Assembly: GCA_027343695.1 (NCBI GenBank)
Contig: DAHWKJ010000030.1
Coordinates: 56,650 to 120,649, forward strand
Source: Sulfobacillus sp.
GTDB taxonomy: Bacteria; Bacillota; Sulfobacillia; Sulfobacillales; Sulfobacillaceae
DNA length: 64,000 bases
Direction of reading: 5' to 3'
The notes under the pieces: generated by a model
The model's input: the letters and a program-made list of their open reading frames with translations, nothing else
The model's database searches: none
What the model was told of the DNA's origin: nothing
Part shown: piece by piece, positions 1 to 64,000 of the stretch
Layout of the letters: every line of letters starts with the position of its first letter
Numbering within the stretch: position 1 is the first letter of the stretch
Program-made: the position numbers and the translations under genes

Positions 1-438
1 CTTTTCGAACAGAGGCTGGTAGCCTAGGCACCAGTGCACATCCTGATCCTCTTCACCCCAAGGGCCAAGAATCAACGAATCTAGGGGCAGGAATGGCCCG
101 CTGACGGGGCCCGGGTAGCGCCACAGCCATTGGGCGCCGGAGGCGCCCGTTATGGGGAGTGTTTCACCCGACAAAATGGGATCGCCATTGGATCGAAATC
201 CGGCCACCACGGGTACCCGGCCATATCGACTTCTTTGGTCTCGTGCCGGGCTGGAGGAGACACGATATTGACCACTAAGCACAGCACGCTTGAATCCATT
301 TAGTCCATGAAACATTGTCTTGTCGACCCAGTAGTAAACACTTTTTTCTTCAGCGTAGCCCAGTTGACGCGCCAATTGCTTGGCCGTAATGAAAGGATCT
401 TCTAAGATAAGTTGAGCCATTTGGTTTAGGACTCTCAT
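1..438 (-). CDS. Partial CDS running off the left edge; N-terminal HTH-like segment, possibly an S24/LexA-like regulator
   Basis: Missing from the ORF track because it has no stop in the window. Reverse complement from ATG at 438 is open to base 1: MRVLNQMAQLILEDPFITAKQLARQLGYAEEKSVYYWVDKTMFHGLNGFKRAVLSGQYRV...RVPVVAGFRSNGDPILSGETLP... An RBS-like GGAGGCGGGG lies just upstream. Confidence 0.65.
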   Translation of the reverse strand, partial: MRVLNQMAQLILEDPFITAKQLARQLGYAEEKSVYYWVDKTMFHGLNGFKRAVLSGQYRVSSSPARDQRSRYGRVPVVAGFRSNGDPILSGETLPITGASGAQWLWRYPGPVSGPFLPLDSLILGPWGEEDQDVHWCLGYQPLFEK

Positions 439-651
439 TTCCCCGCCTCCTGCGTCCTATATTCCCTGTGGAGAATCAAAAAGCCTCTACCTGATTCATG
501 GTAATTATCGACAATTGCTACAACCTTACTCCTTGCTGGGAAGGAATCTTTGGCCCTCGTGGCGAAAGTATTGGCTAACGAATCGAGTGCCCTGGGCTTT
601 GTCGGGGGCTATGGGCATGGATTCAACTTCGGATTAGGGTGGAACATATCG

Positions 652-3600
652 GTGCATTTAGCCAAAATTGATATTTACGGCTTTAAGTCCTTTGGTCAGG
701 AAGTCCATATTGAATTGCCGTCGGGCGTGACGGCGCTCGTTGGTCCCAATGGGGGAGGAAAAAGCAATGTGGTCGATGCCATTCGCTGGGCCCTTGGAGA
801 GCAAAGAGTTCGAGAACTAAGAGCAGAGCGGTGGGACGACCTGTTGTTCGCGGGAAATGGCCAACGCGCTGCCGCCCGTCTCGCTGAGGTTTCACTTCAC
901 TTTGATAACCAAGATGGTGCGATGTCTAACTGGCCGGAGACACTCACGGTCACTAGACGTTTGTATCGTCATGGTGAATCGGAGTACGTCATTAATGGAC
1001 GTTCAGTGCGACTACGCGATGTGATGGACTTGTTTTTAGATAGCGGTGTTGGCCGCTTCAATTACGCGATCATTAGTCAAGGCCGGGTTGAGGGAGCCCT
1101 TATGCAAAAGCCCAAAGACAGGCTAGAACAATTGGAAGAAGCTGCCGGGGTATCCCGTTACAAAGTACGTAAAATCGAGACGATGGCCCACTTGAAGGAC
1201 GTTCAAAACAACATGGCTCGCTTGCAAGATCTCCAACAGGAAACTGGCCGTCAAATGGATGAGGTGCGGATCGCGGCGGAGCACGAACGGCAGTACTTGG
1301 AATGGCAGACCGTGCGGACTCGATGGCAAAGCCGAGTAAAATCTACAGAATACCAACGCGATCAAACTCGGCTCATAGAACTTAAGACGCAAGAACAGCA
1401 AGCAGGAGCCACCATTGAGGATATGAACACCGAAATGTCTAGTCTCGAGAATCGGATCGAGGAGATTAAGACGCAAGAACGAAATTTGGCGGGGACCATG
1501 CAGACCCATGACCAAAGGGTTAGAGAAGCTGAGCAAGAAGCATGGCAACTTGATCAAGAGATGAGAGAGCGTCGATTACGGCTCGAAGCGTCGCACCGGG
1601 AAGAAGAGCGGCTCCGAGCAGAATTCGCCGAACTTGAACAACAAGCGGCTCTCTTAGATCAAGAGTCGCAGGCAGTCGAGGTCTCCATGCTGGACGACGA
1701 GGAGGACCGATTACGGGAAGAACATCGGGCGCTTAGTACACGTGTCGACAGCCTGCGTGCTGCTGTGGGGGCTCTCGAATCAAAAAAGGCGGAGCATGAA
1801 CGGCGTATCTCTGAGGCAGCCGCTCGCCATGCAGAGATCGGGCTTGCCCTTTCACGGTGGCAAGGCGCCATGGGTGTCGATTCTCTTGAAGACCTAGTGG
1901 CGACCCAACGTCGAAGGCGCGAGGAGGCGTTGCGTCTTGAACAGGACGTGCAAGGGCTCACCCAATTGCTCCAGGGACTTACGGAAAAAAGAACTAGCCT
2001 TCGCCAACGCATCGCGCAAGAGGAAAGCCAATTGACGCCGCTGCGACAGCGCCGTACACAAGGAGAAGCCCGTTTACGCGCCCTGCGTCAATTGGATGCC
2101 GATGGGGAGGGCCTTCCTGGCGGTGTCCGCGCCGTGCTGAAGGCACATCGAGAGCACCGGCTTGATGGAATCCGAGGGACGGTAGGATCATTGATTGAGT
2201 CTGACCCGCAGGTGACCTTGGCGATTCAAATCGGCTTGGGAGGGGCTCAGAACGACATCATCGTAAATCGTGAGGTACAAGCGCGGCAAGCGGTAAAGTT
2301 TCTGCAGACCACTGCCCTGGGACGCGCCACATTCTTGCCATTAGACACCATACGAGCGGCGACCGTGGCGGAAAATGATAAGGCGCTCGGGGACCAGGCC
2401 GGAGTCATCGGTTGGGCGCTCGACCTGATCCGTTACGATCCAGCCATCGTTTCAGCGGTATCCCACGTATTGGGGCGGGTACTAGTCTTGAATACCTTGG
2501 ACGATGCGATGCGAATTGGCCCTCAGCATCGCTTTCGTTATAAGATGGTAACCCTAGACGGGCAATTGGTTCATGCAGGGGGAGCTATTACTGGGGGGCA
2601 TCATAGCCAACGCGACTCTCGGGTGATGCGCCGGATCGAAGTCGAAGCCTTGGTACAGCGGATAGCAGAAGAATCCGACGAGATTGCGAAGCGGGAAGAT
2701 GCCCTGAGGGGAAGCCAAGATGAGTTAAGACAGTTGGAACCGGCCTTAGACGATATGCGAGAAAAGCTGAGCGAACGTCGCCAGCAATGGAATACCCTGC
2801 GCCAAGTCGAAAGTCGGCAATTGGAACTAGAGGATCCGAGTGTGTTGGAACAGGAATTTCTGGCACTGCAAGACATCCTGGCCAAAGAAGCGAGTCAACG
2901 TGACCAGGTAGAAATCAGACGAGCGGCAGACGCGAGTCACCTTAAAGAGATGCAAATGGCTTTACAGGAAAGCCAAGAACGCCTCCGCGATGTGAACGCA
3001 AACCGTCGCCAACAACAGATCCTCGTGGAGCGCATGGAGCAAGAACGTCGCCGTGTTCAGACACGACACGAGAGGCTTCGCCAACTCATGGCGGACGTGG
3101 AGCGCTCGCTTCACGACCATACGGCGGCGGTGCAACACCTGGTCGAACAGCACGGTAACCGGGTTAAAATGGTGGAACTGCGGCGAGGAGAACAGAGCGC
3201 GGCGAGAAAAGCTTGGGATCGGGCAAAACAAGATGGTTTGGCCCTAGAGAATCGTCTACGGGCATTGCAACATGAGGAACGACGGCTCTCGACAAAGCTT
3301 GCCCAAGCCCAACAAGCCAGCTTCCGGATCGAGCATCAGTGGGAAGCGTATGTTCCCGATCCCGAGCAGGCGTCGCTAAGCTCGGCCGAAGAGTCTTTGG
3401 CTCGGGAGGAAATTCGGCGTTTGGAACAGCTTATGGGCGAGATGGCGCAGATCGTTCCGGGGAGTCTTATGCTCTTTGAGCAACTAAAAGAACGTCACGA
3501 ATACTTGCAAAACCAAATGCAGGATATCCAGGCAGCACGCCAGGATCTGCTCCAAACTTTGGCGGAGTTGGATGCCGAAGTCGATCGCCGGGTAGAGGTA

Positions 3601-4041
3601 ACCGTGAGTCGGGTCGAAAAGAGCTTTAGGGAGGCTTGCCGCATTCTGTATGCAGGGGGCGAGGGCGGGATAAGCTTTGTGGCGGACGGTGATCGGGGCC
3701 TTGAGTTATGGGTCAAGCCTCCGGGCAAACGGCCGGCGCACCTGAGCCTCTTGTCGGGAGGGGAGAAAGCACTAGGAGGTATTGCATGGTTGTTCGCGCT
3801 GCTTGCGGTGAGACCGTCGCCCTTTGTGATCCTCGATGAGGTAGAAGCATCCCTCGACGAAGCCAATGCTTTACGGTTTGCGGAGTATTTGGCTGAGTTT
3901 CGTCGAACGGCTCAGTGTGTCATTGTGACCCACCATAAAGAAACCATGGCAGCCGCCGACGCCTTATGGGGGGTTGCGGGTGATGGCCAGGGGCAAAGCC
4001 GCTTAATTTCGGTTATGTTAGAAGAAGCTCTAGTACCCTAG
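652..4041 (+). CDS. smc: Chromosome segregation protein SMC
   Basis: N-term [51 protein letters not shown] (Walker A), long coiled coils, hinge, C-term [10 protein letters not shown] and [15 protein letters not shown] at 652 preferred over the track start at 550. Confidence 0.97.
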
Positions 4042-4058
4042 AGCGGAGGAGGGACACA

Positions 4059-4985
4059 ATGCCCGGTTTTTGGGAACGGCTTAAACAAGGGATGACCCGC
4101 ACGCGATCGGGATTCGGTGATCGCCTACGGAGTTTATTTCACGGCCGTTTATGGAACGACGAGCTGTGGGATGAGTTAGAGGAAATTCTCTATTCGGCGG
4201 ACTTGGGATCGGCTACCACCGGATTTCTTTTAGACGAACTACGACGTCGTGTCCTGCAACACCACCCGACAACTGCCGATGAGGTTGTGAACCTCTTGGC
4301 GATTTTGATGCAAGAAGAATTGGGGGATTCCAGCGATGCTTTAGCATTGCCTGATGGAGGGCCCTGGGTCTGGCTCATGGTAGGGGTCAACGGCACAGGG
4401 AAGACTACGACGGCCGGCAAGTTCGCTTATTTGTTGAAACAACAACATAAATCGATCATTTTAGGAGCTGCCGACACGTTTCGAGCGGCAGCGACCGAGC
4501 AGTTGGAAGTGTGGGGTCGCCGTGCTGGCGTCGATGTGATCCGTCAAGCATCGGGGGCAGACCCTGCGGCTGTCGCATTTGATACGGTACAAGCAGCAAG
4601 GGCGCGCCATCTAGATTTGGCTATCATCGACACCGCGGGCCGATTGCAAAATAAGGTGAACCTGATGCAGGAGTTGCAAAAGGTATATCGCGTTATTGGG
4701 CGAGAACTTTCGGGTGCACCGCATGAGGTGTGGCTGGTGATTGACGCCACTACTGGTCAAAATGGGTTAGTGCAAGCTCGGGTCTTTTTAGAATCGGTGC
4801 CCGTTACCGGGATTGTGCTGACTAAGCTCGATGGGACCGCTAAAGGTGGAATTGCATTAGCTATCGTGCATGAATTAAAGATTCCGATTCGATTTGTCGG
4901 GGTCGGAGAAAAAGTGGAAGATCTCTTACCATTTGATCCGGCGGACTATGTGCGGGCAATTTTGGGCGAGGAATTTTCTGAGTAA
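4059..4985 (+). CDS. ftsY: Signal recognition particle receptor FtsY
   Basis: SRP GTPase motifs GVNGTGKTTTAGKFA, DTFRAAATEQL, DTAGRLQNK, TKLDGTAKGG; directly follows smc; RBS ggaggaggg. Confidence 0.96.
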   Translation: MPGFWERLKQGMTRTRSGFGDRLRSLFHGRLWNDELWDELEEILYSADLGSATTGFLLDELRRRVLQHHPTTADEVVNLLAILMQEELGDSSDALALPDGGPWVWLMVGVNGTGKTTTAGKFAYLLKQQHKSIILGAADTFRAAATEQLEVWGRRAGVDVIRQASGADPAAVAFDTVQAARARHLDLAIIDTAGRLQNKVNLMQELQKVYRVIGRELSGAPHEVWLVIDATTGQNGLVQARVFLESVPVTGIVLTKLDGTAKGGIALAIVHELKIPIRFVGVGEKVEDLLPFDPADYVRAILGEEFSE

Positions 4986-5024
4986 ATGTCTACATGAGTA
5001 AAGAAGAACAATGGCATCGGGCCG

Positions 5025-5053
5025 TTGACCATGTAGGAGGAATTCGCTATAGT
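5025..5053 (+). promoter_or_regulatory. Predicted sigma-A promoter for the c-di-AMP riboswitch transcript
   Basis: TTGACC (5025-5030), 17-bp spacer, TATAGT (5048-5053), about 16 bp before the aptamer. Confidence 0.7.
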
Positions 5054-5068
5054 GGTGGTATACCTTGA

Positions 5069-5180
5069 ATACGCCAAATTCTGTAAACACAGAAACGGAG
5101 AACCCGATTATCTGGGGTGAATTGCGATTGCAAAGGGCATGTCCACGGCCCTAACCCGTCAGCTAACTTCGTAGGCGTTG
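5069..5180 (+). ncRNA. ydaO/yuaA-class cyclic di-AMP riboswitch aptamer
   Basis: ACGCCAAATTCTG...GGAGAACC...CTGGGGTGAATTGC...AGGGCATGTCC..GGCCCTAACCCGTCAGCTAACTTCGTAGGCGT. Hallmark blocks GGGGTGAAT, AGGGCATGTCC and CCGTCAGCTAAC-TCGTAGGCG match the ydaO consensus; P1 is ACGCC/GGCGT. Confidence 0.94.
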
Positions 5181-5225
5181 GGGGCTCAAGGGCAGATTTT
5201 TAGTTACCGTAATGGGTTTTCCTGT

Positions 5226-5252
5226 CCCCCGGGAAGTTGCCGGGAATTTTTT
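5226..5252 (+). terminator. Intrinsic terminator, likely riboswitch expression platform
   Basis: CCCGG-gaagttg-CCGGG followed by AATTTTTT, between the aptamer and the GT start. Confidence 0.6.
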
Positions 5253-5284
5253 ATGCGCCGGTCTTATTCTGGGAGGTGTTAGGC

Positions 5285-6508
5285 TTGTCACGTCGAGTCC
5301 TACAATTGTCACTAAGTGCCGACCCATTGAACCCGTTGGACGGGGGAGATTTAGGCGGGCAGCAAATCGTAGTGAGGGACGCTACGCTCAATCTTCAACA
5401 ACAGGGTTTCGGGGTGGATGTGATAACCATGTCACAGCACAGCATGCTTCCCCACCGATCCAGTCTCGGTCAGCTAGGACAGGTGATCCGAATGAACTCT
5501 GCCGTGCCGATGCCGTTGTCCGATGAGGATTGGGTGAAGGCCCAGGACCGGATCGCCGAAGATGTGATCCAGTGGATCCGGGATAATCATCGAGAATATC
5601 AGTTGGTCCACAGTCATTTTTGGCTGTCGGGTTTAATAGCGAAACGGGTAGCAGCTGAAATTAAGGCCCCCTGGATTCATTCACCCTATAAGATGGTCGA
5701 ATGGGTCCGACGACCCCATGATACGTATTCGACTGTACGACAGGAACATGAACAGTCGATTTTGCGAGATGTCGATGCGGTCATTGTGCCCTATTTGAAG
5801 GAAGCTGACATGGTCCATCAGTGGGCTCCCAACGTGCCGCTGTACGTGGTAGCGCCGGGCCTTGATGTCAATAACTTCTTTACGAGAGACCCTGGTCCCG
5901 TACTCAAGGGGTTAGGCCTGTCTCGGCGACCTTTGGCCTACGTAGGGCATCTTGACTCCGGTCGAGGCATCCGCGAGGTGCTGCAACACATGAGGACCGT
6001 GGAGTTGCCAGACGATCTGGTGTTGCTACTCATTGGAGGTAATCGCGGTGAGGTGAATCAGGGTCAACCACAGGACCCGGAGTTGGCCCAATTGGCGAAT
6101 GACTTGGCACCGCATTTGCGGTTTCTCGGAGCGATGCCGCACCGGGCTGTCGCCATGTACATGGCGACAGCCCAGGCGGTGATTGCCCCCAACCTCGGAC
6201 CCACCTTGGGCATGGCAGTCATCGAAGCGCTTGGGTCGGGTACGCCGGTGGTGGGCAGTATGGTTCCTGGTATCGAAGATTGGATTCAACATGGCACCAA
6301 TGGATTTCTGGCCCCAGCAGGCGATGTGACTACACTGTGGACGCATGCTCTAAAATTATGGAGTGACCCTCAATTAGCGTATCAAATGGGGGTGGCGGGC
6401 TACAATATTATTCATCGCAACCATCGCAGTGACAATATGGCGGTGCAGTTGGGACAGATATATGATGAGGTTGTCCAAGGGTATTCCCCCAACGCTAGCG
6501 CCGGATAG
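5285..6508 (+). CDS. GT4-family glycosyltransferase, sucrose-phosphate-synthase/MshA-like
   Basis: N-term LSRRVLQLSLSADPLNPLDGGDLGGQQIVVRDATLNLQQQGFGVDVIT; C-term GPTLGMAVIEALGSGTPVVGSMVPGIEDWIQHGTNGFL. TTG 5285 follows a GGGAGGTG RBS. Confidence 0.85.
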   Translation: MSRRVLQLSLSADPLNPLDGGDLGGQQIVVRDATLNLQQQGFGVDVITMSQHSMLPHRSSLGQLGQVIRMNSAVPMPLSDEDWVKAQDRIAEDVIQWIRDNHREYQLVHSHFWLSGLIAKRVAAEIKAPWIHSPYKMVEWVRRPHDTYSTVRQEHEQSILRDVDAVIVPYLKEADMVHQWAPNVPLYVVAPGLDVNNFFTRDPGPVLKGLGLSRRPLAYVGHLDSGRGIREVLQHMRTVELPDDLVLLLIGGNRGEVNQGQPQDPELAQLANDLAPHLRFLGAMPHRAVAMYMATAQAVIAPNLGPTLGMAVIEALGSGTPVVGSMVPGIEDWIQHGTNGFLAPAGDVTTLWTHALKLWSDPQLAYQMGVAGYNIIHRNHRSDNMAVQLGQIYDEVVQGYSPNASAG

Positions 6509-6528
6509 CCCTAGGCCTAGCATCCCGA

Positions 6529-6566
6529 AGCCGGACACGAGACGTCACCTGGTCTCGTGTCCGGCT
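6529..6566 (+). terminator. Strong 14-bp perfect hairpin after the GT gene, no U-tract
   Basis: AGCCGGACACGAGA-cgtcacctgg-TCTCGTGTCCGGCT. Confidence 0.6.
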
Positions 6567-6604
6567 CATTATTGGCGGTGGTGAAATAATTTTCGGCCCA
6601 TACA

Positions 6605-6633
6605 TTGACAAGGCAAGAATCGGTCCCTAAAAT
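6605..6633 (+). promoter_or_regulatory. Predicted sigma-A promoter for the ylxM-ffh operon
   Basis: TTGACA (6605-6610), 17 bp, TAAAAT (6628-6633), upstream of ATG 6682. Confidence 0.7.
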
Positions 6634-6681
6634 GAGTTTTGGCTGATAAGGGAAAATGCTTTACACTATGGGGGCAGGACG

Positions 6682-7038
6682 ATGGGGAAACTGGATGTCA
6701 TCCAAGCTAATTTGCTGGTAGATTTCTATGGCTCCCTCCTGACTGACCACCAGCGTGAAGTGTGGCACCTCTATTTTGCAGAGGATTGGTCGTTGTCCGA
6801 GATTGGGCAGATGCTTGGTGTAAGCCGCGCCGCAGTAGCTGACGTCGTGGACCGGACCGCCGGCGTCTTGGCGCAGTATGAAAGCAAACTCGGGCTGATT
6901 GCGGGAAGCGAGATTCGGCAAAGAAAGCTCATGCGATTAGTGCACGAGATTTCTCGAATGGCTGGGGATCAACAGGATGTGCCGGCTTTGCAATTAGCCC
7001 GGGAACTGGCTGTGGAAGAGGGACTGACCGATGTTTGA
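6682..7038 (+). CDS. ylxM: YlxM-like (UPF0122) SRP-associated HTH protein
   Basis: LLVDFYGSLLTDHQREVWHLYFAEDWSLSEIGQMLGVSRAAVADVVDRT; overlaps ffh. Confidence 0.9.
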   Translation: MGKLDVIQANLLVDFYGSLLTDHQREVWHLYFAEDWSLSEIGQMLGVSRAAVADVVDRTAGVLAQYESKLGLIAGSEIRQRKLMRLVHEISRMAGDQQDVPALQLARELAVEEGLTDV

Positions 7039-8365
7039 AACCCTGACGGATAAGTTACAATCAACCTTCAAGCGTCTTAGGAACAAGGGCCGCCTCACCG
7101 AGGCCGATGTTCGTGAGGCGCTACGAGAAGTGCGGTTGGCCTTATTGGAGGCAGACGTCAACTTCAAGGTGGTTAAGGATTTCCTGGCCGGCGTGGAATC
7201 CGCAGCGATTGGTCAGGATATATTACAAAGCTTGACTCCGGATCAAGGTGTCATTCGAATCGTTCGGGACCGGCTTACTGCGTTGATGGGGAGCCGGGTC
7301 GAACGGATCAAAATGGCGTCTAACCCGCCTACGGTCATCTATCTGGTAGGCCTACAAGGATCGGGAAAAACCACCACCGCAGCCAAACTAGCTCTCATGC
7401 TCCGTCATCAAGGACGTCAGCCGCTCTTAGTGGCAGCGGATATCTATCGCCCTGCCGCAGCAGATCAGCTAAAAGCACTCGGCACACAGATTGATGTGCC
7501 GGTCGTGCACGCATTGAACGAATCGCCGGTTGCGTTGGCTCAACGAGGTATTCAAATGAGTCGGCAGTTAGCCCGAGACGTGGTGATTGTGGATACGGCG
7601 GGACGTTTGCATGTGGACACCGAATTGATGGAAGAATTGGTGCAAATGCAGCGTCACGTACCGGCCCATGAGACCCTCTTGGTAGTCGATGCGATGACCG
7701 GCCAAGATGCGGTGCGGGTAGCCAATGCGTTTAAAGAAACCCTACCGCTAACCGGCGTCGTAATCACCAAGCTTGATGGCGACACACGGGGCGGGGCGGC
7801 TCTGTCGATCCGTGCCGTGACAGACCTGCCGATAAAACTGATGGCGACAGGAGAAAAGGTCGAGGCGCTAGAATTGTTTCAGCCTGACCGCTTGGCGCAA
7901 AGGATATTGGGGATGGGTGACGTCCTCACCTTAATCGAAAAGGCCGAGCAATCGCTGGACCAAGGAGATACCGAGCAACTGGCGGGGCGCATTGCTTCCA
8001 ATAACTTCAATCTGGAAGACTTTCGTGCGATGCTACGGCAGGTGAAAAAACTCGGTCCGTTGTCCAAGGTGATGGAAATGTTACCGGGCATGGGACAAAT
8101 GGGCAAACTTAAGGGAAAAGTGGATGACTCAAGTTTGGTCCGGGTGGAGGCCATCTTAGATTCCATGACAGTCAAGGAGCGGCTTCGTCCCGATATTATC
8201 AATGGGAGCCGGAGACGGCGCATTGCTGACGGTAGCGGAACCTCAGTTCCGGAAGTCAATCGCCTGTTGAAGCAATTTCAGGAGATGCGAAAGATGATGC
8301 AACAGTTCAAGGGTCCAGGCGGGAAAAAACGTTTGGCCAAGTTACCATTCCCACCGATGCGATGA
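7031..8365 (+). CDS. ffh: Signal recognition particle protein Ffh
   Basis: [46 protein letters not shown] and a Met-rich M domain. Confidence 0.97.
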
Positions 8366-8399
8366 TATGGGTAGCCCAAGGGAGGAGGAATCAGACAAC

Positions 8400-8681
8400 A
8401 TGGTGAAAATTCGATTGCGTCGAATGGGGGCCAAAAAACGACCATTTTATCGCGTGGTGGTGGCGGATGCACGTGCCCCTCGAGATGGCCGCTTTATTGA
8501 AGAAATCGGCTATTACGATCCCACGAAAAACCCGGCCATCATTAAGATTGATGAAGACCGCGCGATGAAGTGGATTAAAGATGGCGCTCAACCAACGGAC
8601 ACCGCTCGGTCGCTGTTAAGGCAATCTGGTGTGTTACGGAAGATTCATGAAGCGAAACAAGTAGGATCAACGCATGAGTAA
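8400..8681 (+). CDS. rpsP: 30S ribosomal protein S16
   Basis: [44 protein letters not shown] gggaggagg before ATG 8400. Confidence 0.97.
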
Positions 8682-9210
8682 CATGCGGGCGTTACCGGAT
8701 GGTCATACCCAACTCGGAGAGATTGTTGCTGCGCATGGGGTAGATGGAACCTTGAAAGTGTATCCTACCACAGACTTTTTAGACCGTCTCGTGAAACGCC
8801 GAGAACTCTGGGTTGGTAAGAGAACACAACCGTCTCGTGTGGCGCATGCCCAGATTCACGGCAATGTGGTCTTATTGCGGATTGACGGGGTGACCAATCG
8901 GGAACAAGCGGAGACCTTGCGCGGAGAACTGCTATCGGTACCGACGGACAGTCTGCCGCGATTACCGGACGGGGAATACTATTGGTACCAATTGGTGGGC
9001 CTCGAGGTGCGCGAGTGCGACACCGGTCGCGTGCTGGGTACGCTGAGCCAAGTTGTTCGGTCGGGCGGACACCACGATCTGTTCGAAGTGGAGAGACCTT
9101 CCTTGAAACCGCTTTTGATTCCGGCATTGAAGCACGTGGTTCGGGCTGTCGATGTTGAGGGCGGAGTGATGGAGGTTATCTTACCGGAGGGCTTGGAGGA
9201 TATAACCTAA
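8674..9210 (+). CDS. rimM: 16S rRNA processing protein RimM
   Basis: [22 protein letters not shown]...[11 protein letters not shown]...[14 protein letters not shown]; overlaps rpsP by 8 bp. Confidence 0.93.
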
Positions 9211-9927
9211 ATGCTGATTCAGGTGGTCACCTTGTTCCCGGAGATGTTCCGTGAGGTGTTTAACGCGAGCATCTTAAAAAGGGCCCAAGATCGGGAAATT
9301 GTCGAGTTGCGAACCGTGGACTTGCGGCGGTTTGGAGTGGGGCCGCATCGGTCGACGGATGACTACCCGTTTGGCGGGGGCGTTGGCATGTTGCTCAGAG
9401 CGGACGTTGTGGTCCCTGCGGTTGAATGGGCGATGATGGGTCACGCGGCACCAGCAAAGATCATTGTCACCTCGGCTCAAGGCTCGCACTTCACGCAGCC
9501 CATGGCGGAAGCGTGGGCCCAAGAAGACCATTTAATTATCGTGGCCGGACACTACGAGGGTATCGATCAACGCGCCGTGACGTTATTGAACGCCCACGAA
9601 GTGTCGGTCGGGGACTATATTGTGACAGGTGGGGAGTTGCCTGCTATGATTATGGTCGATGCGGTGACGCGGCTACAAGCTGGGGCCTTGGGTGCTCAAT
9701 CTGGGGCGTCTCAAGATTCCTTCAGTACGGTATGTTCCGGATTGCTCGAGGGTCCCCAATACACGCGGCCAAGAACTTACCGAGGCATAGCGGTCCCAGA
9801 GGTGTTGATGTCCGGGGATCATAAACGGATCGCAGGATTTCAACAAGAAACCCAGATGTCCGTGACTCGACGACGGCGCCCGGACATTTTAGGCGGCGCG
9901 GTGGATCGTCGGGGTGAGACACAGTAG
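9211..9927 (+). CDS. trmD: tRNA (guanine-N1)-methyltransferase TrmD
   Basis: [13 protein letters not shown]...[13 protein letters not shown]...[12 protein letters not shown]...[23 protein letters not shown]. Confidence 0.96.
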
Positions 9928-9946
9928 TTGTAGAGGAGGTGTTGAA

Positions 9947-10288
9947 TTGGACTACATCAAGTTACTGGAAGAAGATCAGATGCGTAGCGACATACCGACC
10001 TTTCGCGCTGGGGATTCAGTCAGAGTGGCGGTAAAAATTCGCGAAGGCAATCGTGAACGGGTGCAAATGTACGAAGGTGTCGTAATCGCGATAAAAGGCT
10101 CAGGGCTTTCTAAGACCATGATCGTTCGCCGGGTGAGCTACGGGGTTGGGGTGGAAAGAATTTTCTTGTTGCATTCGCCTCGTATCGAATCGATCCAAGT
10201 GGTGCGGCGTGGCAAGGTGCGGCGAGCCAAACTATACTACCTGCGTAAATTGCGTGGCAAAGCGGCCCGTATTAAAGAACGTCGTTAA
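9947..10288 (+). CDS. rplS: 50S ribosomal protein L19
   Basis: [48 protein letters not shown]...[23 protein letters not shown] 9947 after GAGGAGGTG. Confidence 0.96.
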
Positions 10289-10297
10289 CAGGCGCAG

Positions 10298-10325
10298 AAG
10301 GTGCTCCCCGGACGGGGGGCGCCTT
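10298..10325 (+). other. 12-bp GC-rich hairpin between rplS and lepB, no U-tract
   Basis: AAGGTGCTCCCC-GGAC-GGGGGGCGCCTT, fully paired with two G-U pairs. Confidence 0.6.
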
Positions 10326-10348
10326 CACGTCATGATGGAGGGGAAGCT

Positions 10349-10864
10349 GTGACTCGCAAAAAAAACGGATGGTTAGAGATCGTAGAGACGGTGGTGCTGG
10401 CGTTTGTACTGGCATTTTTAATCCGTACCTTTGTATTTGAATCGTTTCAGGTTCAGGGCATTTCCATGGAACCTACGTTACAAAATCACTATCGGGTCCT
10501 GGTGAACAAACTTATTTATGATTTTGAAACGCCGAAAACTGGACAGGTGGTGGTCTTTCGTTCGCCTGTTATTAAGAATCAAGATTGGATCAAGCGGGTG
10601 ATTGGGGTGCCTGGAGATGTGATCAGTGTGCGAAACAATGTGGTGTATATCAATGGGAAACGATATCATGAACCATTTTTGAAGTATCGTCAGTCCATCA
10701 ATGTGGCACCGGTCAAAGTACCGCCGGGCGAGCTCTGGGTCGAGGGTGACAACCGCCCAAAGAGTTTTGATAGCCGCTATTTTGGGTTTTTGCCGATGAA
10801 GAATCTGACGGGCCAGGCGTTTTTGATTTGGTGGCCACTTTCTCAGTTCCGGTGGTTACAATAG
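10349..10864 (+). CDS. lepB: Signal peptidase I
   Basis: GISMEPTLQ (catalytic Ser), VVVFRSP..KNQDWIKRVIGVPGD (catalytic Lys), EGDNRPKSFDSRYFG. GTG 10349 after ggagggg. Confidence 0.93.
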   Translation: MTRKKNGWLEIVETVVLAFVLAFLIRTFVFESFQVQGISMEPTLQNHYRVLVNKLIYDFETPKTGQVVVFRSPVIKNQDWIKRVIGVPGDVISVRNNVVYINGKRYHEPFLKYRQSINVAPVKVPPGELWVEGDNRPKSFDSRYFGFLPMKNLTGQAFLIWWPLSQFRWLQ

Positions 10865-10868
10865 ACCT

Positions 10869-11636
10869 ATGGGGAAAACACAGTCGTGGTATCCAGGACA
10901 TATGGTGGCAACCCAGAAAATCATTCGCGAGTTGGCCCCTTATTTAACTGCATTTATTGAACTGGTGGACGCGAGGGCTCCGGAATTGACACGGCACGGA
11001 CCGATGGGAGCTTGGGTTGGTAAGACTCCCAGGATTGTGGTGCTCAATAAAGCAGAACTGGCCGATCCGGCCACCACGGATACATGGATGCGATGGTACC
11101 GGGAGCGAGGGGCTGGAGCGGTGGCGTTGTCGGCGACCAGTCCTAAGGCCGATCGGGTGTTGCGGACGGCCATTACAGAGCGATTGCCGGCACCGTATCG
11201 GTTGGCCGTGGTAGGATTGCCAAACCTGGGGAAATCGACGCTGCTAAACCGCATGGTCGGAAAAAACAGGGTGGCTACGGGGGCTAAGCCGGGGGTGACG
11301 CGCGGGCCCCAATGGATTCGTCTTGATGGAGGTTGGGAGTGGCTCGATCTTCCCGGAGTAGTGACACCATCCCGATCGAAGGATTGGCGCCTTAAGGTTT
11401 TAGGGGTGGTCCCGGCCACGCCGGAAGAAATGGAAGATTTGGCAGAGAAGGCCTGGAGTCGAATCCATCCAGAAGAAACCGATCCCGAGGCATGGGTAGA
11501 GTGGGGGCGGCGACGAGGATTCCTAACTGCCGGGGCAGCGGTTGATCGTCACCGGACAGCTCAAGCGGTGCTCATAGGGGTGCGGGACGGGCAGTTTGGC
11601 AGACAGAGCTGGGAAGTGCCGTCCGATGCCCCGTAA
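10869..11636 (+). CDS. rbgA: Ribosome biogenesis GTPase RbgA/YlqF (circularly permuted)
   Basis: WYPGHMVATQKIIRE...LVDARAPELTRHGPM...VLNKAELAD...VGLPNLGKSTLLNRMVG...GVTRGPQWIRL. Confidence 0.93.
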   Translation: MGKTQSWYPGHMVATQKIIRELAPYLTAFIELVDARAPELTRHGPMGAWVGKTPRIVVLNKAELADPATTDTWMRWYRERGAGAVALSATSPKADRVLRTAITERLPAPYRLAVVGLPNLGKSTLLNRMVGKNRVATGAKPGVTRGPQWIRLDGGWEWLDLPGVVTPSRSKDWRLKVLGVVPATPEEMEDLAEKAWSRIHPEETDPEAWVEWGRRRGFLTAGAAVDRHRTAQAVLIGVRDGQFGRQSWEVPSDAP

Positions 11637-12264
11637 GCACACACCGATGGCACTATGGCAGTTGTGGCAAACGCTATCTCAGATTGAACAGTCGCATTGG
11701 GACCGACAACGTTTGGTGGCGGGAGTGGATGAGGTGGGACGCGGTCCTTTGGCCGGCCCCGTGGTGGCGGCAGCCGTGATTTTAGACCCGTCTTCGCCAA
11801 TCCTTGGCGTTCACGATTCCAAGCTTCTTAGTGCCCACCAACGCGCCTCCTTGTACCCAGAAATTCTCAGTCGTGCACTCAGCGTCGGGGTAGGCATGGT
11901 GGGGCCACGCACTATCGAACGAATTAATATCTTGGAAGCTTCTCGTCAGGCCATGCAGCGGGCGCTCAGTGCGTTGTCGGTGGTGCCCGATGTAGTCCTA
12001 ACGGACGCGATGCGAGTCCACGGCGATTGGCGGGTCGAAGCGCTGGTTCATGGTGACAGATTGTCCGTTAGTATCGGAGCGGCTTCGATCGTGGCCAAGG
12101 TAATTCGGGATCGATACATGGATGCTTTGGATGCCACTTATCCCGATTATGGGTTCTCCCAACATAAAGGATATCCGACGCTCCAGCATCGTGCGATTCT
12201 TGCCCAAATGGGCCCGACGCCCTGTCATCGGGCCACGTTTCATTGGGAATATCGTCAAGGGTGA
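11626..12264 (+). CDS. rnhB: Ribonuclease HII
   Basis: VAGVDEVGRGPLAGPVVAAAVIL...VHDSKLL...GAASIVAKVIRDRYMDALD...YGFSQHKGYPT. Confidence 0.95.
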   Translation: MPRKHTPMALWQLWQTLSQIEQSHWDRQRLVAGVDEVGRGPLAGPVVAAAVILDPSSPILGVHDSKLLSAHQRASLYPEILSRALSVGVGMVGPRTIERINILEASRQAMQRALSALSVVPDVVLTDAMRVHGDWRVEALVHGDRLSVSIGAASIVAKVIRDRYMDALDATYPDYGFSQHKGYPTLQHRAILAQMGPTPCHRATFHWEYRQG

Positions 12265-12296
12265 AGAAAAGGAAGACGGGCCCTTCCGGGCCCGTC
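12262..12296 (-). terminator. Intrinsic terminator for the minus-strand NlpC/P60 gene
   Basis: GACGGGCCC-ttcc-GGGCCCGTC (12275-12296); on the minus strand followed by TTCCTTTTCTTC. Confidence 0.7.
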
Positions 12297-12312
12297 GACA
12301 CGTCTATTGCAG

Positions 12313-13428
12313 CTAGGGCTGTATGACGCCTGCCCCATAGTAATGGTTGACCCAATACACGTTATTGAGATTCTGAATCATGACGGTTTGTCCCGGGGCG
12401 GGGGCATCGATAAAGGCCTGTCGATAGCCGCCTGCGGATCCAACGTAGATTCCTACATGACTGGCACCCGATGCATACGTATTGAAAAACACCAGGTCTC
12501 CGGGCACTAAAGCGGATTTCGCTATCGGTTTGGCGAAAGCGAACTGTGCCCAAGTCGTTCGGGGAATATTGACGCCATTCTTCGCAAAGACAAACTGGGT
12601 AAACCCGGAACAATCGAATCCTTGGGGTGTGGTGCCCCCCCATAGATAGGGCGCTCCCAAATAAGCCTTTGCGGTATCCACCAAAGCCTGGCCGAAGGAG
12701 GTGGGACTGGATTGGACTGGGAGTGAGACACTCGATGACGCCCCGCCACTGGCAGACGCTGGGGTTCCACGCACTTCTAGCAGTTGGCCGATTTCTAGTA
12801 AATTTGGGTTGGATAAGTGATTGAGTTGAGCCAAGGACTGCCAAGTCATGGAGAAACGCGCCGCAATCATGGATAGGGTGTCGCCAGCCTGAACACGATA
12901 GGTGCTAGGGGAAGCTGGTTGCAGAGCGGGGGCCACGTTGGCAGTCTGAGCGGTGCCTGTAACCTGAAGGACTTGACCGACGGCGAGCCAATTGGGATTG
13001 GCGAGATGGTTAAGCTGAGCTAAGGTCACCCATGAAGTGTGAAAGCGCAAGGCAATTGCACTGAGGGTGTCTCCAGGTCGTACCGTGTACGTTGAGCGCG
13101 ACTGGTATGCAACGCTAAACGTCGGGGATGCTGAGGTCGACCCGGCTGCACTGGGGCTTAGGGCACCCTCGGTTTGGGGGCCGACCATACCGTCAACGGT
13201 CAATCGATGCGACGACTGAAAGTCACGCACCGCAGTCTCGGTTAAGACACCAAAGTATCCGGTGATGGGAAGATGGAATCCTGAGCGATCTAACCGTCGT
13301 TGGAGTTGAGAAACCGCGGGACCACGTTGCCCTTGATAAATGTAGGGGGCGATCCAAGCCGCGTGGGCCAACGGGCCCGCCCACAATAACGGTGCCAGAA
13401 TGGACCCGGCAATCAGTTTATACCGCAT
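12313..13428 (-). CDS. Secreted peptidoglycan endopeptidase: signal peptide, PG-binding domain, two LysM, NlpC/P60
   Basis: RGPAVSQLQRRLDRSGF..GYFGVLTETAVRDFQ; LysM repeats YTVRPGDTLSAIALRF and YRVQAGDTLSMIAARF; NlpC/P60 FDCSGFTQFVF and SHVGIYVG. Confidence 0.93.
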   Translation of the reverse strand: MRYKLIAGSILAPLLWAGPLAHAAWIAPYIYQGQRGPAVSQLQRRLDRSGFHLPITGYFGVLTETAVRDFQSSHRLTVDGMVGPQTEGALSPSAAGSTSASPTFSVAYQSRSTYTVRPGDTLSAIALRFHTSWVTLAQLNHLANPNWLAVGQVLQVTGTAQTANVAPALQPASPSTYRVQAGDTLSMIAARFSMTWQSLAQLNHLSNPNLLEIGQLLEVRGTPASASGGASSSVSLPVQSSPTSFGQALVDTAKAYLGAPYLWGGTTPQGFDCSGFTQFVFAKNGVNIPRTTWAQFAFAKPIAKSALVPGDLVFFNTYASGASHVGIYVGSAGGYRQAFIDAPAPGQTVMIQNLNNVYWVNHYYGAGVIQP

Positions 13429-13797
13429 ATGATAATACGGCTCCTTCCTTCATGTATTGCCTCCGAGGTTAGTTGGTCGGTTTGGACAGAAGGTGCCCTA
13501 CCAGGGGGTATCAAGCCCGAGGATTCACCATGATGCATCCCCCGTACGCGGCATTCGATGCGACGATTCGGCTTTGAGGAGTCAAGCTTATCCTAAGGGG
13601 GATGGGATCCGAATGTCACGTCGAATGCCGTCGACTGTGGTCGGTTGGTCATGGTTGGCGGTCGCATCTCCCCATAATGGGCCAAAGCACGTCGAATTTG
13701 ACAGACGTGGAAGAATACGGTAGTCAGGAGGAGAACTGCAGTTGCTTTGGGGAATTTTGCTATAATAGAGCAACGCGAAAGCTTGGGAGGTGCGGGA

Positions 13798-15915
13798 TTG
13801 CCGAAAGCAAAACCATTAATTATTGTGGAGTCACCAGCCAAAGCCAAGACCATTAGCCGTTTTTTGGGAAGCCGTTATCAGGTCAAGGCGTCAATGGGAC
13901 ATGTACGCGATCTCCCTAAGAGCCAGTTTGGGGTCAACGTTGAAGAAGGGTTTGCGCCCCGCTATATCACTATCCGAGGGAAAGGCCCGCTGTTGAAAGA
14001 ATTAAAGGATGCGGCCAAAAAGGCAGATCGGATCTATCTGGCAACCGACCCGGATCGAGAAGGGGAGGCCATTTCGTGGCACTTGGCAGAGGCTTTAGGG
14101 ATTCCTCCCGAAAGCACGCAACGCATCGAGTTCCACGAGATTACCAAGGATGCAGTGAGCCAGGCCATTCGCCATGCGCGACCTGTCAATATGCCTCGGG
14201 TGAATGCTCAACAAGCCCGACGGATTTTGGATCGGGTCGTCGGATATCAATTATCGCCGCTGCTCTGGCATAAGATCCGACCTGGGCTCTCTGCGGGGCG
14301 GGTACAATCCGCCGCACTAAAGCTTCTCGTCGATCGAGAAGATGCGGTGTTGGCCTTCGTGCCCCAACAATATTTTACGGTCGGCATCGAGGCGGGTAAG
14401 AAAGGTGAGGGTCTCCTGGCGGCCAGCTACGTTGGACCCAGAGGCGATAAAGGACGGATTTCTGGCGAAGACGTGGACCAAATCCTGGGGCAGGTGCCGA
14501 TAGGCACTGAACTTGTGGTTAATTCGGTTAAAACAAAAGAGCGTCGGCGGTTCCCGGCGGCACCCTTTACGACGTCAACCTTGCAGCAGGAAGCCTCTAA
14601 ACGGCTGGGATTCTCTGTTAAACGCACAATGAGTTTGGCGCAACAGTTATATGAAGGCTTGGATGTTAGTGGTGAAGGCACTGTAGGGTTGGTGACCTAT
14701 ATTCGGACTGATTCGGTGCGTATTGCGGAAAGTGCTGAACAAGAGGCGCGGCACTTCATCGAAGAGAGCTATGGTTCACTCTATTTGAAGGAAGCGGGCA
14801 CGCGGCGACCGGATCGCGATCCAGTAGGGTCTCAAGGGGCCCACGAAGCAATTCGACCGACTGTGGTGCTAAGGCATCCAGACAAATTGAAGGATAGCTT
14901 AAATCGTGACCAGCTAAGGCTCTATCGTCTCATTTGGGAGCGTTTTGTGGCCAGTCAGATGGCGCCGCAAATCTATGATGCGACGACTATTGAGCTTGAA
15001 GCGCATAGGGAAAAATTTCGGGCTCACGGATCCTTGATTAAATTCATGGGGTTTGCGGAGATTTATCAAGACACCCGTGAAGAGAGTGAATCCAAGATCG
15101 AATCCGGCGAAGACGACCCGAGTTCCAAGACGCTTCCGGCGATCGTGGAAGGTGAGCGCCTTGTGGTGCTGGACATAGCCGGACAAGAACATTTCACCGA
15201 GCCTCCGCCCCGATATACGGAAGCCAGCCTAGTGAAAACGTTAGAAGAGCTGGGCATTGGAAGGCCGTCCACGTATGCTCCTATTATTGATACGTTGCTC
15301 CAACGTCGTTATGTGGAACGGGCCCAACGACGTCTGGCGCCGACGGATCTAGGACGGGTCGTGGTAGAATTGCTCACCGAGTATTTCCCAGAAATCGTCA
15401 ATACGGCCTTTACGGCCGAAGTAGAGAGCCAGTTGGACCGTGTGGAAGCCAATGAAATGGCTTGGCAAAATGTGCTGACTCGGTTCTATGGGCCTTTTGC
15501 CGAAGAGTTGGCTCGGGCCGAATCAGATGTCGAAAAAATGGAATTGCCAGAGGAAGCGACCGATGAAGTGTGCGAGCGTTGTGAGAAGCCGATGACCGTC
15601 AAATACGGACGGTTTGGTAAGTTTCTGGCGTGTAGTGGATATCCCGAATGTGACTTCACCAAACCGTTTCTGGAAAAAACCCCTGCAGTGTGTCCCCGGT
15701 GTGCGCGTCCGGTTGTGGTTAGGAGAACACGAAAGGGCCGCACGTTTTACGGGTGTAGCGGATATCCCGAATGTGACTTTGTGACGTGGAACCAGCCTAC
15801 GGACAAAAGATGTCCGCAATGCGGATCCTCGATGGCGGTTAAGCACCGTGGTCAGCGGGAAAGTGTCCTGTGTCTCAAGGAGGGATGCGGTTATGAGTCA
15901 GAACAAGCGCAGTGA
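13798..15915 (+). CDS. topA: DNA topoisomerase I
   Basis: KPLIIVESPAKAKTISRFLG, ATDPDREGEAISWHLAEAL, GLVTYIRTDS, C-terminal C4 zinc ribbons. TTG 13798 with RBS gggaggtg preferred; a TATAAT at 13761-13766 lies inside the track ORF's extension. Confidence 0.95.
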   Translation: MPKAKPLIIVESPAKAKTISRFLGSRYQVKASMGHVRDLPKSQFGVNVEEGFAPRYITIRGKGPLLKELKDAAKKADRIYLATDPDREGEAISWHLAEALGIPPESTQRIEFHEITKDAVSQAIRHARPVNMPRVNAQQARRILDRVVGYQLSPLLWHKIRPGLSAGRVQSAALKLLVDREDAVLAFVPQQYFTVGIEAGKKGEGLLAASYVGPRGDKGRISGEDVDQILGQVPIGTELVVNSVKTKERRRFPAAPFTTSTLQQEASKRLGFSVKRTMSLAQQLYEGLDVSGEGTVGLVTYIRTDSVRIAESAEQEARHFIEESYGSLYLKEAGTRRPDRDPVGSQGAHEAIRPTVVLRHPDKLKDSLNRDQLRLYRLIWERFVASQMAPQIYDATTIELEAHREKFRAHGSLIKFMGFAEIYQDTREESESKIESGEDDPSSKTLPAIVEGERLVVLDIAGQEHFTEPPPRYTEASLVKTLEELGIGRPSTYAPIIDTLLQRRYVERAQRRLAPTDLGRVVVELLTEYFPEIVNTAFTAEVESQLDRVEANEMAWQNVLTRFYGPFAEELARAESDVEKMELPEEATDEVCERCEKPMTVKYGRFGKFLACSGYPECDFTKPFLEKTPAVCPRCARPVVVRRTRKGRTFYGCSGYPECDFVTWNQPTDKRCPQCGSSMAVKHRGQRESVLCLKEGCGYESEQAQ
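15637..15779 (+). repeat. Two 20-bp identical copies inside adjacent TopA zinc ribbons
   Basis: GGATATCCCGAATGTGACTT at 15637-15656 and 15760-15779, encoding (G)YPECDF. Confidence 0.85.
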
Positions 15916-17254
15916 CTCGGTCACCGTAGTGGGGGGTGGGTTGGCGGGATCCGAAGCGGCGTGGCAATTGGCCGAGCGGGGCGTGTCCGTGGAACTGTAT
16001 GAAATGCGCCCGGTAGCGATGACGGACGCTCACGTCACCAACCGGCTCGGGGAGTTGGTGTGTTCGAATTCTTTAGGGAGTACCTTGGGCAACACACCAG
16101 GGGCGCTGTTAAAGGACGAAATGCGACATTTTGATTCTTTGGTGCTGAAAGCCGGACAGTATGCACAGGTGCCAGGAGGGTCGGCTCTCACCGTGGACCG
16201 CGATCGGTTTCAGGACTGGATTACGGAAACTCTGGAGGCGCATCCTCGGGTGCATATCCATCGGGATGTCGTGCGGGAGATTCCCCAAGGTCCGGTCATT
16301 GTTGCGACGGGTCCGTTAACACACGATGCATTGAGTCAGGCCCTCCAAAACTTACTCGGGGACACCTTTTTGTCATTCTATGATGCGGCCGCACCCATCG
16401 TCCTGACTGAATCGGTGGACATGCGCCACGCATTTTGGGGTTCTCGGGAGGGGTCTGAGGACTACCTCAACTGCCCCTTGACCAAACCCGAATACCTGAA
16501 TTTCTATGAGGCACTCATCAGTGCGGAACAGCACCCGCGTCACGAATTTGAAGCCGATACCAAATTTTTTGAAGGATGTTTGCCTATTGAAGAACTCGCA
16601 CGGCGCGGGGTCAGGACGCCCCTCTTTGGGCCCTTAAAGCCCATGGGATTGTCCAATCCGTTTGAAGAGGGGAGACGTCCCTACGCGGTGGTGCAATTAC
16701 GGCAAGACAATGCAGCGGGCTCTTTGATGAGTATGGTAGGATTCCAAACCAATTTACGTTGGGGCGAACAAAAACGAGTATTTTCCCTGATACCCGCCTT
16801 GCAGGCCGCTGAATTTGTTCGGTATGGCGTCATGCATAAGAACACTTATTTAAAATCTCCGAAATTTCTCCAACCGAGCTTTAACACCCGATTCCGCGAT
16901 GATTTGTGGTTTGCCGGACAAATGACCGGGGTGGAAGGCTATGTGGAATCCGCCGCAACAGGAATTATGGCGGCCATCAACGCGTCGCGCTGGATTCGTG
17001 GAGAAGAACTCGTCGTCTGGCCTCGGGACACCATGATGGGCGCACTAGCCTATTATGTCACGCACACCAATCCCGCACATTTCCAGCCGATGAATGCCAA
17101 CTTCGGTCTATTCCCAGATGCCCCGGATGCGACGGTAGTGCGGGACAAGAAGCAGCGCCGTGAAATCATGCGGCAAAGAGCCCTGAATTCCCTTGAATCC
17201 TGGGGCCTACAGCAGTGGTTACTGACGCCTCAGGATCGTGGGCGTATGCTATGA
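15893..17254 (+). CDS. trmFO: Methylenetetrahydrofolate-tRNA-(uracil-5-)-methyltransferase TrmFO
   Basis: VTVVGGGLAGSEAAWQLAERGVSVELYEMRP...ELVCSNSLGS...GQMTGVEGYVESAATGIMAAINA. Confidence 0.95.
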   Translation: MSQNKRSDSVTVVGGGLAGSEAAWQLAERGVSVELYEMRPVAMTDAHVTNRLGELVCSNSLGSTLGNTPGALLKDEMRHFDSLVLKAGQYAQVPGGSALTVDRDRFQDWITETLEAHPRVHIHRDVVREIPQGPVIVATGPLTHDALSQALQNLLGDTFLSFYDAAAPIVLTESVDMRHAFWGSREGSEDYLNCPLTKPEYLNFYEALISAEQHPRHEFEADTKFFEGCLPIEELARRGVRTPLFGPLKPMGLSNPFEEGRRPYAVVQLRQDNAAGSLMSMVGFQTNLRWGEQKRVFSLIPALQAAEFVRYGVMHKNTYLKSPKFLQPSFNTRFRDDLWFAGQMTGVEGYVESAATGIMAAINASRWIRGEELVVWPRDTMMGALAYYVTHTNPAHFQPMNANFGLFPDAPDATVVRDKKQRREIMRQRALNSLESWGLQQWLLTPQDRGRML

Positions 17255-18132
17255 GTGAGGGCCTCATTGACCAATATTTAAGATACTTGGCCGCCGTGGA
17301 AGGATGCTCCGAACATACCCTAAGGGCCTATCGCTCTGACCTTGAGCAGTTCCAGCTTCAAGTGGGCAGCTTATTAATGGTTGACGCCAAACGGATACGG
17401 CGCTGGCTTATGGAATTAGGTGAATCCGGCATGGCGGCGCGGACGGTTGCTCGCAAGTTATCCGTGGTGCGATCTTGCTTTCGATATTGTGAAAGAGAAG
17501 GAATTCGGGATAATCCGGCACGTCGTATCCTCGCGCCTCGGTTTCGCGCTCGTTTACCGAGGGTGTTGACGATGGATGAGATGGCCGCCATGATGGAGAC
17601 GGCGATAAAGGGACGTGGGGCCTTAGGGATTCGAAACTGGGCCATCGTCGAGACCCTCTATGGCGCTGGGCTCCGTAGCCAGGAGGCCACCGGGATGGAC
17701 CTAAAAGATATGGACCTGGATCAAGGCATCATTCGGGTGGCGGGTAAGGGGGGTAAACCACGAGAAGTGCCGATCGGATCCTATGGAGTTCGGGCACTGA
17801 CCCAATACGTCAAGGAGGCTCGTCCTCAGTTGGTCCGGCACAGTACCATGGCAGTGTTTTTGAATCATCGGGGCGGCCGCTTAACGACCCGCAGCTTACG
17901 GCGTATTGTCAAGGCTACCATGTTAAAATCGGCTGCCCACAGAAACGTAAGCCCGCATTGGTTGAGACACTCCTACGCTACCCACTTGTTGATGAATGGA
18001 GCCGACCTTCGGGTAGTGCAAGAATTGTTGGGGCACGCCAGTCTTAAAACCACCCAGATTTATACGCATATTTCGCAAGATCAACTCACCCGAGTGTACC
18101 AAAATACGCATCCTCGGGCGCATCAGACGTAG
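17251..18132 (+). CDS. xerC: Tyrosine recombinase XerC (CodV-like)
   Basis: LYGAGLRSQEATGMDLKDMD...HWLRHSYATHLLMNGADLRVVQELLGHASLKTTQIYTH; adjacent to hslVU-codY. Confidence 0.92.
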   Translation: MSEGLIDQYLRYLAAVEGCSEHTLRAYRSDLEQFQLQVGSLLMVDAKRIRRWLMELGESGMAARTVARKLSVVRSCFRYCEREGIRDNPARRILAPRFRARLPRVLTMDEMAAMMETAIKGRGALGIRNWAIVETLYGAGLRSQEATGMDLKDMDLDQGIIRVAGKGGKPREVPIGSYGVRALTQYVKEARPQLVRHSTMAVFLNHRGGRLTTRSLRRIVKATMLKSAAHRNVSPHWLRHSYATHLLMNGADLRVVQELLGHASLKTTQIYTHISQDQLTRVYQNTHPRAHQT

Positions 18133-18156
18133 TCATCAGATAGGGGGAGGAATCCA

Positions 18157-18705
18157 ATGGGAGAGAGTCAATTTCATGGTACCACCATCTTAGGCATGGT
18201 CAAAGACGGCCGAGCGGTAATCGGCGGCGATGGCCAGGTTACCTTTGGACAAAACACGGTGATGAAGCACACCGCGCGCAAGGTCCGACGACTCTACCAT
18301 GGAGCTATTTTGGCAGGATTTGCAGGAGCCGTAGCTGACGCATTAACCTTATTCGAACGATTTGAGGGCAAATTAGAAGAACACCACGGCAATTTGTCTC
18401 GGGCTGCAGTAGCGCTGAGTCGGGAATGGCGGACCGACAGGATGTTAGGGAAATTGGAAGCGTTGCTTATTGTGGCGGACAAATCGGATCTGTTCATCCT
18501 ATCGGGAACGGGAGAGGTGATTGAACCCGACGATCAAATCGCCGCTGTTGGATCGGGCGGGAGCTATGCCCTAGCTGCGGCACGGGCTTTTGCGTCGTTG
18601 GAAAATCCGCCGGCGATCGATGATGTGGTACGGCGGGCGCTCGACATCGCCGCGGATATTTGCATATACACGAATCATCACCTGACCATCGAAACGCTTG
18701 AATAG
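18157..18705 (+). CDS. hslV: ATP-dependent protease subunit HslV (CodW-like)
   Basis: [42 protein letters not shown]...[16 protein letters not shown]. Confidence 0.95.
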
Positions 18706-18728
18706 GACTAGCGGAGGGAGATCTCATC

Positions 18729-20138
18729 ATGGATGAAGCGCTTTTAACACCCAAACGAATCGTAGAGGAATTGGACCGACATATCGTCGGTCAGCATGAT
18801 GCCAAGCGTGCGGTGGCCATTGCCTTACGGCATCGCTGGCGCCGGAGCCGACTAGAACCCGAATTACAGGACGAGATTACTCCAAAAAACATCTTAATGA
18901 TTGGGCCCACAGGGGTCGGTAAAACCGAGGTGGCCAGGAGACTCGCGCGACTGCTTCGCGTGCCGTTCATTAAGGTCGAAGCCACGAAGTTTACTGAAGT
19001 CGGGTATGTCGGCCGTGATGTCGATGCCATGATACGGGACCTCGTCGAGACCAGCGTCCGGATGGTGAAAGAAGAACGTACTCAATCGGTTAAAGACCGC
19101 GCGGAGCGGGCTGCCGAAGACCGCATTGTGGAGGCCCTGGTCCCGGATCCAGTCGATGACTCAGCCCCCAAAAACCCGTTTGAAGCGATTTTTAGTGGGG
19201 CAGGCGGCAATTACCAAAATAAACGACCGGTCGATTTCGAAGAGCGTCGACGGATTGAAGAAGATCGACGAAAGGTCCGGGAAAAACTCCGGTTAAAAGC
19301 TATGGAACACGACCTGGTGGAAGTGGATGTAGAAGATGCCGGACCCCAGATGCCGATGTTGGGCAATATGCCAGGGGCTGAAGATAATCAAATGAATCTC
19401 GGTGAAATGTTTGGTAATTTGCTGCCTAAACGGACCAAACGACGGAAAATGACAGTGTCCGAGGCGCGAAAAATTCTGACGCAAGAAGAAGCTCAAAAAT
19501 TGATCGACACCGATGCGGCCAATGCCGATGCCCTGTGGCGTGCCGAGCAGCAGGGGATCATTTTCATCGATGAATTTGATAAGATTGCGTCCTCGAGCCA
19601 CGACGGTCGGGGGCCGGATGTGAGCCGAGAGGGCGTCCAACGCGATATTCTCCCGATTGTGGAGGGATCGACTGTGAACACGAAGTATGGCCCGGTAAAG
19701 ACCGATCACATCTTATTTATCGCAGCCGGAGCCTTTCACGTATCCAAGCCCAGTGATCTTATTCCCGAGTTGCAAGGTCGATTTCCGATCCGGGTGGAGT
19801 TTACCGCGCTGACCGAACAGGACTTTTATGCGATTTTAACCGAGCCGAAGAATTCTCTCATTGCGCAATACCAGGCCTTATTAGGCGCCGAAGGAGTAGA
19901 GGTGCGGTTTGAAGATGACGCGTTGTGGGCCATGGCGCGGTATGCGGATCGCGTCAATCGGGACACCGAGAACATCGGGGCCCGACGTCTACACACCATT
20001 CTGGAGAAGGTTTTGGAAGAACTCAGTTTCGAGGCTCCTGACCTTAAAGGACAAGTGATTCCGATTACCGCGGCCTATGTGGACCAACGTTTGGCTGGCA
20101 TCGCGGATAATATTGACATTAATCGGTATATACTCTGA
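18729..20138 (+). CDS. hslU: ATP-dependent protease ATPase subunit HslU (CodX-like)
   Basis: [58 protein letters not shown]-term NIDINRYIL. Confidence 0.96.
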
Positions 20139-20170
20139 ATTTTTGCTTTCGTTATCACATTCCAATCCGT

Positions 20171-20185
20171 GAGTATGGTATACTC
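20171..20185. promoter_or_regulatory. Palindrome overlapping an extended -10-like element upstream of codY
   Basis: GAGTAT-GGT-ATACTC contains TGG-TATACT. Confidence 0.45.
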
Positions 20186-20239
20186 ATAACCGGAAATTGA
20201 AGCGATGACGAAATACGCAAACTGAGGGAGGCTTTTGTC

Positions 20240-21022
20240 GTGGAACACCTTTTAGACAAGACGCGACGTATTAACCGATTACTGCAACGCACGGCCGGGC
20301 ATCCTGTTAACTTCGAAGAGATGGCGCAGATTTTGAGCCAATTGATTGCTGCCAATGTGTACGTGGTTAGCCGTCGAGGGAAGATTCTGGGTTATTCGTT
20401 ATTAGATTCCTTCGAGTGCGATATTATGATTCGTGAAGTCCTTGGCCAGGATTCTTTTCCCCAGCCCTATAACAATGGTTTGTTGAAGGTTGATGAAACT
20501 TATCCTAATGTGTCACAAGAATCGCGTCGTTGCGTCTTCTTTCGAGATAAACAGTGTATATACGAAAATAAGATTACAACGGTGGTACCCGTTAATGGAG
20601 GCGGTGATCGCCTCGGAACGTTGGTGCTGTCGCGATTTGGCCGAGAATTTGAGGATGAGGATCTTATTTTGGCGGAATATGGCGCTACGGTCGTAGCCAT
20701 GGAGATTCTACGGTCCAAGTCCGATGAGCTCGACATGGAAGCTCGCAAAAAAGCGGCGGTTAAGGTTGCGATTGACACGCTTTCATACTCCGAGCTCGAA
20801 GCTGTCCAGCATATCTTCGAGGAATTGGGTGGCGAAGAAGGATTGTTGGTGGCCTCCAAGATTGCGGACCGGGTGGGCATTACGCGTTCGGTGATTGTGA
20901 ATGCCCTGCGGAAGTTTGAATCCGCCGGAGTTATCGAATCGCGGTCGTTGGGCATGAAGGGTACTCATATCCGGGTGTTAAACGATCGACTCATGCCGGA
21001 GCTCAAAAAGCTTCATCGTTAA
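20240..21022 (+). CDS. codY: GTP-sensing transcriptional repressor CodY
   Basis: [17 protein letters not shown]...[44 protein letters not shown]. Confidence 0.96.
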
Positions 21023-21050
21023 ACCCCAAGTAACCGTCCAAAGAATGGAG

Positions 21051-21080
21051 GAGGGTGTCCGGTATGAACCGGGCACCCTC
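21051..21080 (+). terminator. Hairpin between convergent codY and the GT51 gene
   Basis: GAGGGTGTCCGGT-atga-ACCGGGCACCCTC, 13 bp with one G-U pair. Confidence 0.65.
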
Positions 21081-21082
21081 GT

Positions 21083-21835
21083 TTACTGCACTAAGTGTAG
21101 AGGTTGCTGGAATATCCGGTGAGCTTGTGCCAATGAAATCATGTGGTCAGAGACCATGCTGGTTAACACTTCCCATTGGCGGGCCTTGGCCAACTTGTAG
21201 TGGGTTAGGGGGTCATAGGCGGATGGGGCTTGAGGCAGTCCGGCAAGCACCGTGGCCTCGGATGCCGTCAAGTTCGCCACGGAGCGATGAAAATAAACCT
21301 GGGCAGCTCGGGCCACCCCGTAGCTACCGTGCCCTAAATACACCTCATTGAGATACATATTGAGAATCTGCTGTTTACTATAGAGTGCTGTGACCATAAG
21401 GGATAACAAGATACCGGTGACCTTACGGGGAATGGTCTTTTTCGGAGAGAGCATGAGGTCCCTCACGAGTTGTTGAGTAATGGTGCTGCCTCCTTGCGCA
21501 AAGGTGAGAGTCCTGATGTCGACGAGAAGAGCCCGTCCGATGCCTTCGAAAGAGATTCCCCAGTTATGATAAAAGCTTCGATCCTCCGTCGCGATGAGCG
21601 CATGGGTAAGCCATGGGTTCGCCGCAGCCTTTTTGAGGTAGATGCCGTGGTGACTGGTCACCCGTTGATGGACCCGAGTTGGCAATGATTCCAAGGCAGA
21701 CCAATATCGCCAATAAAATAACGTCAATGCGACGAGTGCGACAAGGCATAGCCAGATAATGCTCCGGATTCTGCGGCTCCATACGTCATGAGTCGTGATC
21801 ATAGAGGCCGCCTCAATGGTAGAATAGCGGAGCAA
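21083..21835 (-). CDS. Monofunctional peptidoglycan glycosyltransferase (GT51)
   Basis: ATEDRSFYHNWGISFEGIGRAL, GGSTITQQLVRDLMLSPKKT, YLNEVYLGHGSYGVARAAQVYFHRSVANLTASEATVLAGLPQAPSAYDP. Confidence 0.92.
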   Translation of the reverse strand: MLRYSTIEAASMITTHDVWSRRIRSIIWLCLVALVALTLFYWRYWSALESLPTRVHQRVTSHHGIYLKKAAANPWLTHALIATEDRSFYHNWGISFEGIGRALLVDIRTLTFAQGGSTITQQLVRDLMLSPKKTIPRKVTGILLSLMVTALYSKQQILNMYLNEVYLGHGSYGVARAAQVYFHRSVANLTASEATVLAGLPQAPSAYDPLTHYKLAKARQWEVLTSMVSDHMISLAQAHRIFQQPLHLVQ

Positions 21836-22571
21836 TCCGCCAGTCTTCCTGACGGGCTTGAACCGGATCGTGTGAGAAAAAAGGTCGGGCTTTGGTGTCG
21901 TGGACGATGTCTAACAGTCGCGCCACGGAGGCCTTTGCCAAGTCGGGGTCGGTAGAGGCTCCGACGTGTTCGGGATCAAATTGCTCCCGAGTATAGACGG
22001 CATCACTGGTGATTAAAACGGGTCCGGTCGAGGTTTCAATGAATAAGGATTGGTGGCCGAGGGTATGACCGGGCGTGGATACAAGCGTGACTCCGGCTTC
22101 GACCACCGTGTCCCCATTGAGCAATGTGAGTTGCGTGCGGTCGATGGCGGATGCAGCCGGGTCTAGATATTGTGCCGGGTCCTTGGCCATTGCGTCCCAT
22201 TCCTGTTCTTGAATCATAAAGCGATGATGGGAGAACTGCTGATTGCCGCCTGCATGGTCGAAATGAAGGTGTGAATTTATCACCAGGTCAATGTCGTCCA
22301 GGGCAAAGCCTAGTCTCCCTAACTGGGAGGGGATCATGTCCTCGGGGGATAAATCCGGAACCAGCACTTGAGAAAATTCATCCCCCAATAGTTGCTGGGG
22401 GGATACCCGGCAACTATTGGAGCATCCGGTATCAAATAGCACGAGGCCGTTGGGAGTCTCTATCAAATACGCATAGACCGGGATAGCAAATCGATGACCT
22501 GGGGCGGTACTAGGATCCAGTACCGTGGCGTCCACATCAAATTTTCCGACCGGAAGGATCCAAAAACGCAT
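21813..22571 (-). CDS. Metallo-beta-lactamase-fold hydrolase, AiiA-like N-acyl-homoserine lactonase family
   Basis: LVLFDTGCS, SHLHFDHAGGN, VSTPGHTLGHQSL, LITSDAVYT; ATG 22571 after AAAGGACGG. Confidence 0.8.
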   Translation of the reverse strand: MRFWILPVGKFDVDATVLDPSTAPGHRFAIPVYAYLIETPNGLVLFDTGCSNSCRVSPQQLLGDEFSQVLVPDLSPEDMIPSQLGRLGFALDDIDLVINSHLHFDHAGGNQQFSHHRFMIQEQEWDAMAKDPAQYLDPAASAIDRTQLTLLNGDTVVEAGVTLVSTPGHTLGHQSLFIETSTGPVLITSDAVYTREQFDPEHVGASTDPDLAKASVARLLDIVHDTKARPFFSHDPVQARQEDWRIAPLFYH

Positions 22572-22810
22572 GGGTGTGCACCGTCCTTTACGACCGATAA
22601 GGTGGGCATGAGGGGCTGTCCAATCGTCTATATCCCCCGACGATATGCCTGTTATCCAAATCATAACATACTCTAGATTGCGTTGACTTTGGATTGTTTA
22701 CCGTCTCCTCGGTGTCTACCTAAGTGCATCCTTAGTTTACCGACTCTGGTAATGAGCTCAGAGGATGACGATGGAGTAAGAAGGCTACACTCCATTCGAG
22801 GTGATAGATT

Positions 22811-23806
22811 ATGACGCAACGTTGGAGGACTGCCGTAGGCTCGGCGTTAACTTTGGCGATTGCGGTGACCGGGTGTGGGTTCCATGCCAATGCCGCAGCT
22901 AAACCTAAGGCATCTACGGTGCCGTTGAGAGTTGTCGGGTTCTGGGCCAATGATGTCACGACTCCATTGACAGCCCTTTATAAATACCCCCATGCGATCT
23001 CGGAATTTTCACCGTTTTGGTATTCGGTAACCGCATCGGGCTCCTTAAAGAGCCACGTCGACGCGACCATTTTGTCTCAAGTGACCAAAGCGCACATCCC
23101 AGTGATGCCTTTAGTCAATGATGCGACGGGGATCCAAGCCTTTCTACCCTCTAAGACGACACGGACCGCCGCGGCGAGGGCTATTGCCGACATGGTGGGA
23201 ACCATGCATTTTCAGGGGGTAAATATTGACTTTGAGCCAACCCACACTCATTTGAGAACCGAACTGACCGCGTTTATGACCGAGTTGCGAGATTTCTTAC
23301 CTCGCACCGATAAAATTACGATGGATGTGGTTCCTCATTCCGGGGGCGCTTACCAGTATCCCCAACTAGAGCACGAGGTTAACCAGTTTATCCTCATGAG
23401 TTATGACGAGCATGCCGACGGATCGATGGCGGGGCCGGTGGCTGCAATGCCGTGGGTAAGCAATATCCTGGCCAGAATTCTAAAAACCGTTCCAGCGTCC
23501 CAGATAGATTTAGGGATTCCGGTCTATGGATATACCTGGCCGACCGGTAGCACACACGCCAAAACGGTGCCATACAATGCGGTGACCCCGACCATGACAC
23601 TGCACGCTAAGTGGAGTGGGCGCTACCAGGAAACCTATGCACATTTCTCCGGCCATACGGCATGGTGGGAAAGTCTGCAAGGGATGAACCAAAAAATTGC
23701 CTTAGCTAAGAAAGACCATCTGGCCGGAGTCGCGTTATGGCATATGGGGTATACCAACAACGCGGTGATGCAACTCCTCTTGCATACAATAGGTCGGCAA
23801 CCGTAA
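22811..23806 (+). CDS. Glycoside hydrolase family 18-like lipoprotein
   Basis: Lipobox-like AVTGC; FQGVNIDFEPT (DxxDxDxE-like), ILMSYDEH, GIPVYGYTWP, GVALWHMGY. Confidence 0.85.
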   Translation: MTQRWRTAVGSALTLAIAVTGCGFHANAAAKPKASTVPLRVVGFWANDVTTPLTALYKYPHAISEFSPFWYSVTASGSLKSHVDATILSQVTKAHIPVMPLVNDATGIQAFLPSKTTRTAAARAIADMVGTMHFQGVNIDFEPTHTHLRTELTAFMTELRDFLPRTDKITMDVVPHSGGAYQYPQLEHEVNQFILMSYDEHADGSMAGPVAAMPWVSNILARILKTVPASQIDLGIPVYGYTWPTGSTHAKTVPYNAVTPTMTLHAKWSGRYQETYAHFSGHTAWWESLQGMNQKIALAKKDHLAGVALWHMGYTNNAVMQLLLHTIGRQP

Positions 23807-23869
23807 GGAAACTCACACGGTTGCTTTTTCTTTATCCAATTAAGAGGAATCTCCTCCTCGTATGTCGAA

Positions 23870-24661
23870 ATGAGAGAACACAAGGAGGATGTTAATACCC
23901 GGATGGAACTTCAAGAACTTTGGCGCGTGATCCGTAAGCGTCTTAAAATGATCATTTTAATTACGGTGGTCGCAGTGGCGACTAGTGGAATTCTGAGCAA
24001 ATTTGTCCTACCCAAACAGTATGCAGGCACTGCAACCCTGATTGTGATTCCCCACAACTCCACCCAGAGCCTCTTAACATCTATGGTGACGGGTCAACAA
24101 TTAGTCGATACGTATGCCCAGTTGGTGGACTCGAGGGCAGTTGTCGGCGGCGTCATTCAAAGCCTGGGGCTTAATGTGACGGTTACGCATTTAACCAAAA
24201 TGATTACTGCGACACCGTTGACGAATACGGATTTACTGACAGTAACGGTCAAGGCGCCCTCTCCCTCATTTGCGGCGCGCGTGGCGAATGAAGTCGCCTT
24301 AAAGACGGTGGCTGAGGTAACCTTGGTTCAAGGCCAAAAGAACCTCGAGGTGGTTAATCCTGCCATCAATAGTCCGATCCCGGTCGGGCCTAAGACCAAG
24401 ATTAACGTGGCTATAGCCTTAGTCTTAGGACTAATGGTGAGCGCAGGACTAGCCTTTTTACTGGAATATCTAGACGACTCGGTGCGGTCTGAAGAGGATG
24501 TTAAACGCGTCTTTGATCTACCGCTTCTAACCGTGATTCCCTCGATTGGCGATGAATCCACGGTCAAGGGAGCCAAAGATCGACCCAAACGCGCCACCCG
24601 ATCGAAGGCCCGCGGTCAACGGACGGTGCGCTCAAACGGGCGATACGAAGGGAGATTGTAG
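23870..24661 (+). CDS. Wzz/YveK-like polysaccharide chain-length determinant
   Basis: ELWRVIRKRLKMIILITVVAVATSGILSKFVLPKQYAGTATLIV...LGLMVSAGLAFLLEYLDDSVRSEEDVKRVFDLPLLTVIP. Start uncertain (ATG 23903 possible). Confidence 0.88.
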   Translation: MREHKEDVNTRMELQELWRVIRKRLKMIILITVVAVATSGILSKFVLPKQYAGTATLIVIPHNSTQSLLTSMVTGQQLVDTYAQLVDSRAVVGGVIQSLGLNVTVTHLTKMITATPLTNTDLLTVTVKAPSPSFAARVANEVALKTVAEVTLVQGQKNLEVVNPAINSPIPVGPKTKINVAIALVLGLMVSAGLAFLLEYLDDSVRSEEDVKRVFDLPLLTVIPSIGDESTVKGAKDRPKRATRSKARGQRTVRSNGRYEGRL

Positions 24662-24665
24662 GCAC

Positions 24666-25364
24666 ATGCCCCTGGATTTATCTAATCTAATAGACCCTAA
24701 ATTGGTCGTTCTTACGGCGCCTCGATCATCGGCGGCTGAGCAGTATCGAGCTTTGCGGACCAACCTGGAGTTTCTTGGCGTGAATGGGCCTCTGACGAAA
24801 GTCATGGTAACGAGCGGCACGCCAGGTGCGGGTAAGAGTTTAACCTCCAGTAACTTAGCGATTTCATTAGCCCAAGCCGGCAAGAACACGCTATTAGTCG
24901 ATGCGGACTTAAGACGGCCCATGATTCATCATCTATTTGGCAATGGCAATTTGTCCGGTCTGACCACGGCTTTAACACGTCCGGAAGAATGGCATAAACA
25001 TGTGGTGCGGGGGCCGATTGGTGGACTGTCGCTGATGACTAGTGGCCCCATTCCGCCTAATCCTTCGGAGATGATGTCGTCACCGATTATGATGGAACTA
25101 TTGGTGCAACTGGGACAGGCGTACGATATGGTGGTGTTGGATACCCCGCCGGTCGTCTCGTTTACCGATGCCGTGGTATTAAGCCAAACCATGGACGGAG
25201 TAATTTTGGTGGTGAGAGCTGGGCACACCTCGCGTAAGATTGACTTGAAAGGTAAAGAGCGCTTGACGCAGGTCAATGCACGGATTCTTGGAATCGTGCT
25301 AAACGATATTGAGATGAACGATGAGGATTACAGCTATTATTATGGATACGGAGACCGGAAATAG
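24666..25364 (+). CDS. CpsD/YwqD-like tyrosine kinase of EPS biosynthesis
   Basis: EQYRALRTNLEFLG...TSGTPGAGKSLTSSNLAISLAQAGKNTLLVDADLRRP; C-terminal Tyr cluster DYSYYYGYGDRK. Confidence 0.93.
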   Translation: MPLDLSNLIDPKLVVLTAPRSSAAEQYRALRTNLEFLGVNGPLTKVMVTSGTPGAGKSLTSSNLAISLAQAGKNTLLVDADLRRPMIHHLFGNGNLSGLTTALTRPEEWHKHVVRGPIGGLSLMTSGPIPPNPSEMMSSPIMMELLVQLGQAYDMVVLDTPPVVSFTDAVVLSQTMDGVILVVRAGHTSRKIDLKGKERLTQVNARILGIVLNDIEMNDEDYSYYYGYGDRK

Positions 25365-26131
25365 TGATTGATTTACACGCCCACGTATTGACCGGAATCG
25401 ATGACGGACCTAAGACGGTGTCAGATACACTGGCAGTGATGCGGCAGGCGGCATCGGACGGCACGCATCAGCTAGTTGCGGTGGCCCACGCTAATGATGG
25501 TCACTTTGCCGTGAGTCGCGGGGATTATGACCGCGCTTTCGCGGACGCCGTTAGAGAAATTCAGATGGCGGAGATTGATGTACAACTGATTCCCGGCATG
25601 GAAGTTAGACTGGGTCCGAAAATGGCCGAGGGCTACCGGCAAGGGGATTTTCTGGCGATTGGCGATACGAAATATTTTTGTGTGGAATTGCCGCCAAATG
25701 ACTTTCCAGCGTATACGTTAGATGCGCTCTATGAATTGTCGCTCGAGGGATTACGGCTTCTAATCATTCACCCTGAGCGCAATCGTGGCATCCGTAAGCG
25801 GGCTGAATTAGCGGAGCGTCTCATCCGTATGGAAGCTTTGGGGGTAGCCTCCGGGGGCTCTATTTTGGGCCAATTTGGACCGGAAGCGGAAGCTTCAGCC
25901 TGGCAATTGATTGAGATGGGGTTTATTCAAGCGGTAGCGACGGATGGGCACTCGGTATCGAAGCGGCCGTTACGGCTATCGGCATATGAGCCAGTACTTA
26001 GCCGACGGTATGGGGAATCCGTTGCGATGTCGATGTTGAGGACGACGCCTGCCTTGGTTTTACAAGGCGCCCCAGTTGAACTGGTGCCGCATCCTCGGGT
26101 CGGCTGGCGTCGCTGGTTCGGATCCCGTTAG
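25364..26131 (+). CDS. CpsB/YwqE-like PHP-family tyrosine phosphatase
   Basis: GTG start; MIDLHAHVLTGIDDGPKTVSDTLAVMRQAASDG...LIPGMEVRL...LIIHPERNRGI...ATDGHSVSKRP. Confidence 0.88.
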   Translation: MIDLHAHVLTGIDDGPKTVSDTLAVMRQAASDGTHQLVAVAHANDGHFAVSRGDYDRAFADAVREIQMAEIDVQLIPGMEVRLGPKMAEGYRQGDFLAIGDTKYFCVELPPNDFPAYTLDALYELSLEGLRLLIIHPERNRGIRKRAELAERLIRMEALGVASGGSILGQFGPEAEASAWQLIEMGFIQAVATDGHSVSKRPLRLSAYEPVLSRRYGESVAMSMLRTTPALVLQGAPVELVPHPRVGWRRWFGSR

Positions 26132-26260
26132 GCTCTAGTCTTAAGACGACTACAGTGATGGCCTGAATTACGAGGATTTTAGAATCTTTTGTCGAAATAC
26201 CAGAATGAACCAGTTCAGCCGAGCTGGCGCGTTAGAGGAATGAACTGCGCAATGACTAAT

Positions 26261-26290
26261 TCCCGGCACCTTTGGTGCCGGGACTGTTTT
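26261..26290 (+). terminator. Intrinsic terminator after the Wzz-kinase-phosphatase genes
   Basis: TCCCGGCACC-ttt-GGTGCCGGGA, then ctgTTTTT. Confidence 0.85.
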
Positions 26291-26336
26291 TGCGGGCACC
26301 GGGTAATGCTATCGAGAGTTCGACCCGGGAGGCTCT

Positions 26337-27545
26337 ATGACAGCGCTGCGAAAATTTTTAAAGGACAACCTGGTGTTCGGTATCGCATCGTTATTATCCG
26401 GGTTGTTCAATTATTTGTATCACGTGGTCCTCGCTCATGTTTTAGGCCCTGCGCGCTATGGCGATCTGACTACGTTCCTTAACGTGACGGCCTTGATGGT
26501 GATTCCGGCATCGGTGGTTACTCTGGTCTATACGCGGCTTGGAAAGCGGCCACAACCCCAACAGGCACGACGTGAATCGCTTTATCTGTGGGGTGCTGCT
26601 GCTGCACTCTGGGGGCTTGTTTGGGCTTTCAACGGGCCGTGGGGCAGGATTCTGCATGTGTCGGGGCAACTTCTGGTGATTTATACCGCGGAAGTCTTAC
26701 CGAGTTTGGCATTGGCCGCGAACGTAGGAATATTGCAGCGTGCTCGATGGTATATCTTTGTGGGATTGCTGGGGGTAGTCAACACCGGGTTTCGGGTGGT
26801 GGCTGCGGCCGGGGCCGCGTGGAGCGGGTATCGTCTTACGGCAGTGGGTATTCTGGAGGGAGTGGCTGCATGGGTCACATGGGGTGGCAGTCGGTATCTA
26901 GCTTCAAGAGTGCATGAAACCGGAGAGACCACCGACGCCAAAGTGGTCTCGGGAACTGCGTTGGTGGGGATTATCGATGTACTGCTAGGGCTCGCCGATG
27001 GTCTACTGGCTAAGCATGCCTTAGCGGCTCGAGCCGCAGGACGCTACAGTGGGCTTTCTACTATCGGTCATAGCCTTCAGTTTATGTCCCAAAGTCTCGG
27101 TACCGTAATGCTGACCGCAATTATATCGGATTTATCTCATCGGCGACGATATCTCTGGATTACTATGGCGGTCTACGGTACCCTGGCAGGGATTGGGGAA
27201 GGGTTGTTCGTAACCCGGGGAACCTGGTTGGTTACGGCGATACTCGGACGGAGTTTTTTGCCGATCGTCAGATTTTTGCCGTATTATGGATGGGGGATGG
27301 TAGCTTTGGGGCTCAACAACATTGTCATGCTATATTCCGTAGCCTTAAAGCGGTGGGAAGTCCTTGCGGCATCTGGGCTAGGTCTCGTCTATTGGATTTG
27401 GCGGATGACGGGGCTTCATCAGTTTCGAGGATTTGTTCGCGTCACGGCACAAACTCAGGTAGCGATTACGCTTCTGGCGGTCGCCGTGATAGGAATCGGG
27501 GCTTTGGTACGAAGTCAACACATAAAGCGTTCGGGGCCCCTATAA
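26337..27545 (+). CDS. Polysaccharide flippase-like multi-pass membrane protein
   Basis: Polytopic; N-term DNLVFGIASLLSGLFNYLYHVVLAHVLGPARYGDLTTFLNVTALMVIPASVVTLV resembles Wzx/MATE-type transporters. Confidence 0.75.
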   Translation: MTALRKFLKDNLVFGIASLLSGLFNYLYHVVLAHVLGPARYGDLTTFLNVTALMVIPASVVTLVYTRLGKRPQPQQARRESLYLWGAAAALWGLVWAFNGPWGRILHVSGQLLVIYTAEVLPSLALAANVGILQRARWYIFVGLLGVVNTGFRVVAAAGAAWSGYRLTAVGILEGVAAWVTWGGSRYLASRVHETGETTDAKVVSGTALVGIIDVLLGLADGLLAKHALAARAAGRYSGLSTIGHSLQFMSQSLGTVMLTAIISDLSHRRRYLWITMAVYGTLAGIGEGLFVTRGTWLVTAILGRSFLPIVRFLPYYGWGMVALGLNNIVMLYSVALKRWEVLAASGLGLVYWIWRMTGLHQFRGFVRVTAQTQVAITLLAVAVIGIGALVRSQHIKRSGPL

Positions 27546-27570
27546 TTCGATAAAGAAGGCGGCGGTAACG

Positions 27571-29079
27571 ATGTTGACGGTGGGGTCGGCCTTATCCGGA
27601 TCTGCACGCCGAATGGGACTAAAAAAGGCGTTGATTTTTGGTGAACACGCGTTGACCTATCGGGAGTTGGATACACACGCCAATCAGATCGCCTGGGTAT
27701 TGCATCAGGAGGGTATTCAACCGGGGCAACGTGTGGCACTTCTTCTACCCAACGGATTGGAGATGGCTGAAATCTATTTCGGCGTCGCGAAGGCTGGCGT
27801 CGTGGGTGTACCCCTTAATTTACGCTGGGCACCGCCGGAGATTGCTTATGCAATCGCTAATGCGCAGATCTCTCTGATTATCGCGGACCCGGAGTTCGAG
27901 CCTATATTGAGTTCACTGCACTTGGATCAGGTAGCGGTGTTATATACCGGAAGTAAGGGCACTTGGACGGAGCGGGTGGCAAGGGCGCCGTCGACCGAGC
28001 CGAATTTTTATGAAGTGCAAGAGGACGATCCCTGGGTCCTAGTTTATACTTCTGGAACCACCGGGAAACCCAAGGGCGCGGTGCGCTCACATCGTGCCAA
28101 TATTATGATTGCACTGGCTCTGGCTTCCGAACTTGGCATTTCGTCGGAGCAAGTAGGGTTTGCAATTCTCCCGATGTTTCACGTCAATTCGATGTGGTTT
28201 GTTACCCTGTCGATGGCGATAGGAGCCACTTGTGTAATCTATCCGCATCGGACGTTTCACCCCCACCATGTCATTGAGCAGGTGAATCTTCATTCTGTGA
28301 ATTATGGCATGTTTGTGCCGAGCCTGCTTACGTTTCTTGCAGACGCGGTGGAATCGGGAAAGGTGCGTGCCGAAGGACTTGAAGTGATTATGACGGCGTC
28401 GGCGCCGTTAGACAGCACCCTTCGAGACCGGGTCATTCGCGGCTTTCCCGCAGCGCGGCTCTATGATATCTACGGCTCGACCGAATATGGTGCCGCGACT
28501 ATGGTGCGCCATTCTTTACATGGGCCCCTTGGCTCGGTCGGATACCCGACCATTGGCCAAGACATTAAAATTCTGGACGACGAATGCAGGCCAGTAGTTC
28601 CAGGTGCTATCGGCGAAGTATACGTTCGCGGCCCGTCGTTGATGACCGAGTATTGGGACAATCCTGAGGCGAACCAAAGTAGCTTCACTCCGGACGGCTT
28701 CCTTACGGTGGGCGATATGGGCTATATAGGGGATGATGGGCTCCTCTTTCTTGTTGATCGGAAACAAGACATGATGATTGTCGCGGGAGAAAATGTTTAT
28801 CCCACGGAAGTCGAAGACGTGCTTCTCCGACATCCGGATGTTGCCCTGGCCGCTGTATTTGGGGTACCCGATGCGAGGCGTGGCGAGCGGGTTCTTGCCT
28901 TAGTCACGGTGCGAGAGGGGCACACCCTGGACCTTGATGCCCTTACGGATCTGTGCCGGGATAACCTGGCGGATTATAAACGCCCATACCGGATTAAAAT
29001 TACGCCCAACTTGCCGATCGGTCCCTCGGGGAAAGTTGTCCGCCGATTAGCTAAGGAATCGTGGGGGCCTCTAGACTAA
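27571..29079 (+). CDS. AMP-dependent acyl-CoA synthetase/ligase
   Basis: VLVYTSGTTGKPKGAVRSH, YDIYGSTEYGAATM, DMGYIGDDGLLFLVDRKQDMMIVAGENVYPTEVEDVL, PSGKVVRR. Confidence 0.93.
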   Translation: MLTVGSALSGSARRMGLKKALIFGEHALTYRELDTHANQIAWVLHQEGIQPGQRVALLLPNGLEMAEIYFGVAKAGVVGVPLNLRWAPPEIAYAIANAQISLIIADPEFEPILSSLHLDQVAVLYTGSKGTWTERVARAPSTEPNFYEVQEDDPWVLVYTSGTTGKPKGAVRSHRANIMIALALASELGISSEQVGFAILPMFHVNSMWFVTLSMAIGATCVIYPHRTFHPHHVIEQVNLHSVNYGMFVPSLLTFLADAVESGKVRAEGLEVIMTASAPLDSTLRDRVIRGFPAARLYDIYGSTEYGAATMVRHSLHGPLGSVGYPTIGQDIKILDDECRPVVPGAIGEVYVRGPSLMTEYWDNPEANQSSFTPDGFLTVGDMGYIGDDGLLFLVDRKQDMMIVAGENVYPTEVEDVLLRHPDVALAAVFGVPDARRGERVLALVTVREGHTLDLDALTDLCRDNLADYKRPYRIKITPNLPIGPSGKVVRRLAKESWGPLD

Positions 29080-29134
29080 ATCCTCCACGAGATATAGTTC
29101 TGTTATCCCGTAGTGTATCGCGGTGTGACTGTAA

Positions 29135-29181
29135 CCTAAAGTCTCGTGCGTCCCTTTGGAGGGGCTGCATGAGGCTTTAGG
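29135..29181. other. Long imperfect hairpin between convergent genes
   Basis: CCTAAAGTCTCGTGCG ... CTGCATGAGGCTTTAGG, about 16 paired positions with some G-U; apical CCCT/AGGG inner stem. Confidence 0.5.
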
Positions 29182-29207
29182 CCCATCTGATCGGAGCGCT
29201 TTCCCCG

Positions 29208-30362
29208 TTAGAACACGAGTGCTTGGCTGAAGTCCTCCAGGATATCGGTAGAATCTTCCAAGCCTACGGATACCCGCACCACATCGCCGGTAATTTCCCG
29301 AATCCGGCGTTCCTCCGGTGTCAGGGCAGCATGGCAGTGCAGTTCGGGTAGCGACACGATGGTTTCGGTGCCGCCGAGCCCAGCTCCAATTCGTGCCCAT
29401 CGTAATCGTGACGCCATGACAGTCACCGCTTCGGAACTTTTTAAGCGGAATGTGACCATTTGCCCGAAACCACGTTCAGTCGTCATTGTGCGTTGGGCTA
29501 CTTCGTGACCGGGATGTCCTGGGAGACCTGGATAGTAGACGGTGGAGACCGCAGGATTGCCGGCCAGTGTTTGAGCTAGCTCATAGGCCGTGCGAGACGC
29601 ATGGCGCATTCGCACTGGGAGCGTCCGAAGCCCTCGATGTACGGTATACGCGTCATCGGGTGATAAAATGGCCCCCGCTGCATTTTGTATAAAGTACAAC
29701 CTTTCTGCTAAACCCGATTCGCGTGCCACGGCGAGCCCAGCGGTGACGTCAGAATGGCCCCCAATCATCTTGGTGCCTGAATGCAGCACCAAGTCTACTC
29801 CCATCCGTAAAGGATTTTGAAGGTAGGGAGTGATGAACGTGTTGTCAACCCAGACTTCTATCCCGTGGCGATGGGCCCAAGAAACTATGTTGGGGATGTC
29901 CGCAACGTGCAGAAATGGGTTTGAGAAGTTTTCTACGAGAAGGGCCTTCGTGTTGGGGCGTCTGACAGATTCCAAATGGGGCAACGAGTCGGTATTGGCA
30001 TAACTAGCGGCGATGCCAAAACGGCTGAAAACACCACGCAAGAGTCGTTGCGTGCCGCCCTGACAATCTTCTGAGACGATCACATGATCGCCACTCTTTA
30101 AAAGTAAGAAACTGGCGGTCAAGGCGGCCATGCCTGAAGCAAAGGCAAATCCTCGCACCCCGCCTTCGATGGACGCGATGGCGTTCTCGAGAGCATTTCG
30201 GGTTGGGTTTGCGGACCGCGCGTAGTCAAATGGGGGCGGGTTCCAAGGGTCCGCCTGATGGTAGGTGGTGGCTCGGTATATGGGTGGCACCACGGCTTGG
30301 CTGCTGGGGTCCAGTTGGTGAGCATGGACAAAATTGGTGTCAGAATTCGGTGTGGCTGGCAT
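29208..30362 (-). CDS. Cys/Met metabolism PLP-dependent enzyme (cystathionine gamma-synthase/lyase family)
   Basis: IYRATTYHQADP...YARSANPTRNALENAIASIEGG...LHSGTKMIGGHSDVTAG (PLP Lys). Confidence 0.92.
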   Translation of the reverse strand: MPATPNSDTNFVHAHQLDPSSQAVVPPIYRATTYHQADPWNPPPFDYARSANPTRNALENAIASIEGGVRGFAFASGMAALTASFLLLKSGDHVIVSEDCQGGTQRLLRGVFSRFGIAASYANTDSLPHLESVRRPNTKALLVENFSNPFLHVADIPNIVSWAHRHGIEVWVDNTFITPYLQNPLRMGVDLVLHSGTKMIGGHSDVTAGLAVARESGLAERLYFIQNAAGAILSPDDAYTVHRGLRTLPVRMRHASRTAYELAQTLAGNPAVSTVYYPGLPGHPGHEVAQRTMTTERGFGQMVTFRLKSSEAVTVMASRLRWARIGAGLGGTETIVSLPELHCHAALTPEERRIREITGDVVRVSVGLEDSTDILEDFSQALVF

Positions 30363-30408
30363 GGTAGTTCCTTCCCCTCATTCTTGTTGGAGACCCCGCA
30401 TGAGAGAC

Positions 30409-31545
30409 TTAGAGGCTTAGCGCCGTTTCTAAGTCGTTTACAAGGTCGTCGGGATGCTCGATGCCCACTGAGAGACGCATCAATCCTGGGTGGATGCCCA
30501 ATGCGATACGGATGGCTTCTGGCAACTCACGATGGGTTTCGGTATAGGGGTGGGTAATTAGAGACTCCACCCCACCCAAACTAACGGCCGGAAGGATGCA
30601 CCGCAGTCGGGATGAAAAATATCCGGGATCCACATGGGCTGGAAGTTGGAACGAAACCATGGCTCCGGGTCCGGTGGCTTGGCGTTGGTGGAGGGCAATG
30701 TCTTCATCGGTCCCAAGGTCGGGATAATATGCGCGTACTACACCTGGATGGTTGTCCAAAAATTGGGCGATCTGTCTCGCGCTAGATTCCTGTTGGTTAA
30801 GACGCAATGCCAACGTCTTCAGACCTCGCATCACCAGCCAACTATCGATCGGACTCAAAGCTCCGCCACAGGCGTTGGCAATAGTGGCTATTTGCTCAGC
30901 GCGCTTCGGATCGCGAGCGATGACGGCACCCGCTAGGACATCGTTATGGCCAGCGAGGTATTTGGTAGCACTGTACACCACCAAATCGGCGCCCAGTTCA
31001 ATGGGACGCTGGCGCAAAAACGTCATAAAGGTATTATCGACTGCGATCAATGCGCCGGATTCGTGTGCTATGCCGGAAATGGCCCGAATATCGGAGACTT
31101 GTAACAGGGGATTACTGGGACTTTCGATAAAGACCAATTGGGTGTTAGGGCGCATCGAAGCCCGGACCTGCGATAAGCTTCGTGTATTTACGTAAGTGGT
31201 TGAAATCCCGAATTTTGTGAATGTATCCTCAAAGAGCCGATAGGTGCCGCCATATACATCTTCCGTGAGTACGACGTGGTCTCCTTGCTTCAACGTAGCG
31301 GCGATAGCGTGAATCGCCGCCATCCCCGAGCTGAAGAGACTTGCCCCAGCTCCGCCCTCAAGGCTCGCCAGCGCTTCAGCAAGCGCCCCTCGTGTAGGGT
31401 TGCCGGTACGGGAATAGTCAAAGGGCCCGAGACCTTCGGGGCCGTGTTGGTATGTTACGGAAGGATAAATCGGGGCAGAAACCGAACCGTAGGATGGGTC
31501 GGCATGGATCCCGACCTGGGCTAGCTGTGTTTCGCGGTGCCACAC
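30409..31545 (-). CDS. Cys/Met metabolism PLP-dependent enzyme, paralogue of the adjacent gene
   Basis: YSRTGNPTRGALAEALASLEGG...VYSATKYLAGHNDVLAG...SLGGVESLITHP. Confidence 0.93.
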   Translation of the reverse strand: MWHRETQLAQVGIHADPSYGSVSAPIYPSVTYQHGPEGLGPFDYSRTGNPTRGALAEALASLEGGAGASLFSSGMAAIHAIAATLKQGDHVVLTEDVYGGTYRLFEDTFTKFGISTTYVNTRSLSQVRASMRPNTQLVFIESPSNPLLQVSDIRAISGIAHESGALIAVDNTFMTFLRQRPIELGADLVVYSATKYLAGHNDVLAGAVIARDPKRAEQIATIANACGGALSPIDSWLVMRGLKTLALRLNQQESSARQIAQFLDNHPGVVRAYYPDLGTDEDIALHQRQATGPGAMVSFQLPAHVDPGYFSSRLRCILPAVSLGGVESLITHPYTETHRELPEAIRIALGIHPGLMRLSVGIEHPDDLVNDLETALSL

Positions 31546-31565
31546 ATGAAATCTCCTTTCACCGT

Positions 31566-31949
31566 TCAGGATAGTAGAAACCGTTCAAGTCCTTCTCGGA
31601 TGGCCGTACTCTCCGAGGACAAGATCAAAAGTTCTTGGCTTAGTTTCTCAATCCATTGGTCCAACGGGATGGTTTCTGTCTTTAAGGCAATATCGCGAAC
31701 CACCTTAATTCTTTGCGCCTCAAGACGGCCTCGGTTTTGGAGCAGACTATACTTCATATCGCCCAATGTTACGTGAATGGCGGAAACAGGCTTGCTTTTC
31801 GAAAAAATCCCCCCGCGCCGCTCGACGATAGTGTGGTTCGGGATAGCGCCTTCGAGTTTTTTAGCCAGGATCTCTAAAAAAGCCAAGATGTCACCGCCAT
31901 CTTGGCGCAGGCTGGCAGCCAAAATATCGAATGATAAATCGTCGGCCAA
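31566..31949 (-). CDS. Hypothetical protein, 127 aa, upstream of the PLP enzyme pair
   Basis: Complete minus-strand ORF, co-directional and close to 30409-31545; no family recognised. Confidence 0.65.
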   Translation of the reverse strand: MADDLSFDILAASLRQDGGDILAFLEILAKKLEGAIPNHTIVERRGGIFSKSKPVSAIHVTLGDMKYSLLQNRGRLEAQRIKVVRDIALKTETIPLDQWIEKLSQELLILSSESTAIREGLERFLLS

Positions 31950-32087
31950 TTCAAGAACACCCCTGTCAGCGTTTGCTCATTATTTTATCATAATGGGGGG
32001 CTCCTGGCGCAGTATGGTGCGAGACGAATGATGCTTAGGAATCTTCAACTGGCTGACTCTTCGCCCCTTTATCCACGCGGTACAGGG

Positions 32088-32149
32088 TCTATCATGCAGT
32101 ACGGGTCAAGGTATGCCGGCTATGGCGTCGACCCGTACTGCGTGGTAGA
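32088..32149. other. 20-bp-stem hairpin in intergenic DNA
   Basis: TCTATCATGCAGTACGGGTC-(22 nt)-GACCCGTACTGCGTGGTAGA; inner 12 bp perfect, two G-U pairs in the outer 8. Confidence 0.8.
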
Positions 32150-32241
32150 GAAAACGCGAGAATCTGACGATTTAGTATTTTGGCCGGTGGGGCTTACGTT
32201 CAGCTTCGAACTAGAAATCTAGCGTGAGGATACGGTTTACC

Positions 32242-32526
32242 TTAAAGATGCTTCAAGAGTGGGACCGCTACCTGTTGAACTTTCTCGTACAGGCTAGAGA
32301 GAATGGTGGCAAATACGGCCCTAGTACCCTCGGCGTGAGTCAGAGCATGCTGTATGGTGCCCAATCCGTTTATGATGGGGATAAGCTGCCACAAGACGAG
32401 GGCTGCTAAAAGGATCAAGATGAGCAAGAGATTGCGCATATAGTGTTTTTTAGGCTTCGTCTTGCGCGGTCCGCCGGGTAAGGTCATAGATTTGTGATCG
32501 CGGCTAACTTCGGATGGGGTTGACAT
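32242..32526 (-). CDS. Small single-TM protein, 94 aa, unknown function
   Basis: Basic N-terminus then NLLLILILLAALVLWQLIPII; GGGAGGCG RBS-like sequence upstream. Confidence 0.7.
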   Translation of the reverse strand: MSTPSEVSRDHKSMTLPGGPRKTKPKKHYMRNLLLILILLAALVLWQLIPIINGLGTIQHALTHAEGTRAVFATILSSLYEKVQQVAVPLLKHL

Positions 32527-32546
32527 GGTTTCGCCTCCCAGTATTT

Positions 32547-32566
32547 ACCATGAATGCTATCATGGT
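32547..32566. promoter_or_regulatory. Inverted repeat upstream of the small TM gene
   Basis: ACCATGA-atgcta-TCATGGT. Confidence 0.4.
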
Positions 32567-32598
32567 GGGGAATTACCGGCAATCGGAACCATAGTGCG

Positions 32599-32616
32599 TC
32601 GATCGACGTCGATCGA
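32599..32616. promoter_or_regulatory. 18-bp perfect palindrome
   Basis: TCGATCGACGTCGATCGA. Confidence 0.5.
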
Positions 32617-32835
32617 GCGATATACCGCCAGTTGCCATCATTTGCTGGGAAAGTATCGCGGGATAGCCATGATTCGCGCGGTTTTAGGATGGTAATAATG
32701 GCTGAATCCCGATTTATAGGGACTTAGCACGGCCTGGGCTCATCGCGACCACCAAGACGGGCGGTTGACTAATTTTGGCGGTGTCCGTTTCCAACGCCGA
32801 ATCGGAATCTTCTGGATGAGGGCGATTTTTCCCCA

Positions 32836-32864
32836 TTGACCTCTTGGTCAGTAGATGATACAGT
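32836..32864 (+). promoter_or_regulatory. Predicted promoter of the SAM-riboswitch operon
   Basis: TTGACC (32836-32841), 17 bp, extended TGA-TACAGT (-10 at 32859-32864). Confidence 0.65.
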
Positions 32865-32885
32865 CCAATCAATCAAATACGTTTA

Positions 32886-32996
32886 CTTCTTATCAAGAGT
32901 GGTGGAGGGACTGGCCCTGTGAAACCCGGCAACCCCCGTATGGGAGGGTGCTAAATCCTGAAAGATCCTTATCGGGGGATCTTTGCAGATGAGAAG
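32886..32996 (+). ncRNA. SAM-I (S-box) riboswitch aptamer
   Basis: CTTATCAAGAGTGGTGGAGGGACTGGCCCTGTGAAACCCGGCAACC...GGTGCTAAATCCTG...; P1 CTTCTTATC (32886-32894) with GATGAGAAG (32988-32996). Confidence 0.97.
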
Positions 32997-33001
32997 AGTG
33001 C

Positions 33002-33033
33002 ACACGCCTCTTCTCATCTAGGCGTGTTTTTTT
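33002..33033 (+). terminator. SAM-riboswitch terminator with competing antiterminator
   Basis: ACACGCCT (33002-33009)/AGGCGTGT (33020-33027), then a T-run. Antiterminator GATGAGAAGAG (32988-32998)/CTCTTCTCATC (33008-33018) is mutually exclusive with P1 and terminator. Confidence 0.93.
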
Positions 33034-33072
33034 CTCTGTGCACCATAGTTGGAATAGGACGAGGAGAGCGAA

Positions 33073-34068
33073 ATGATGCGGATAACGACTTTAGGAACCT
33101 ATCCTAAAATCTCCAAGGATCAAGGACCCAGTGTTCGAACGGCGATTCAGCGCTTCGAGCGCCAAAATATAAATGCCGCCGCGTTGGACCAGGTTTATCG
33201 AGACGTGACTCGCCGCGTGCTGACCATTGCGGCGGAAAATCGATTAGATCTGACCACGGATGGGCTCATACGATGGAATGACATGTTCGACGCGGTGGTT
33301 CGAGATATCGAAAACGTTGCGTCTGCGGGATTGCTCCGATTTTTAGATAATAATTTCTATTACCGACATCCCTTGATTCGTGGCCGTTTGTCCTATCAAG
33401 GCGGCGTCTTGCGGTGGTGGCTGGCAGAAGCCCAACGTTTGTCGTCCGTACCTCTGAAGGCTGTATTGCCCGGACCTCTGACCTTTTTGAAGTTATCGGA
33501 AGATGATAGCTACCAAGATCGGGGCCGGTTGCTCGCGGATTTGGTCGAGGTGTTACGCCTAGAGGCGCAGTCACTACGCGACATCGGAGTGGCGGAAATT
33601 CAGTGGGATGAGCCGGCTCTCGCATATTATCCGGGGTGGGATGTTCAGGAGGTTAAAGAAGTTCTGGGCGCTTTGATTGCCGGTGCTGAGACGCCTCAGG
33701 CCGTGGCGCTATATTGGGGACCTAATGTCCACTCTTGGATAAACCCCATGAGTCAAATCGGATTTGATCGAATTTATTGTGACGCCGTGTCCGATCCTGA
33801 GGTGGTGCCATATTTACAAGGCAATACGGTGCCCAGCGAGGTGGGCCTCGGCTTAATCGATGCCCGGCAAGTGAGCCGTGAACCTGTGTCTAGCACTGCA
33901 CGTGTGGTCGAACGGGTGTTGGCTGTGCAAGGGGACCATAAGGTATGGTTGCACCCCAATGGGGGACTTGAACTCTTGCCACCCGACCGAGCCGAAGAAA
34001 AATTACGAGTCTTGGCCGAAATCCGCGACGCCATCCACGGACGCACTGAAGGAGGATTTACATCATGA
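33073..34068 (+). CDS. MetE-fold protein resembling the N-terminal (zinc-free) half of MetE
   Basis: TLGTYPKISKDQGPSVRTAIQRFERQNI...EIQWDEPALAYYP; zinc-ligand positions replaced (ALYWGPN; LHPNGGLELLP). Confidence 0.8.
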   Translation: MMRITTLGTYPKISKDQGPSVRTAIQRFERQNINAAALDQVYRDVTRRVLTIAAENRLDLTTDGLIRWNDMFDAVVRDIENVASAGLLRFLDNNFYYRHPLIRGRLSYQGGVLRWWLAEAQRLSSVPLKAVLPGPLTFLKLSEDDSYQDRGRLLADLVEVLRLEAQSLRDIGVAEIQWDEPALAYYPGWDVQEVKEVLGALIAGAETPQAVALYWGPNVHSWINPMSQIGFDRIYCDAVSDPEVVPYLQGNTVPSEVGLGLIDARQVSREPVSSTARVVERVLAVQGDHKVWLHPNGGLELLPPDRAEEKLRVLAEIRDAIHGRTEGGFTS

Positions 34069-35051
34069 CTCGAACATTGCAAACCACCAGCGTGGGGAGT
34101 TTCCCCAAACCGCCGGCTCTCGTAAGGGCACGGGCTCGATTTCGACGGCACGAAATTACCGCTCAGGAACTACATCTGGCGGAACAACAGGCCACATTGG
34201 AGGTCATTAAACTACAGGAAGAATTGGGCATTGATATCTTAGTCCATGGCGAAATGGAACGGGGAGACATGGTGGCCTACTTCGCTGAGAACTGGAACGG
34301 ATTTGCGATTTCGTTACCGGTGCGCTCTTACGGGAATCGTTACTATCACAAACCGGTTGTGCAGGGCCCGGTTTCATTTAAAGAGAAACCAGGGTTGACG
34401 GTTCCGTCGTGGCAAGCGGCGCAAGCACTTACCGACAAACCCCTGAAGGGAATGTTAACAGGCCCTTACACCATTTGCGACTGGTCATTTAACGACTATT
34501 ATCCCGATCGCCGAAGTCTGGTTTTGGAATTAGCGCATCTGGTCCATGAGGAAGCCATGGCACTCGCCCAAAGTGGAGCCACTTACATTCAAATTGATGA
34601 ACCGGCCATCTCAACGCGGCCACGGGAATTGGACCTTGCGATTGAGGCTATGGGGATTGTCACCCGAAATTTGCCAGCGCATACCATCAGCCATATTTGC
34701 TATGGTGACTTCGAAGCGATATATCCTGCGTTATTGGATTTACCGGTGGATCAACTTGACCTGGAAGCCACCAATGGCCACTTTCATTTGCTGGATGTAC
34801 TAGGGTCGGTTCCCTGGCCGAAAAACAAGGAATTGGCTCTCGGTGTGGTTGATGTCCATAGTCATCGATTGGAGTCTTTGGATGAGGTCAAGGCCGGCAT
34901 CTTACGGGCGTTGGAGGTGGTTCCTCCCCATTTGTTGTTCATCGATCCAGATTGTGGGCTAAAGACCCGCACCTGGGATGAGGCGGTGGAGAAACTGCGC
35001 GTAATGACCCGCGCGGTGCAGGCAGTGCGCGATGAGCTAGGGCTCGACTAG
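34065..35051 (+). CDS. Core (C-terminal-type) cobalamin-independent methionine synthase
   Basis: TTSVGSFPKP, YIQIDEPAIS, zinc ligands SHICYGDF (H-x-C), LDLEATNG (E), DPDCGLKTR (C); overlaps the previous gene by 4 bp. Confidence 0.9.
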   Translation: MTRTLQTTSVGSFPKPPALVRARARFRRHEITAQELHLAEQQATLEVIKLQEELGIDILVHGEMERGDMVAYFAENWNGFAISLPVRSYGNRYYHKPVVQGPVSFKEKPGLTVPSWQAAQALTDKPLKGMLTGPYTICDWSFNDYYPDRRSLVLELAHLVHEEAMALAQSGATYIQIDEPAISTRPRELDLAIEAMGIVTRNLPAHTISHICYGDFEAIYPALLDLPVDQLDLEATNGHFHLLDVLGSVPWPKNKELALGVVDVHSHRLESLDEVKAGILRALEVVPPHLLFIDPDCGLKTRTWDEAVEKLRVMTRAVQAVRDELGLD

Positions 35052-36955
35052 TGGCGCTGTCGGAGCTTCAGCAGCATCTCCAGTCTCGAGGGATCCTCGT
35101 GGCCGACGGGGGAATTGGTACCTATCTCATGGCGAGTGGTACCGACATGCGTGCGTTGCCTTTAATGCCGGTTGCGGCTCCCGAGGCTGTGTTTCAACTC
35201 CACTTAGATTATCTCAACCGAGGAGCTCAAGTCATCGAAACCCACACTTTTGAGGCCAACGCAAGTAAGCTCGGATCTCTAGGGTTGGTGGAAGATGTGT
35301 ATACCCTCAATCGAAGAGCCGCGCAGATAGCGCGCCATGCACGCGATACTCATGGGAGTCCGAGCTTTATTGTGGGAGCTTTGGGACCGCTTGCCGTAGG
35401 CGTTGATGCGGCCGTGGGACCGGGGATTACGTACCGCGATGCGGTGCAAATCTATCGGGAATCCGTCCAAGGCTTAGTGGCCGGAGGGGTCGATGGGTTT
35501 ATTATCGAGACGATGTCGGATCGTCAAACGGTCCGTGCGGCGGTGGAGGCGGTGCGGGAGGAATCCCCGTTACCCATCATCGTGACCTTTGCCTTTTCTC
35601 CCGCGGGGGAGACCTTATATGGATTAACCCCCGAAGACGCGATGAATTTTGCGGCGGAGTTACCAGGGGGGCCCCCGTTTTTGGTGGGGGCTAATTGCGG
35701 CAGCGGACCCGCTCCGCTCTTGGATGCGGTAATCCGCATGGCTCCGATTGCTAAGCATCATGGCATCGCTTTAGCGGCGTATCCTAATGCGGGCGAACCG
35801 TCGCGTCGCGGGGGTCACATTCAATATCCTGCGAGCCCTGAATATGTAGGAACCATTGCGCCTGCTCTGCGGGCCGCCGGGGCGGTGATTATTGGCGGAT
35901 GTTGCGGTACAACGCCCGAACATATCGCTGCGGTGGCTCGATCGCTTGCCGATCTCCGGGTCTGGAGCATGCCCCACTGGGACCCGATGGTGCCCGAATC
36001 CCACCCGATGGTCGAACCGTCGTTGGCGACGGCTCAGCGAGGGGTGCGTGCGCTATTTGAGAACCGATTTGTCGTTAGTGTGGAATTGGACCCTCCGCGC
36101 GGAGTCACGGTATCCCGTTTGTTAGAGGCCGCGCGGACCGTGTATAACGAGGGCGTTGATGTCGTGAATATCGGCGACAGTCCGATGGCACGGGTGCGGC
36201 TTAGTGCCTTGGCGACGGCTCGACTCATTGAGGAGCAGATCCCGCTACAAACTATCCTACATTTTACGACCCGAGATCGGAATCTCATGGGAATCCAAAG
36301 TGATTTATTAGGAGCTCACGCTCTCGGGTTACGTAACGTTCTTTGCTTGACAGGAGATCCCCCGGGTCTGGGAGACTATGCGCATGCTACGGCCGTCTAT
36401 GATCTAGATTCGATTGGATTGGTCAAAGTCTTAGAAGGGTTTAACCAGGGACACGATGCACTGGGGCAGGCGATAGGAACTTCCACTCATTTCGATATTG
36501 GAGTGGGGATGAATCCCAATGCAGCCGACTTAGACCACGAAATTGACCGAAGTCTACGTAAACTTGAAGCAGGTGCGCAATTTATCATGTTGCAGCCTAT
36601 TTACGATCCCGTGATCTTGTACGAATTTCTAGAAAAGGCACGTCTGCCGGCCCACATTCCTGTCATGCTCGGAGTGATGCCTTTAGTGTCTTATCGACAG
36701 GCCTTATATCTGCACAATGAGGTACCGGGAATTAATATTCCCACGCCCATTTTGGAACAACTTGCCAGTCACATTGACGGCGAGACCTTGGGGGCCGACC
36801 TAGCCATTGAATTAATCGATGCCCTATCTCATGTCGTGGCCGGGGTCTATTTGGTGCCTTCGTACAATCGCATCAGCAGTCTTTTGCCGATTATCCAGCA
36901 TATACGACGCCTGAGGCCAGTCAGTGGGTCCAATAGTCCGCCATTTGATGGATGA
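35051..36955 (+). CDS. Bifunctional homocysteine S-methyltransferase / methylenetetrahydrofolate reductase (YitJ-like)
   Basis: BHMT-like domain VADGGIGTYLMASG...VGANCGSG...GGCCGTTPEHI, fused to MTHFR VSVELDPPRGVTVSRLLEAA...NVLCLTGDPPG...GAQFIMLQPIYDP. Confidence 0.92.
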   Translation: MALSELQQHLQSRGILVADGGIGTYLMASGTDMRALPLMPVAAPEAVFQLHLDYLNRGAQVIETHTFEANASKLGSLGLVEDVYTLNRRAAQIARHARDTHGSPSFIVGALGPLAVGVDAAVGPGITYRDAVQIYRESVQGLVAGGVDGFIIETMSDRQTVRAAVEAVREESPLPIIVTFAFSPAGETLYGLTPEDAMNFAAELPGGPPFLVGANCGSGPAPLLDAVIRMAPIAKHHGIALAAYPNAGEPSRRGGHIQYPASPEYVGTIAPALRAAGAVIIGGCCGTTPEHIAAVARSLADLRVWSMPHWDPMVPESHPMVEPSLATAQRGVRALFENRFVVSVELDPPRGVTVSRLLEAARTVYNEGVDVVNIGDSPMARVRLSALATARLIEEQIPLQTILHFTTRDRNLMGIQSDLLGAHALGLRNVLCLTGDPPGLGDYAHATAVYDLDSIGLVKVLEGFNQGHDALGQAIGTSTHFDIGVGMNPNAADLDHEIDRSLRKLEAGAQFIMLQPIYDPVILYEFLEKARLPAHIPVMLGVMPLVSYRQALYLHNEVPGINIPTPILEQLASHIDGETLGADLAIELIDALSHVVAGVYLVPSYNRISSLLPIIQHIRRLRPVSGSNSPPFDG

Positions 36956-37721
36956 GTTCCCGCACGGCTGTGGTCGAGTCGACTTGAAAGCGGGCGTGAG
37001 TGGCAGTGCCAAGGCTTCCAATTTTCACCGTAATTCCGTTAGGCAACGCGACGAACATGTCTTCGTCTGTTACATCATCACCCCAAGCTAGGCAAAGGCT
37101 GACACCCATGGGGTCGATGGCATTTCGAATCACCCGCACCGCATCCGATTTGCTAGGACCCTTCACGGCTCGAACTTCATAGCAGCGGTGTGCCGATTTA
37201 ATGGTCCACTCGTCAGTCCATGCGAATGTCTCGACAATTTGATTTAGACGAGTTATTGAGGACTCCGGCGCTTGGCGATAATGAATGCTCAGTGACGTCG
37301 GCTTTAGCTCGATCCAGACCCCGATTAGGTTGTTCAACCGGTCGGTTAGGTCCGCGGCTAGAGTCTGAACGTGATCTTGGATAGCGCCTTGATAGGGATG
37401 TCTCCAAAAAAAACCATTAGGGCCTTTCACTTCGGCACCATGGTCTCCGGAAATCCATAGACCTTGGTGCGGAGGGAGATGCCGGACTAAATCAGGCAAG
37501 GGACGCCCGCTGACGATAGCTACCGTCTGATGAGGGACTTCGATCAGTCGAACCAGGTCGTCGGCTAGGCCTGGTGCGAGGTGCACTGCATCGGGGTGCG
37601 GTGCTAAGTCGGCCAAGGTTCCGTCGAAGTCGAAAAACCAAATCCATGGCGCGGACGACTTCGACGGTAGTTTGGCTTGGTGATACAACTCGTTCAGCAG
37701 ATCGCGGCTATCGCGCGGCAT
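36921..37721 (-). CDS. otsB: Trehalose-6-phosphate phosphatase
   Basis: WIWFFDFDGTLADLAPHPDA, VAIVSGRPLPDL, CLAWGDDVTDEDMFVAL. Confidence 0.9.
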   Translation of the reverse strand: MPRDSRDLLNELYHQAKLPSKSSAPWIWFFDFDGTLADLAPHPDAVHLAPGLADDLVRLIEVPHQTVAIVSGRPLPDLVRHLPPHQGLWISGDHGAEVKGPNGFFWRHPYQGAIQDHVQTLAADLTDRLNNLIGVWIELKPTSLSIHYRQAPESSITRLNQIVETFAWTDEWTIKSAHRCYEVRAVKGPSKSDAVRVIRNAIDPMGVSLCLAWGDDVTDEDMFVALPNGITVKIGSLGTATHARFQVDSTTAVRELIHQMADYWTH

Positions 37722-39177
37722 AGGTATCGGCTACCTCATCTAATGCTTCGACGATATGCGCGATCCAGTCGTAAATGGTGTGGTGATGAATATGCTCGCG
37801 CATGGACTCGATCCGTCGGGCGCGATCCGCCGAGGTGGTGAGTGCCGCCCGGTGTAGTTGTTCGGCGACTTCGTCAGGATCTAAGGGATTAAAATGAAAC
37901 GCTTCGCCCAATTCTTGGGCCGCGCCAGCCATATCGCTTAATAGGAGGACCCCTCGATTATCAATCTGAGCTGAAATAAATTCCTTGGCGACCAAGTTCA
38001 TGCCATCGAAGAGTGAACTCACTAAGGCGTATTCTGCCGCACGGAAGAGCCCCATGAGCCGCGGCCGGTCGATGCTTCGCCTAATATGGATTAAAGGTGT
38101 CCAGGCTGCGTCCCCGTATTTGTTATTGAGCCTCGCGGATGCATCCACGAATTGATCGTAGAGACGCCGGTATTCGCGAACCTCGGTTCGCGTGGGGACC
38201 ACGACTTGTAAAAACGTGATCCGTCGATGATGCTCTGGGTACCGTGCGAAGAATTTATCGATGGCTTCCAGCCGTTGTAATAGGCCTTTGGTGTAATCGG
38301 CGCGGTCTACTGAGATTGCGAGGCTGACACCGTGTTTGAGGGCCCGTTTACGGATGCCCTCCGTCCATCTTTGAATCCGCGGGGTCTTCACCATTTGCTC
38401 AATGGCCGTAATGTCCACGGAGATGGGGTAGTCACGGACTGTAACGCGGTGGGTACCAACTTGGATTATGCCTTGGGCACGGTCGACCGGAATTTTCAGT
38501 CCACGCTCGACAGCGGTGAGGAAGTTATCAACGTCTTGTGGAGTCTGAAAGCCCAGAATGTCGGCTCCTAGAAGTCCTCGGGTAATTTCTTGGTGTTGCG
38601 GGCACAGCCGAAATAGCGTAAACGGGGGCCACGGAATGTGCCAAAAGTGTGCAACCGCGACATCGGGTCGGAGTTCGCGAATCATACGCGGGAATAAGGC
38701 CAAATGATAGTCGTGGGAGAATATCGAGCCGTTACGGGGGGCCATTTGGGCAACACGACGAGCGAATTTCTGATTAACCCGGCGATAGAGATGGAATGCC
38801 TCTCGAGAAAATTGAGCCCGTTCTATCAGCATATGGCTCAGCGGCCAGAGCCCTTGATTGGAATATCGATTGTAGTATCCGGCAATCTCCTCGGGAGATA
38901 AAAAAACCCGATGTAAGGGGTACTTGGGTTGGTTGGGGGGCACCATGCGAATCCCGCGGGGAGCAGTTTCTCGATCGGCCGATCCACTTCCCCAAGCGAC
39001 CCACGCGCCACCGCTTCGCTGTAATAGGGGATCTAGGGCCGATACGACGCCCCCGGCGGACTGCAAACGACGAATGCCTTGGTTGGTCTTTTCATCAATG
39101 TATGGTTCCCGGTTCGTTACGACAACTAGCGAGCCTGGATGATCCTCTAAGGCCATGGTCTCCTCCTCGATCTGCAT
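37708..39177 (-). CDS. otsA: Alpha,alpha-trehalose-phosphate synthase (GT20)
   Basis: LVVVTNREPY...FSHDYHLALFPRMIREL...HFWHIPWPP...SVDRADYTKGLLQRLEAIDKF...LVSSLFDGMNLVAKEF. Confidence 0.93.
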   Translation of the reverse strand: MQIEEETMALEDHPGSLVVVTNREPYIDEKTNQGIRRLQSAGGVVSALDPLLQRSGGAWVAWGSGSADRETAPRGIRMVPPNQPKYPLHRVFLSPEEIAGYYNRYSNQGLWPLSHMLIERAQFSREAFHLYRRVNQKFARRVAQMAPRNGSIFSHDYHLALFPRMIRELRPDVAVAHFWHIPWPPFTLFRLCPQHQEITRGLLGADILGFQTPQDVDNFLTAVERGLKIPVDRAQGIIQVGTHRVTVRDYPISVDITAIEQMVKTPRIQRWTEGIRKRALKHGVSLAISVDRADYTKGLLQRLEAIDKFFARYPEHHRRITFLQVVVPTRTEVREYRRLYDQFVDASARLNNKYGDAAWTPLIHIRRSIDRPRLMGLFRAAEYALVSSLFDGMNLVAKEFISAQIDNRGVLLLSDMAGAAQELGEAFHFNPLDPDEVAEQLHRAALTTSADRARRIESMREHIHHHTIYDWIAHIVEALDEVADTYAAR

Positions 39178-39208
39178 ATCTCCCTAATGGTACCATATCG
39201 GCGGGATA

Positions 39209-40804
39209 TCAGGAGCCCGAATGCAATCGATGGGTGCGTCGACGAATCCACTGACGGGCGTCGTCGACTTCGGGGAAATGTAGCCAGGCGAGAGTGACCA
39301 CAAACGCTACGCCGGAAATCACCACACATGCGATGATCCCCGCTGCCAAGGGGAAAAGTCCATAGATTTGGTCGAGCCCGAAGAATATGCGACTGATGAG
39401 GGCTAAACTAGCCATCGGGATGGCGGCGATGGCCAACATGCTAAAGGTGTGCCGCAACCCGATGCGTGTGCGGGCCTTACCCTCGCGAAACACGGCCCGA
39501 GCTAAAAGCCCGGTATTCACCCACGCGGCCAGTGCTGTGGCAAGGGCTAGTCCGTCAGTATGCATGACTCGCACCAAAATGAGATCGCCGACGATATTGA
39601 CGGCGATGGTGATGATGCTAAAACGTGAAGGGCTACGGGTGTTGCGCGTTGCGAAAAAAAGCTTTTGCAAGTAGAAAGAGAGGCCGAAACCAGGGAGACC
39701 CACGGCGAAGTACAATAGGGTGCCAGAGGTCTGGGCGGTCGATCGATTCGAAAAGGCACCGTGTTGATATAGAAGCCGGAGGATTGGAATTCTTAGGACC
39801 ATGAACCAAATGGTTATGGGAACTATCACCGTCAACACCATTCGCAGTCCTTTCATGGCCAGATTGAGAAAGGTGTCGTGGTCGTGATGACTGTGATGTT
39901 GCGACAGTTTGGTGTAGATCGGAGTGGCTAACGATGCCACGACCAGGCCTACTGGCATCTGAATCAGGACATAGGCGTAGTTTAAGGCGGCTAGACTCCC
40001 CGAAACCTGGGTCGAAGCCAAAATACGGTCAACAATGAGCCCCACCGTGCCCACCGAACTGACTAAGAAAAACGGCCCCGACATCTTAATCATTTGACGC
40101 AGCAACGGGTGATGGAAATGCCAACGGAAATGTAAATGGATTCCGGATTTTCCTAGAGCGGGCCAAGTGACCAGGAGCTGGGATGCGACCGCTAACAAGA
40201 ACCCGACCGCCACCCCGGTGATGTTCCAAATACTGCCCAAAATGATAATGGTAGAAATTCTCACGATGTTTATGGCCAGTGGAGAGATAGAGGGGAGAAA
40301 GTATTGTTCTCGCTCTTGTAACACGCCGACGATAATTCCCGACAACCCCCAAAAAATAATGGTGGGGACCATAATGCGGGTCATTTTGACGGTCAGAGGG
40401 ACCTCAGATCCATGAAACCCAATCGCCACCCAATGGATAATTTCCGGGGCTAGCACTTCACCCAAAACGATGAGTACGAGAGAAAAAACCACGACGAGGG
40501 TGAACAGTTCATTAAGAAAGCGTTGGACCGAGTGAGAGGAATACTGCGCATCGCCTTGAGTCATGGTAGGGACGACAGTTGTGGAGATAGCTGAATTAAT
40601 GGTGCCAAACAATAGGTTAGGCAGCATAGAGGCCATCAGCCAGGCGTCTGTATACTTGGATGTGCCGAAGGCGGCCGCCATGACGATTTCTCGCAAGAAG
40701 CCACTAATGCGGCTAATTAGGGTGGCGCCAAAAACAATGGTAGCCGAACTGCCGAGACTGCGGGAGCGCGGTCGAGCTCTTCTGGGAGTATGTTGGTCTG
40801 CCAG
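39209..40804 (-). CDS. murJ: MurJ/MviN-like lipid II flippase; probable CTG start at 40804
   Basis: The track starts at TTG 40696, but the frame is open upstream and encodes SLGSSATIVFGATLISRISGFLREIVMAAAFG, a typical MurJ N-terminus. No in-frame ATG/GTG/TTG before the upstream TAA; CTG at 40804-40802 is 7 nt after AAAGGAGG. Confidence 0.85.
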   Translation of the reverse strand: MADQHTPRRARPRSRSLGSSATIVFGATLISRISGFLREIVMAAAFGTSKYTDAWLMASMLPNLLFGTINSAISTTVVPTMTQGDAQYSSHSVQRFLNELFTLVVVFSLVLIVLGEVLAPEIIHWVAIGFHGSEVPLTVKMTRIMVPTIIFWGLSGIIVGVLQEREQYFLPSISPLAINIVRISTIIILGSIWNITGVAVGFLLAVASQLLVTWPALGKSGIHLHFRWHFHHPLLRQMIKMSGPFFLVSSVGTVGLIVDRILASTQVSGSLAALNYAYVLIQMPVGLVVASLATPIYTKLSQHHSHHDHDTFLNLAMKGLRMVLTVIVPITIWFMVLRIPILRLLYQHGAFSNRSTAQTSGTLLYFAVGLPGFGLSFYLQKLFFATRNTRSPSRFSIITIAVNIVGDLILVRVMHTDGLALATALAAWVNTGLLARAVFREGKARTRIGLRHTFSMLAIAAIPMASLALISRIFFGLDQIYGLFPLAAGIIACVVISGVAFVVTLAWLHFPEVDDARQWIRRRTHRLHSGS

Positions 40805-41289
40805 CTCGCACCCTCCTTTGGTTCGTTCTTAGTAGTATACCAAGATTGTCACAGGAATTTGATCATGGCTCGCTGCGGTCCACGCTTTCTTCTCATTTAT
40901 GGTGCATCTGAGAGGGACGGAGAGGGTGGCGCCCAATAGGCATCCGACATCCCCGGTAATGACACCAGTGCCATCGATGCTAATTCTATTCGGGAAGCCT
41001 AAAAACCTTTTTCACAGACGAGAGCGATTTAGATATCATGGGTGGCGGGCGACACACCCTGACTATTTAATTATAGATGAGGGCCGGAGCAAAAAAGTTG
41101 TTTCGGGTAACCATTAAATGGATCCGATTCAGCGAGGTCTGAAGGCCTAGAAATTCGCAGTGCGGCGTAAGTTCAGGTAAAGTAGAGATCAGCCCAATAG
41201 TGAACCAGGGGTCTGACCATCAAATTATGGCAACGGACGAGAATCGAGTCGACCCTACGGGCGGCATTCACTAACGCGGAGGGGCTTAG

Positions 41290-42423
41290 ATGACCAATCC
41301 ACCACCAAACACGCGGTGGGCATCCGGTTTAGCACGAACACGCGATGTCGTTCTTGTCATCATCGGTATCGGTGTGATTTTGATTGCGGCGACATGGGCA
41401 CTGGCTCGCGTCGCTAATGTTGTTGTGGTCCTGGTGCTCGCGCTGATGTTCGAAATTACCTTGAGTCCCTTAGTCGAGCGTCTAGCCCTATCATGGAAAC
41501 GGTCCTGGGCGGTATTTTTAGTGGTGTTTTCGAGTGTGGTGATTTTGGTGGCGGGTGGTGTCTTGCTAGTGACCGTGATCGCCGCACAAATCGCGACCCT
41601 CGTTGCCAGATTTCCCGCGGAATTTCAGATCTTAGCGCATCGCACCCCGGGAATCCTGAGTTGGCTGTCTAATCTTGGGATTAAAGTGAGCGTGACCCAA
41701 ATCGAAGACAAAGTCTTTAGTAGCATGGGTCAAATGTCTTCGTTTGTGGTGCGGCAAACCGTCACCATCGTGACAAATTTGATTGACTTTATTGTTGACG
41801 GGGTCATTATCTTGTTCATCACGGTCTACTTGCTCTTAGATGCCAATCGGATTCAGAGCGCGGTTTTGCGACTCGTACCGCACCACGGACGCGAAAATCT
41901 GCTGGCCGTCGAACATACCTTAGCACGAGTCATCGGGGGATATGTGCGGGGGCAGTTCTTCTTATCCATCATCGTAGGAACGGGATTTGGGATTGGGTCG
42001 TGGATTATTGGCTTGCCGTATCCGCTTGTCATTGGGGTGTTTGCCGCGATCATGGAACTCATCCCCTTGTTGGGCCCGGTCTTGGGCGCTATCTTGCCCC
42101 TAGCGCTGGCACTTTTTAATAATCCATGGGTGGCGGTTCCTGAGGTGTTGGTGCTGTTAGCGGCCATTCACTTACTCGAGTCTCAAATCCTAGGCCCGCG
42201 TATTATTCGCAACCAGGTTGGACTACACCCTGTACTATCCGTGGTAGCGCTCATGATCGGGGCCGAATTACAGGGAATTTGGGGCGCGTTGTTTGCGGTA
42301 CCCGCAGCCGGCATCCTTGTCGCCGCGTGGGTGGCGGGGGGCCGAGTATGGCGAGAAAAAGTTGTCTTGCCAAGTCGGCCCGGTCGGGGGCCTAAGCCCC
42401 CCGACGGATCCAGCCCTAAGTGA
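41290..42423 (+). CDS. AI-2E/PerM family membrane protein
   Basis: Polytopic; LPYPLVIGVFAAIMELIPLLGPVLGAILPLALAL...LESQILGPRIIRNQVGLHPVLSVVALMIGAELQGIWGALFAVPAAGIL. Confidence 0.92.
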   Translation: MTNPPPNTRWASGLARTRDVVLVIIGIGVILIAATWALARVANVVVVLVLALMFEITLSPLVERLALSWKRSWAVFLVVFSSVVILVAGGVLLVTVIAAQIATLVARFPAEFQILAHRTPGILSWLSNLGIKVSVTQIEDKVFSSMGQMSSFVVRQTVTIVTNLIDFIVDGVIILFITVYLLLDANRIQSAVLRLVPHHGRENLLAVEHTLARVIGGYVRGQFFLSIIVGTGFGIGSWIIGLPYPLVIGVFAAIMELIPLLGPVLGAILPLALALFNNPWVAVPEVLVLLAAIHLLESQILGPRIIRNQVGLHPVLSVVALMIGAELQGIWGALFAVPAAGILVAAWVAGGRVWREKVVLPSRPGRGPKPPDGSSPK

Positions 42424-43657
42424 ACGTAACCACTTTGTCGCTGTATACATGGCTTCGAGGATCAATGATGGCGGATTCGAGTGTCGTGCCCGCTTCTAGG
42501 GTAACTTCATCTCCCAGTCCCGTGTACGCCCTAACAAATGTCGGGTGGTCTTTGCTCGAATGCACGCGAACCATAACCCCTAATAGGGAATCGGAAATTT
42601 TGGCGTAGGACTCGATGTGGCAACCCTCGTCAAGATGGGAATGATGGACTTCAGCATAGGGCTCAATAATGACATCGTCGGCTAGGGTGGAGTCACGAAC
42701 CTGGGCATAGGGACCGATTTGTACGTTAATGCCGAGGTAGCTGGATTCTACCGTAGCCGTCGGGTGAATCCGAGGAGCCGCCCGATGAGTAAATGGGGTT
42801 CCGATGGGACGTTGGGGCCAGTCTAGGTCCATGTCACCATGCAGTACGCGTGTCATGGTCGCGAGAAAGTCCGGAATGTTGCCGAGGTCGCCTACGTCAG
42901 ATGCAGGATAGGCGTACACCTTATACTGTTCTTTCACCATCCACGGTAATAAATCGTGGCCAAAGTCTAGCCGATCGCGCCGCATCACCTGAAGTCGCTC
43001 GCTGTCATTCAGTTCTTGGAGAATTTCGGGACGGATGAGGTAAATCCCGGCGTTCATGGAAAAGGGGATCTGTTTGGCCGAATCCCATGACTTCGCCATG
43101 GTGAGGCCCAGTAATTCTTCGACCGTGGGTTTTTCTTGAAAGGACCGAATTCGGTTATCAGCATCGGTCAGAACCACCCCATAACGACCCATGATATGTT
43201 CCGCGCACCGGCTGGCGGTCACTACCACAACGTCGGCTTGGGTTTCTTGATAGACGTCATATAGTTTGCGAAGATCTAAGTTAAATAGAGTGTCGACAGG
43301 AAAGACTAGCACGGGGTCTTTTATGCCAAAGTATGCCGCGTTGCGTATTGTTGCATCCCCGCTCCCGGTGTCTAAAGGATCCAAAATGGGGGGCGAGTAG
43401 AAAACAGCGATGTCCTGATATTGATATCCAACGTTGCTCTTGATTTGATAACGATTTTCCATGCCTTTAGCGACGATAAGAGCATATCGCACGCCTTGTT
43501 CTTGCAACCAATTTAATTGCCAGTGAATAATCCGCCGACCCATGAAACGAATGACTGCTTTAGACCGCAAATAGTTGGTGCCTTTGAGGGTTAAAGGGCG
43601 GACACGCTCACCGCGGCCTGCAGCCAACCCCAAGGAGACAATTGGTAACGGTTCCAT
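42416..43657 (-). CDS. Sugar-1-phosphate nucleotidyltransferase with left-handed beta-helix C-terminus
   Basis: LGLAAGRGERVRPLTLKGTNYL...ETQADVVVVTASR...EKPTVEELL; hexapeptide-like PRIHPTATVESSYLGINVQIGPYAQVRDSTLADDV. Confidence 0.85.
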   Translation of the reverse strand: MEPLPIVSLGLAAGRGERVRPLTLKGTNYLRSKAVIRFMGRRIIHWQLNWLQEQGVRYALIVAKGMENRYQIKSNVGYQYQDIAVFYSPPILDPLDTGSGDATIRNAAYFGIKDPVLVFPVDTLFNLDLRKLYDVYQETQADVVVVTASRCAEHIMGRYGVVLTDADNRIRSFQEKPTVEELLGLTMAKSWDSAKQIPFSMNAGIYLIRPEILQELNDSERLQVMRRDRLDFGHDLLPWMVKEQYKVYAYPASDVGDLGNIPDFLATMTRVLHGDMDLDWPQRPIGTPFTHRAAPRIHPTATVESSYLGINVQIGPYAQVRDSTLADDVIIEPYAEVHHSHLDEGCHIESYAKISDSLLGVMVRVHSSKDHPTFVRAYTGLGDEVTLEAGTTLESAIIDPRSHVYSDKVVTFT

Positions 43658-43820
43658 AAAAGAGCCCCTCCGTATCGCATAACGTTGCAGTATACGCCGA
43701 GCTGCCTATAATTTTATGCTTTATTGTAGCAGATTTCAGCCATCTAATGCCATTAATGGGAAGTTTGTACAAATAACCTTTCGTGTGACGCAGTGGTATC
43801 TAAAAATAACTTACATAAGA

Positions 43821-43829
43821 TGATATAAT
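43821..43829 (+). promoter_or_regulatory. Extended -10 element upstream of the small zinc-ribbon gene
   Basis: TGATATAAT (TGn-TATAAT), about 107 nt before the ATG. Confidence 0.5.
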
Positions 43830-43935
43830 CTAGATCATAATATCCTGTATTAGGTGTGTAACCTCACATGAGGGCTGCGGATCTGGTTAGGGTCTACAAA
43901 ATTAACCAAACGTCACAATTTTGGAGGTGTCACTT

Positions 43936-44112
43936 ATGAATCGATGTCCTTTATGCCACACCGGATCACTACAAGAGTGCCGCGATTCGCGCGGCCGAGT
44001 CCTTGTTTCTTGTTCGCAATATCCTATCTGCCGATTTGAAAGTACGTCGTGGGAGAGAATCGCTGACACCGCCGCACGATTTCACCATCCCTTATCCGCG
44101 GGGCAAAGTTAG
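43936..44112 (+). CDS. Stand-alone topoisomerase-type zinc-ribbon protein, 58 aa
   Basis: MNRCPLCHTGSLQECRDSRGRVLVSCSQYPICRFESTSW matches the CPxC...GxL...CSxYPxC topoisomerase zinc-finger pattern; RBS ggaggtg. Confidence 0.8.
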   Translation: MNRCPLCHTGSLQECRDSRGRVLVSCSQYPICRFESTSWERIADTAARFHHPLSAGQS

Positions 44113-44214
44113 AGGGGATGCTCTCCCCCTCTTATGATTGGTGCCGCAGGGGAGAATAGAATCTAGGTTCCAGCAAAACTAGCTCATAGGGTTGAAGTCT
44201 CGTATACTGTATGG

Positions 44215-46872
44215 ATGAGAATTTTTGAGATTCCTTCGATGCAGGAATGGGTTCCTGGATATGAAACGGCACTGGGGTTGTGGCATAAGACCCCTGCTGG
44301 AGTTGAATTTGTTCTGCCGGAACGGACGATCGGCGTTTATGGACCCGGCGCCAGGGAATACGAGGCGTGGGATCGGTACGGTTTGGCACTGCAGCTCCGA
44401 GGGATTCCGGTGCCTTGGATTCATCGCGAGGATGTCGATCAATTGCGAGTTGGTTGGAGCCTTTTACTGGAGCCAGACGTCAAGGAGCTATTGCTGGATG
44501 CCTACGCCAAAGTGACGGGGTGGCCGTGGTCCCCCGATGAATACTGGGTGAGGTTTAAAAAATGGCTCGATGCCTGGACGGAACGGCATATGCAGGTGGT
44601 AACGCGGCGGCTTAGTCTACCGCGTACGCTTGGCGGTTCATTGGGTCGCCGGTTGGCTAACCAGGTCCTTGCGGCACCTAGTCTTTGGGCCATTGGCGAA
44701 TCCGATCAAAGACTGGTACTAAATGTGGCCGCCCAGTGGGCGGATGGCGCCCAACGAGCGTTGACTCGAGATCTCAGCGAGAACGTTGATGCATGGACCG
44801 TGCGCATCCGAGATCTAGGGGAAGACACGATTGGACTGAGCGTTCTCGACGATGGCGGACGGGATGTCCGCTTTGCGGTGGTTCAACGATGGGCCGCCTA
44901 TTGGTCCGGTTGGGAACAGTTACAGAGTCAGGCCGAGGCGGTTGTGTCGGATGCGGTCTTAGAGGATTTTTGGGAGCAGGAGTTGCCACGCCTCTACCGC
45001 ATTGGGGCTACGGTACAAATTCCAAAACACTGGGTACGTCACCAGTTGGTGGTTCGCCCGGCGCTGGATGCGGACTGGCGGCCTCAAAGCCTCGACACGC
45101 GCCAATGGTTAGATGTGGATTGGAATGTGCTATTAGATGGCATACCGATGACGGAAGATATGCTGGTCGCCCTCGCCAAGGCCGAGACGCCACGGATCCG
45201 GATCCAACAACAGTGGGTGGTCCTGGATGATCAGTTAGTACGCCGGGCTAAGACTTTATTGCGCACGATTCATCGACGTCGCCAAAGTCTTGGGGCCCTA
45301 TATTTTCGTGAATTGGTGGCAGAACGCTACGATCCCTCCTTGATACCGGAAATCCGGCAGCGCGTGTCAGAGGTTCTCGCTGATTCTCCTCGGGTCGATG
45401 TGGCTGCGGCAGGACTTCGTGGCTCGTTACCGCCCTACCAAGTAGAGGGTGTCGAATGGCTTAGAAGCCGGATGGACCATGGGCTGGGAGCGCTATTGGC
45501 AGACGACATGGGCTTGGGAAAAACAATCGAGGTAATCGCGGCGATTCTTGATTTTTGGCGCGAGCATCCCGATCGTGTGGGACCTATGTTGGTGGTCTGT
45601 CCGCTGTCGGTGGCGACTAATTGGGTGAAGGAATGGCAACGCTTCACATCAAACCTACCGGTGAAGCTCTATCGGGGGACCCGGCGCGTCTTGGCCGTAG
45701 ATGTAGCCAAGCGTGATGTGATCATTACCACGTTTGACACGGTCGTGCGGGATCATAAGAAACTTGCCGCCATTTCATGGGATGGTCTGATTATTGACGA
45801 GGCCCAACACATCAAAAACCGTCATACCCAACGAGCCCAAGCTTTGGCTTCGCTGGATGCCCATTGGCGGGTGGCACTAACGGGGACACCCGTGGAAAAC
45901 CGTTTATTGGATCTGTGGTCTATCATGGACTTGCTAAATCCGGGATGCCTAGGGTCTTCGAAAGACTTTCAACAATACTTCGAGCGTCCGATGAGTCGTG
46001 GCAATGAGGAAGAACGAAAAACGGTGGCGGAAGAGTTAACCCGTGCTGCGGCACCATTTGTCTTGCGACGGACGAAGACGGACCCAGAAATTCGAAAAGA
46101 TCTGCCGGATAAGATGGAGATTACGGAATGGGTCACCTTACAACCCGAACAGGTGGTACTCTACCGGGGAGTGGTGGATCAGTTACTGCATGAACTGGAA
46201 AGGGAAGATAGTATGGAGGCGATGACTCGGCGCGGTATCGTCCTGCGGGCCATTACGGCCCTCAAACAGATCGTTAATCATCCCGCGCAATATCTTAATG
46301 AAGCGCAGGCTGGGCTCGAACAGTCTGGGAAGTTGATGCGGCTGGATGCGCTGTTGGGGGAAAGCGTGGCACGTGGGGATAAGACGGTGGTGTTTACCCA
46401 ATACGTCCGGATGGCACGATTGCTTCACGGCTATGCCAGACAGCGGTATGGTATTCCGGTCGACATCTATCATGGGGGACTGGCGGCCGGAGCTCGCACG
46501 GTTGTCGTGGACACCTTCAATACCTCGCCGGCACCTAGAATTCTTATTGCCTCGCTGAAGGCTGGCGGCGTTGGACTCAATCTACAATCGGCATCCCATG
46601 TAATCCACTATGATCGATGGTGGAATCCTGCCATTGAGGATCAGGCTACCGACCGAGTTTGGCGATTGGGTCAGACTAAGCCCGTCACGAGTTATAAATT
46701 AGTCAGTCGAGGCACGATCGAAGAACGCATTGATGACCTTATTCATCAAAAACATTATTTAACCTCCCTGATCATGGAACCCATGGCCCAACGGCCGATT
46801 ACAGAGTGGAATACCCATGACTTGCGAGAATGGATGGCCTTAGGAGACCGCTATGAAACCGTCAAACGGTAA
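44215..46872 (+). CDS. SNF2-family DNA helicase/ATPase (YwqA-like)
   Basis: LLADDMGLGKTIEVIAAIL, IIDEAQHIKN, ALTGTPVENRLLDLWSIMDLLNPG, RILIASLKAGGVGLNLQSASHVIHYDRWWNPAIEDQATDRVWRLGQ. Confidence 0.95.
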   Translation: MRIFEIPSMQEWVPGYETALGLWHKTPAGVEFVLPERTIGVYGPGAREYEAWDRYGLALQLRGIPVPWIHREDVDQLRVGWSLLLEPDVKELLLDAYAKVTGWPWSPDEYWVRFKKWLDAWTERHMQVVTRRLSLPRTLGGSLGRRLANQVLAAPSLWAIGESDQRLVLNVAAQWADGAQRALTRDLSENVDAWTVRIRDLGEDTIGLSVLDDGGRDVRFAVVQRWAAYWSGWEQLQSQAEAVVSDAVLEDFWEQELPRLYRIGATVQIPKHWVRHQLVVRPALDADWRPQSLDTRQWLDVDWNVLLDGIPMTEDMLVALAKAETPRIRIQQQWVVLDDQLVRRAKTLLRTIHRRRQSLGALYFRELVAERYDPSLIPEIRQRVSEVLADSPRVDVAAAGLRGSLPPYQVEGVEWLRSRMDHGLGALLADDMGLGKTIEVIAAILDFWREHPDRVGPMLVVCPLSVATNWVKEWQRFTSNLPVKLYRGTRRVLAVDVAKRDVIITTFDTVVRDHKKLAAISWDGLIIDEAQHIKNRHTQRAQALASLDAHWRVALTGTPVENRLLDLWSIMDLLNPGCLGSSKDFQQYFERPMSRGNEEERKTVAEELTRAAAPFVLRRTKTDPEIRKDLPDKMEITEWVTLQPEQVVLYRGVVDQLLHELEREDSMEAMTRRGIVLRAITALKQIVNHPAQYLNEAQAGLEQSGKLMRLDALLGESVARGDKTVVFTQYVRMARLLHGYARQRYGIPVDIYHGGLAAGARTVVVDTFNTSPAPRILIASLKAGGVGLNLQSASHVIHYDRWWNPAIEDQATDRVWRLGQTKPVTSYKLVSRGTIEERIDDLIHQKHYLTSLIMEPMAQRPITEWNTHDLREWMALGDRYETVKR

Positions 46873-47290
46873 CGAAGAAGCGCTCGAGACTTGGATTGGG
46901 CGGCATGCCGTCGATGGAGTGGATCTCACTCTAGAGGGAGTAGAAGCCGGTGTCTGGGATGCCGAGCAATGGTGTTCGGTGTGGATTCCTATCGTCGAGT
47001 GGGATGATCCCGTGGCAGACTTTTCGAAAAGCCACTGTTCGTGCGGGGAGAGCCCATGCGTTCATCGGGAGGCCGTCTGGGACCTAGTCAGTCCATTATT
47101 GACCCTCGTGGTCCCGGGGCCATCGTACTCGACGTTTTGGACCGAAAAAGAATTTCCGAGCGAATTGGGGCCCGGGGCCAGCTATCTTCGTGAGCGCTTG
47201 CAGCAACTCCAAGACCAAGCGAGGCGTCTGGCTTGGACGGAATTGGCGTACCGAATTCATGCCGAGATGGGCACAAAAAATCGGGATTAG
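46853..47290 (+). CDS. SWIM zinc-finger-like protein coupled to the SNF2 helicase
   Basis: SKSHCSCGESPCVHREAVWDLV (CxC-x(n)-CxH); ORF overlaps the helicase by 20 bp. Confidence 0.75.
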   Translation: MKPSNGNEEALETWIGRHAVDGVDLTLEGVEAGVWDAEQWCSVWIPIVEWDDPVADFSKSHCSCGESPCVHREAVWDLVSPLLTLVVPGPSYSTFWTEKEFPSELGPGASYLRERLQQLQDQARRLAWTELAYRIHAEMGTKNRD

Positions 47291-47304
47291 CCGCGCTAAT
47301 CCCG
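47275..47304 (-). terminator. Intrinsic terminator oriented on the minus strand
   Basis: On the minus strand CGGGATTAGC-gcg-GCTAATCCCG-a-TTTTTT; overlaps the 3' end of the plus-strand SWIM gene. Confidence 0.65.
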
Positions 47305-47447
47305 TGGTGAGAACCCGATCCCTCAGCCGATCCTCTGGCACTCCACAATCCTTATAGTGCGTCCCATCAAGTGCTATCATATCATCTGTCTGAAAATTTG
47401 TCAAACCAAGCCAAAGAGCACATCTCTTCGTAGGAGGTACGGCTATT

Positions 47448-48167
47448 GTGAGTCACATTAAACCAGAGGTTATTATAGGCATCACTGGAATCACAGGGGG
47501 GATTGGGCAGGGATTGAAGGCCGCGTGCCTCGATCGCGGTTACCACGTGGTGGGCTTTTCGCGATGTCCTACAGCCGATGCGGTCAAGCTCGACCTCGTC
47601 AAGCTCGACCTCGTCGAGGACGAACCTCCAGTAGCGACCGTGATTAAAGCCACAGCAGAGCGCGTCGGTAACTTCACGGCGTGGGTGAACCTAGCGGGTG
47701 CTGATATTTTGAGCGAACCCCTTCGTAGTATGTCCTATGAAGCCAAGCTGAAACATTTGTGGGAGGTCGACGTATTGGGTAGCGTACGATGTACTCAAGG
47801 AGTTTTGCCCTCCCTCACCGCTGATGGTTGTGTGATCAATATCGGATGGGACGAGGCATTCACCGGACACCAGGGAGTCCATGGAGAGCTTTACGCCATG
47901 GCCAAGGCGGCTGTAATCGCCTATAGCATGAGCCTTGCCAAGACGCTTGAGAGCTCATCGAAAAAGGTATTCGTCTTCTCGCCAGGATGGGTCAGGACAC
48001 GGTGGCATGAAAGTTTGACCAACCAACAACGAGACGCCTATATCCAATTTATAGCGAATGGAGCGTGGCAAACCCCTCAAATGTTAGGCGAAGCCATTGC
48101 GGATCTGATTACCAACCGCGCTGCCATCAGATCGGGGTCTCAGCATGTCCTCCCGGAGCCGTCTTAG
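47448..48167 (+). CDS. Short-chain dehydrogenase/reductase
   Basis: IGITGITGGIGQGLKAACLDRGYHVVGFSR...AWVNLAGADIL...YAMAKAAVIAYSMSLAKTL (YxxxK); GTG after aggagg. Confidence 0.9.
   Translation: MSHIKPEVIIGITGITGGIGQGLKAACLDRGYHVVGFSRCPTADAVKLDLVKLDLVEDEPPVATVIKATAERVGNFTAWVNLAGADILSEPLRSMSYEAKLKHLWEVDVLGSVRCTQGVLPSLTADGCVINIGWDEAFTGHQGVHGELYAMAKAAVIAYSMSLAKTLESSSKKVFVFSPGWVRTRWHESLTNQQRDAYIQFIANGAWQTPQMLGEAIADLITNRAAIRSGSQHVLPEPS
47583..47612 (+). repeat. Perfect in-frame 15-bp tandem duplication
   Basis: GTCAAGCTCGACCTC twice, encoding VKLDL-VKLDL. Confidence 0.95.
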
Positions 48168-48727
48168 ATCTTAGGTTTAACGCGACTGACATGTGCGATA
48201 CCGACTCCGTGGTTATATACCATGGATCCCCCCAATGTCCCCGTGATGCTCACCATGATCACCGCCGCGATGACTAAAACGGTATCGAGTAAGGACTGTC
48301 GTCCTCGCCCGGTACCGAAGATCGACCATAAAGATTCTTGCCGACTCGTTTTGGGGAATCGTACGAACCAACGCACGATCCAAGCACCCAATGCAAACAC
48401 CCCGGTTAAGACCGCATCACGCTGATGGGCATAAAGAATGGGGGTGGTGGCGGGAGTCCATTTCACAAATTGTTCCGAGATCATACCCGCCGCTGCGGCT
48501 CCTACGATCGCAAACAACGACAAGGTAAGCGCCCAAAAACCGGCACGGTCATAGAATCGGTCGTGCCGCGGCACCAAGTATCCGATAATTTCAATCAATA
48601 GGGTGAGATACAAGAGTGCTATGGGGAAATGCACAACCATCGGGTGGATCGTTGGGGGGAAAATGGCGGTTCCGATGCGAAGCCAGGTGGTGACTAAACT
48701 CTGAATCATTGTGGCAGTATCCTCCAT
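48164..48727 (-). CDS. DUF2231-like membrane protein
   Basis: FPPTIHPMVVHFPIALLYLTLLIEIIGYLVPRHDRFYDRAGFWALTLSLFAIVGAAAAGMISE, multi-TM. Confidence 0.78.
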   Translation of the reverse strand: MEDTATMIQSLVTTWLRIGTAIFPPTIHPMVVHFPIALLYLTLLIEIIGYLVPRHDRFYDRAGFWALTLSLFAIVGAAAAGMISEQFVKWTPATTPILYAHQRDAVLTGVFALGAWIVRWFVRFPKTSRQESLWSIFGTGRGRQSLLDTVLVIAAVIMVSITGTLGGSMVYNHGVGIAHVSRVKPKI

Positions 48728-48834
48728 GGGGTCAAATATCGTGTTCTTCGCTGATTGTAGCGATTATCGTATCGGCATGCATTCATCCTCTTCTCATTTT
48801 GACCAGACTCATCCAATTTAGCCACAGAAAGACT

Positions 48835-48880
48835 CAGACCGAAATCCCACAAGGATCCGATTCCGGGGCCTTTCGGTCTG
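48835..48880 (-). terminator. Hairpin downstream of the ThyX-like gene
   Basis: CAGACCGAAA / TTTCGGTCTG, 10 bp perfect, starting 6 bp past the minus-strand stop; then GAGTCTTTCTGT on the minus strand. Confidence 0.55.
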
Positions 48881-48885
48881 GGAAA

Positions 48886-50298
48886 TTAGCGCTCGAAGGG
48901 ATCAAATTCCGTCGCCGGAGTGACCCGAATATGCCGAGCGATTTCGGGCATGTGTTGGTCCAGAGCTCGATACATCTCCCATGCGAGCGTCCGATAACTA
49001 AAATGACCGGCTGAACGCGAACGCAGTTCAATGAGATAACAGGCCTCAGCAAGATCCATCACGAATAGAGCTCGTCGTGAGTGGGCTAACGGCAAGAGGT
49101 ACGGAGCCATGGTTGGCGTGGCGGAACCTAGTTTGGCGTAATAGGCTTCAAGCCGTTTTTGGTATGGGAAGTCCGGAGCCAGCTCGCTGAGCATCGACGG
49201 GTGTGTGAATCCCTGCGACAAGGCGAGAGCCGGCACCACTTTGGTAAGGCGGCGATGGCGATTGAAGTCTCGAAATGCTCCAACATCCATGGTGAGATCA
49301 AAGTATAGAGAACCGTTACGCATAAACCGGGGCCATTCGTCGTGGGGTCCCCGATCGGCAAACAAGGTGGCTACTATGTCTTGGCGAAGGCTATGGTCCA
49401 GGTTTTGCACATGATGACGGATCATCCGATAGGACATGGGATAGAATTCATAAAGTGCCATCGCAATCGCATCCGTGGTTGGGTCGCCACTGGCGAGGGT
49501 TAGGTCGACGGATGACGCGACGTCGGATCCCGCGGCAACGGGTAGGACCGTTTTTGCGATGGCGCCAATGGTGTCTGCCAGATGCGCCTGATACGGGCTA
49601 GGAGACGCATACTTAATGAGAGTGGGCGCGACGGGGGCATCGGTCTCTTGTCCTAGGCTAAACGCAGCCTGGTCGGTGACGGCTATTTTCATGCGTTCGG
49701 CAATATCCCGAATTTCAGCGTTGGGCGAGGCCAGCAGTCGACTGATTTGGTTTTCGAGAACGCGCGCGCTGGTAATTTGGCCCACGCTGGTCAATGTGGC
49801 TAAGGGCAGGGCATAACGGGCCACATCAAAGGTGCGGGCTTTGATAGTGCGTTCGTAGGGTCCCCGTTTCATCTCCGGGGGCTTGGGATATTTGTCACTT
49901 AAAGCGGCAAAGCAGGTGTCATATAGGTCACGATATAAGGCAAACAATTCGCTTATCGCGGCGTCGTAGGAGTCTGGGGCTGCTGTCGGGCGGTAGTACG
50001 GGGCGTGGTCGAAATTTTGATAACGGGTGGACCGTTCTTGTCCATCCCAGAGCGGCTCATCCACGATGGTCATGGCGGCCAGCAGGGAGATGTCCTCGAT
50101 GGCTAGGGGAATATGGGCCAGATCGGCAATAGAGGCATGGCCGTATGCGAAATAAAATGTATTAAGAAAATTTGCGGCCTTTTCTTCGGATAGTTCGATT
50201 AGCGTGTCGCGTAATGCGGCATCGGACCGGGAATATTTTGCCATTCCATACGCAGATACTTCGGGTGGGATGTCTCGTAAGGCGTAGACGTTAGGCAT
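48886..50298 (-). CDS. Double-length ThyX-like protein, 470 aa
   Basis: First half YGHASIADLAHIPLAIEDISLLAAM...QERSTRYQNF; second half FDLTMDVGAFRDFNRHRRLTKV...ELRSRSAGHFSYRTLAWEMYRALDQHMP. Confidence 0.8.
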   Translation of the reverse strand: MPNVYALRDIPPEVSAYGMAKYSRSDAALRDTLIELSEEKAANFLNTFYFAYGHASIADLAHIPLAIEDISLLAAMTIVDEPLWDGQERSTRYQNFDHAPYYRPTAAPDSYDAAISELFALYRDLYDTCFAALSDKYPKPPEMKRGPYERTIKARTFDVARYALPLATLTSVGQITSARVLENQISRLLASPNAEIRDIAERMKIAVTDQAAFSLGQETDAPVAPTLIKYASPSPYQAHLADTIGAIAKTVLPVAAGSDVASSVDLTLASGDPTTDAIAMALYEFYPMSYRMIRHHVQNLDHSLRQDIVATLFADRGPHDEWPRFMRNGSLYFDLTMDVGAFRDFNRHRRLTKVVPALALSQGFTHPSMLSELAPDFPYQKRLEAYYAKLGSATPTMAPYLLPLAHSRRALFVMDLAEACYLIELRSRSAGHFSYRTLAWEMYRALDQHMPEIARHIRVTPATEFDPFER

Positions 50299-50328
50299 GG
50301 ATTCTCCTTAAAATGACGACGTAAAGAA

Positions 50329-50655
50329 TTAACGGTACCGTTGTCCTATGAGTAAAATGGCGGCGGAGCGACCCGCACTTGAGAGTTCTCCAATTTCCGC
50401 AAGTTGACAATCGCCTCCATTGAATAACGCATGAGCGATATGCAACAAGATTCGAGACTCGGGTTCAAACCTTTCTGCTGCACGGTGAATCTGGTTCCAA
50501 TCGATTTGCCGGGTGTCGAGATCTATCCATTGCATGACAGTCTGGCGTTCGTGGTCTCGAAACAGCGGCAGAGACACTGCTTCCATCACGGCGTTCCACT
50601 CCGGAGATTGCTTAATCCATAGATGGCGCCCTATAAGGTATTGGAAAGTAGTCAT
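50329..50655 (-). CDS. Hypothetical protein, 108 aa
   Basis: Complete minus-strand ORF, co-directional, 30 bp upstream of the ThyX-like gene. Confidence 0.6.
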   Translation of the reverse strand: MTTFQYLIGRHLWIKQSPEWNAVMEAVSLPLFRDHERQTVMQWIDLDTRQIDWNQIHRAAERFEPESRILLHIAHALFNGGDCQLAEIGELSSAGRSAAILLIGQRYR

Positions 50656-50831
50656 CCGGATCCTCTCCTAGTCTCAAATGTCAATATCATTATTGTCGCT
50701 TTTTTTGCCGAATCGTGCAAGTTTCTCCCGAGTGGGAGTATCTTGCACGATTCATATCAGGTAAATTTCTGGGCACGTTGATGGAAGAACGCTGTACAAT
50801 AGATGCAACTCTACGCAAGGAGGCAAGAACG

Positions 50832-50990
50832 ATGGCACGGTACCGAAATTCCGATTATCCAAAACACTTGACTCCCGTCGACCCTGCCCCTAAGACCCGG
50901 CATCGTGGCAAGACGATCTTAGCGCTATTTACTCTAGTGGTATTTCTTTTCTTGATGTTTGGAGGGTTCCTGCAACTCTTTATTCGGTAA
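50832..50990 (+). CDS. Small single-TM protein, 52 aa
   Basis: MARYRNSDYPKHLTPVDPAPKTRHRGKTILALFTLVVFLFLMFGGFLQLFIR; RBS aaggagg before ATG 50832. Confidence 0.65.
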   Translation: MARYRNSDYPKHLTPVDPAPKTRHRGKTILALFTLVVFLFLMFGGFLQLFIR

Positions 50991-51014
50991 GGCACATCAA
51001 CGGAAGGAGGTGAG

Positions 51015-51305
51015 ATGATGCGAGATGAATATGGGATGAGTGTCCACGAGGCTAGGCAAGTGGGGTACCTAGAGGGCCATGCGATTGGCTTACAAGAGGG
51101 GATCGAGGCCGGGCTTCAAGAGGGCACCTTAGTGGCATTGCGCACCATGCTGCTCCGGGTTCTGCAGCATCAGTTTGGTGAGATAGCGTCGCCACTGCGT
51201 AGCCAGATTGCCGATGAAGACCACGCCGAGATTTTATCAAATTGGGTGAATCTGTCCTTGTCGAGCCGATCCATCGATGAATTTCAGAATCGGGCTCACT
51301 CGTAG
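51015..51305 (+). CDS. Small protein resembling the C-terminal tail of Rpn/PD-(D/E)XK transposase-like proteins (DUF4351-like)
   Basis: YLEGHAIGLQEGIEAGLQEGTLVALRTMLLRVLQHQFGEIASPLRSQIADEDHAEILSNWVNLSLSSRSIDEFQ; SD AAGGAGGTGA. Confidence 0.65.
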   Translation: MMRDEYGMSVHEARQVGYLEGHAIGLQEGIEAGLQEGTLVALRTMLLRVLQHQFGEIASPLRSQIADEDHAEILSNWVNLSLSSRSIDEFQNRAHS

Positions 51306-52210
51306 TCGGCCAACGCCGGGGATTGGAGTAAGGCTTGAATAAAGTGATGGGCAAGCCTGAGGTTCAATTCGCGGCGATGCACCACATAGAAGTTTCGATA
51401 GAGATTGAGGCCTTGAATTCTCACCGTATGCAATACATCTCGCTCAGCTGGTAGGATGGTAAATGGGGAGAGCACCGTAATCCCGATCCCGGATATCACC
51501 ATGGCCTTGATAGCTTGTGTCGTGGCGAGCACAAGTCGTACCTTTAAGGTCTGGAGATCGATACCCGCTTGATTCAAGGCTTCTTCGAAGGTTTGTCGGG
51601 TTCCCGATCCAGGCTCCCTCAAGATTAACGGTTGTTCCATAAATTCCTTTAAAGTGACCTCTTGACGAGTGGCCCATGGGTGAGAGCGGGCCACCACCGC
51701 ACACGGGCGGTCATCGAGAAATGGACGCACAATGAGTTGCGGGTCGAAGAGGTCGGCCTCGATTAAGCCAACGTGAATCTCTCCCTGGCGTACCCGTTCG
51801 AATACGGTGCGGGAATTTGCCATCATTACGGAAATCTTCGCGGTTGCGGGAAAGGGTAAACCGTGGGATAAGAACCTGGGCAAGACGTATTCCGCAATTG
51901 TGAGGCTGGCTCCAATAGTTAGGGAGCTAGGTTGATGGGCTTTTAGGTCTTCGAGAGCGAGGCGTGAATCGTCAATAGTTTTTAATAGGGTTGTAACAAA
52001 TCGATAAAGCACTTCGCCGGCCGAAGTCAGCTGCACCCCATGATGCGTTCTTAAGAATAACGTCGAATCATAAATCGCCTCCAATTGCTGAATTTGTTGG
52101 CTGACCGCCGATTGCGATAAATTGAGCTGCCGTGCAGCTTGAGATATGGTGCCAAGTTCGGCCACCATTTTGAATGTGGTCCAAATTTGTTCGTTCACGT
52201 GGCCCTCCAT
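51296..52210 (-). CDS. LysR-family transcriptional regulator (CysL/YeiE-like)
   Basis: IWTTFKMVAELGTISQAARQLNLSQSAVSQQIQQLEAIYDSTLFLRTHHGVQLTSAG; effector domain follows. Confidence 0.9.
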   Translation of the reverse strand: MEGHVNEQIWTTFKMVAELGTISQAARQLNLSQSAVSQQIQQLEAIYDSTLFLRTHHGVQLTSAGEVLYRFVTTLLKTIDDSRLALEDLKAHQPSSLTIGASLTIAEYVLPRFLSHGLPFPATAKISVMMANSRTVFERVRQGEIHVGLIEADLFDPQLIVRPFLDDRPCAVVARSHPWATRQEVTLKEFMEQPLILREPGSGTRQTFEEALNQAGIDLQTLKVRLVLATTQAIKAMVISGIGITVLSPFTILPAERDVLHTVRIQGLNLYRNFYVVHRRELNLRLAHHFIQALLQSPALADYE

Positions 52211-52221
52211 AAAAAAATCTA

Positions 52222-52282
52222 ATGATGGTCATAAGAGAAACCGGGTTTTGCTAGGCTCGAGCCCAGTTATCATTATATATGA
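52222..52282. promoter_or_regulatory. Two inverted repeats with shared half-sites in the LysR/molybdoenzyme divergent region
   Basis: ATGA-TGG-TCAT (52222-52232) and TCAT-TATAT-ATGA (52270-52282, also T-N11-A). Confidence 0.45.
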
Positions 52283-52325
52283 CTTCGCCACAAGGATCTG
52301 TACCTTAAACGTATTGGAGGGCACT

Positions 52326-55193
52326 ATGGCCATCGGAAATATTAATGAGGGCACAAATTCCCCTGATGGAGCGACCCGGATCCACACAACCTGTTATATG
52401 TGTGCGTGCCGTTGTGGGATTGAAGTGACGGTCGAAAATGATCGAATCCGCTTTATTTCGGGCATTCCCGAAAACCCGGTGAATCGAGGCGTATGGTGTG
52501 CCAAAGGCGGCGCGGGTATTATGACCGAATACAGCCCAGCCCGACTCACTACCCCGCTGATTCGGGAGCCTGGAGCCGAGCGGGGGACGGGGAAGTTAGT
52601 TCCAACGGATTGGGATACGGTACTCGGTATGGTTGAAGGCTGGCTCCGGGAAATTCGCCGGACCGATCCTAGGCAGCTCGCTTACTTCACGGGACGCGAC
52701 CAGATGCAAGCTTTCAATGGATTTTGGGCGAAACAATTTGGTACTCCTAATTGGGCTGCTCATGGGGGGTTCTGCTCGGTGAACATGGCGGCCGGAGGGA
52801 TGTATTCGGTGGGCGGGAGCTTCTGGGAATTCGGATGGCCAGACCTGGACCATGCACGCTGGTTCATGATGTTGGGGGTTGCGGAAGACCACCCCAGCAA
52901 TCCATTAAAACTTGCGATCGCACGCCTCAAGGACCGTGGTGGACGTTTTGTGGTAGTAAACCCCATTCGAAGCGGTTATGGGGCCCTCGCGGACGAATGG
53001 GTTCCGATCCGTCCGGGAACCGATGGGGCGTTTATCTTGGCGCTCATGCATGTGTTGTATCGTGAGCAACTCTACGACCGTGACTATTTAATGCGATACA
53101 CGAATGCGCCGGCACTTGTGCAGATGGCTCCTGGTACGGCTAGAGACGGGATGTTTCTTAAGAATTCCGAGGGAGAGATGCTGGTGGCATTGCCATCCGG
53201 GGCGATTGTTCCCTATATGGAGGCCAAGGGACACGGCGTCCTAGAAGGGGCGTTCGTGCATGAGGGTCAGAATGTCCGTCCGGCTTTTAGTCTGTTTCTC
53301 GAACGACTCGGAACGGCGACACCAGAGTGGGCAGAACGCCTTACGGGGGTGCCCAAAAAAACCATCATACGGCTTGCCATGGAAATGGGGATCACCGCTA
53401 TGCAGCATCCCGTGATGCTTCCCGTGGCTTGGCAAGATATGTATGGAGATACACACCAGGAGACTCTGGGACGACCCGTGGCATTTCATGCGATGCGAGG
53501 CTTGGCGGCCCATACCAATGGGTTTCAAACCATTCGCGGGCTCTTTGACCTGATGATGATGCTGGGCACGGTAGATGTTCCGGGTGGATTTCGTTATAAG
53601 AGTCCTTATCCCAAACCCATTCCACCACGGGTTAAACCGGCTCCGAACCCGACAGATTATCAGCCGTCGATGGCGGCCAAGGCCCCGCTCCTTGGGTATC
53701 CGACGACACCTGACGACTTATTGGTAGAGGGTGATCGACCGATTCGGATTGATGAGGCCTATTCGTGGAAGTACCCGTTGGCCGCGCATGGCGTGATTCA
53801 AAACGTGATTCGCAACGCCTATAGTCGAGAGCCTTATGGGATCGATACCTTAATGATCTATATGGCGAACGTGGCGTGGAATTCCACCTGGAATACTCTC
53901 ACGACGCGGGATATGCTCGCAGCGAAAGATGAGGAGGGCAACTACCTCATTCCGCATGTGGTAGTGATTGATGCCTACGACTCGGAAACAGTCGCTTTTG
54001 CCGACGTGGTGTTGCCAGATACCACCTACCTCGAGCGATGGGATGCCGCCTCCTTACAAGACCGACCCATCTCCGAGCCAGAAGGTCCTGCCGATTCTAT
54101 CCGTCAACCGGTTCTAGCACCCCCAGCGGGGGTGAGGCCAGCAGCCGACGTATTGATTGAGCTGGCAACGCGATTGGAACTCCCGCGGTTCGTGGACAAA
54201 GGGGTCCGACAATTTCGGGACTACTATGACTTCATTCAAACGTGGGAAACGGAACCGGGATCCGGCGTGGGTATCCTGGCCGGGCGCCGGGGCCAAGACG
54301 GCACTAAAAACTTGGTGGGGGAGCCCAATCTGCACCAGTTGCAGACGTACGCCAATAATAAAGCGTTTTGGTCGTACGAATTGCCCGAGGCGACTAAGTA
54401 CTACCGCATGGCGAACCAAAAGTATTTGGAGTGGGCGAGCGACGCTAAATTTATCGAGAGTCCGGAGCCGATTATTTTGCATTTTTATTCGGAGGTGCTT
54501 CAGACCTTTCGTCTTGCAGGCCAGGGCCTCTGGCCTGGCAAAAAGCCAGACGATTTCGGGGTACGGAATCGGTTAGCCACCTATTTTGATCCCTTGCCGT
54601 TATGGTATCCGCCTTTAGAGGAGCAAGTCGAAGCCAATCGGGAATTTCCGCTGACGATTTTGACCCAAAGGCCCATGACTCACTATCACTCGTGGGGCTC
54701 CCATAATGCTTGGCTTCGCCAGCTGTTACACGAAAATCCTTTATTTATGAATCCCAAGATGGCGGAGTCTTTAGGGCTTTGTGATGGGCAGTGGGTGTGG
54801 ATTGAATCCCGGATCGGTAAAATGACGGCGACTTTACGCTACTCCGATGCGGTGGAGCCTTTTACAGTATGGACTTGGAACGCGATTGCCAAAGGACCGG
54901 GATCGTGGGGTTTAGACCCTCTGGCCCCGGAGGCTACCCGGGCGGTATTAATTAATCACATCATTCCGGACACCTTACCCGTGGGGTACGAAGGCATTTG
55001 GTACAACAACGACCCTATCACGGGTCAGGCAGGTTGGTACGATGCCCGGGTCAAGGTTTATGCCTCGGATGTTCATGAGGTGTGGCCGCAAGTGGCCGCA
55101 AGAACACCGGTTAACGCCGAGGCCTTGAAAATTAAGCGCCTTGCGTATTCGACACAGTCATCGGGCGGGAACCACGCTCGGAGGGGAGGATAG
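52326..55193 (+). CDS. Molybdopterin oxidoreductase catalytic subunit, SoeA-like
   Basis: N-terminal 4Fe-4S motif TTCYMCACRCGIEVTVENDRIRFISG..NPVNRGVWCAKG; AHGGFCSVNMAAGGMYSVGGSFWEFGWPDLDHARWFMMLGVAEDHPSNPLKLAI; no Tat signal visible. Confidence 0.88.
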   Translation: MAIGNINEGTNSPDGATRIHTTCYMCACRCGIEVTVENDRIRFISGIPENPVNRGVWCAKGGAGIMTEYSPARLTTPLIREPGAERGTGKLVPTDWDTVLGMVEGWLREIRRTDPRQLAYFTGRDQMQAFNGFWAKQFGTPNWAAHGGFCSVNMAAGGMYSVGGSFWEFGWPDLDHARWFMMLGVAEDHPSNPLKLAIARLKDRGGRFVVVNPIRSGYGALADEWVPIRPGTDGAFILALMHVLYREQLYDRDYLMRYTNAPALVQMAPGTARDGMFLKNSEGEMLVALPSGAIVPYMEAKGHGVLEGAFVHEGQNVRPAFSLFLERLGTATPEWAERLTGVPKKTIIRLAMEMGITAMQHPVMLPVAWQDMYGDTHQETLGRPVAFHAMRGLAAHTNGFQTIRGLFDLMMMLGTVDVPGGFRYKSPYPKPIPPRVKPAPNPTDYQPSMAAKAPLLGYPTTPDDLLVEGDRPIRIDEAYSWKYPLAAHGVIQNVIRNAYSREPYGIDTLMIYMANVAWNSTWNTLTTRDMLAAKDEEGNYLIPHVVVIDAYDSETVAFADVVLPDTTYLERWDAASLQDRPISEPEGPADSIRQPVLAPPAGVRPAADVLIELATRLELPRFVDKGVRQFRDYYDFIQTWETEPGSGVGILAGRRGQDGTKNLVGEPNLHQLQTYANNKAFWSYELPEATKYYRMANQKYLEWASDAKFIESPEPIILHFYSEVLQTFRLAGQGLWPGKKPDDFGVRNRLATYFDPLPLWYPPLEEQVEANREFPLTILTQRPMTHYHSWGSHNAWLRQLLHENPLFMNPKMAESLGLCDGQWVWIESRIGKMTATLRYSDAVEPFTVWTWNAIAKGPGSWGLDPLAPEATRAVLINHIIPDTLPVGYEGIWYNNDPITGQAGWYDARVKVYASDVHEVWPQVAARTPVNAEALKIKRLAYSTQSSGGNHARRGG

Positions 55194-55197
55194 AGGC

Positions 55198-55860
55198 ATG
55201 CAACTCACGATTATCACAGACTTAAACAAATGCGTCGGGTGCAAAAGCTGTCAGGTCTCGTGTAAAGAGCACAATACCTCTGGGGCCTTTGGTACGGTCC
55301 CGGACCACGATCCGTACACGGACCCAGATGGAATGTGGTGGAACCGTATTGTGGGTATGGAGTCTGGAGAATATCCTAATACCAACGTGCTGTATTTGCC
55401 TAAAGCTTGTATGCATTGTTATGACGCTCCTTGCGTACCGGTATGTCCCACGGGAGCCTCATATAAACGCGAAGATAACGGTGTGGTATTAGTCGACTAT
55501 GATAGTTGTATCGGTTGCCAGTTATGCATGTGGGCTTGCCCCTACGGGGTGCGAGAATTCGATGAACAGCAAGGGGTGGTCAAAAAGTGTACGATGTGTA
55601 TCGACCGCATCGAGGATGAAAGCCTGCCTGAGATTGAACGCCAACCGGCGTGTGTCCAGAGTTGCCCTACGCACGCAAGAACTTTTGGCGATCTCGAAGA
55701 TCCAGACTCCGAGGTGGCTAAGCTGGTGGCCCAAAGACAAGGGTTTACGTTGCTCCCGGAGCTTGGTGCGAGACCAGCGGTTCATTATCTGCCCAGACGG
55801 CAGGTTCCCGTGATCCTCGATGAAAGTGAAGTTTTGCGGATAATGGAGGAACGCTACTAA
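55198..55860 (+). CDS. 4x[4Fe-4S] electron-transfer subunit, SoeB/DmsB-like
   Basis: CVGCKSCQVSC, CMHCYDAPCVPVCPTGA, CIGCQLCMWACPYG, CTMCIDR...ACVQSCPTHA. Confidence 0.92.
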   Translation: MQLTIITDLNKCVGCKSCQVSCKEHNTSGAFGTVPDHDPYTDPDGMWWNRIVGMESGEYPNTNVLYLPKACMHCYDAPCVPVCPTGASYKREDNGVVLVDYDSCIGCQLCMWACPYGVREFDEQQGVVKKCTMCIDRIEDESLPEIERQPACVQSCPTHARTFGDLEDPDSEVAKLVAQRQGFTLLPELGARPAVHYLPRRQVPVILDESEVLRIMEERY

Positions 55861-56882
55861 TGCGCCCGACAGGTCCGTTACTACTGATTACCGTCTTGCA
55901 AGGAGTATCCGGCGGATTAGTCCTTTCGGTCGCCGCCTTATGGTGGTTGATGCCGGCCGACCGGTGGCTATTACCCATGGGTCTATGGGGGGCGTTTGTG
56001 ATAGCGTCGGTAGGCGGAGTGGCATCGTTGTTCCACATGCATAAGCCGAAGGCGGGCCGTTTCATTCTTCGCCGATTGAAGACCTCATGGCTTAGTCGTG
56101 AAGCCCTCACAACCGGGATTTATGTCCCCGTGTTGGCCATACTGGTCATTGTACCCCATCTTTTGCTCGTGGCGCCTTTTTGGTATGGCATCGGCTCTGT
56201 GATCGCGTCGGGACTAGCGCTTATTGCGATGTATGTGACCGCTATGTTGTACGCCACCATTCCTGCGATGAGGAGTTGGCATACGCCGCTTACGGTCGTT
56301 TCTATGATGTGGGTGGGTCTCGTCGCGGGGACGGCGTTAACCGAGGCACGCATCGCGATAGCCATCGGGGGTCATCCAGGAGGGCCGCTCCATCTGGCTT
56401 TACTCGGAGGCACCGTGATTTTAGCCGGGATTAAGTGGCTGCAATATCGGTATTTTTCTGAGGCTAGACAAGCAATCCATGCATCGACCGGCACGGGCAT
56501 GCCGGCTGCTCCATACCGCCTTATCGATTCGGGTACCACCAAACTACCTTATCGAACACAAACCCAAGTGTGGCCGAGTTTGGAACCTGGTCGGCGGGCT
56601 GTGTTGTATATGGTCATGGGCTTGTCACTGATTCTTGTGCCATTTGTGTTGGAAGTGCTTCCTATGGGGCCGAGGGCAATCGAGTGGGCGAGCGCAGCGG
56701 GCATCATGGTGTGCGGCGCATTTATCGAACGCTGGATATTTTTCGCAGACGTGACACATAGTTCGAAAATATGGTTCGGGGATGAACTGCAACGCCCCTC
56801 ATCCGTATCCAGTAACCGGGTTTCCCCGGACTTTGCTCGGCGGTTAAAACAGGTGGGTATGCATCGCCACGATGGGCTGTAA
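55860..56882 (+). CDS. DmsC/SoeC-like membrane anchor subunit
   Basis: Polytopic; ASLFHMHKPKAGRFILRRLKTSWLSREALTTGIYVPVLAIL is characteristic of DmsC-type anchors; overlaps the Fe-S subunit by 1 bp. Confidence 0.88.
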   Translation: MRPTGPLLLITVLQGVSGGLVLSVAALWWLMPADRWLLPMGLWGAFVIASVGGVASLFHMHKPKAGRFILRRLKTSWLSREALTTGIYVPVLAILVIVPHLLLVAPFWYGIGSVIASGLALIAMYVTAMLYATIPAMRSWHTPLTVVSMMWVGLVAGTALTEARIAIAIGGHPGGPLHLALLGGTVILAGIKWLQYRYFSEARQAIHASTGTGMPAAPYRLIDSGTTKLPYRTQTQVWPSLEPGRRAVLYMVMGLSLILVPFVLEVLPMGPRAIEWASAAGIMVCGAFIERWIFFADVTHSSKIWFGDELQRPSSVSSNRVSPDFARRLKQVGMHRHDGL

Positions 56883-56885
56883 CGT

Positions 56886-57833
56886 ATGCGATGGCATTTT
56901 GTCACGCACGAACCCGAATACTCCCCGGACTGGATTCTGGGCTTTACCTTAGCAGAATGGCTGTACCAGCAAGGGTACCCCGTGTCGGCCAAGGGTTACG
57001 GGGCGAGGTTTGCCCGCACTCGCCTTTGGGGTGGTTCGGGTTCCGGTCCGGAGGTTCTCGCGGGACTTCGGGGAAGATCTCGGTATGTGCTAACCAGTGG
57101 AGATCCTTCACAGCACCGATTCCAGAGCTCCATCGAGCAGATTGTTACGACCCATCCGCTGGTGCAGGTAGACCAACTCGTCATACCTGCCTCCCACCTC
57201 GCTTATCCGGTTCCTGAAGAATTTTTCGAAACCGATTCGATGGCGGCGGTGTTTCAGGTTACGCGCGAATTTAGACTGGAACATCGGCCTCGGGTGGTTT
57301 TTGGTGGAAATTATGGGGATGGGGCTGGGCTCTCAATTCTATTTCAAGTGGCCCGGACTCTCTTGCGAGGCCAAGGCGAGCTCATCCTGCTGAATGGGTA
57401 TCCACATCGGGACCAGTTGGCACCGGTGGTCAAAAGTCTTGGCCTGGAAGAAGTGGTAATTTTTCTTCCACGATTGGGCCACCGCGAAGAGTCAGCTATT
57501 TTCCATAGTGCCGATCTTTATGTGGATCCCACGCATCGGCCTGATTCATTCCCCGTAGGTGCACTACGAGCGATGGCATCGAATCTTCCAGTGGTCACTT
57601 GGGAGACCCCTTTAATGACGGCTCTTGCCAACCGAGGAGCACTGATGGTGGCGCCTAACCGTGACGATGCCTGGGCCCCTGCAATACGGGAAGCCCTGGA
57701 CAATGAACCGTTACGGGAACGGATGATCGAGCGGACGTTGAGTGCCATGGCGGCGCACCGCGTGCCCGTAGTGGGCCAGGCCTTTCTTCAGATCGCGTCT
57801 CAGTGGCGCATTCACCTACCGCCTAAAGTCTAG
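56886..57833 (+). CDS. Glycosyltransferase (GT4-like)
   Basis: C-term IFHSADLYVDPTHRPDSFPVGALRAMASNLPVVTWETPLMTALANRGALMVAPNR. Confidence 0.78.
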   Translation: MRWHFVTHEPEYSPDWILGFTLAEWLYQQGYPVSAKGYGARFARTRLWGGSGSGPEVLAGLRGRSRYVLTSGDPSQHRFQSSIEQIVTTHPLVQVDQLVIPASHLAYPVPEEFFETDSMAAVFQVTREFRLEHRPRVVFGGNYGDGAGLSILFQVARTLLRGQGELILLNGYPHRDQLAPVVKSLGLEEVVIFLPRLGHREESAIFHSADLYVDPTHRPDSFPVGALRAMASNLPVVTWETPLMTALANRGALMVAPNRDDAWAPAIREALDNEPLRERMIERTLSAMAAHRVPVVGQAFLQIASQWRIHLPPKV

Positions 57834-57859
57834 AGATCTTGTCCCATCGATGAGGGACC

Positions 57860-59197
57860 TTGATGACGAAATTTGTTAGAATAGGTCGGAGCACGGTGGG
57901 GAGGGTTCTTATGGTTTGGATTGTCGTAAGTGTCGCGTTGGCGATAGTGGGAGGATATTTGGGTTTTTCTCGACCGCGGTGGGGATGGTTACTGTTAGTC
58001 ATTGCGGCCGTCATGGTGGAGATTATCCATGCATTCTATCCGCGGATTGAACAGTATATTCCATTTGTTGGCGTCGGAATAGGAGTCTTCGCCAGGTCAT
58101 TGGCACAATGGCGCACCTGGTGGCCGCGCGTTTTTACGCGTCGCCGTCTCTATTTATGGTTTTTGCTCTATCTGCTGGTCATTGCGGTGGCCACCGTGGT
58201 GGCCATAGACCCCCGGGTCTCGTTGCGTTACGCGGTAGGAGTACCCGCCGTACTGTGGATCACCACGCTCTACTTTCCTTTCTTAGCCCATGAGGGTGCG
58301 ATGACCATCCGTAAACTGGCCCAGAGCTGGGCTATTATCGGATCCGTCTTGGCGGTTTCGGCAGGCATTGGGGCCGTCGTCTTTCATAGTGGGTTTCCTG
58401 TACCTGTCGGTCATCGGGTTATCTTGGCTTGGCAATGGCCGTTTGCGAACAAAAATACACTCGGAATGATGATGACGTTTGCGGTACCGGCGGCCTTCGG
58501 ATTGATTTTTCATCCGCGCCAGATGTCTTCCGCCAGGCGAGGCGTCAGCATTGCGCTGTTTGTGCTGACCGTATTAGGGGATGCCCTGAGTTACTCGCGT
58601 TCAGGATGGATTGCGGCCGCGATTGGAGTGGGCGTGTTCGTGATGGCGTTCTTTGGCCGCAAGGGATTTATTGGCATGCTAATAGGGGTTCCGCTGGCTT
58701 TTGTCGCGCTGGTCTTGAAGACCGGAATTCATCGGTGGGAACTGTTGTGGCACAAAGGCTTAAACGGTCGAACCGTTTTATGGCGAGCGGGGTTTCGGGC
58801 GCTTCAACACCATTGGTGGTTTGGGGTCGGACCGGGCAATTCGCCACAAGCCATACTGCCCTATGTCCCGTCGGTATACGCGGGAGTGACTCCTCAAGAT
58901 AGCATCTTGCGCACTGCTGTAGAGATAGGACTCGTGGGTCTCACCATATGGTTGGTTATCGTGGTGGGAGGCGTGTTACGACTCGCGCGTCAATTTTGGT
59001 TGAATCGACGATCGGCAACCAGCCGATGGGAAATCACCATGGTCGGTTCGTTACTGTTGGCTACCTTGGCTCAACAAATGGTTGAGTCGCTCTTTTTGGG
59101 TGGGGTGTCTTTCGGAGACTTTTTCTTCACCATTCTCATCTCTTGGGTTTGGATGATGGAATTTCAGGGGCGCCATGCGCGTTTAGGAAGTGACTAA
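57860..59197 (+). CDS. O-antigen ligase/Wzy-like polysaccharide polymerase
   Basis: Polytopic; LTVLGDALSYSRSGWIAAAIGVGVFV, ALQHHWWFGVGPGNS, LRTAVEIGLVGLTIWL. Confidence 0.85.
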   Translation: MMTKFVRIGRSTVGRVLMVWIVVSVALAIVGGYLGFSRPRWGWLLLVIAAVMVEIIHAFYPRIEQYIPFVGVGIGVFARSLAQWRTWWPRVFTRRRLYLWFLLYLLVIAVATVVAIDPRVSLRYAVGVPAVLWITTLYFPFLAHEGAMTIRKLAQSWAIIGSVLAVSAGIGAVVFHSGFPVPVGHRVILAWQWPFANKNTLGMMMTFAVPAAFGLIFHPRQMSSARRGVSIALFVLTVLGDALSYSRSGWIAAAIGVGVFVMAFFGRKGFIGMLIGVPLAFVALVLKTGIHRWELLWHKGLNGRTVLWRAGFRALQHHWWFGVGPGNSPQAILPYVPSVYAGVTPQDSILRTAVEIGLVGLTIWLVIVVGGVLRLARQFWLNRRSATSRWEITMVGSLLLATLAQQMVESLFLGGVSFGDFFFTILISWVWMMEFQGRHARLGSD

Positions 59198-59258
59198 GGA
59201 AGAACCTATTCCCGATGTGTCTCACACCTGCGTTGGCTTCGGAAAGATCCACAGCACG

Positions 59259-60617
59259 CTACTTCTTATTCCGCGTGGACCATTGAAACAGTGTTTGAAA
59301 GATGATGGATAGATCCTTCCACCAGGACCAATTCTTGGCATAGTGTAGATCGAAGGCCGCTTTGTCTTCGGGCGAAGAAGTATAACTGCCAGCAACCTGG
59401 GCCAGTCCGGTGAGGCCAGGCGTACTGACATGGCGAAGATCATAATAGGCAATGGACTGCCGATGCTGATCCACAAAAATGGGACGCTCGGGGCGTGGCC
59501 CGACTAACGACATGTCCCCTTTAAGAATATTCCAGAGTTGGGGCAGCTCGTCCAAGTGCGACGCTCGGAGAAATCGGCCTAATCGGGTGACCCGAGGATC
59601 TCGGCTTGCTGCCAGTACGGGTCCGGTTAGGTCTTCGGCATTGGGGACCATCGTACGGAATTTTAGCAGCAAAAAAGACCGGCCGCCTGCGGCAACTCGT
59701 TCTTGTCGGTATAAAATAGGGCGTCCTGAGTCAAGATAGATTGCCAGGGCAATGGCTCCGAAACAGGGGATACCCACGATAATACCCACTGCGGAGACCG
59801 CAATATCTGCAATGCGCTTAAAGACCGCCGAGCCATGGCGAGTTCGAATCGAAGCCAGAGAAAACATTGGAGATTCTCCTACGGTGGTTAAATCTGCACC
59901 GCTCACTAGGAGGTCGTATGTGTCTGGGGTCCATAGGCAAGGAATATTGAGAGCCATACAATTCAGAAAGTATCGTTCTCGCAAATTCTTTGGTACCGAT
60001 CCGAGTACGACGGCCCCGATGTTTTGGAACCGGCTAGGCTCGGTGGCTTCGCCAGGAGTAGCGTATACGACTCGGATTCGGGGCAGGAACTGTCCCGCCT
60101 GCACCGTAAGGTCGTTCCACTCGGACTCCATTCCCACCGCAAGCACATTGATTGACGGGGCATGCCGTAGGGTGATGGACCGATACGCGAGCCGCCATCC
60201 GATAAAAATCGGGATTTCCAGCGCGATCGAGATCAAGAACACCGAGCGGGGTAAACCAAAGTTGACCAAAAGATAGGTGAGCGCCAAGGTGAAAAAGCCG
60301 TTGACTAAGATCGCAGTCGCGACCGCACCCCTCAATTCGTTAGAGGTTTTATGACTGGCATTACCATAGAGACCGTAAAGATAAAAGACCACGAGGAGGG
60401 TGACAAATTGCCATAAAGCAATCCTTTGGTATGCCTGCCAGTTATAGACCGGAGGCAGTCGCCATCCGAATCGAGCGACAAACGATAGCACGGTGGAAAT
60501 GAATAAAAACAGCATATCCGCAATCATCATAAGAATGACGTCGCGGTATGGATGTCTACGGTAGTCTCCCAAAGGTGTCCCTCCCCACATCCCGACACGA
60601 ACCCTATCTCCGTACAT
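59259..60617 (-). CDS. Polyprenyl glycosylphosphotransferase (WbaP/CpsE-like initiating transferase)
   Basis: FKRIADIAVSAVGIIVGIPCFGAIALAIYLDSGRPILYRQERVAAGGRSFLLLKFRTMV...LRASHLDELPQLWNILKGDMSLVGPRPERP. Confidence 0.93.
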   Translation of the reverse strand: MYGDRVRVGMWGGTPLGDYRRHPYRDVILMMIADMLFLFISTVLSFVARFGWRLPPVYNWQAYQRIALWQFVTLLVVFYLYGLYGNASHKTSNELRGAVATAILVNGFFTLALTYLLVNFGLPRSVFLISIALEIPIFIGWRLAYRSITLRHAPSINVLAVGMESEWNDLTVQAGQFLPRIRVVYATPGEATEPSRFQNIGAVVLGSVPKNLRERYFLNCMALNIPCLWTPDTYDLLVSGADLTTVGESPMFSLASIRTRHGSAVFKRIADIAVSAVGIIVGIPCFGAIALAIYLDSGRPILYRQERVAAGGRSFLLLKFRTMVPNAEDLTGPVLAASRDPRVTRLGRFLRASHLDELPQLWNILKGDMSLVGPRPERPIFVDQHRQSIAYYDLRHVSTPGLTGLAQVAGSYTSSPEDKAAFDLHYAKNWSWWKDLSIIFQTLFQWSTRNKK

Positions 60618-60772
60618 TATAACGCCATAAATTGCAAAAGGTTTCTTCTATTATTCAATCAAATTCCAGCAGGTTTCGCAATCATTGGCGCGCATGGTAA
60701 CATGACCGATGTAACCGTCATCGCGCGACAAGCGTTATCTATGGGATAAACGGTGTGGAAGGAGGGGAGTGG

Positions 60773-62335
60773 ATGCGATCGGGGTGGACGGGCGTTGGAG
60801 CCATGGCGGTAGCGATAATCTCCTTGGCGATGCTTCATCCATGGACACAGGGCGCCAAAGGGCCATCTGCCGTTGGCCCGGTCGCACACGCGGGGGCGGA
60901 TGCGCATGGATATCCCAAAGTGTCTCGCGCACAGCAAACCCAGGCGATTCTGCGTCGGTCGGATACGGCGGCCTTTCGGGTGAATTCACCGGCTTCGACA
61001 TACTGGGCAGGTGTCGTGGAGGGCTTTTATGGACCGACTTGGTCGAATCGCAGCACCATTCAAGTCTTTAAATTCATGACCCAACATCACCTGAATACGT
61101 TTGTCTATGCACCGAAAAACGATGCGTACCTGAGAGCGTCGTGGAACCAACCCTATCCTAAGTCGGCCTTAACTCACCTGGCCCAATTAGCCATAGCCGC
61201 TCGCGGACTGCACATTAATTTTGTGGTATCGATTAGTCCTGGGCTCTCTATCGTCTATAGCAATCCCAAAGATCGTGCTCAGCTCTTGATGAAAATTAAC
61301 CAGCTAAAAAGCATCGGGGTGCAGAGTTTCATGCTGAGTTTCGACGACATTCCCGAGACTTTGGACCCTACCGACCAGGCGGTGTACGGGAACAATCTAG
61401 GGGCAGCACAAAGTGCGTTGGCGAACTACGTGCTTAAGCAAGAAACTACAGTAGATCCGGCTTTTCATATGATTTTCACTCCCACGGTGTATTGGGGAGA
61501 CCATGCAAATCCCTACTGGGATAATTTACGGCAAGATTTAAACCCTCGAGTACCGGTGGTTTGGACCGGACCCCGTGTGTTATCCACCACCATCACGGTG
61601 CAAGATGTGCAGTTAGCACGCCAGGCTTTGGGCCACCCGTTGGTCATTTGGGACAATTATCCGGTTAATGACTATTCGTATGTAATGTATCATCGACCCC
61701 AGTTATTTATGGGCCCTTTGGTGGGGAGGCAGGCAGGGGTTATCCATCGAGTGCAGGGGTATTTAATGAATCCCATGTTGCAACCGCTTGCATCGGAGGT
61801 AGCTTTGTGGACGGCCGGAACATTTTTACACGATCCGGTAGGCTATAAGCCGTCTCTGTCATGGACTCATGCGATCGCGGGGATTGGCGGAAAATCCGAT
61901 GCAGCCTTTAAGATCTTTTGTGAAGATTCGTCGGCGAGCTATCTCGACCCCAACGCTACCAATACCGTGGCACCCGAGGTCTCAGCATTTTGGCAAACCT
62001 ATCAACAGCACGGGAACCTTAAGTCCACGAGCCTATACCACGCGTTTCAGGCAATGTCCCAAGTCAATACCCAATTGGCACAGGGGCTAAACCCCCGACT
62101 CTATCAGGAAATCAAGCCGTGGGCGCAACAGTTGTCATTGGAAGGGTCGACCGGAGTCGCCGTGATCGGGTTACTCGAGCACAGTCTTGAGGGTGGCTCG
62201 ATCTCGTCCTCCAGAGTCAATGCCGTCGCTGCCACCGCAAGTCAGGTGGTTCATGCTCCTAATACCCTAGGGGTCACAGCGGCGGTAGACCAATGGATTA
62301 GCCAGGCCCAGACAATGCCAGCATTCTCCGGCTAG
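60773..62335 (+). CDS. Secreted GH84-type beta-N-acetylglucosaminidase
   Basis: Signal-peptide-like N-terminus; WAGVVEGFYGPTWSNRSTIQVFKFMTQHHLNTFVYAPKNDAYLRASWNQPYP; FVVSISPGLS; catalytic-type MLSFDDIPE. Confidence 0.88.
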   Translation: MRSGWTGVGAMAVAIISLAMLHPWTQGAKGPSAVGPVAHAGADAHGYPKVSRAQQTQAILRRSDTAAFRVNSPASTYWAGVVEGFYGPTWSNRSTIQVFKFMTQHHLNTFVYAPKNDAYLRASWNQPYPKSALTHLAQLAIAARGLHINFVVSISPGLSIVYSNPKDRAQLLMKINQLKSIGVQSFMLSFDDIPETLDPTDQAVYGNNLGAAQSALANYVLKQETTVDPAFHMIFTPTVYWGDHANPYWDNLRQDLNPRVPVVWTGPRVLSTTITVQDVQLARQALGHPLVIWDNYPVNDYSYVMYHRPQLFMGPLVGRQAGVIHRVQGYLMNPMLQPLASEVALWTAGTFLHDPVGYKPSLSWTHAIAGIGGKSDAAFKIFCEDSSASYLDPNATNTVAPEVSAFWQTYQQHGNLKSTSLYHAFQAMSQVNTQLAQGLNPRLYQEIKPWAQQLSLEGSTGVAVIGLLEHSLEGGSISSSRVNAVAATASQVVHAPNTLGVTAAVDQWISQAQTMPAFSG

Positions 62336-62345
62336 ACACATATTT

Positions 62346-63458
62346 CTACGGTTTAGGGAATGTGCGAGCGAGTTTCAGTCGGTATTGGCGAAACGATAAC
62401 TCCTTGAGGGCTCTGGCACTTAATCCGCGCACCGGTATGCCTCCACGTAATACCCACCCCACACCTTGTCCCGGATCTAGAGAAATAAGCATTCCGCGCA
62501 GGCGCGGCGAAAAGCGGTTGTTGTCCAACGGTTTCCCTTGGATGAGTCGGCCAATGGTGGTTCCCACGTAGTGGCCCGCTATGGTTGCTAATTGGGCGGT
62601 AGCGGGGACATCCTTGCCGTCGACTGCGACCTTCCACAGGTCCCCGGCTACAAAAATTCGGTCCGCAACTTGGCCGTTCGGGCTGGCGATAGGGAACCCC
62701 TGAGGGTCCAGGCGAAGACCGGTGCTTCGAATCCATTTGGGAACAGCAATGCCACCAGCCCACACTAAGACGTCAAAGCCATAGTGATCCCGATCCAGCA
62801 CGACGGAATGTTCTTCGATGCGTTGCACTTTTTGTCCCAGCACCACCGTTACGTCCGCACGTAATAATCGTTGATGGGCGTATTCGGCGAGCCCACGGCC
62901 GAGGGCAGGCAGCAAGCGGCGAGCCGCTTCAATGAGGATCACGTCGTGGTCGGAGGCAAGCATACCAGCAACTTCGACCCCAGTTAATCCCCCACCCACC
63001 ACGGCCACACGCTGCGCTTTATGGTACTGCAAAGCCTCTTTGATCCGCGCGGTATCTTCGGCGTTTCTCAAGGGATGGCCATACTCTTGAAGCCCTGGGA
63101 TAGGCGGCATGGAGGGTGACGAGCCAGATGCCAATACGAGCCAATCATACGCCACCTTACCACCGTCGGCAGTCAAGACCACGGGGGGCGACTGCTGGAT
63201 GCCAATAGCCGTGGTCTTGAGGTGTTTCACGCGGGTTTCGTTCAAGATGTCGGCGTAGGCTACGACGTGTTGGGAGATGGTGCCGTGCGCCGAAAGAGCT
63301 TCGGGCAGTTCCGGAATTAATTCGTGGGCGCTCCCGGGCTCCACGAGTTGCACCCGGATATCCGGAATGTCTTGTAGGGCACCAATTGCGGCAAGGCCCG
63401 CATAGCCACCACCTACTACGACTACCTCAACTGACAAATGGGGACCCTCCTTTATCAA
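62346..63458 (-). CDS. NAD(P)H dehydrogenase (NDH-2-like) FAD-dependent oxidoreductase
   Basis: VVVVGGGYAGLAAIGAL, RVAVVGGGLTGVEVAGMLA, VLVWAGGIAVPKWI, RIFVAGDLWKV. Confidence 0.85.
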   Translation of the reverse strand: MIKEGPHLSVEVVVVGGGYAGLAAIGALQDIPDIRVQLVEPGSAHELIPELPEALSAHGTISQHVVAYADILNETRVKHLKTTAIGIQQSPPVVLTADGGKVAYDWLVLASGSSPSMPPIPGLQEYGHPLRNAEDTARIKEALQYHKAQRVAVVGGGLTGVEVAGMLASDHDVILIEAARRLLPALGRGLAEYAHQRLLRADVTVVLGQKVQRIEEHSVVLDRDHYGFDVLVWAGGIAVPKWIRSTGLRLDPQGFPIASPNGQVADRIFVAGDLWKVAVDGKDVPATAQLATIAGHYVGTTIGRLIQGKPLDNNRFSPRLRGMLISLDPGQGVGWVLRGGIPVRGLSARALKELSFRQYRLKLARTFPKP

Positions 63459-63558
63459 ACTCTAATGGGATGCTCGTGGCGTGAACGGGAAAAGGTCCCG
63501 TGCCGTGAGCGGGCGTCTGATACTTAGCATATAGTCTATTGAATCGAGTACAAAGCGT

Positions 63559-63753
63559 CTAGCGATACTCCGCTTGCAGTCGACCCCATTCGTCGCAGTG
63601 ATGACGGAACGCCTCGGCACGTAGTGGATCGAGTGTGGCACAGCGCTCGGAAAAATATGCTAACATATCGGGCGTGAAATGGGAAAGCCCGATTAACAAC
63701 CCTTGTGCTGACCTAGGACGGAATATGACAAAGAGGATCTGGGGCCAAAACAT
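63559..63753 (-). CDS. Hypothetical small protein, 64 aa
   Basis: Minus-strand ORF FTPDMLAYFSERCATLDPLRAEAFRHHCDEWGRLQAEYR; no homology recognised. Confidence 0.4.
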   Translation of the reverse strand: MFWPQILFVIFRPRSAQGLLIGLSHFTPDMLAYFSERCATLDPLRAEAFRHHCDEWGRLQAEYR

Positions 63754-63904
63754 CGCAGTGGACTTAGAAAGATGGGTACGACTCCCGTAAAACGTCGGCT
63801 AGACCGAGCAAAATGACCGCCTGCCTTGGGTTGTGCTCCGTCTAAATCTTATCCGTGGCCATATCACGTTGTGTTGGCGGGGGTTGCAACCGGGGCCCTG
63901 CAAA

Positions 63905-64000
63905 TTATTTTTGTTGAAGTTTCTTCCTGGCAGCCTCCACTATTGGCGTTTCAATCTCCTGGGATAATAGATAGCGCCCTTTTTGGAGTTTTGTTAACGG
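63905..64000 (-). CDS. 3' end of a CDS running off the right edge
   Basis: Minus strand open from the edge to TAA at 63905: ..PLTKLQKGRYLLSQEIETPIVEAARKKLQQK*. Confidence 0.45.
   Translation of the reverse strand, partial: PLTKLQKGRYLLSQEIETPIVEAARKKLQQK

Follow-up and report, generated by a model that had tools for sequence, protein, structure and literature searches.

Organisation of the operon

The window analysed here is a stretch of 64,000 nucleotides from a Sulfobacillus sp.; among named species it is closest to Sulfobacillus benefaciens, S. thermotolerans and S. acidophilus. The source assembly comprises 2.88 Mb in 107 contigs and is 83.6% complete, and absences reported for this genome are provisional. 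Three genes on the forward strand of the window are tightly coupled. ORF1 (33073-34068, 331 aa) and ORF2 (34065-35051, 328 aa) were assigned as the N-terminal and the catalytic barrel of a split MetE, and ORF3 (35051-36955, 634 aa) as a YitJ-type homocysteine S-methyltransferase/MTHFR fusion. ORF1 and ORF2 overlap by 4 bp (ATGA), and ORF2 and ORF3 by 1 bp. The same coordinates and overlaps had been given in an earlier sequence-only reading of this DNA, and they match exactly the open reading frames that we found.

ORF1 and ORF2 lie in different frames without a linker, and no single polypeptide of the tandem-MetE type (TIGR01371) is encoded. Like the split MetE genes of archaea and of Sulfobacillus sp. 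hq2 they are direct neighbours, here by virtue of the 4-bp overlap and likewise in all 29 related loci that carry the pair. At each of these loci the order ORF1-ORF2-YitJ is kept, so the three-gene arrangement is not due to chance. The order of the two genes is also that of the two halves of MetE, as would be expected if an ordinary tandem enzyme had recently been broken by a frameshift or by fission. Such an origin is hardly conceivable, however, since the genes have their own starts and are separate across the Sulfobacillus family, Zixibacteria, Omnitrophota, Chloroflexi and archaea, and since the bacterial split catalytic subunits cluster next to tandem MetE in the sample analysed. The recent frameshift that the sequence-only reading had considered can thus be dismissed, as dozens of genomes carry the genes separately. 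The relative G056 was checked for a naturally fused gene combining the ORF1 and ORF2 homologs but had none; there, too, the frames differ.

The leader region

A SAM-I (S-box) riboswitch aptamer, absent from the sequence-only reading, precedes the operon at 32887-32995 on the forward strand (Rfam RF00162, 86.8 bits against a gathering threshold of 44.4). Two further elements on the same strand were read from the sequence. In the probable antiterminator (32987-33019), AGATGAGAAGAG (32987-32998), which is the 3' strand of aptamer stem P1, pairs with CTCTTCTCATCT (33008-33019); this fold has a value of -22.7 kcal/mol and a z of -4.2. The probable intrinsic terminator (33002-33033) consists of ACACGCC (33002-33008) and GGCGTGT (33021-33027) followed by a T run. 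Its loop of 12 bases is beyond the limits of the promoter and terminator scan, which yielded nothing of use here, and it was therefore recognised by eye. The two structures are mutually exclusive, like those of other S-boxes, and would have a regulatory role. Because of this arrangement and the known behaviour of S-boxes, the riboswitch is expected to switch the operon off at high SAM levels.

The association recurs in relatives: 15 of the 16 related loci searched for RNA families had a SAM riboswitch upstream of the pair, and only the most distant of them (L063) gave none above threshold. At L057 a PLP enzyme of Cys/Met metabolism lies between the riboswitch and ORF1. Elsewhere in the window there are two c-di-AMP (ydaO) riboswitches, at 5062-5192 on the forward and at 13443-13583 on the reverse strand.

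The catalytic barrel

ORF2 matched both Meth_synt_1 and Meth_synt_2 of Pfam, the latter with 256 bits. Its best NCBIfam match was PRK04326 with 380 bits, which is below the cut-off of that model (406), as against 171 bits for PRK00957; the catalytic subunit of an archaeal adjacent pair reached 452 bits with PRK04326 and so passed the cut-off. ORF2 does not exceed 400 aa and is closest to the archaeal catalytic subunit, which are the marks of a split-MetE catalytic component.

Functional residues of MetE were taken from Pejchal and Ludwig (PMC539065) and transferred via alignments. All four zinc ligands are present in ORF2 (H210, C212, E234 and C297), in agreement with the complete H-x-C/E/C site noted earlier. 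The homocysteine contacts are S12, E63 (aligned with E462) and D178, and the catalytic and homocysteine residues are intact in all aligned relatives. Two folate contacts are kept as well, W140 corresponding to Trp539 and R92 to Arg493 in T. maritima numbering. In the solo core-MetE proteins of an alphaproteobacterial contrast set the zinc ligands are kept, but the W and R at the folate positions are lost. An AlphaFold2 single-chain model of ORF2 (pLDDT 87.2) had T. maritima MetE as its best PDB match, with 36% identity. ORF2 is therefore best described as a barrel that would bind zinc and homocysteine and would contribute the Trp that stacks against the pterin and one Arg that binds the tail.

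Not all of the folate site is preserved. The pterin-binding E583 of T. maritima MetE (PMC539065) aligns with T184 of ORF2, and Thr also stands there in most of the split catalytic subunits compared. Arg496 is replaced by His in ORF2 and is Arg in many relatives. Both replacements count against a folate-dependent enzyme. The 8-residue loop of tandem MetE near E583, following QIDEPA, is absent from ORF2 and absent or shortened in most split catalytic subunits; archaeal single-barrel homologs without six residues near Glu583 have been described (PMC539065). At a guess, E188 of ORF2 could substitute for E583.

The N-terminal barrel

ORF1 gave weak Pfam matches to Meth_synt_2 (78.9 bits) and Meth_synt_1 (60.3 bits; cut-off 27). 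According to Price et al. an N-terminal barrel should match Meth_synt_1, preferably with a higher score than Meth_synt_2, and in ORF1 the two scores run the opposite way. ORF1 was nevertheless placed in the N lineage because of its position in the tree, its motifs and its pattern of zinc-ligand loss. In a joint tree of N- and C-type proteins a single 100/100 branch separated all N-type from all C-type proteins. ORF1 thus groups with the tandem-MetE N-halves and did not arise as a recent copy of ORF2; the archaeal and tandem N rows have long branches in this tree, and the order inside the N lineage was not used.

As the sequence-only reading had observed, LYWGPN and HPNGG stand in ORF1 where ORF2 has HIC and PDCG. 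In the alignment its zinc positions are Ala, Tyr, Asp and Gly, those of the tandem N-halves mostly Ala, Tyr, Asp and Cys; in other words the changes His to Ala, Cys to Tyr and Glu to Asp are common to both. The motif R-x-x-D-N-N-F-Y-Y-R of ORF1 corresponds to K-x-F-D-T-N-Y-H-Y of the tandem N-halves. R89 aligns with the folate-contact Lys104 and R22 with Lys18; both arginines are kept in at least 95% of 30 rows (relatives and window) and are nearly invariant in Sulfobacillia. ORF1 has no obvious equivalent of R15, a point against a folate-dependent split MetE. The AlphaFold2 single-chain model (pLDDT 89.7) again had T. maritima MetE as best PDB match, at about 20% identity. ORF1 would accordingly be a zinc-free N-terminal barrel that caps ORF2, presumably in a physical complex, and adds basic residues at the folate cleft.

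The N-barrels of two Zixibacteria loci (L096:4929-5969 and L098:5001-5984) scored about 200 bits with the catalytic-barrel profile, which is unusually high, despite the loss of their zinc ligands. They may be slowly evolving N-barrels.

YitJ and the methyl donor

The description of ORF3 as a BHMT-like/MTHFR fusion was borne out by Pfam matches to S-methyl_trans and MTHFR and by 589.8 bits with the YitJ model PRK08645 (cut-off 453). In the translation the methyltransferase domain shows its zinc motifs, NC and GGCCG. ORF3 is the only match to PF02219 (MTHFR) in its genome, and its MTHFR domain would reduce methylene-THF to methyl-THF and supply it to the ORF1/ORF2 pair.

This link is reflected in the distribution of the genes. 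Among 61 genomes (the source genome and 60 relatives), 32 had an ORF1 homolog, 31 of these an ORF2 homolog as well, and 31 a YitJ-type MTHFR; in the lone exception the contig breaks off within the ORF1 homolog. Neither ORF2 homologs nor YitJ-type MTHFR were found in any of the 61 genomes without an ORF1 homolog. The Fisher value for this co-occurrence (1e-16) is not a true probability, related genomes being non-independent. All three genes are absent from 11 members of the order, two of which are represented by assemblies that are only about 60% complete. Relatives without the operon encode single MetE-like proteins of 376-390 aa with zinc motifs (L064:4888-6021, L069:3878-5008, L067:4825-5979 and L068:4684-5856); most genomes with such proteins are without MTHFR, and none has MetH or YitJ.

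The sequence-only reading had considered a folate-independent core MetE with a corrinoid or other donor. According to this view ORF2 would be a core methionine synthase of the MesA-D type using a corrinoid or unknown donor, which ORF1 would present. It is true that ORF2 is a single barrel of about the size of MesA-D, and that it does not retain the pterin-site residue E583. However, in MesA and MesC the E484 position is occupied by Gln (PMC7857596), whereas ORF2 has Glu63 there and all aligned Sulfobacillia relatives have Glu, and the score with PRK04326 is far above that with PRK00957. The folate-contact residues Trp and Arg are kept, and the sole detected MTHFR lies in the operon, with whose presence or absence MTHFR goes hand in hand among the relatives. 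MesB is associated with CoFeSP, and the partner of MesD is MesX (PMC7857596). No CoFeSP (PF03599) was found in the source genome, although the same search gave matches in four control genomes. MesX is not encoded in the operon, and PF08908 had no match in the 61 genomes, a result that carries no weight, since the controls were equally silent. None of the 61 genomes had a MetH match exceeding the cut-off, and near-complete relatives agree with the source genome on MetH and MTHFR. The sole B12-binding domain of the source genome belongs to a 129-aa protein encoded directly before a MeaB-like gene, an arrangement of the methylmalonyl-CoA-mutase type, and the genome yielded no candidate for a corrinoid methyl carrier. 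A core synthase with a corrinoid or unknown donor is thus very improbable. Since no alternative donor was found and the operon is tied to MTHFR, the evidence favours methyl-THF as the likely donor.

It might also be asked whether YitJ itself is the main methionine synthase, leaving the MetE pair with another role or as a backup. The zinc motifs kept in the methyltransferase domain and the presence of ORF3 beside the pair in all loci examined would be compatible with this. The activity reported for YitJ/SamT of Bacillus subtilis is AdoMet:homocysteine transfer (PMC6302742), however, which yields no net methionine from methyl-THF, and the residues with which ORF2 performs catalysis and binds homocysteine have been preserved throughout its aligned relatives. 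We regard a principal role of YitJ as very improbable. Salvage, for example with AdoMet as in B. subtilis, is the probable contribution of the methyltransferase domain of ORF3. To speak of two methionine-synthesis routes, as had been done, is therefore an overstatement: the split MetE is most likely supplied by the MTHFR half of YitJ, while the methyltransferase half most likely serves a side or salvage reaction.

Taken together, the operon very probably specifies a methionine synthase that depends on folate but not on cobalamin and has its two barrels on separate polypeptides. Of the possibilities raised in the sequence-only reading, a split folate-using MetE rebuilt by ORF1 and ORF2, with YitJ in the same operon, is the one supported.

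Next to the operon, at 29208-31545 on the reverse strand, are two neighbouring genes for PLP enzymes of Cys/Met metabolism (cystathionine lyase/synthase-like), which probably supply homocysteine. The 127-aa protein encoded beside them (31566-31949, reverse strand) had no Pfam or NCBIfam match.

Relation to known systems

Split MetE was named by Price et al. (2021), who found it mostly in archaea but also noted two neighbouring genes of this kind in Sulfobacillus sp. hq2; they predicted that the methyl donor would be methyl-THF or some other methyl-pterin (PMC7857596). A complex of PF1268 and PF1269 from P. furiosus is cited in the same paper. The split form is therefore already published, including that of Sulfobacillus, and the present locus is a further member. 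It shares with the archaeal and hq2 pairs adjacent genes for an N-terminal and a catalytic barrel, each below 400 aa, and a PRK04326-like catalytic subunit to which the zinc ligands are confined; it differs in having yitJ downstream and a SAM riboswitch upstream. Compared with tandem MetE (T. maritima TM1286), there are likewise two barrels with the zinc and homocysteine residues, Trp539, Arg493 and the N-barrel loss pattern, but they form two polypeptides, lack the inter-barrel linker and the 8-residue loop after QIDEPA, and have Thr for E583. MesA-D also have a single catalytic barrel with a zinc site. Unlike split MetE they have no N-barrel partner and, in the characterised cases, do not use folate; MesA and MesC in addition have Gln at E484. 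ORF3 has the same two domains as B. subtilis YitJ/SamT but adjoins a split MetE. No other description of split MetE, in Sulfobacillus or elsewhere, was found in the literature searched, which included few subscription journals.

Distribution and evolutionary history

What is new here is, firstly, the occurrence of split pairs in Zixibacteria, Omnitrophota, Chloroflexi and Limnochordaceae, which were found together with another Bacillota lineage when GTDB genomes were scanned with an ORF1 profile. The second new observation is the conserved linkage of split MetE to YitJ and an S-box. A YitJ homolog follows the pair at two of three Zixibacteria loci, in Bu54 and at the Limnochordaceae locus, where it is broken over two frames. 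In two Omnitrophota loci (L101:4743-10310 and L108:4995-10477) the N and C genes are more than 3 kb apart and not adjacent.

The third is the position of the catalytic subunits. In a tree that included 13 archaeal rows, the bacterial split MetE formed a group (90/77) beside tandem MetE, and both together made up one side of a 99/98 branch. The comparison with archaeal split MetE that the sequence-only reading had proposed thus placed the bacterial subunits beside tandem MetE and not inside the archaeal group; the root of this tree was not inferred, the tandem sample was confined to Pseudomonadota and Thermodesulfobacteriota, and fusion versus fission is not settled by it. An import from co-habiting Sulfolobales was also considered and rejected: the AU test disfavoured a clade uniting the catalytic subunits of bacterial and archaeal split MetE (p 0.012), and the 99/98 branch speaks against it. 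We would suggest, tentatively, that bacterial split MetE could be an unfused sister of tandem MetE that retains the state before fusion, instead of a late archaeal import or a product of late fission.

Many archaeal MetE proteins labelled as "core" have been argued to be catalytic subunits of split MetE (PMC7857596), and this caution extends to bacterial proteins. With split MetE more widely spread in bacteria and placed as sister to tandem MetE, it becomes possible to test how the double-barrel enzyme evolved. In Sulfobacillus a bacterial split MetE, what is probably its supply of methyl-THF and a SAM riboswitch are brought together in one operon, a combination that can be tested in Escherichia coli.
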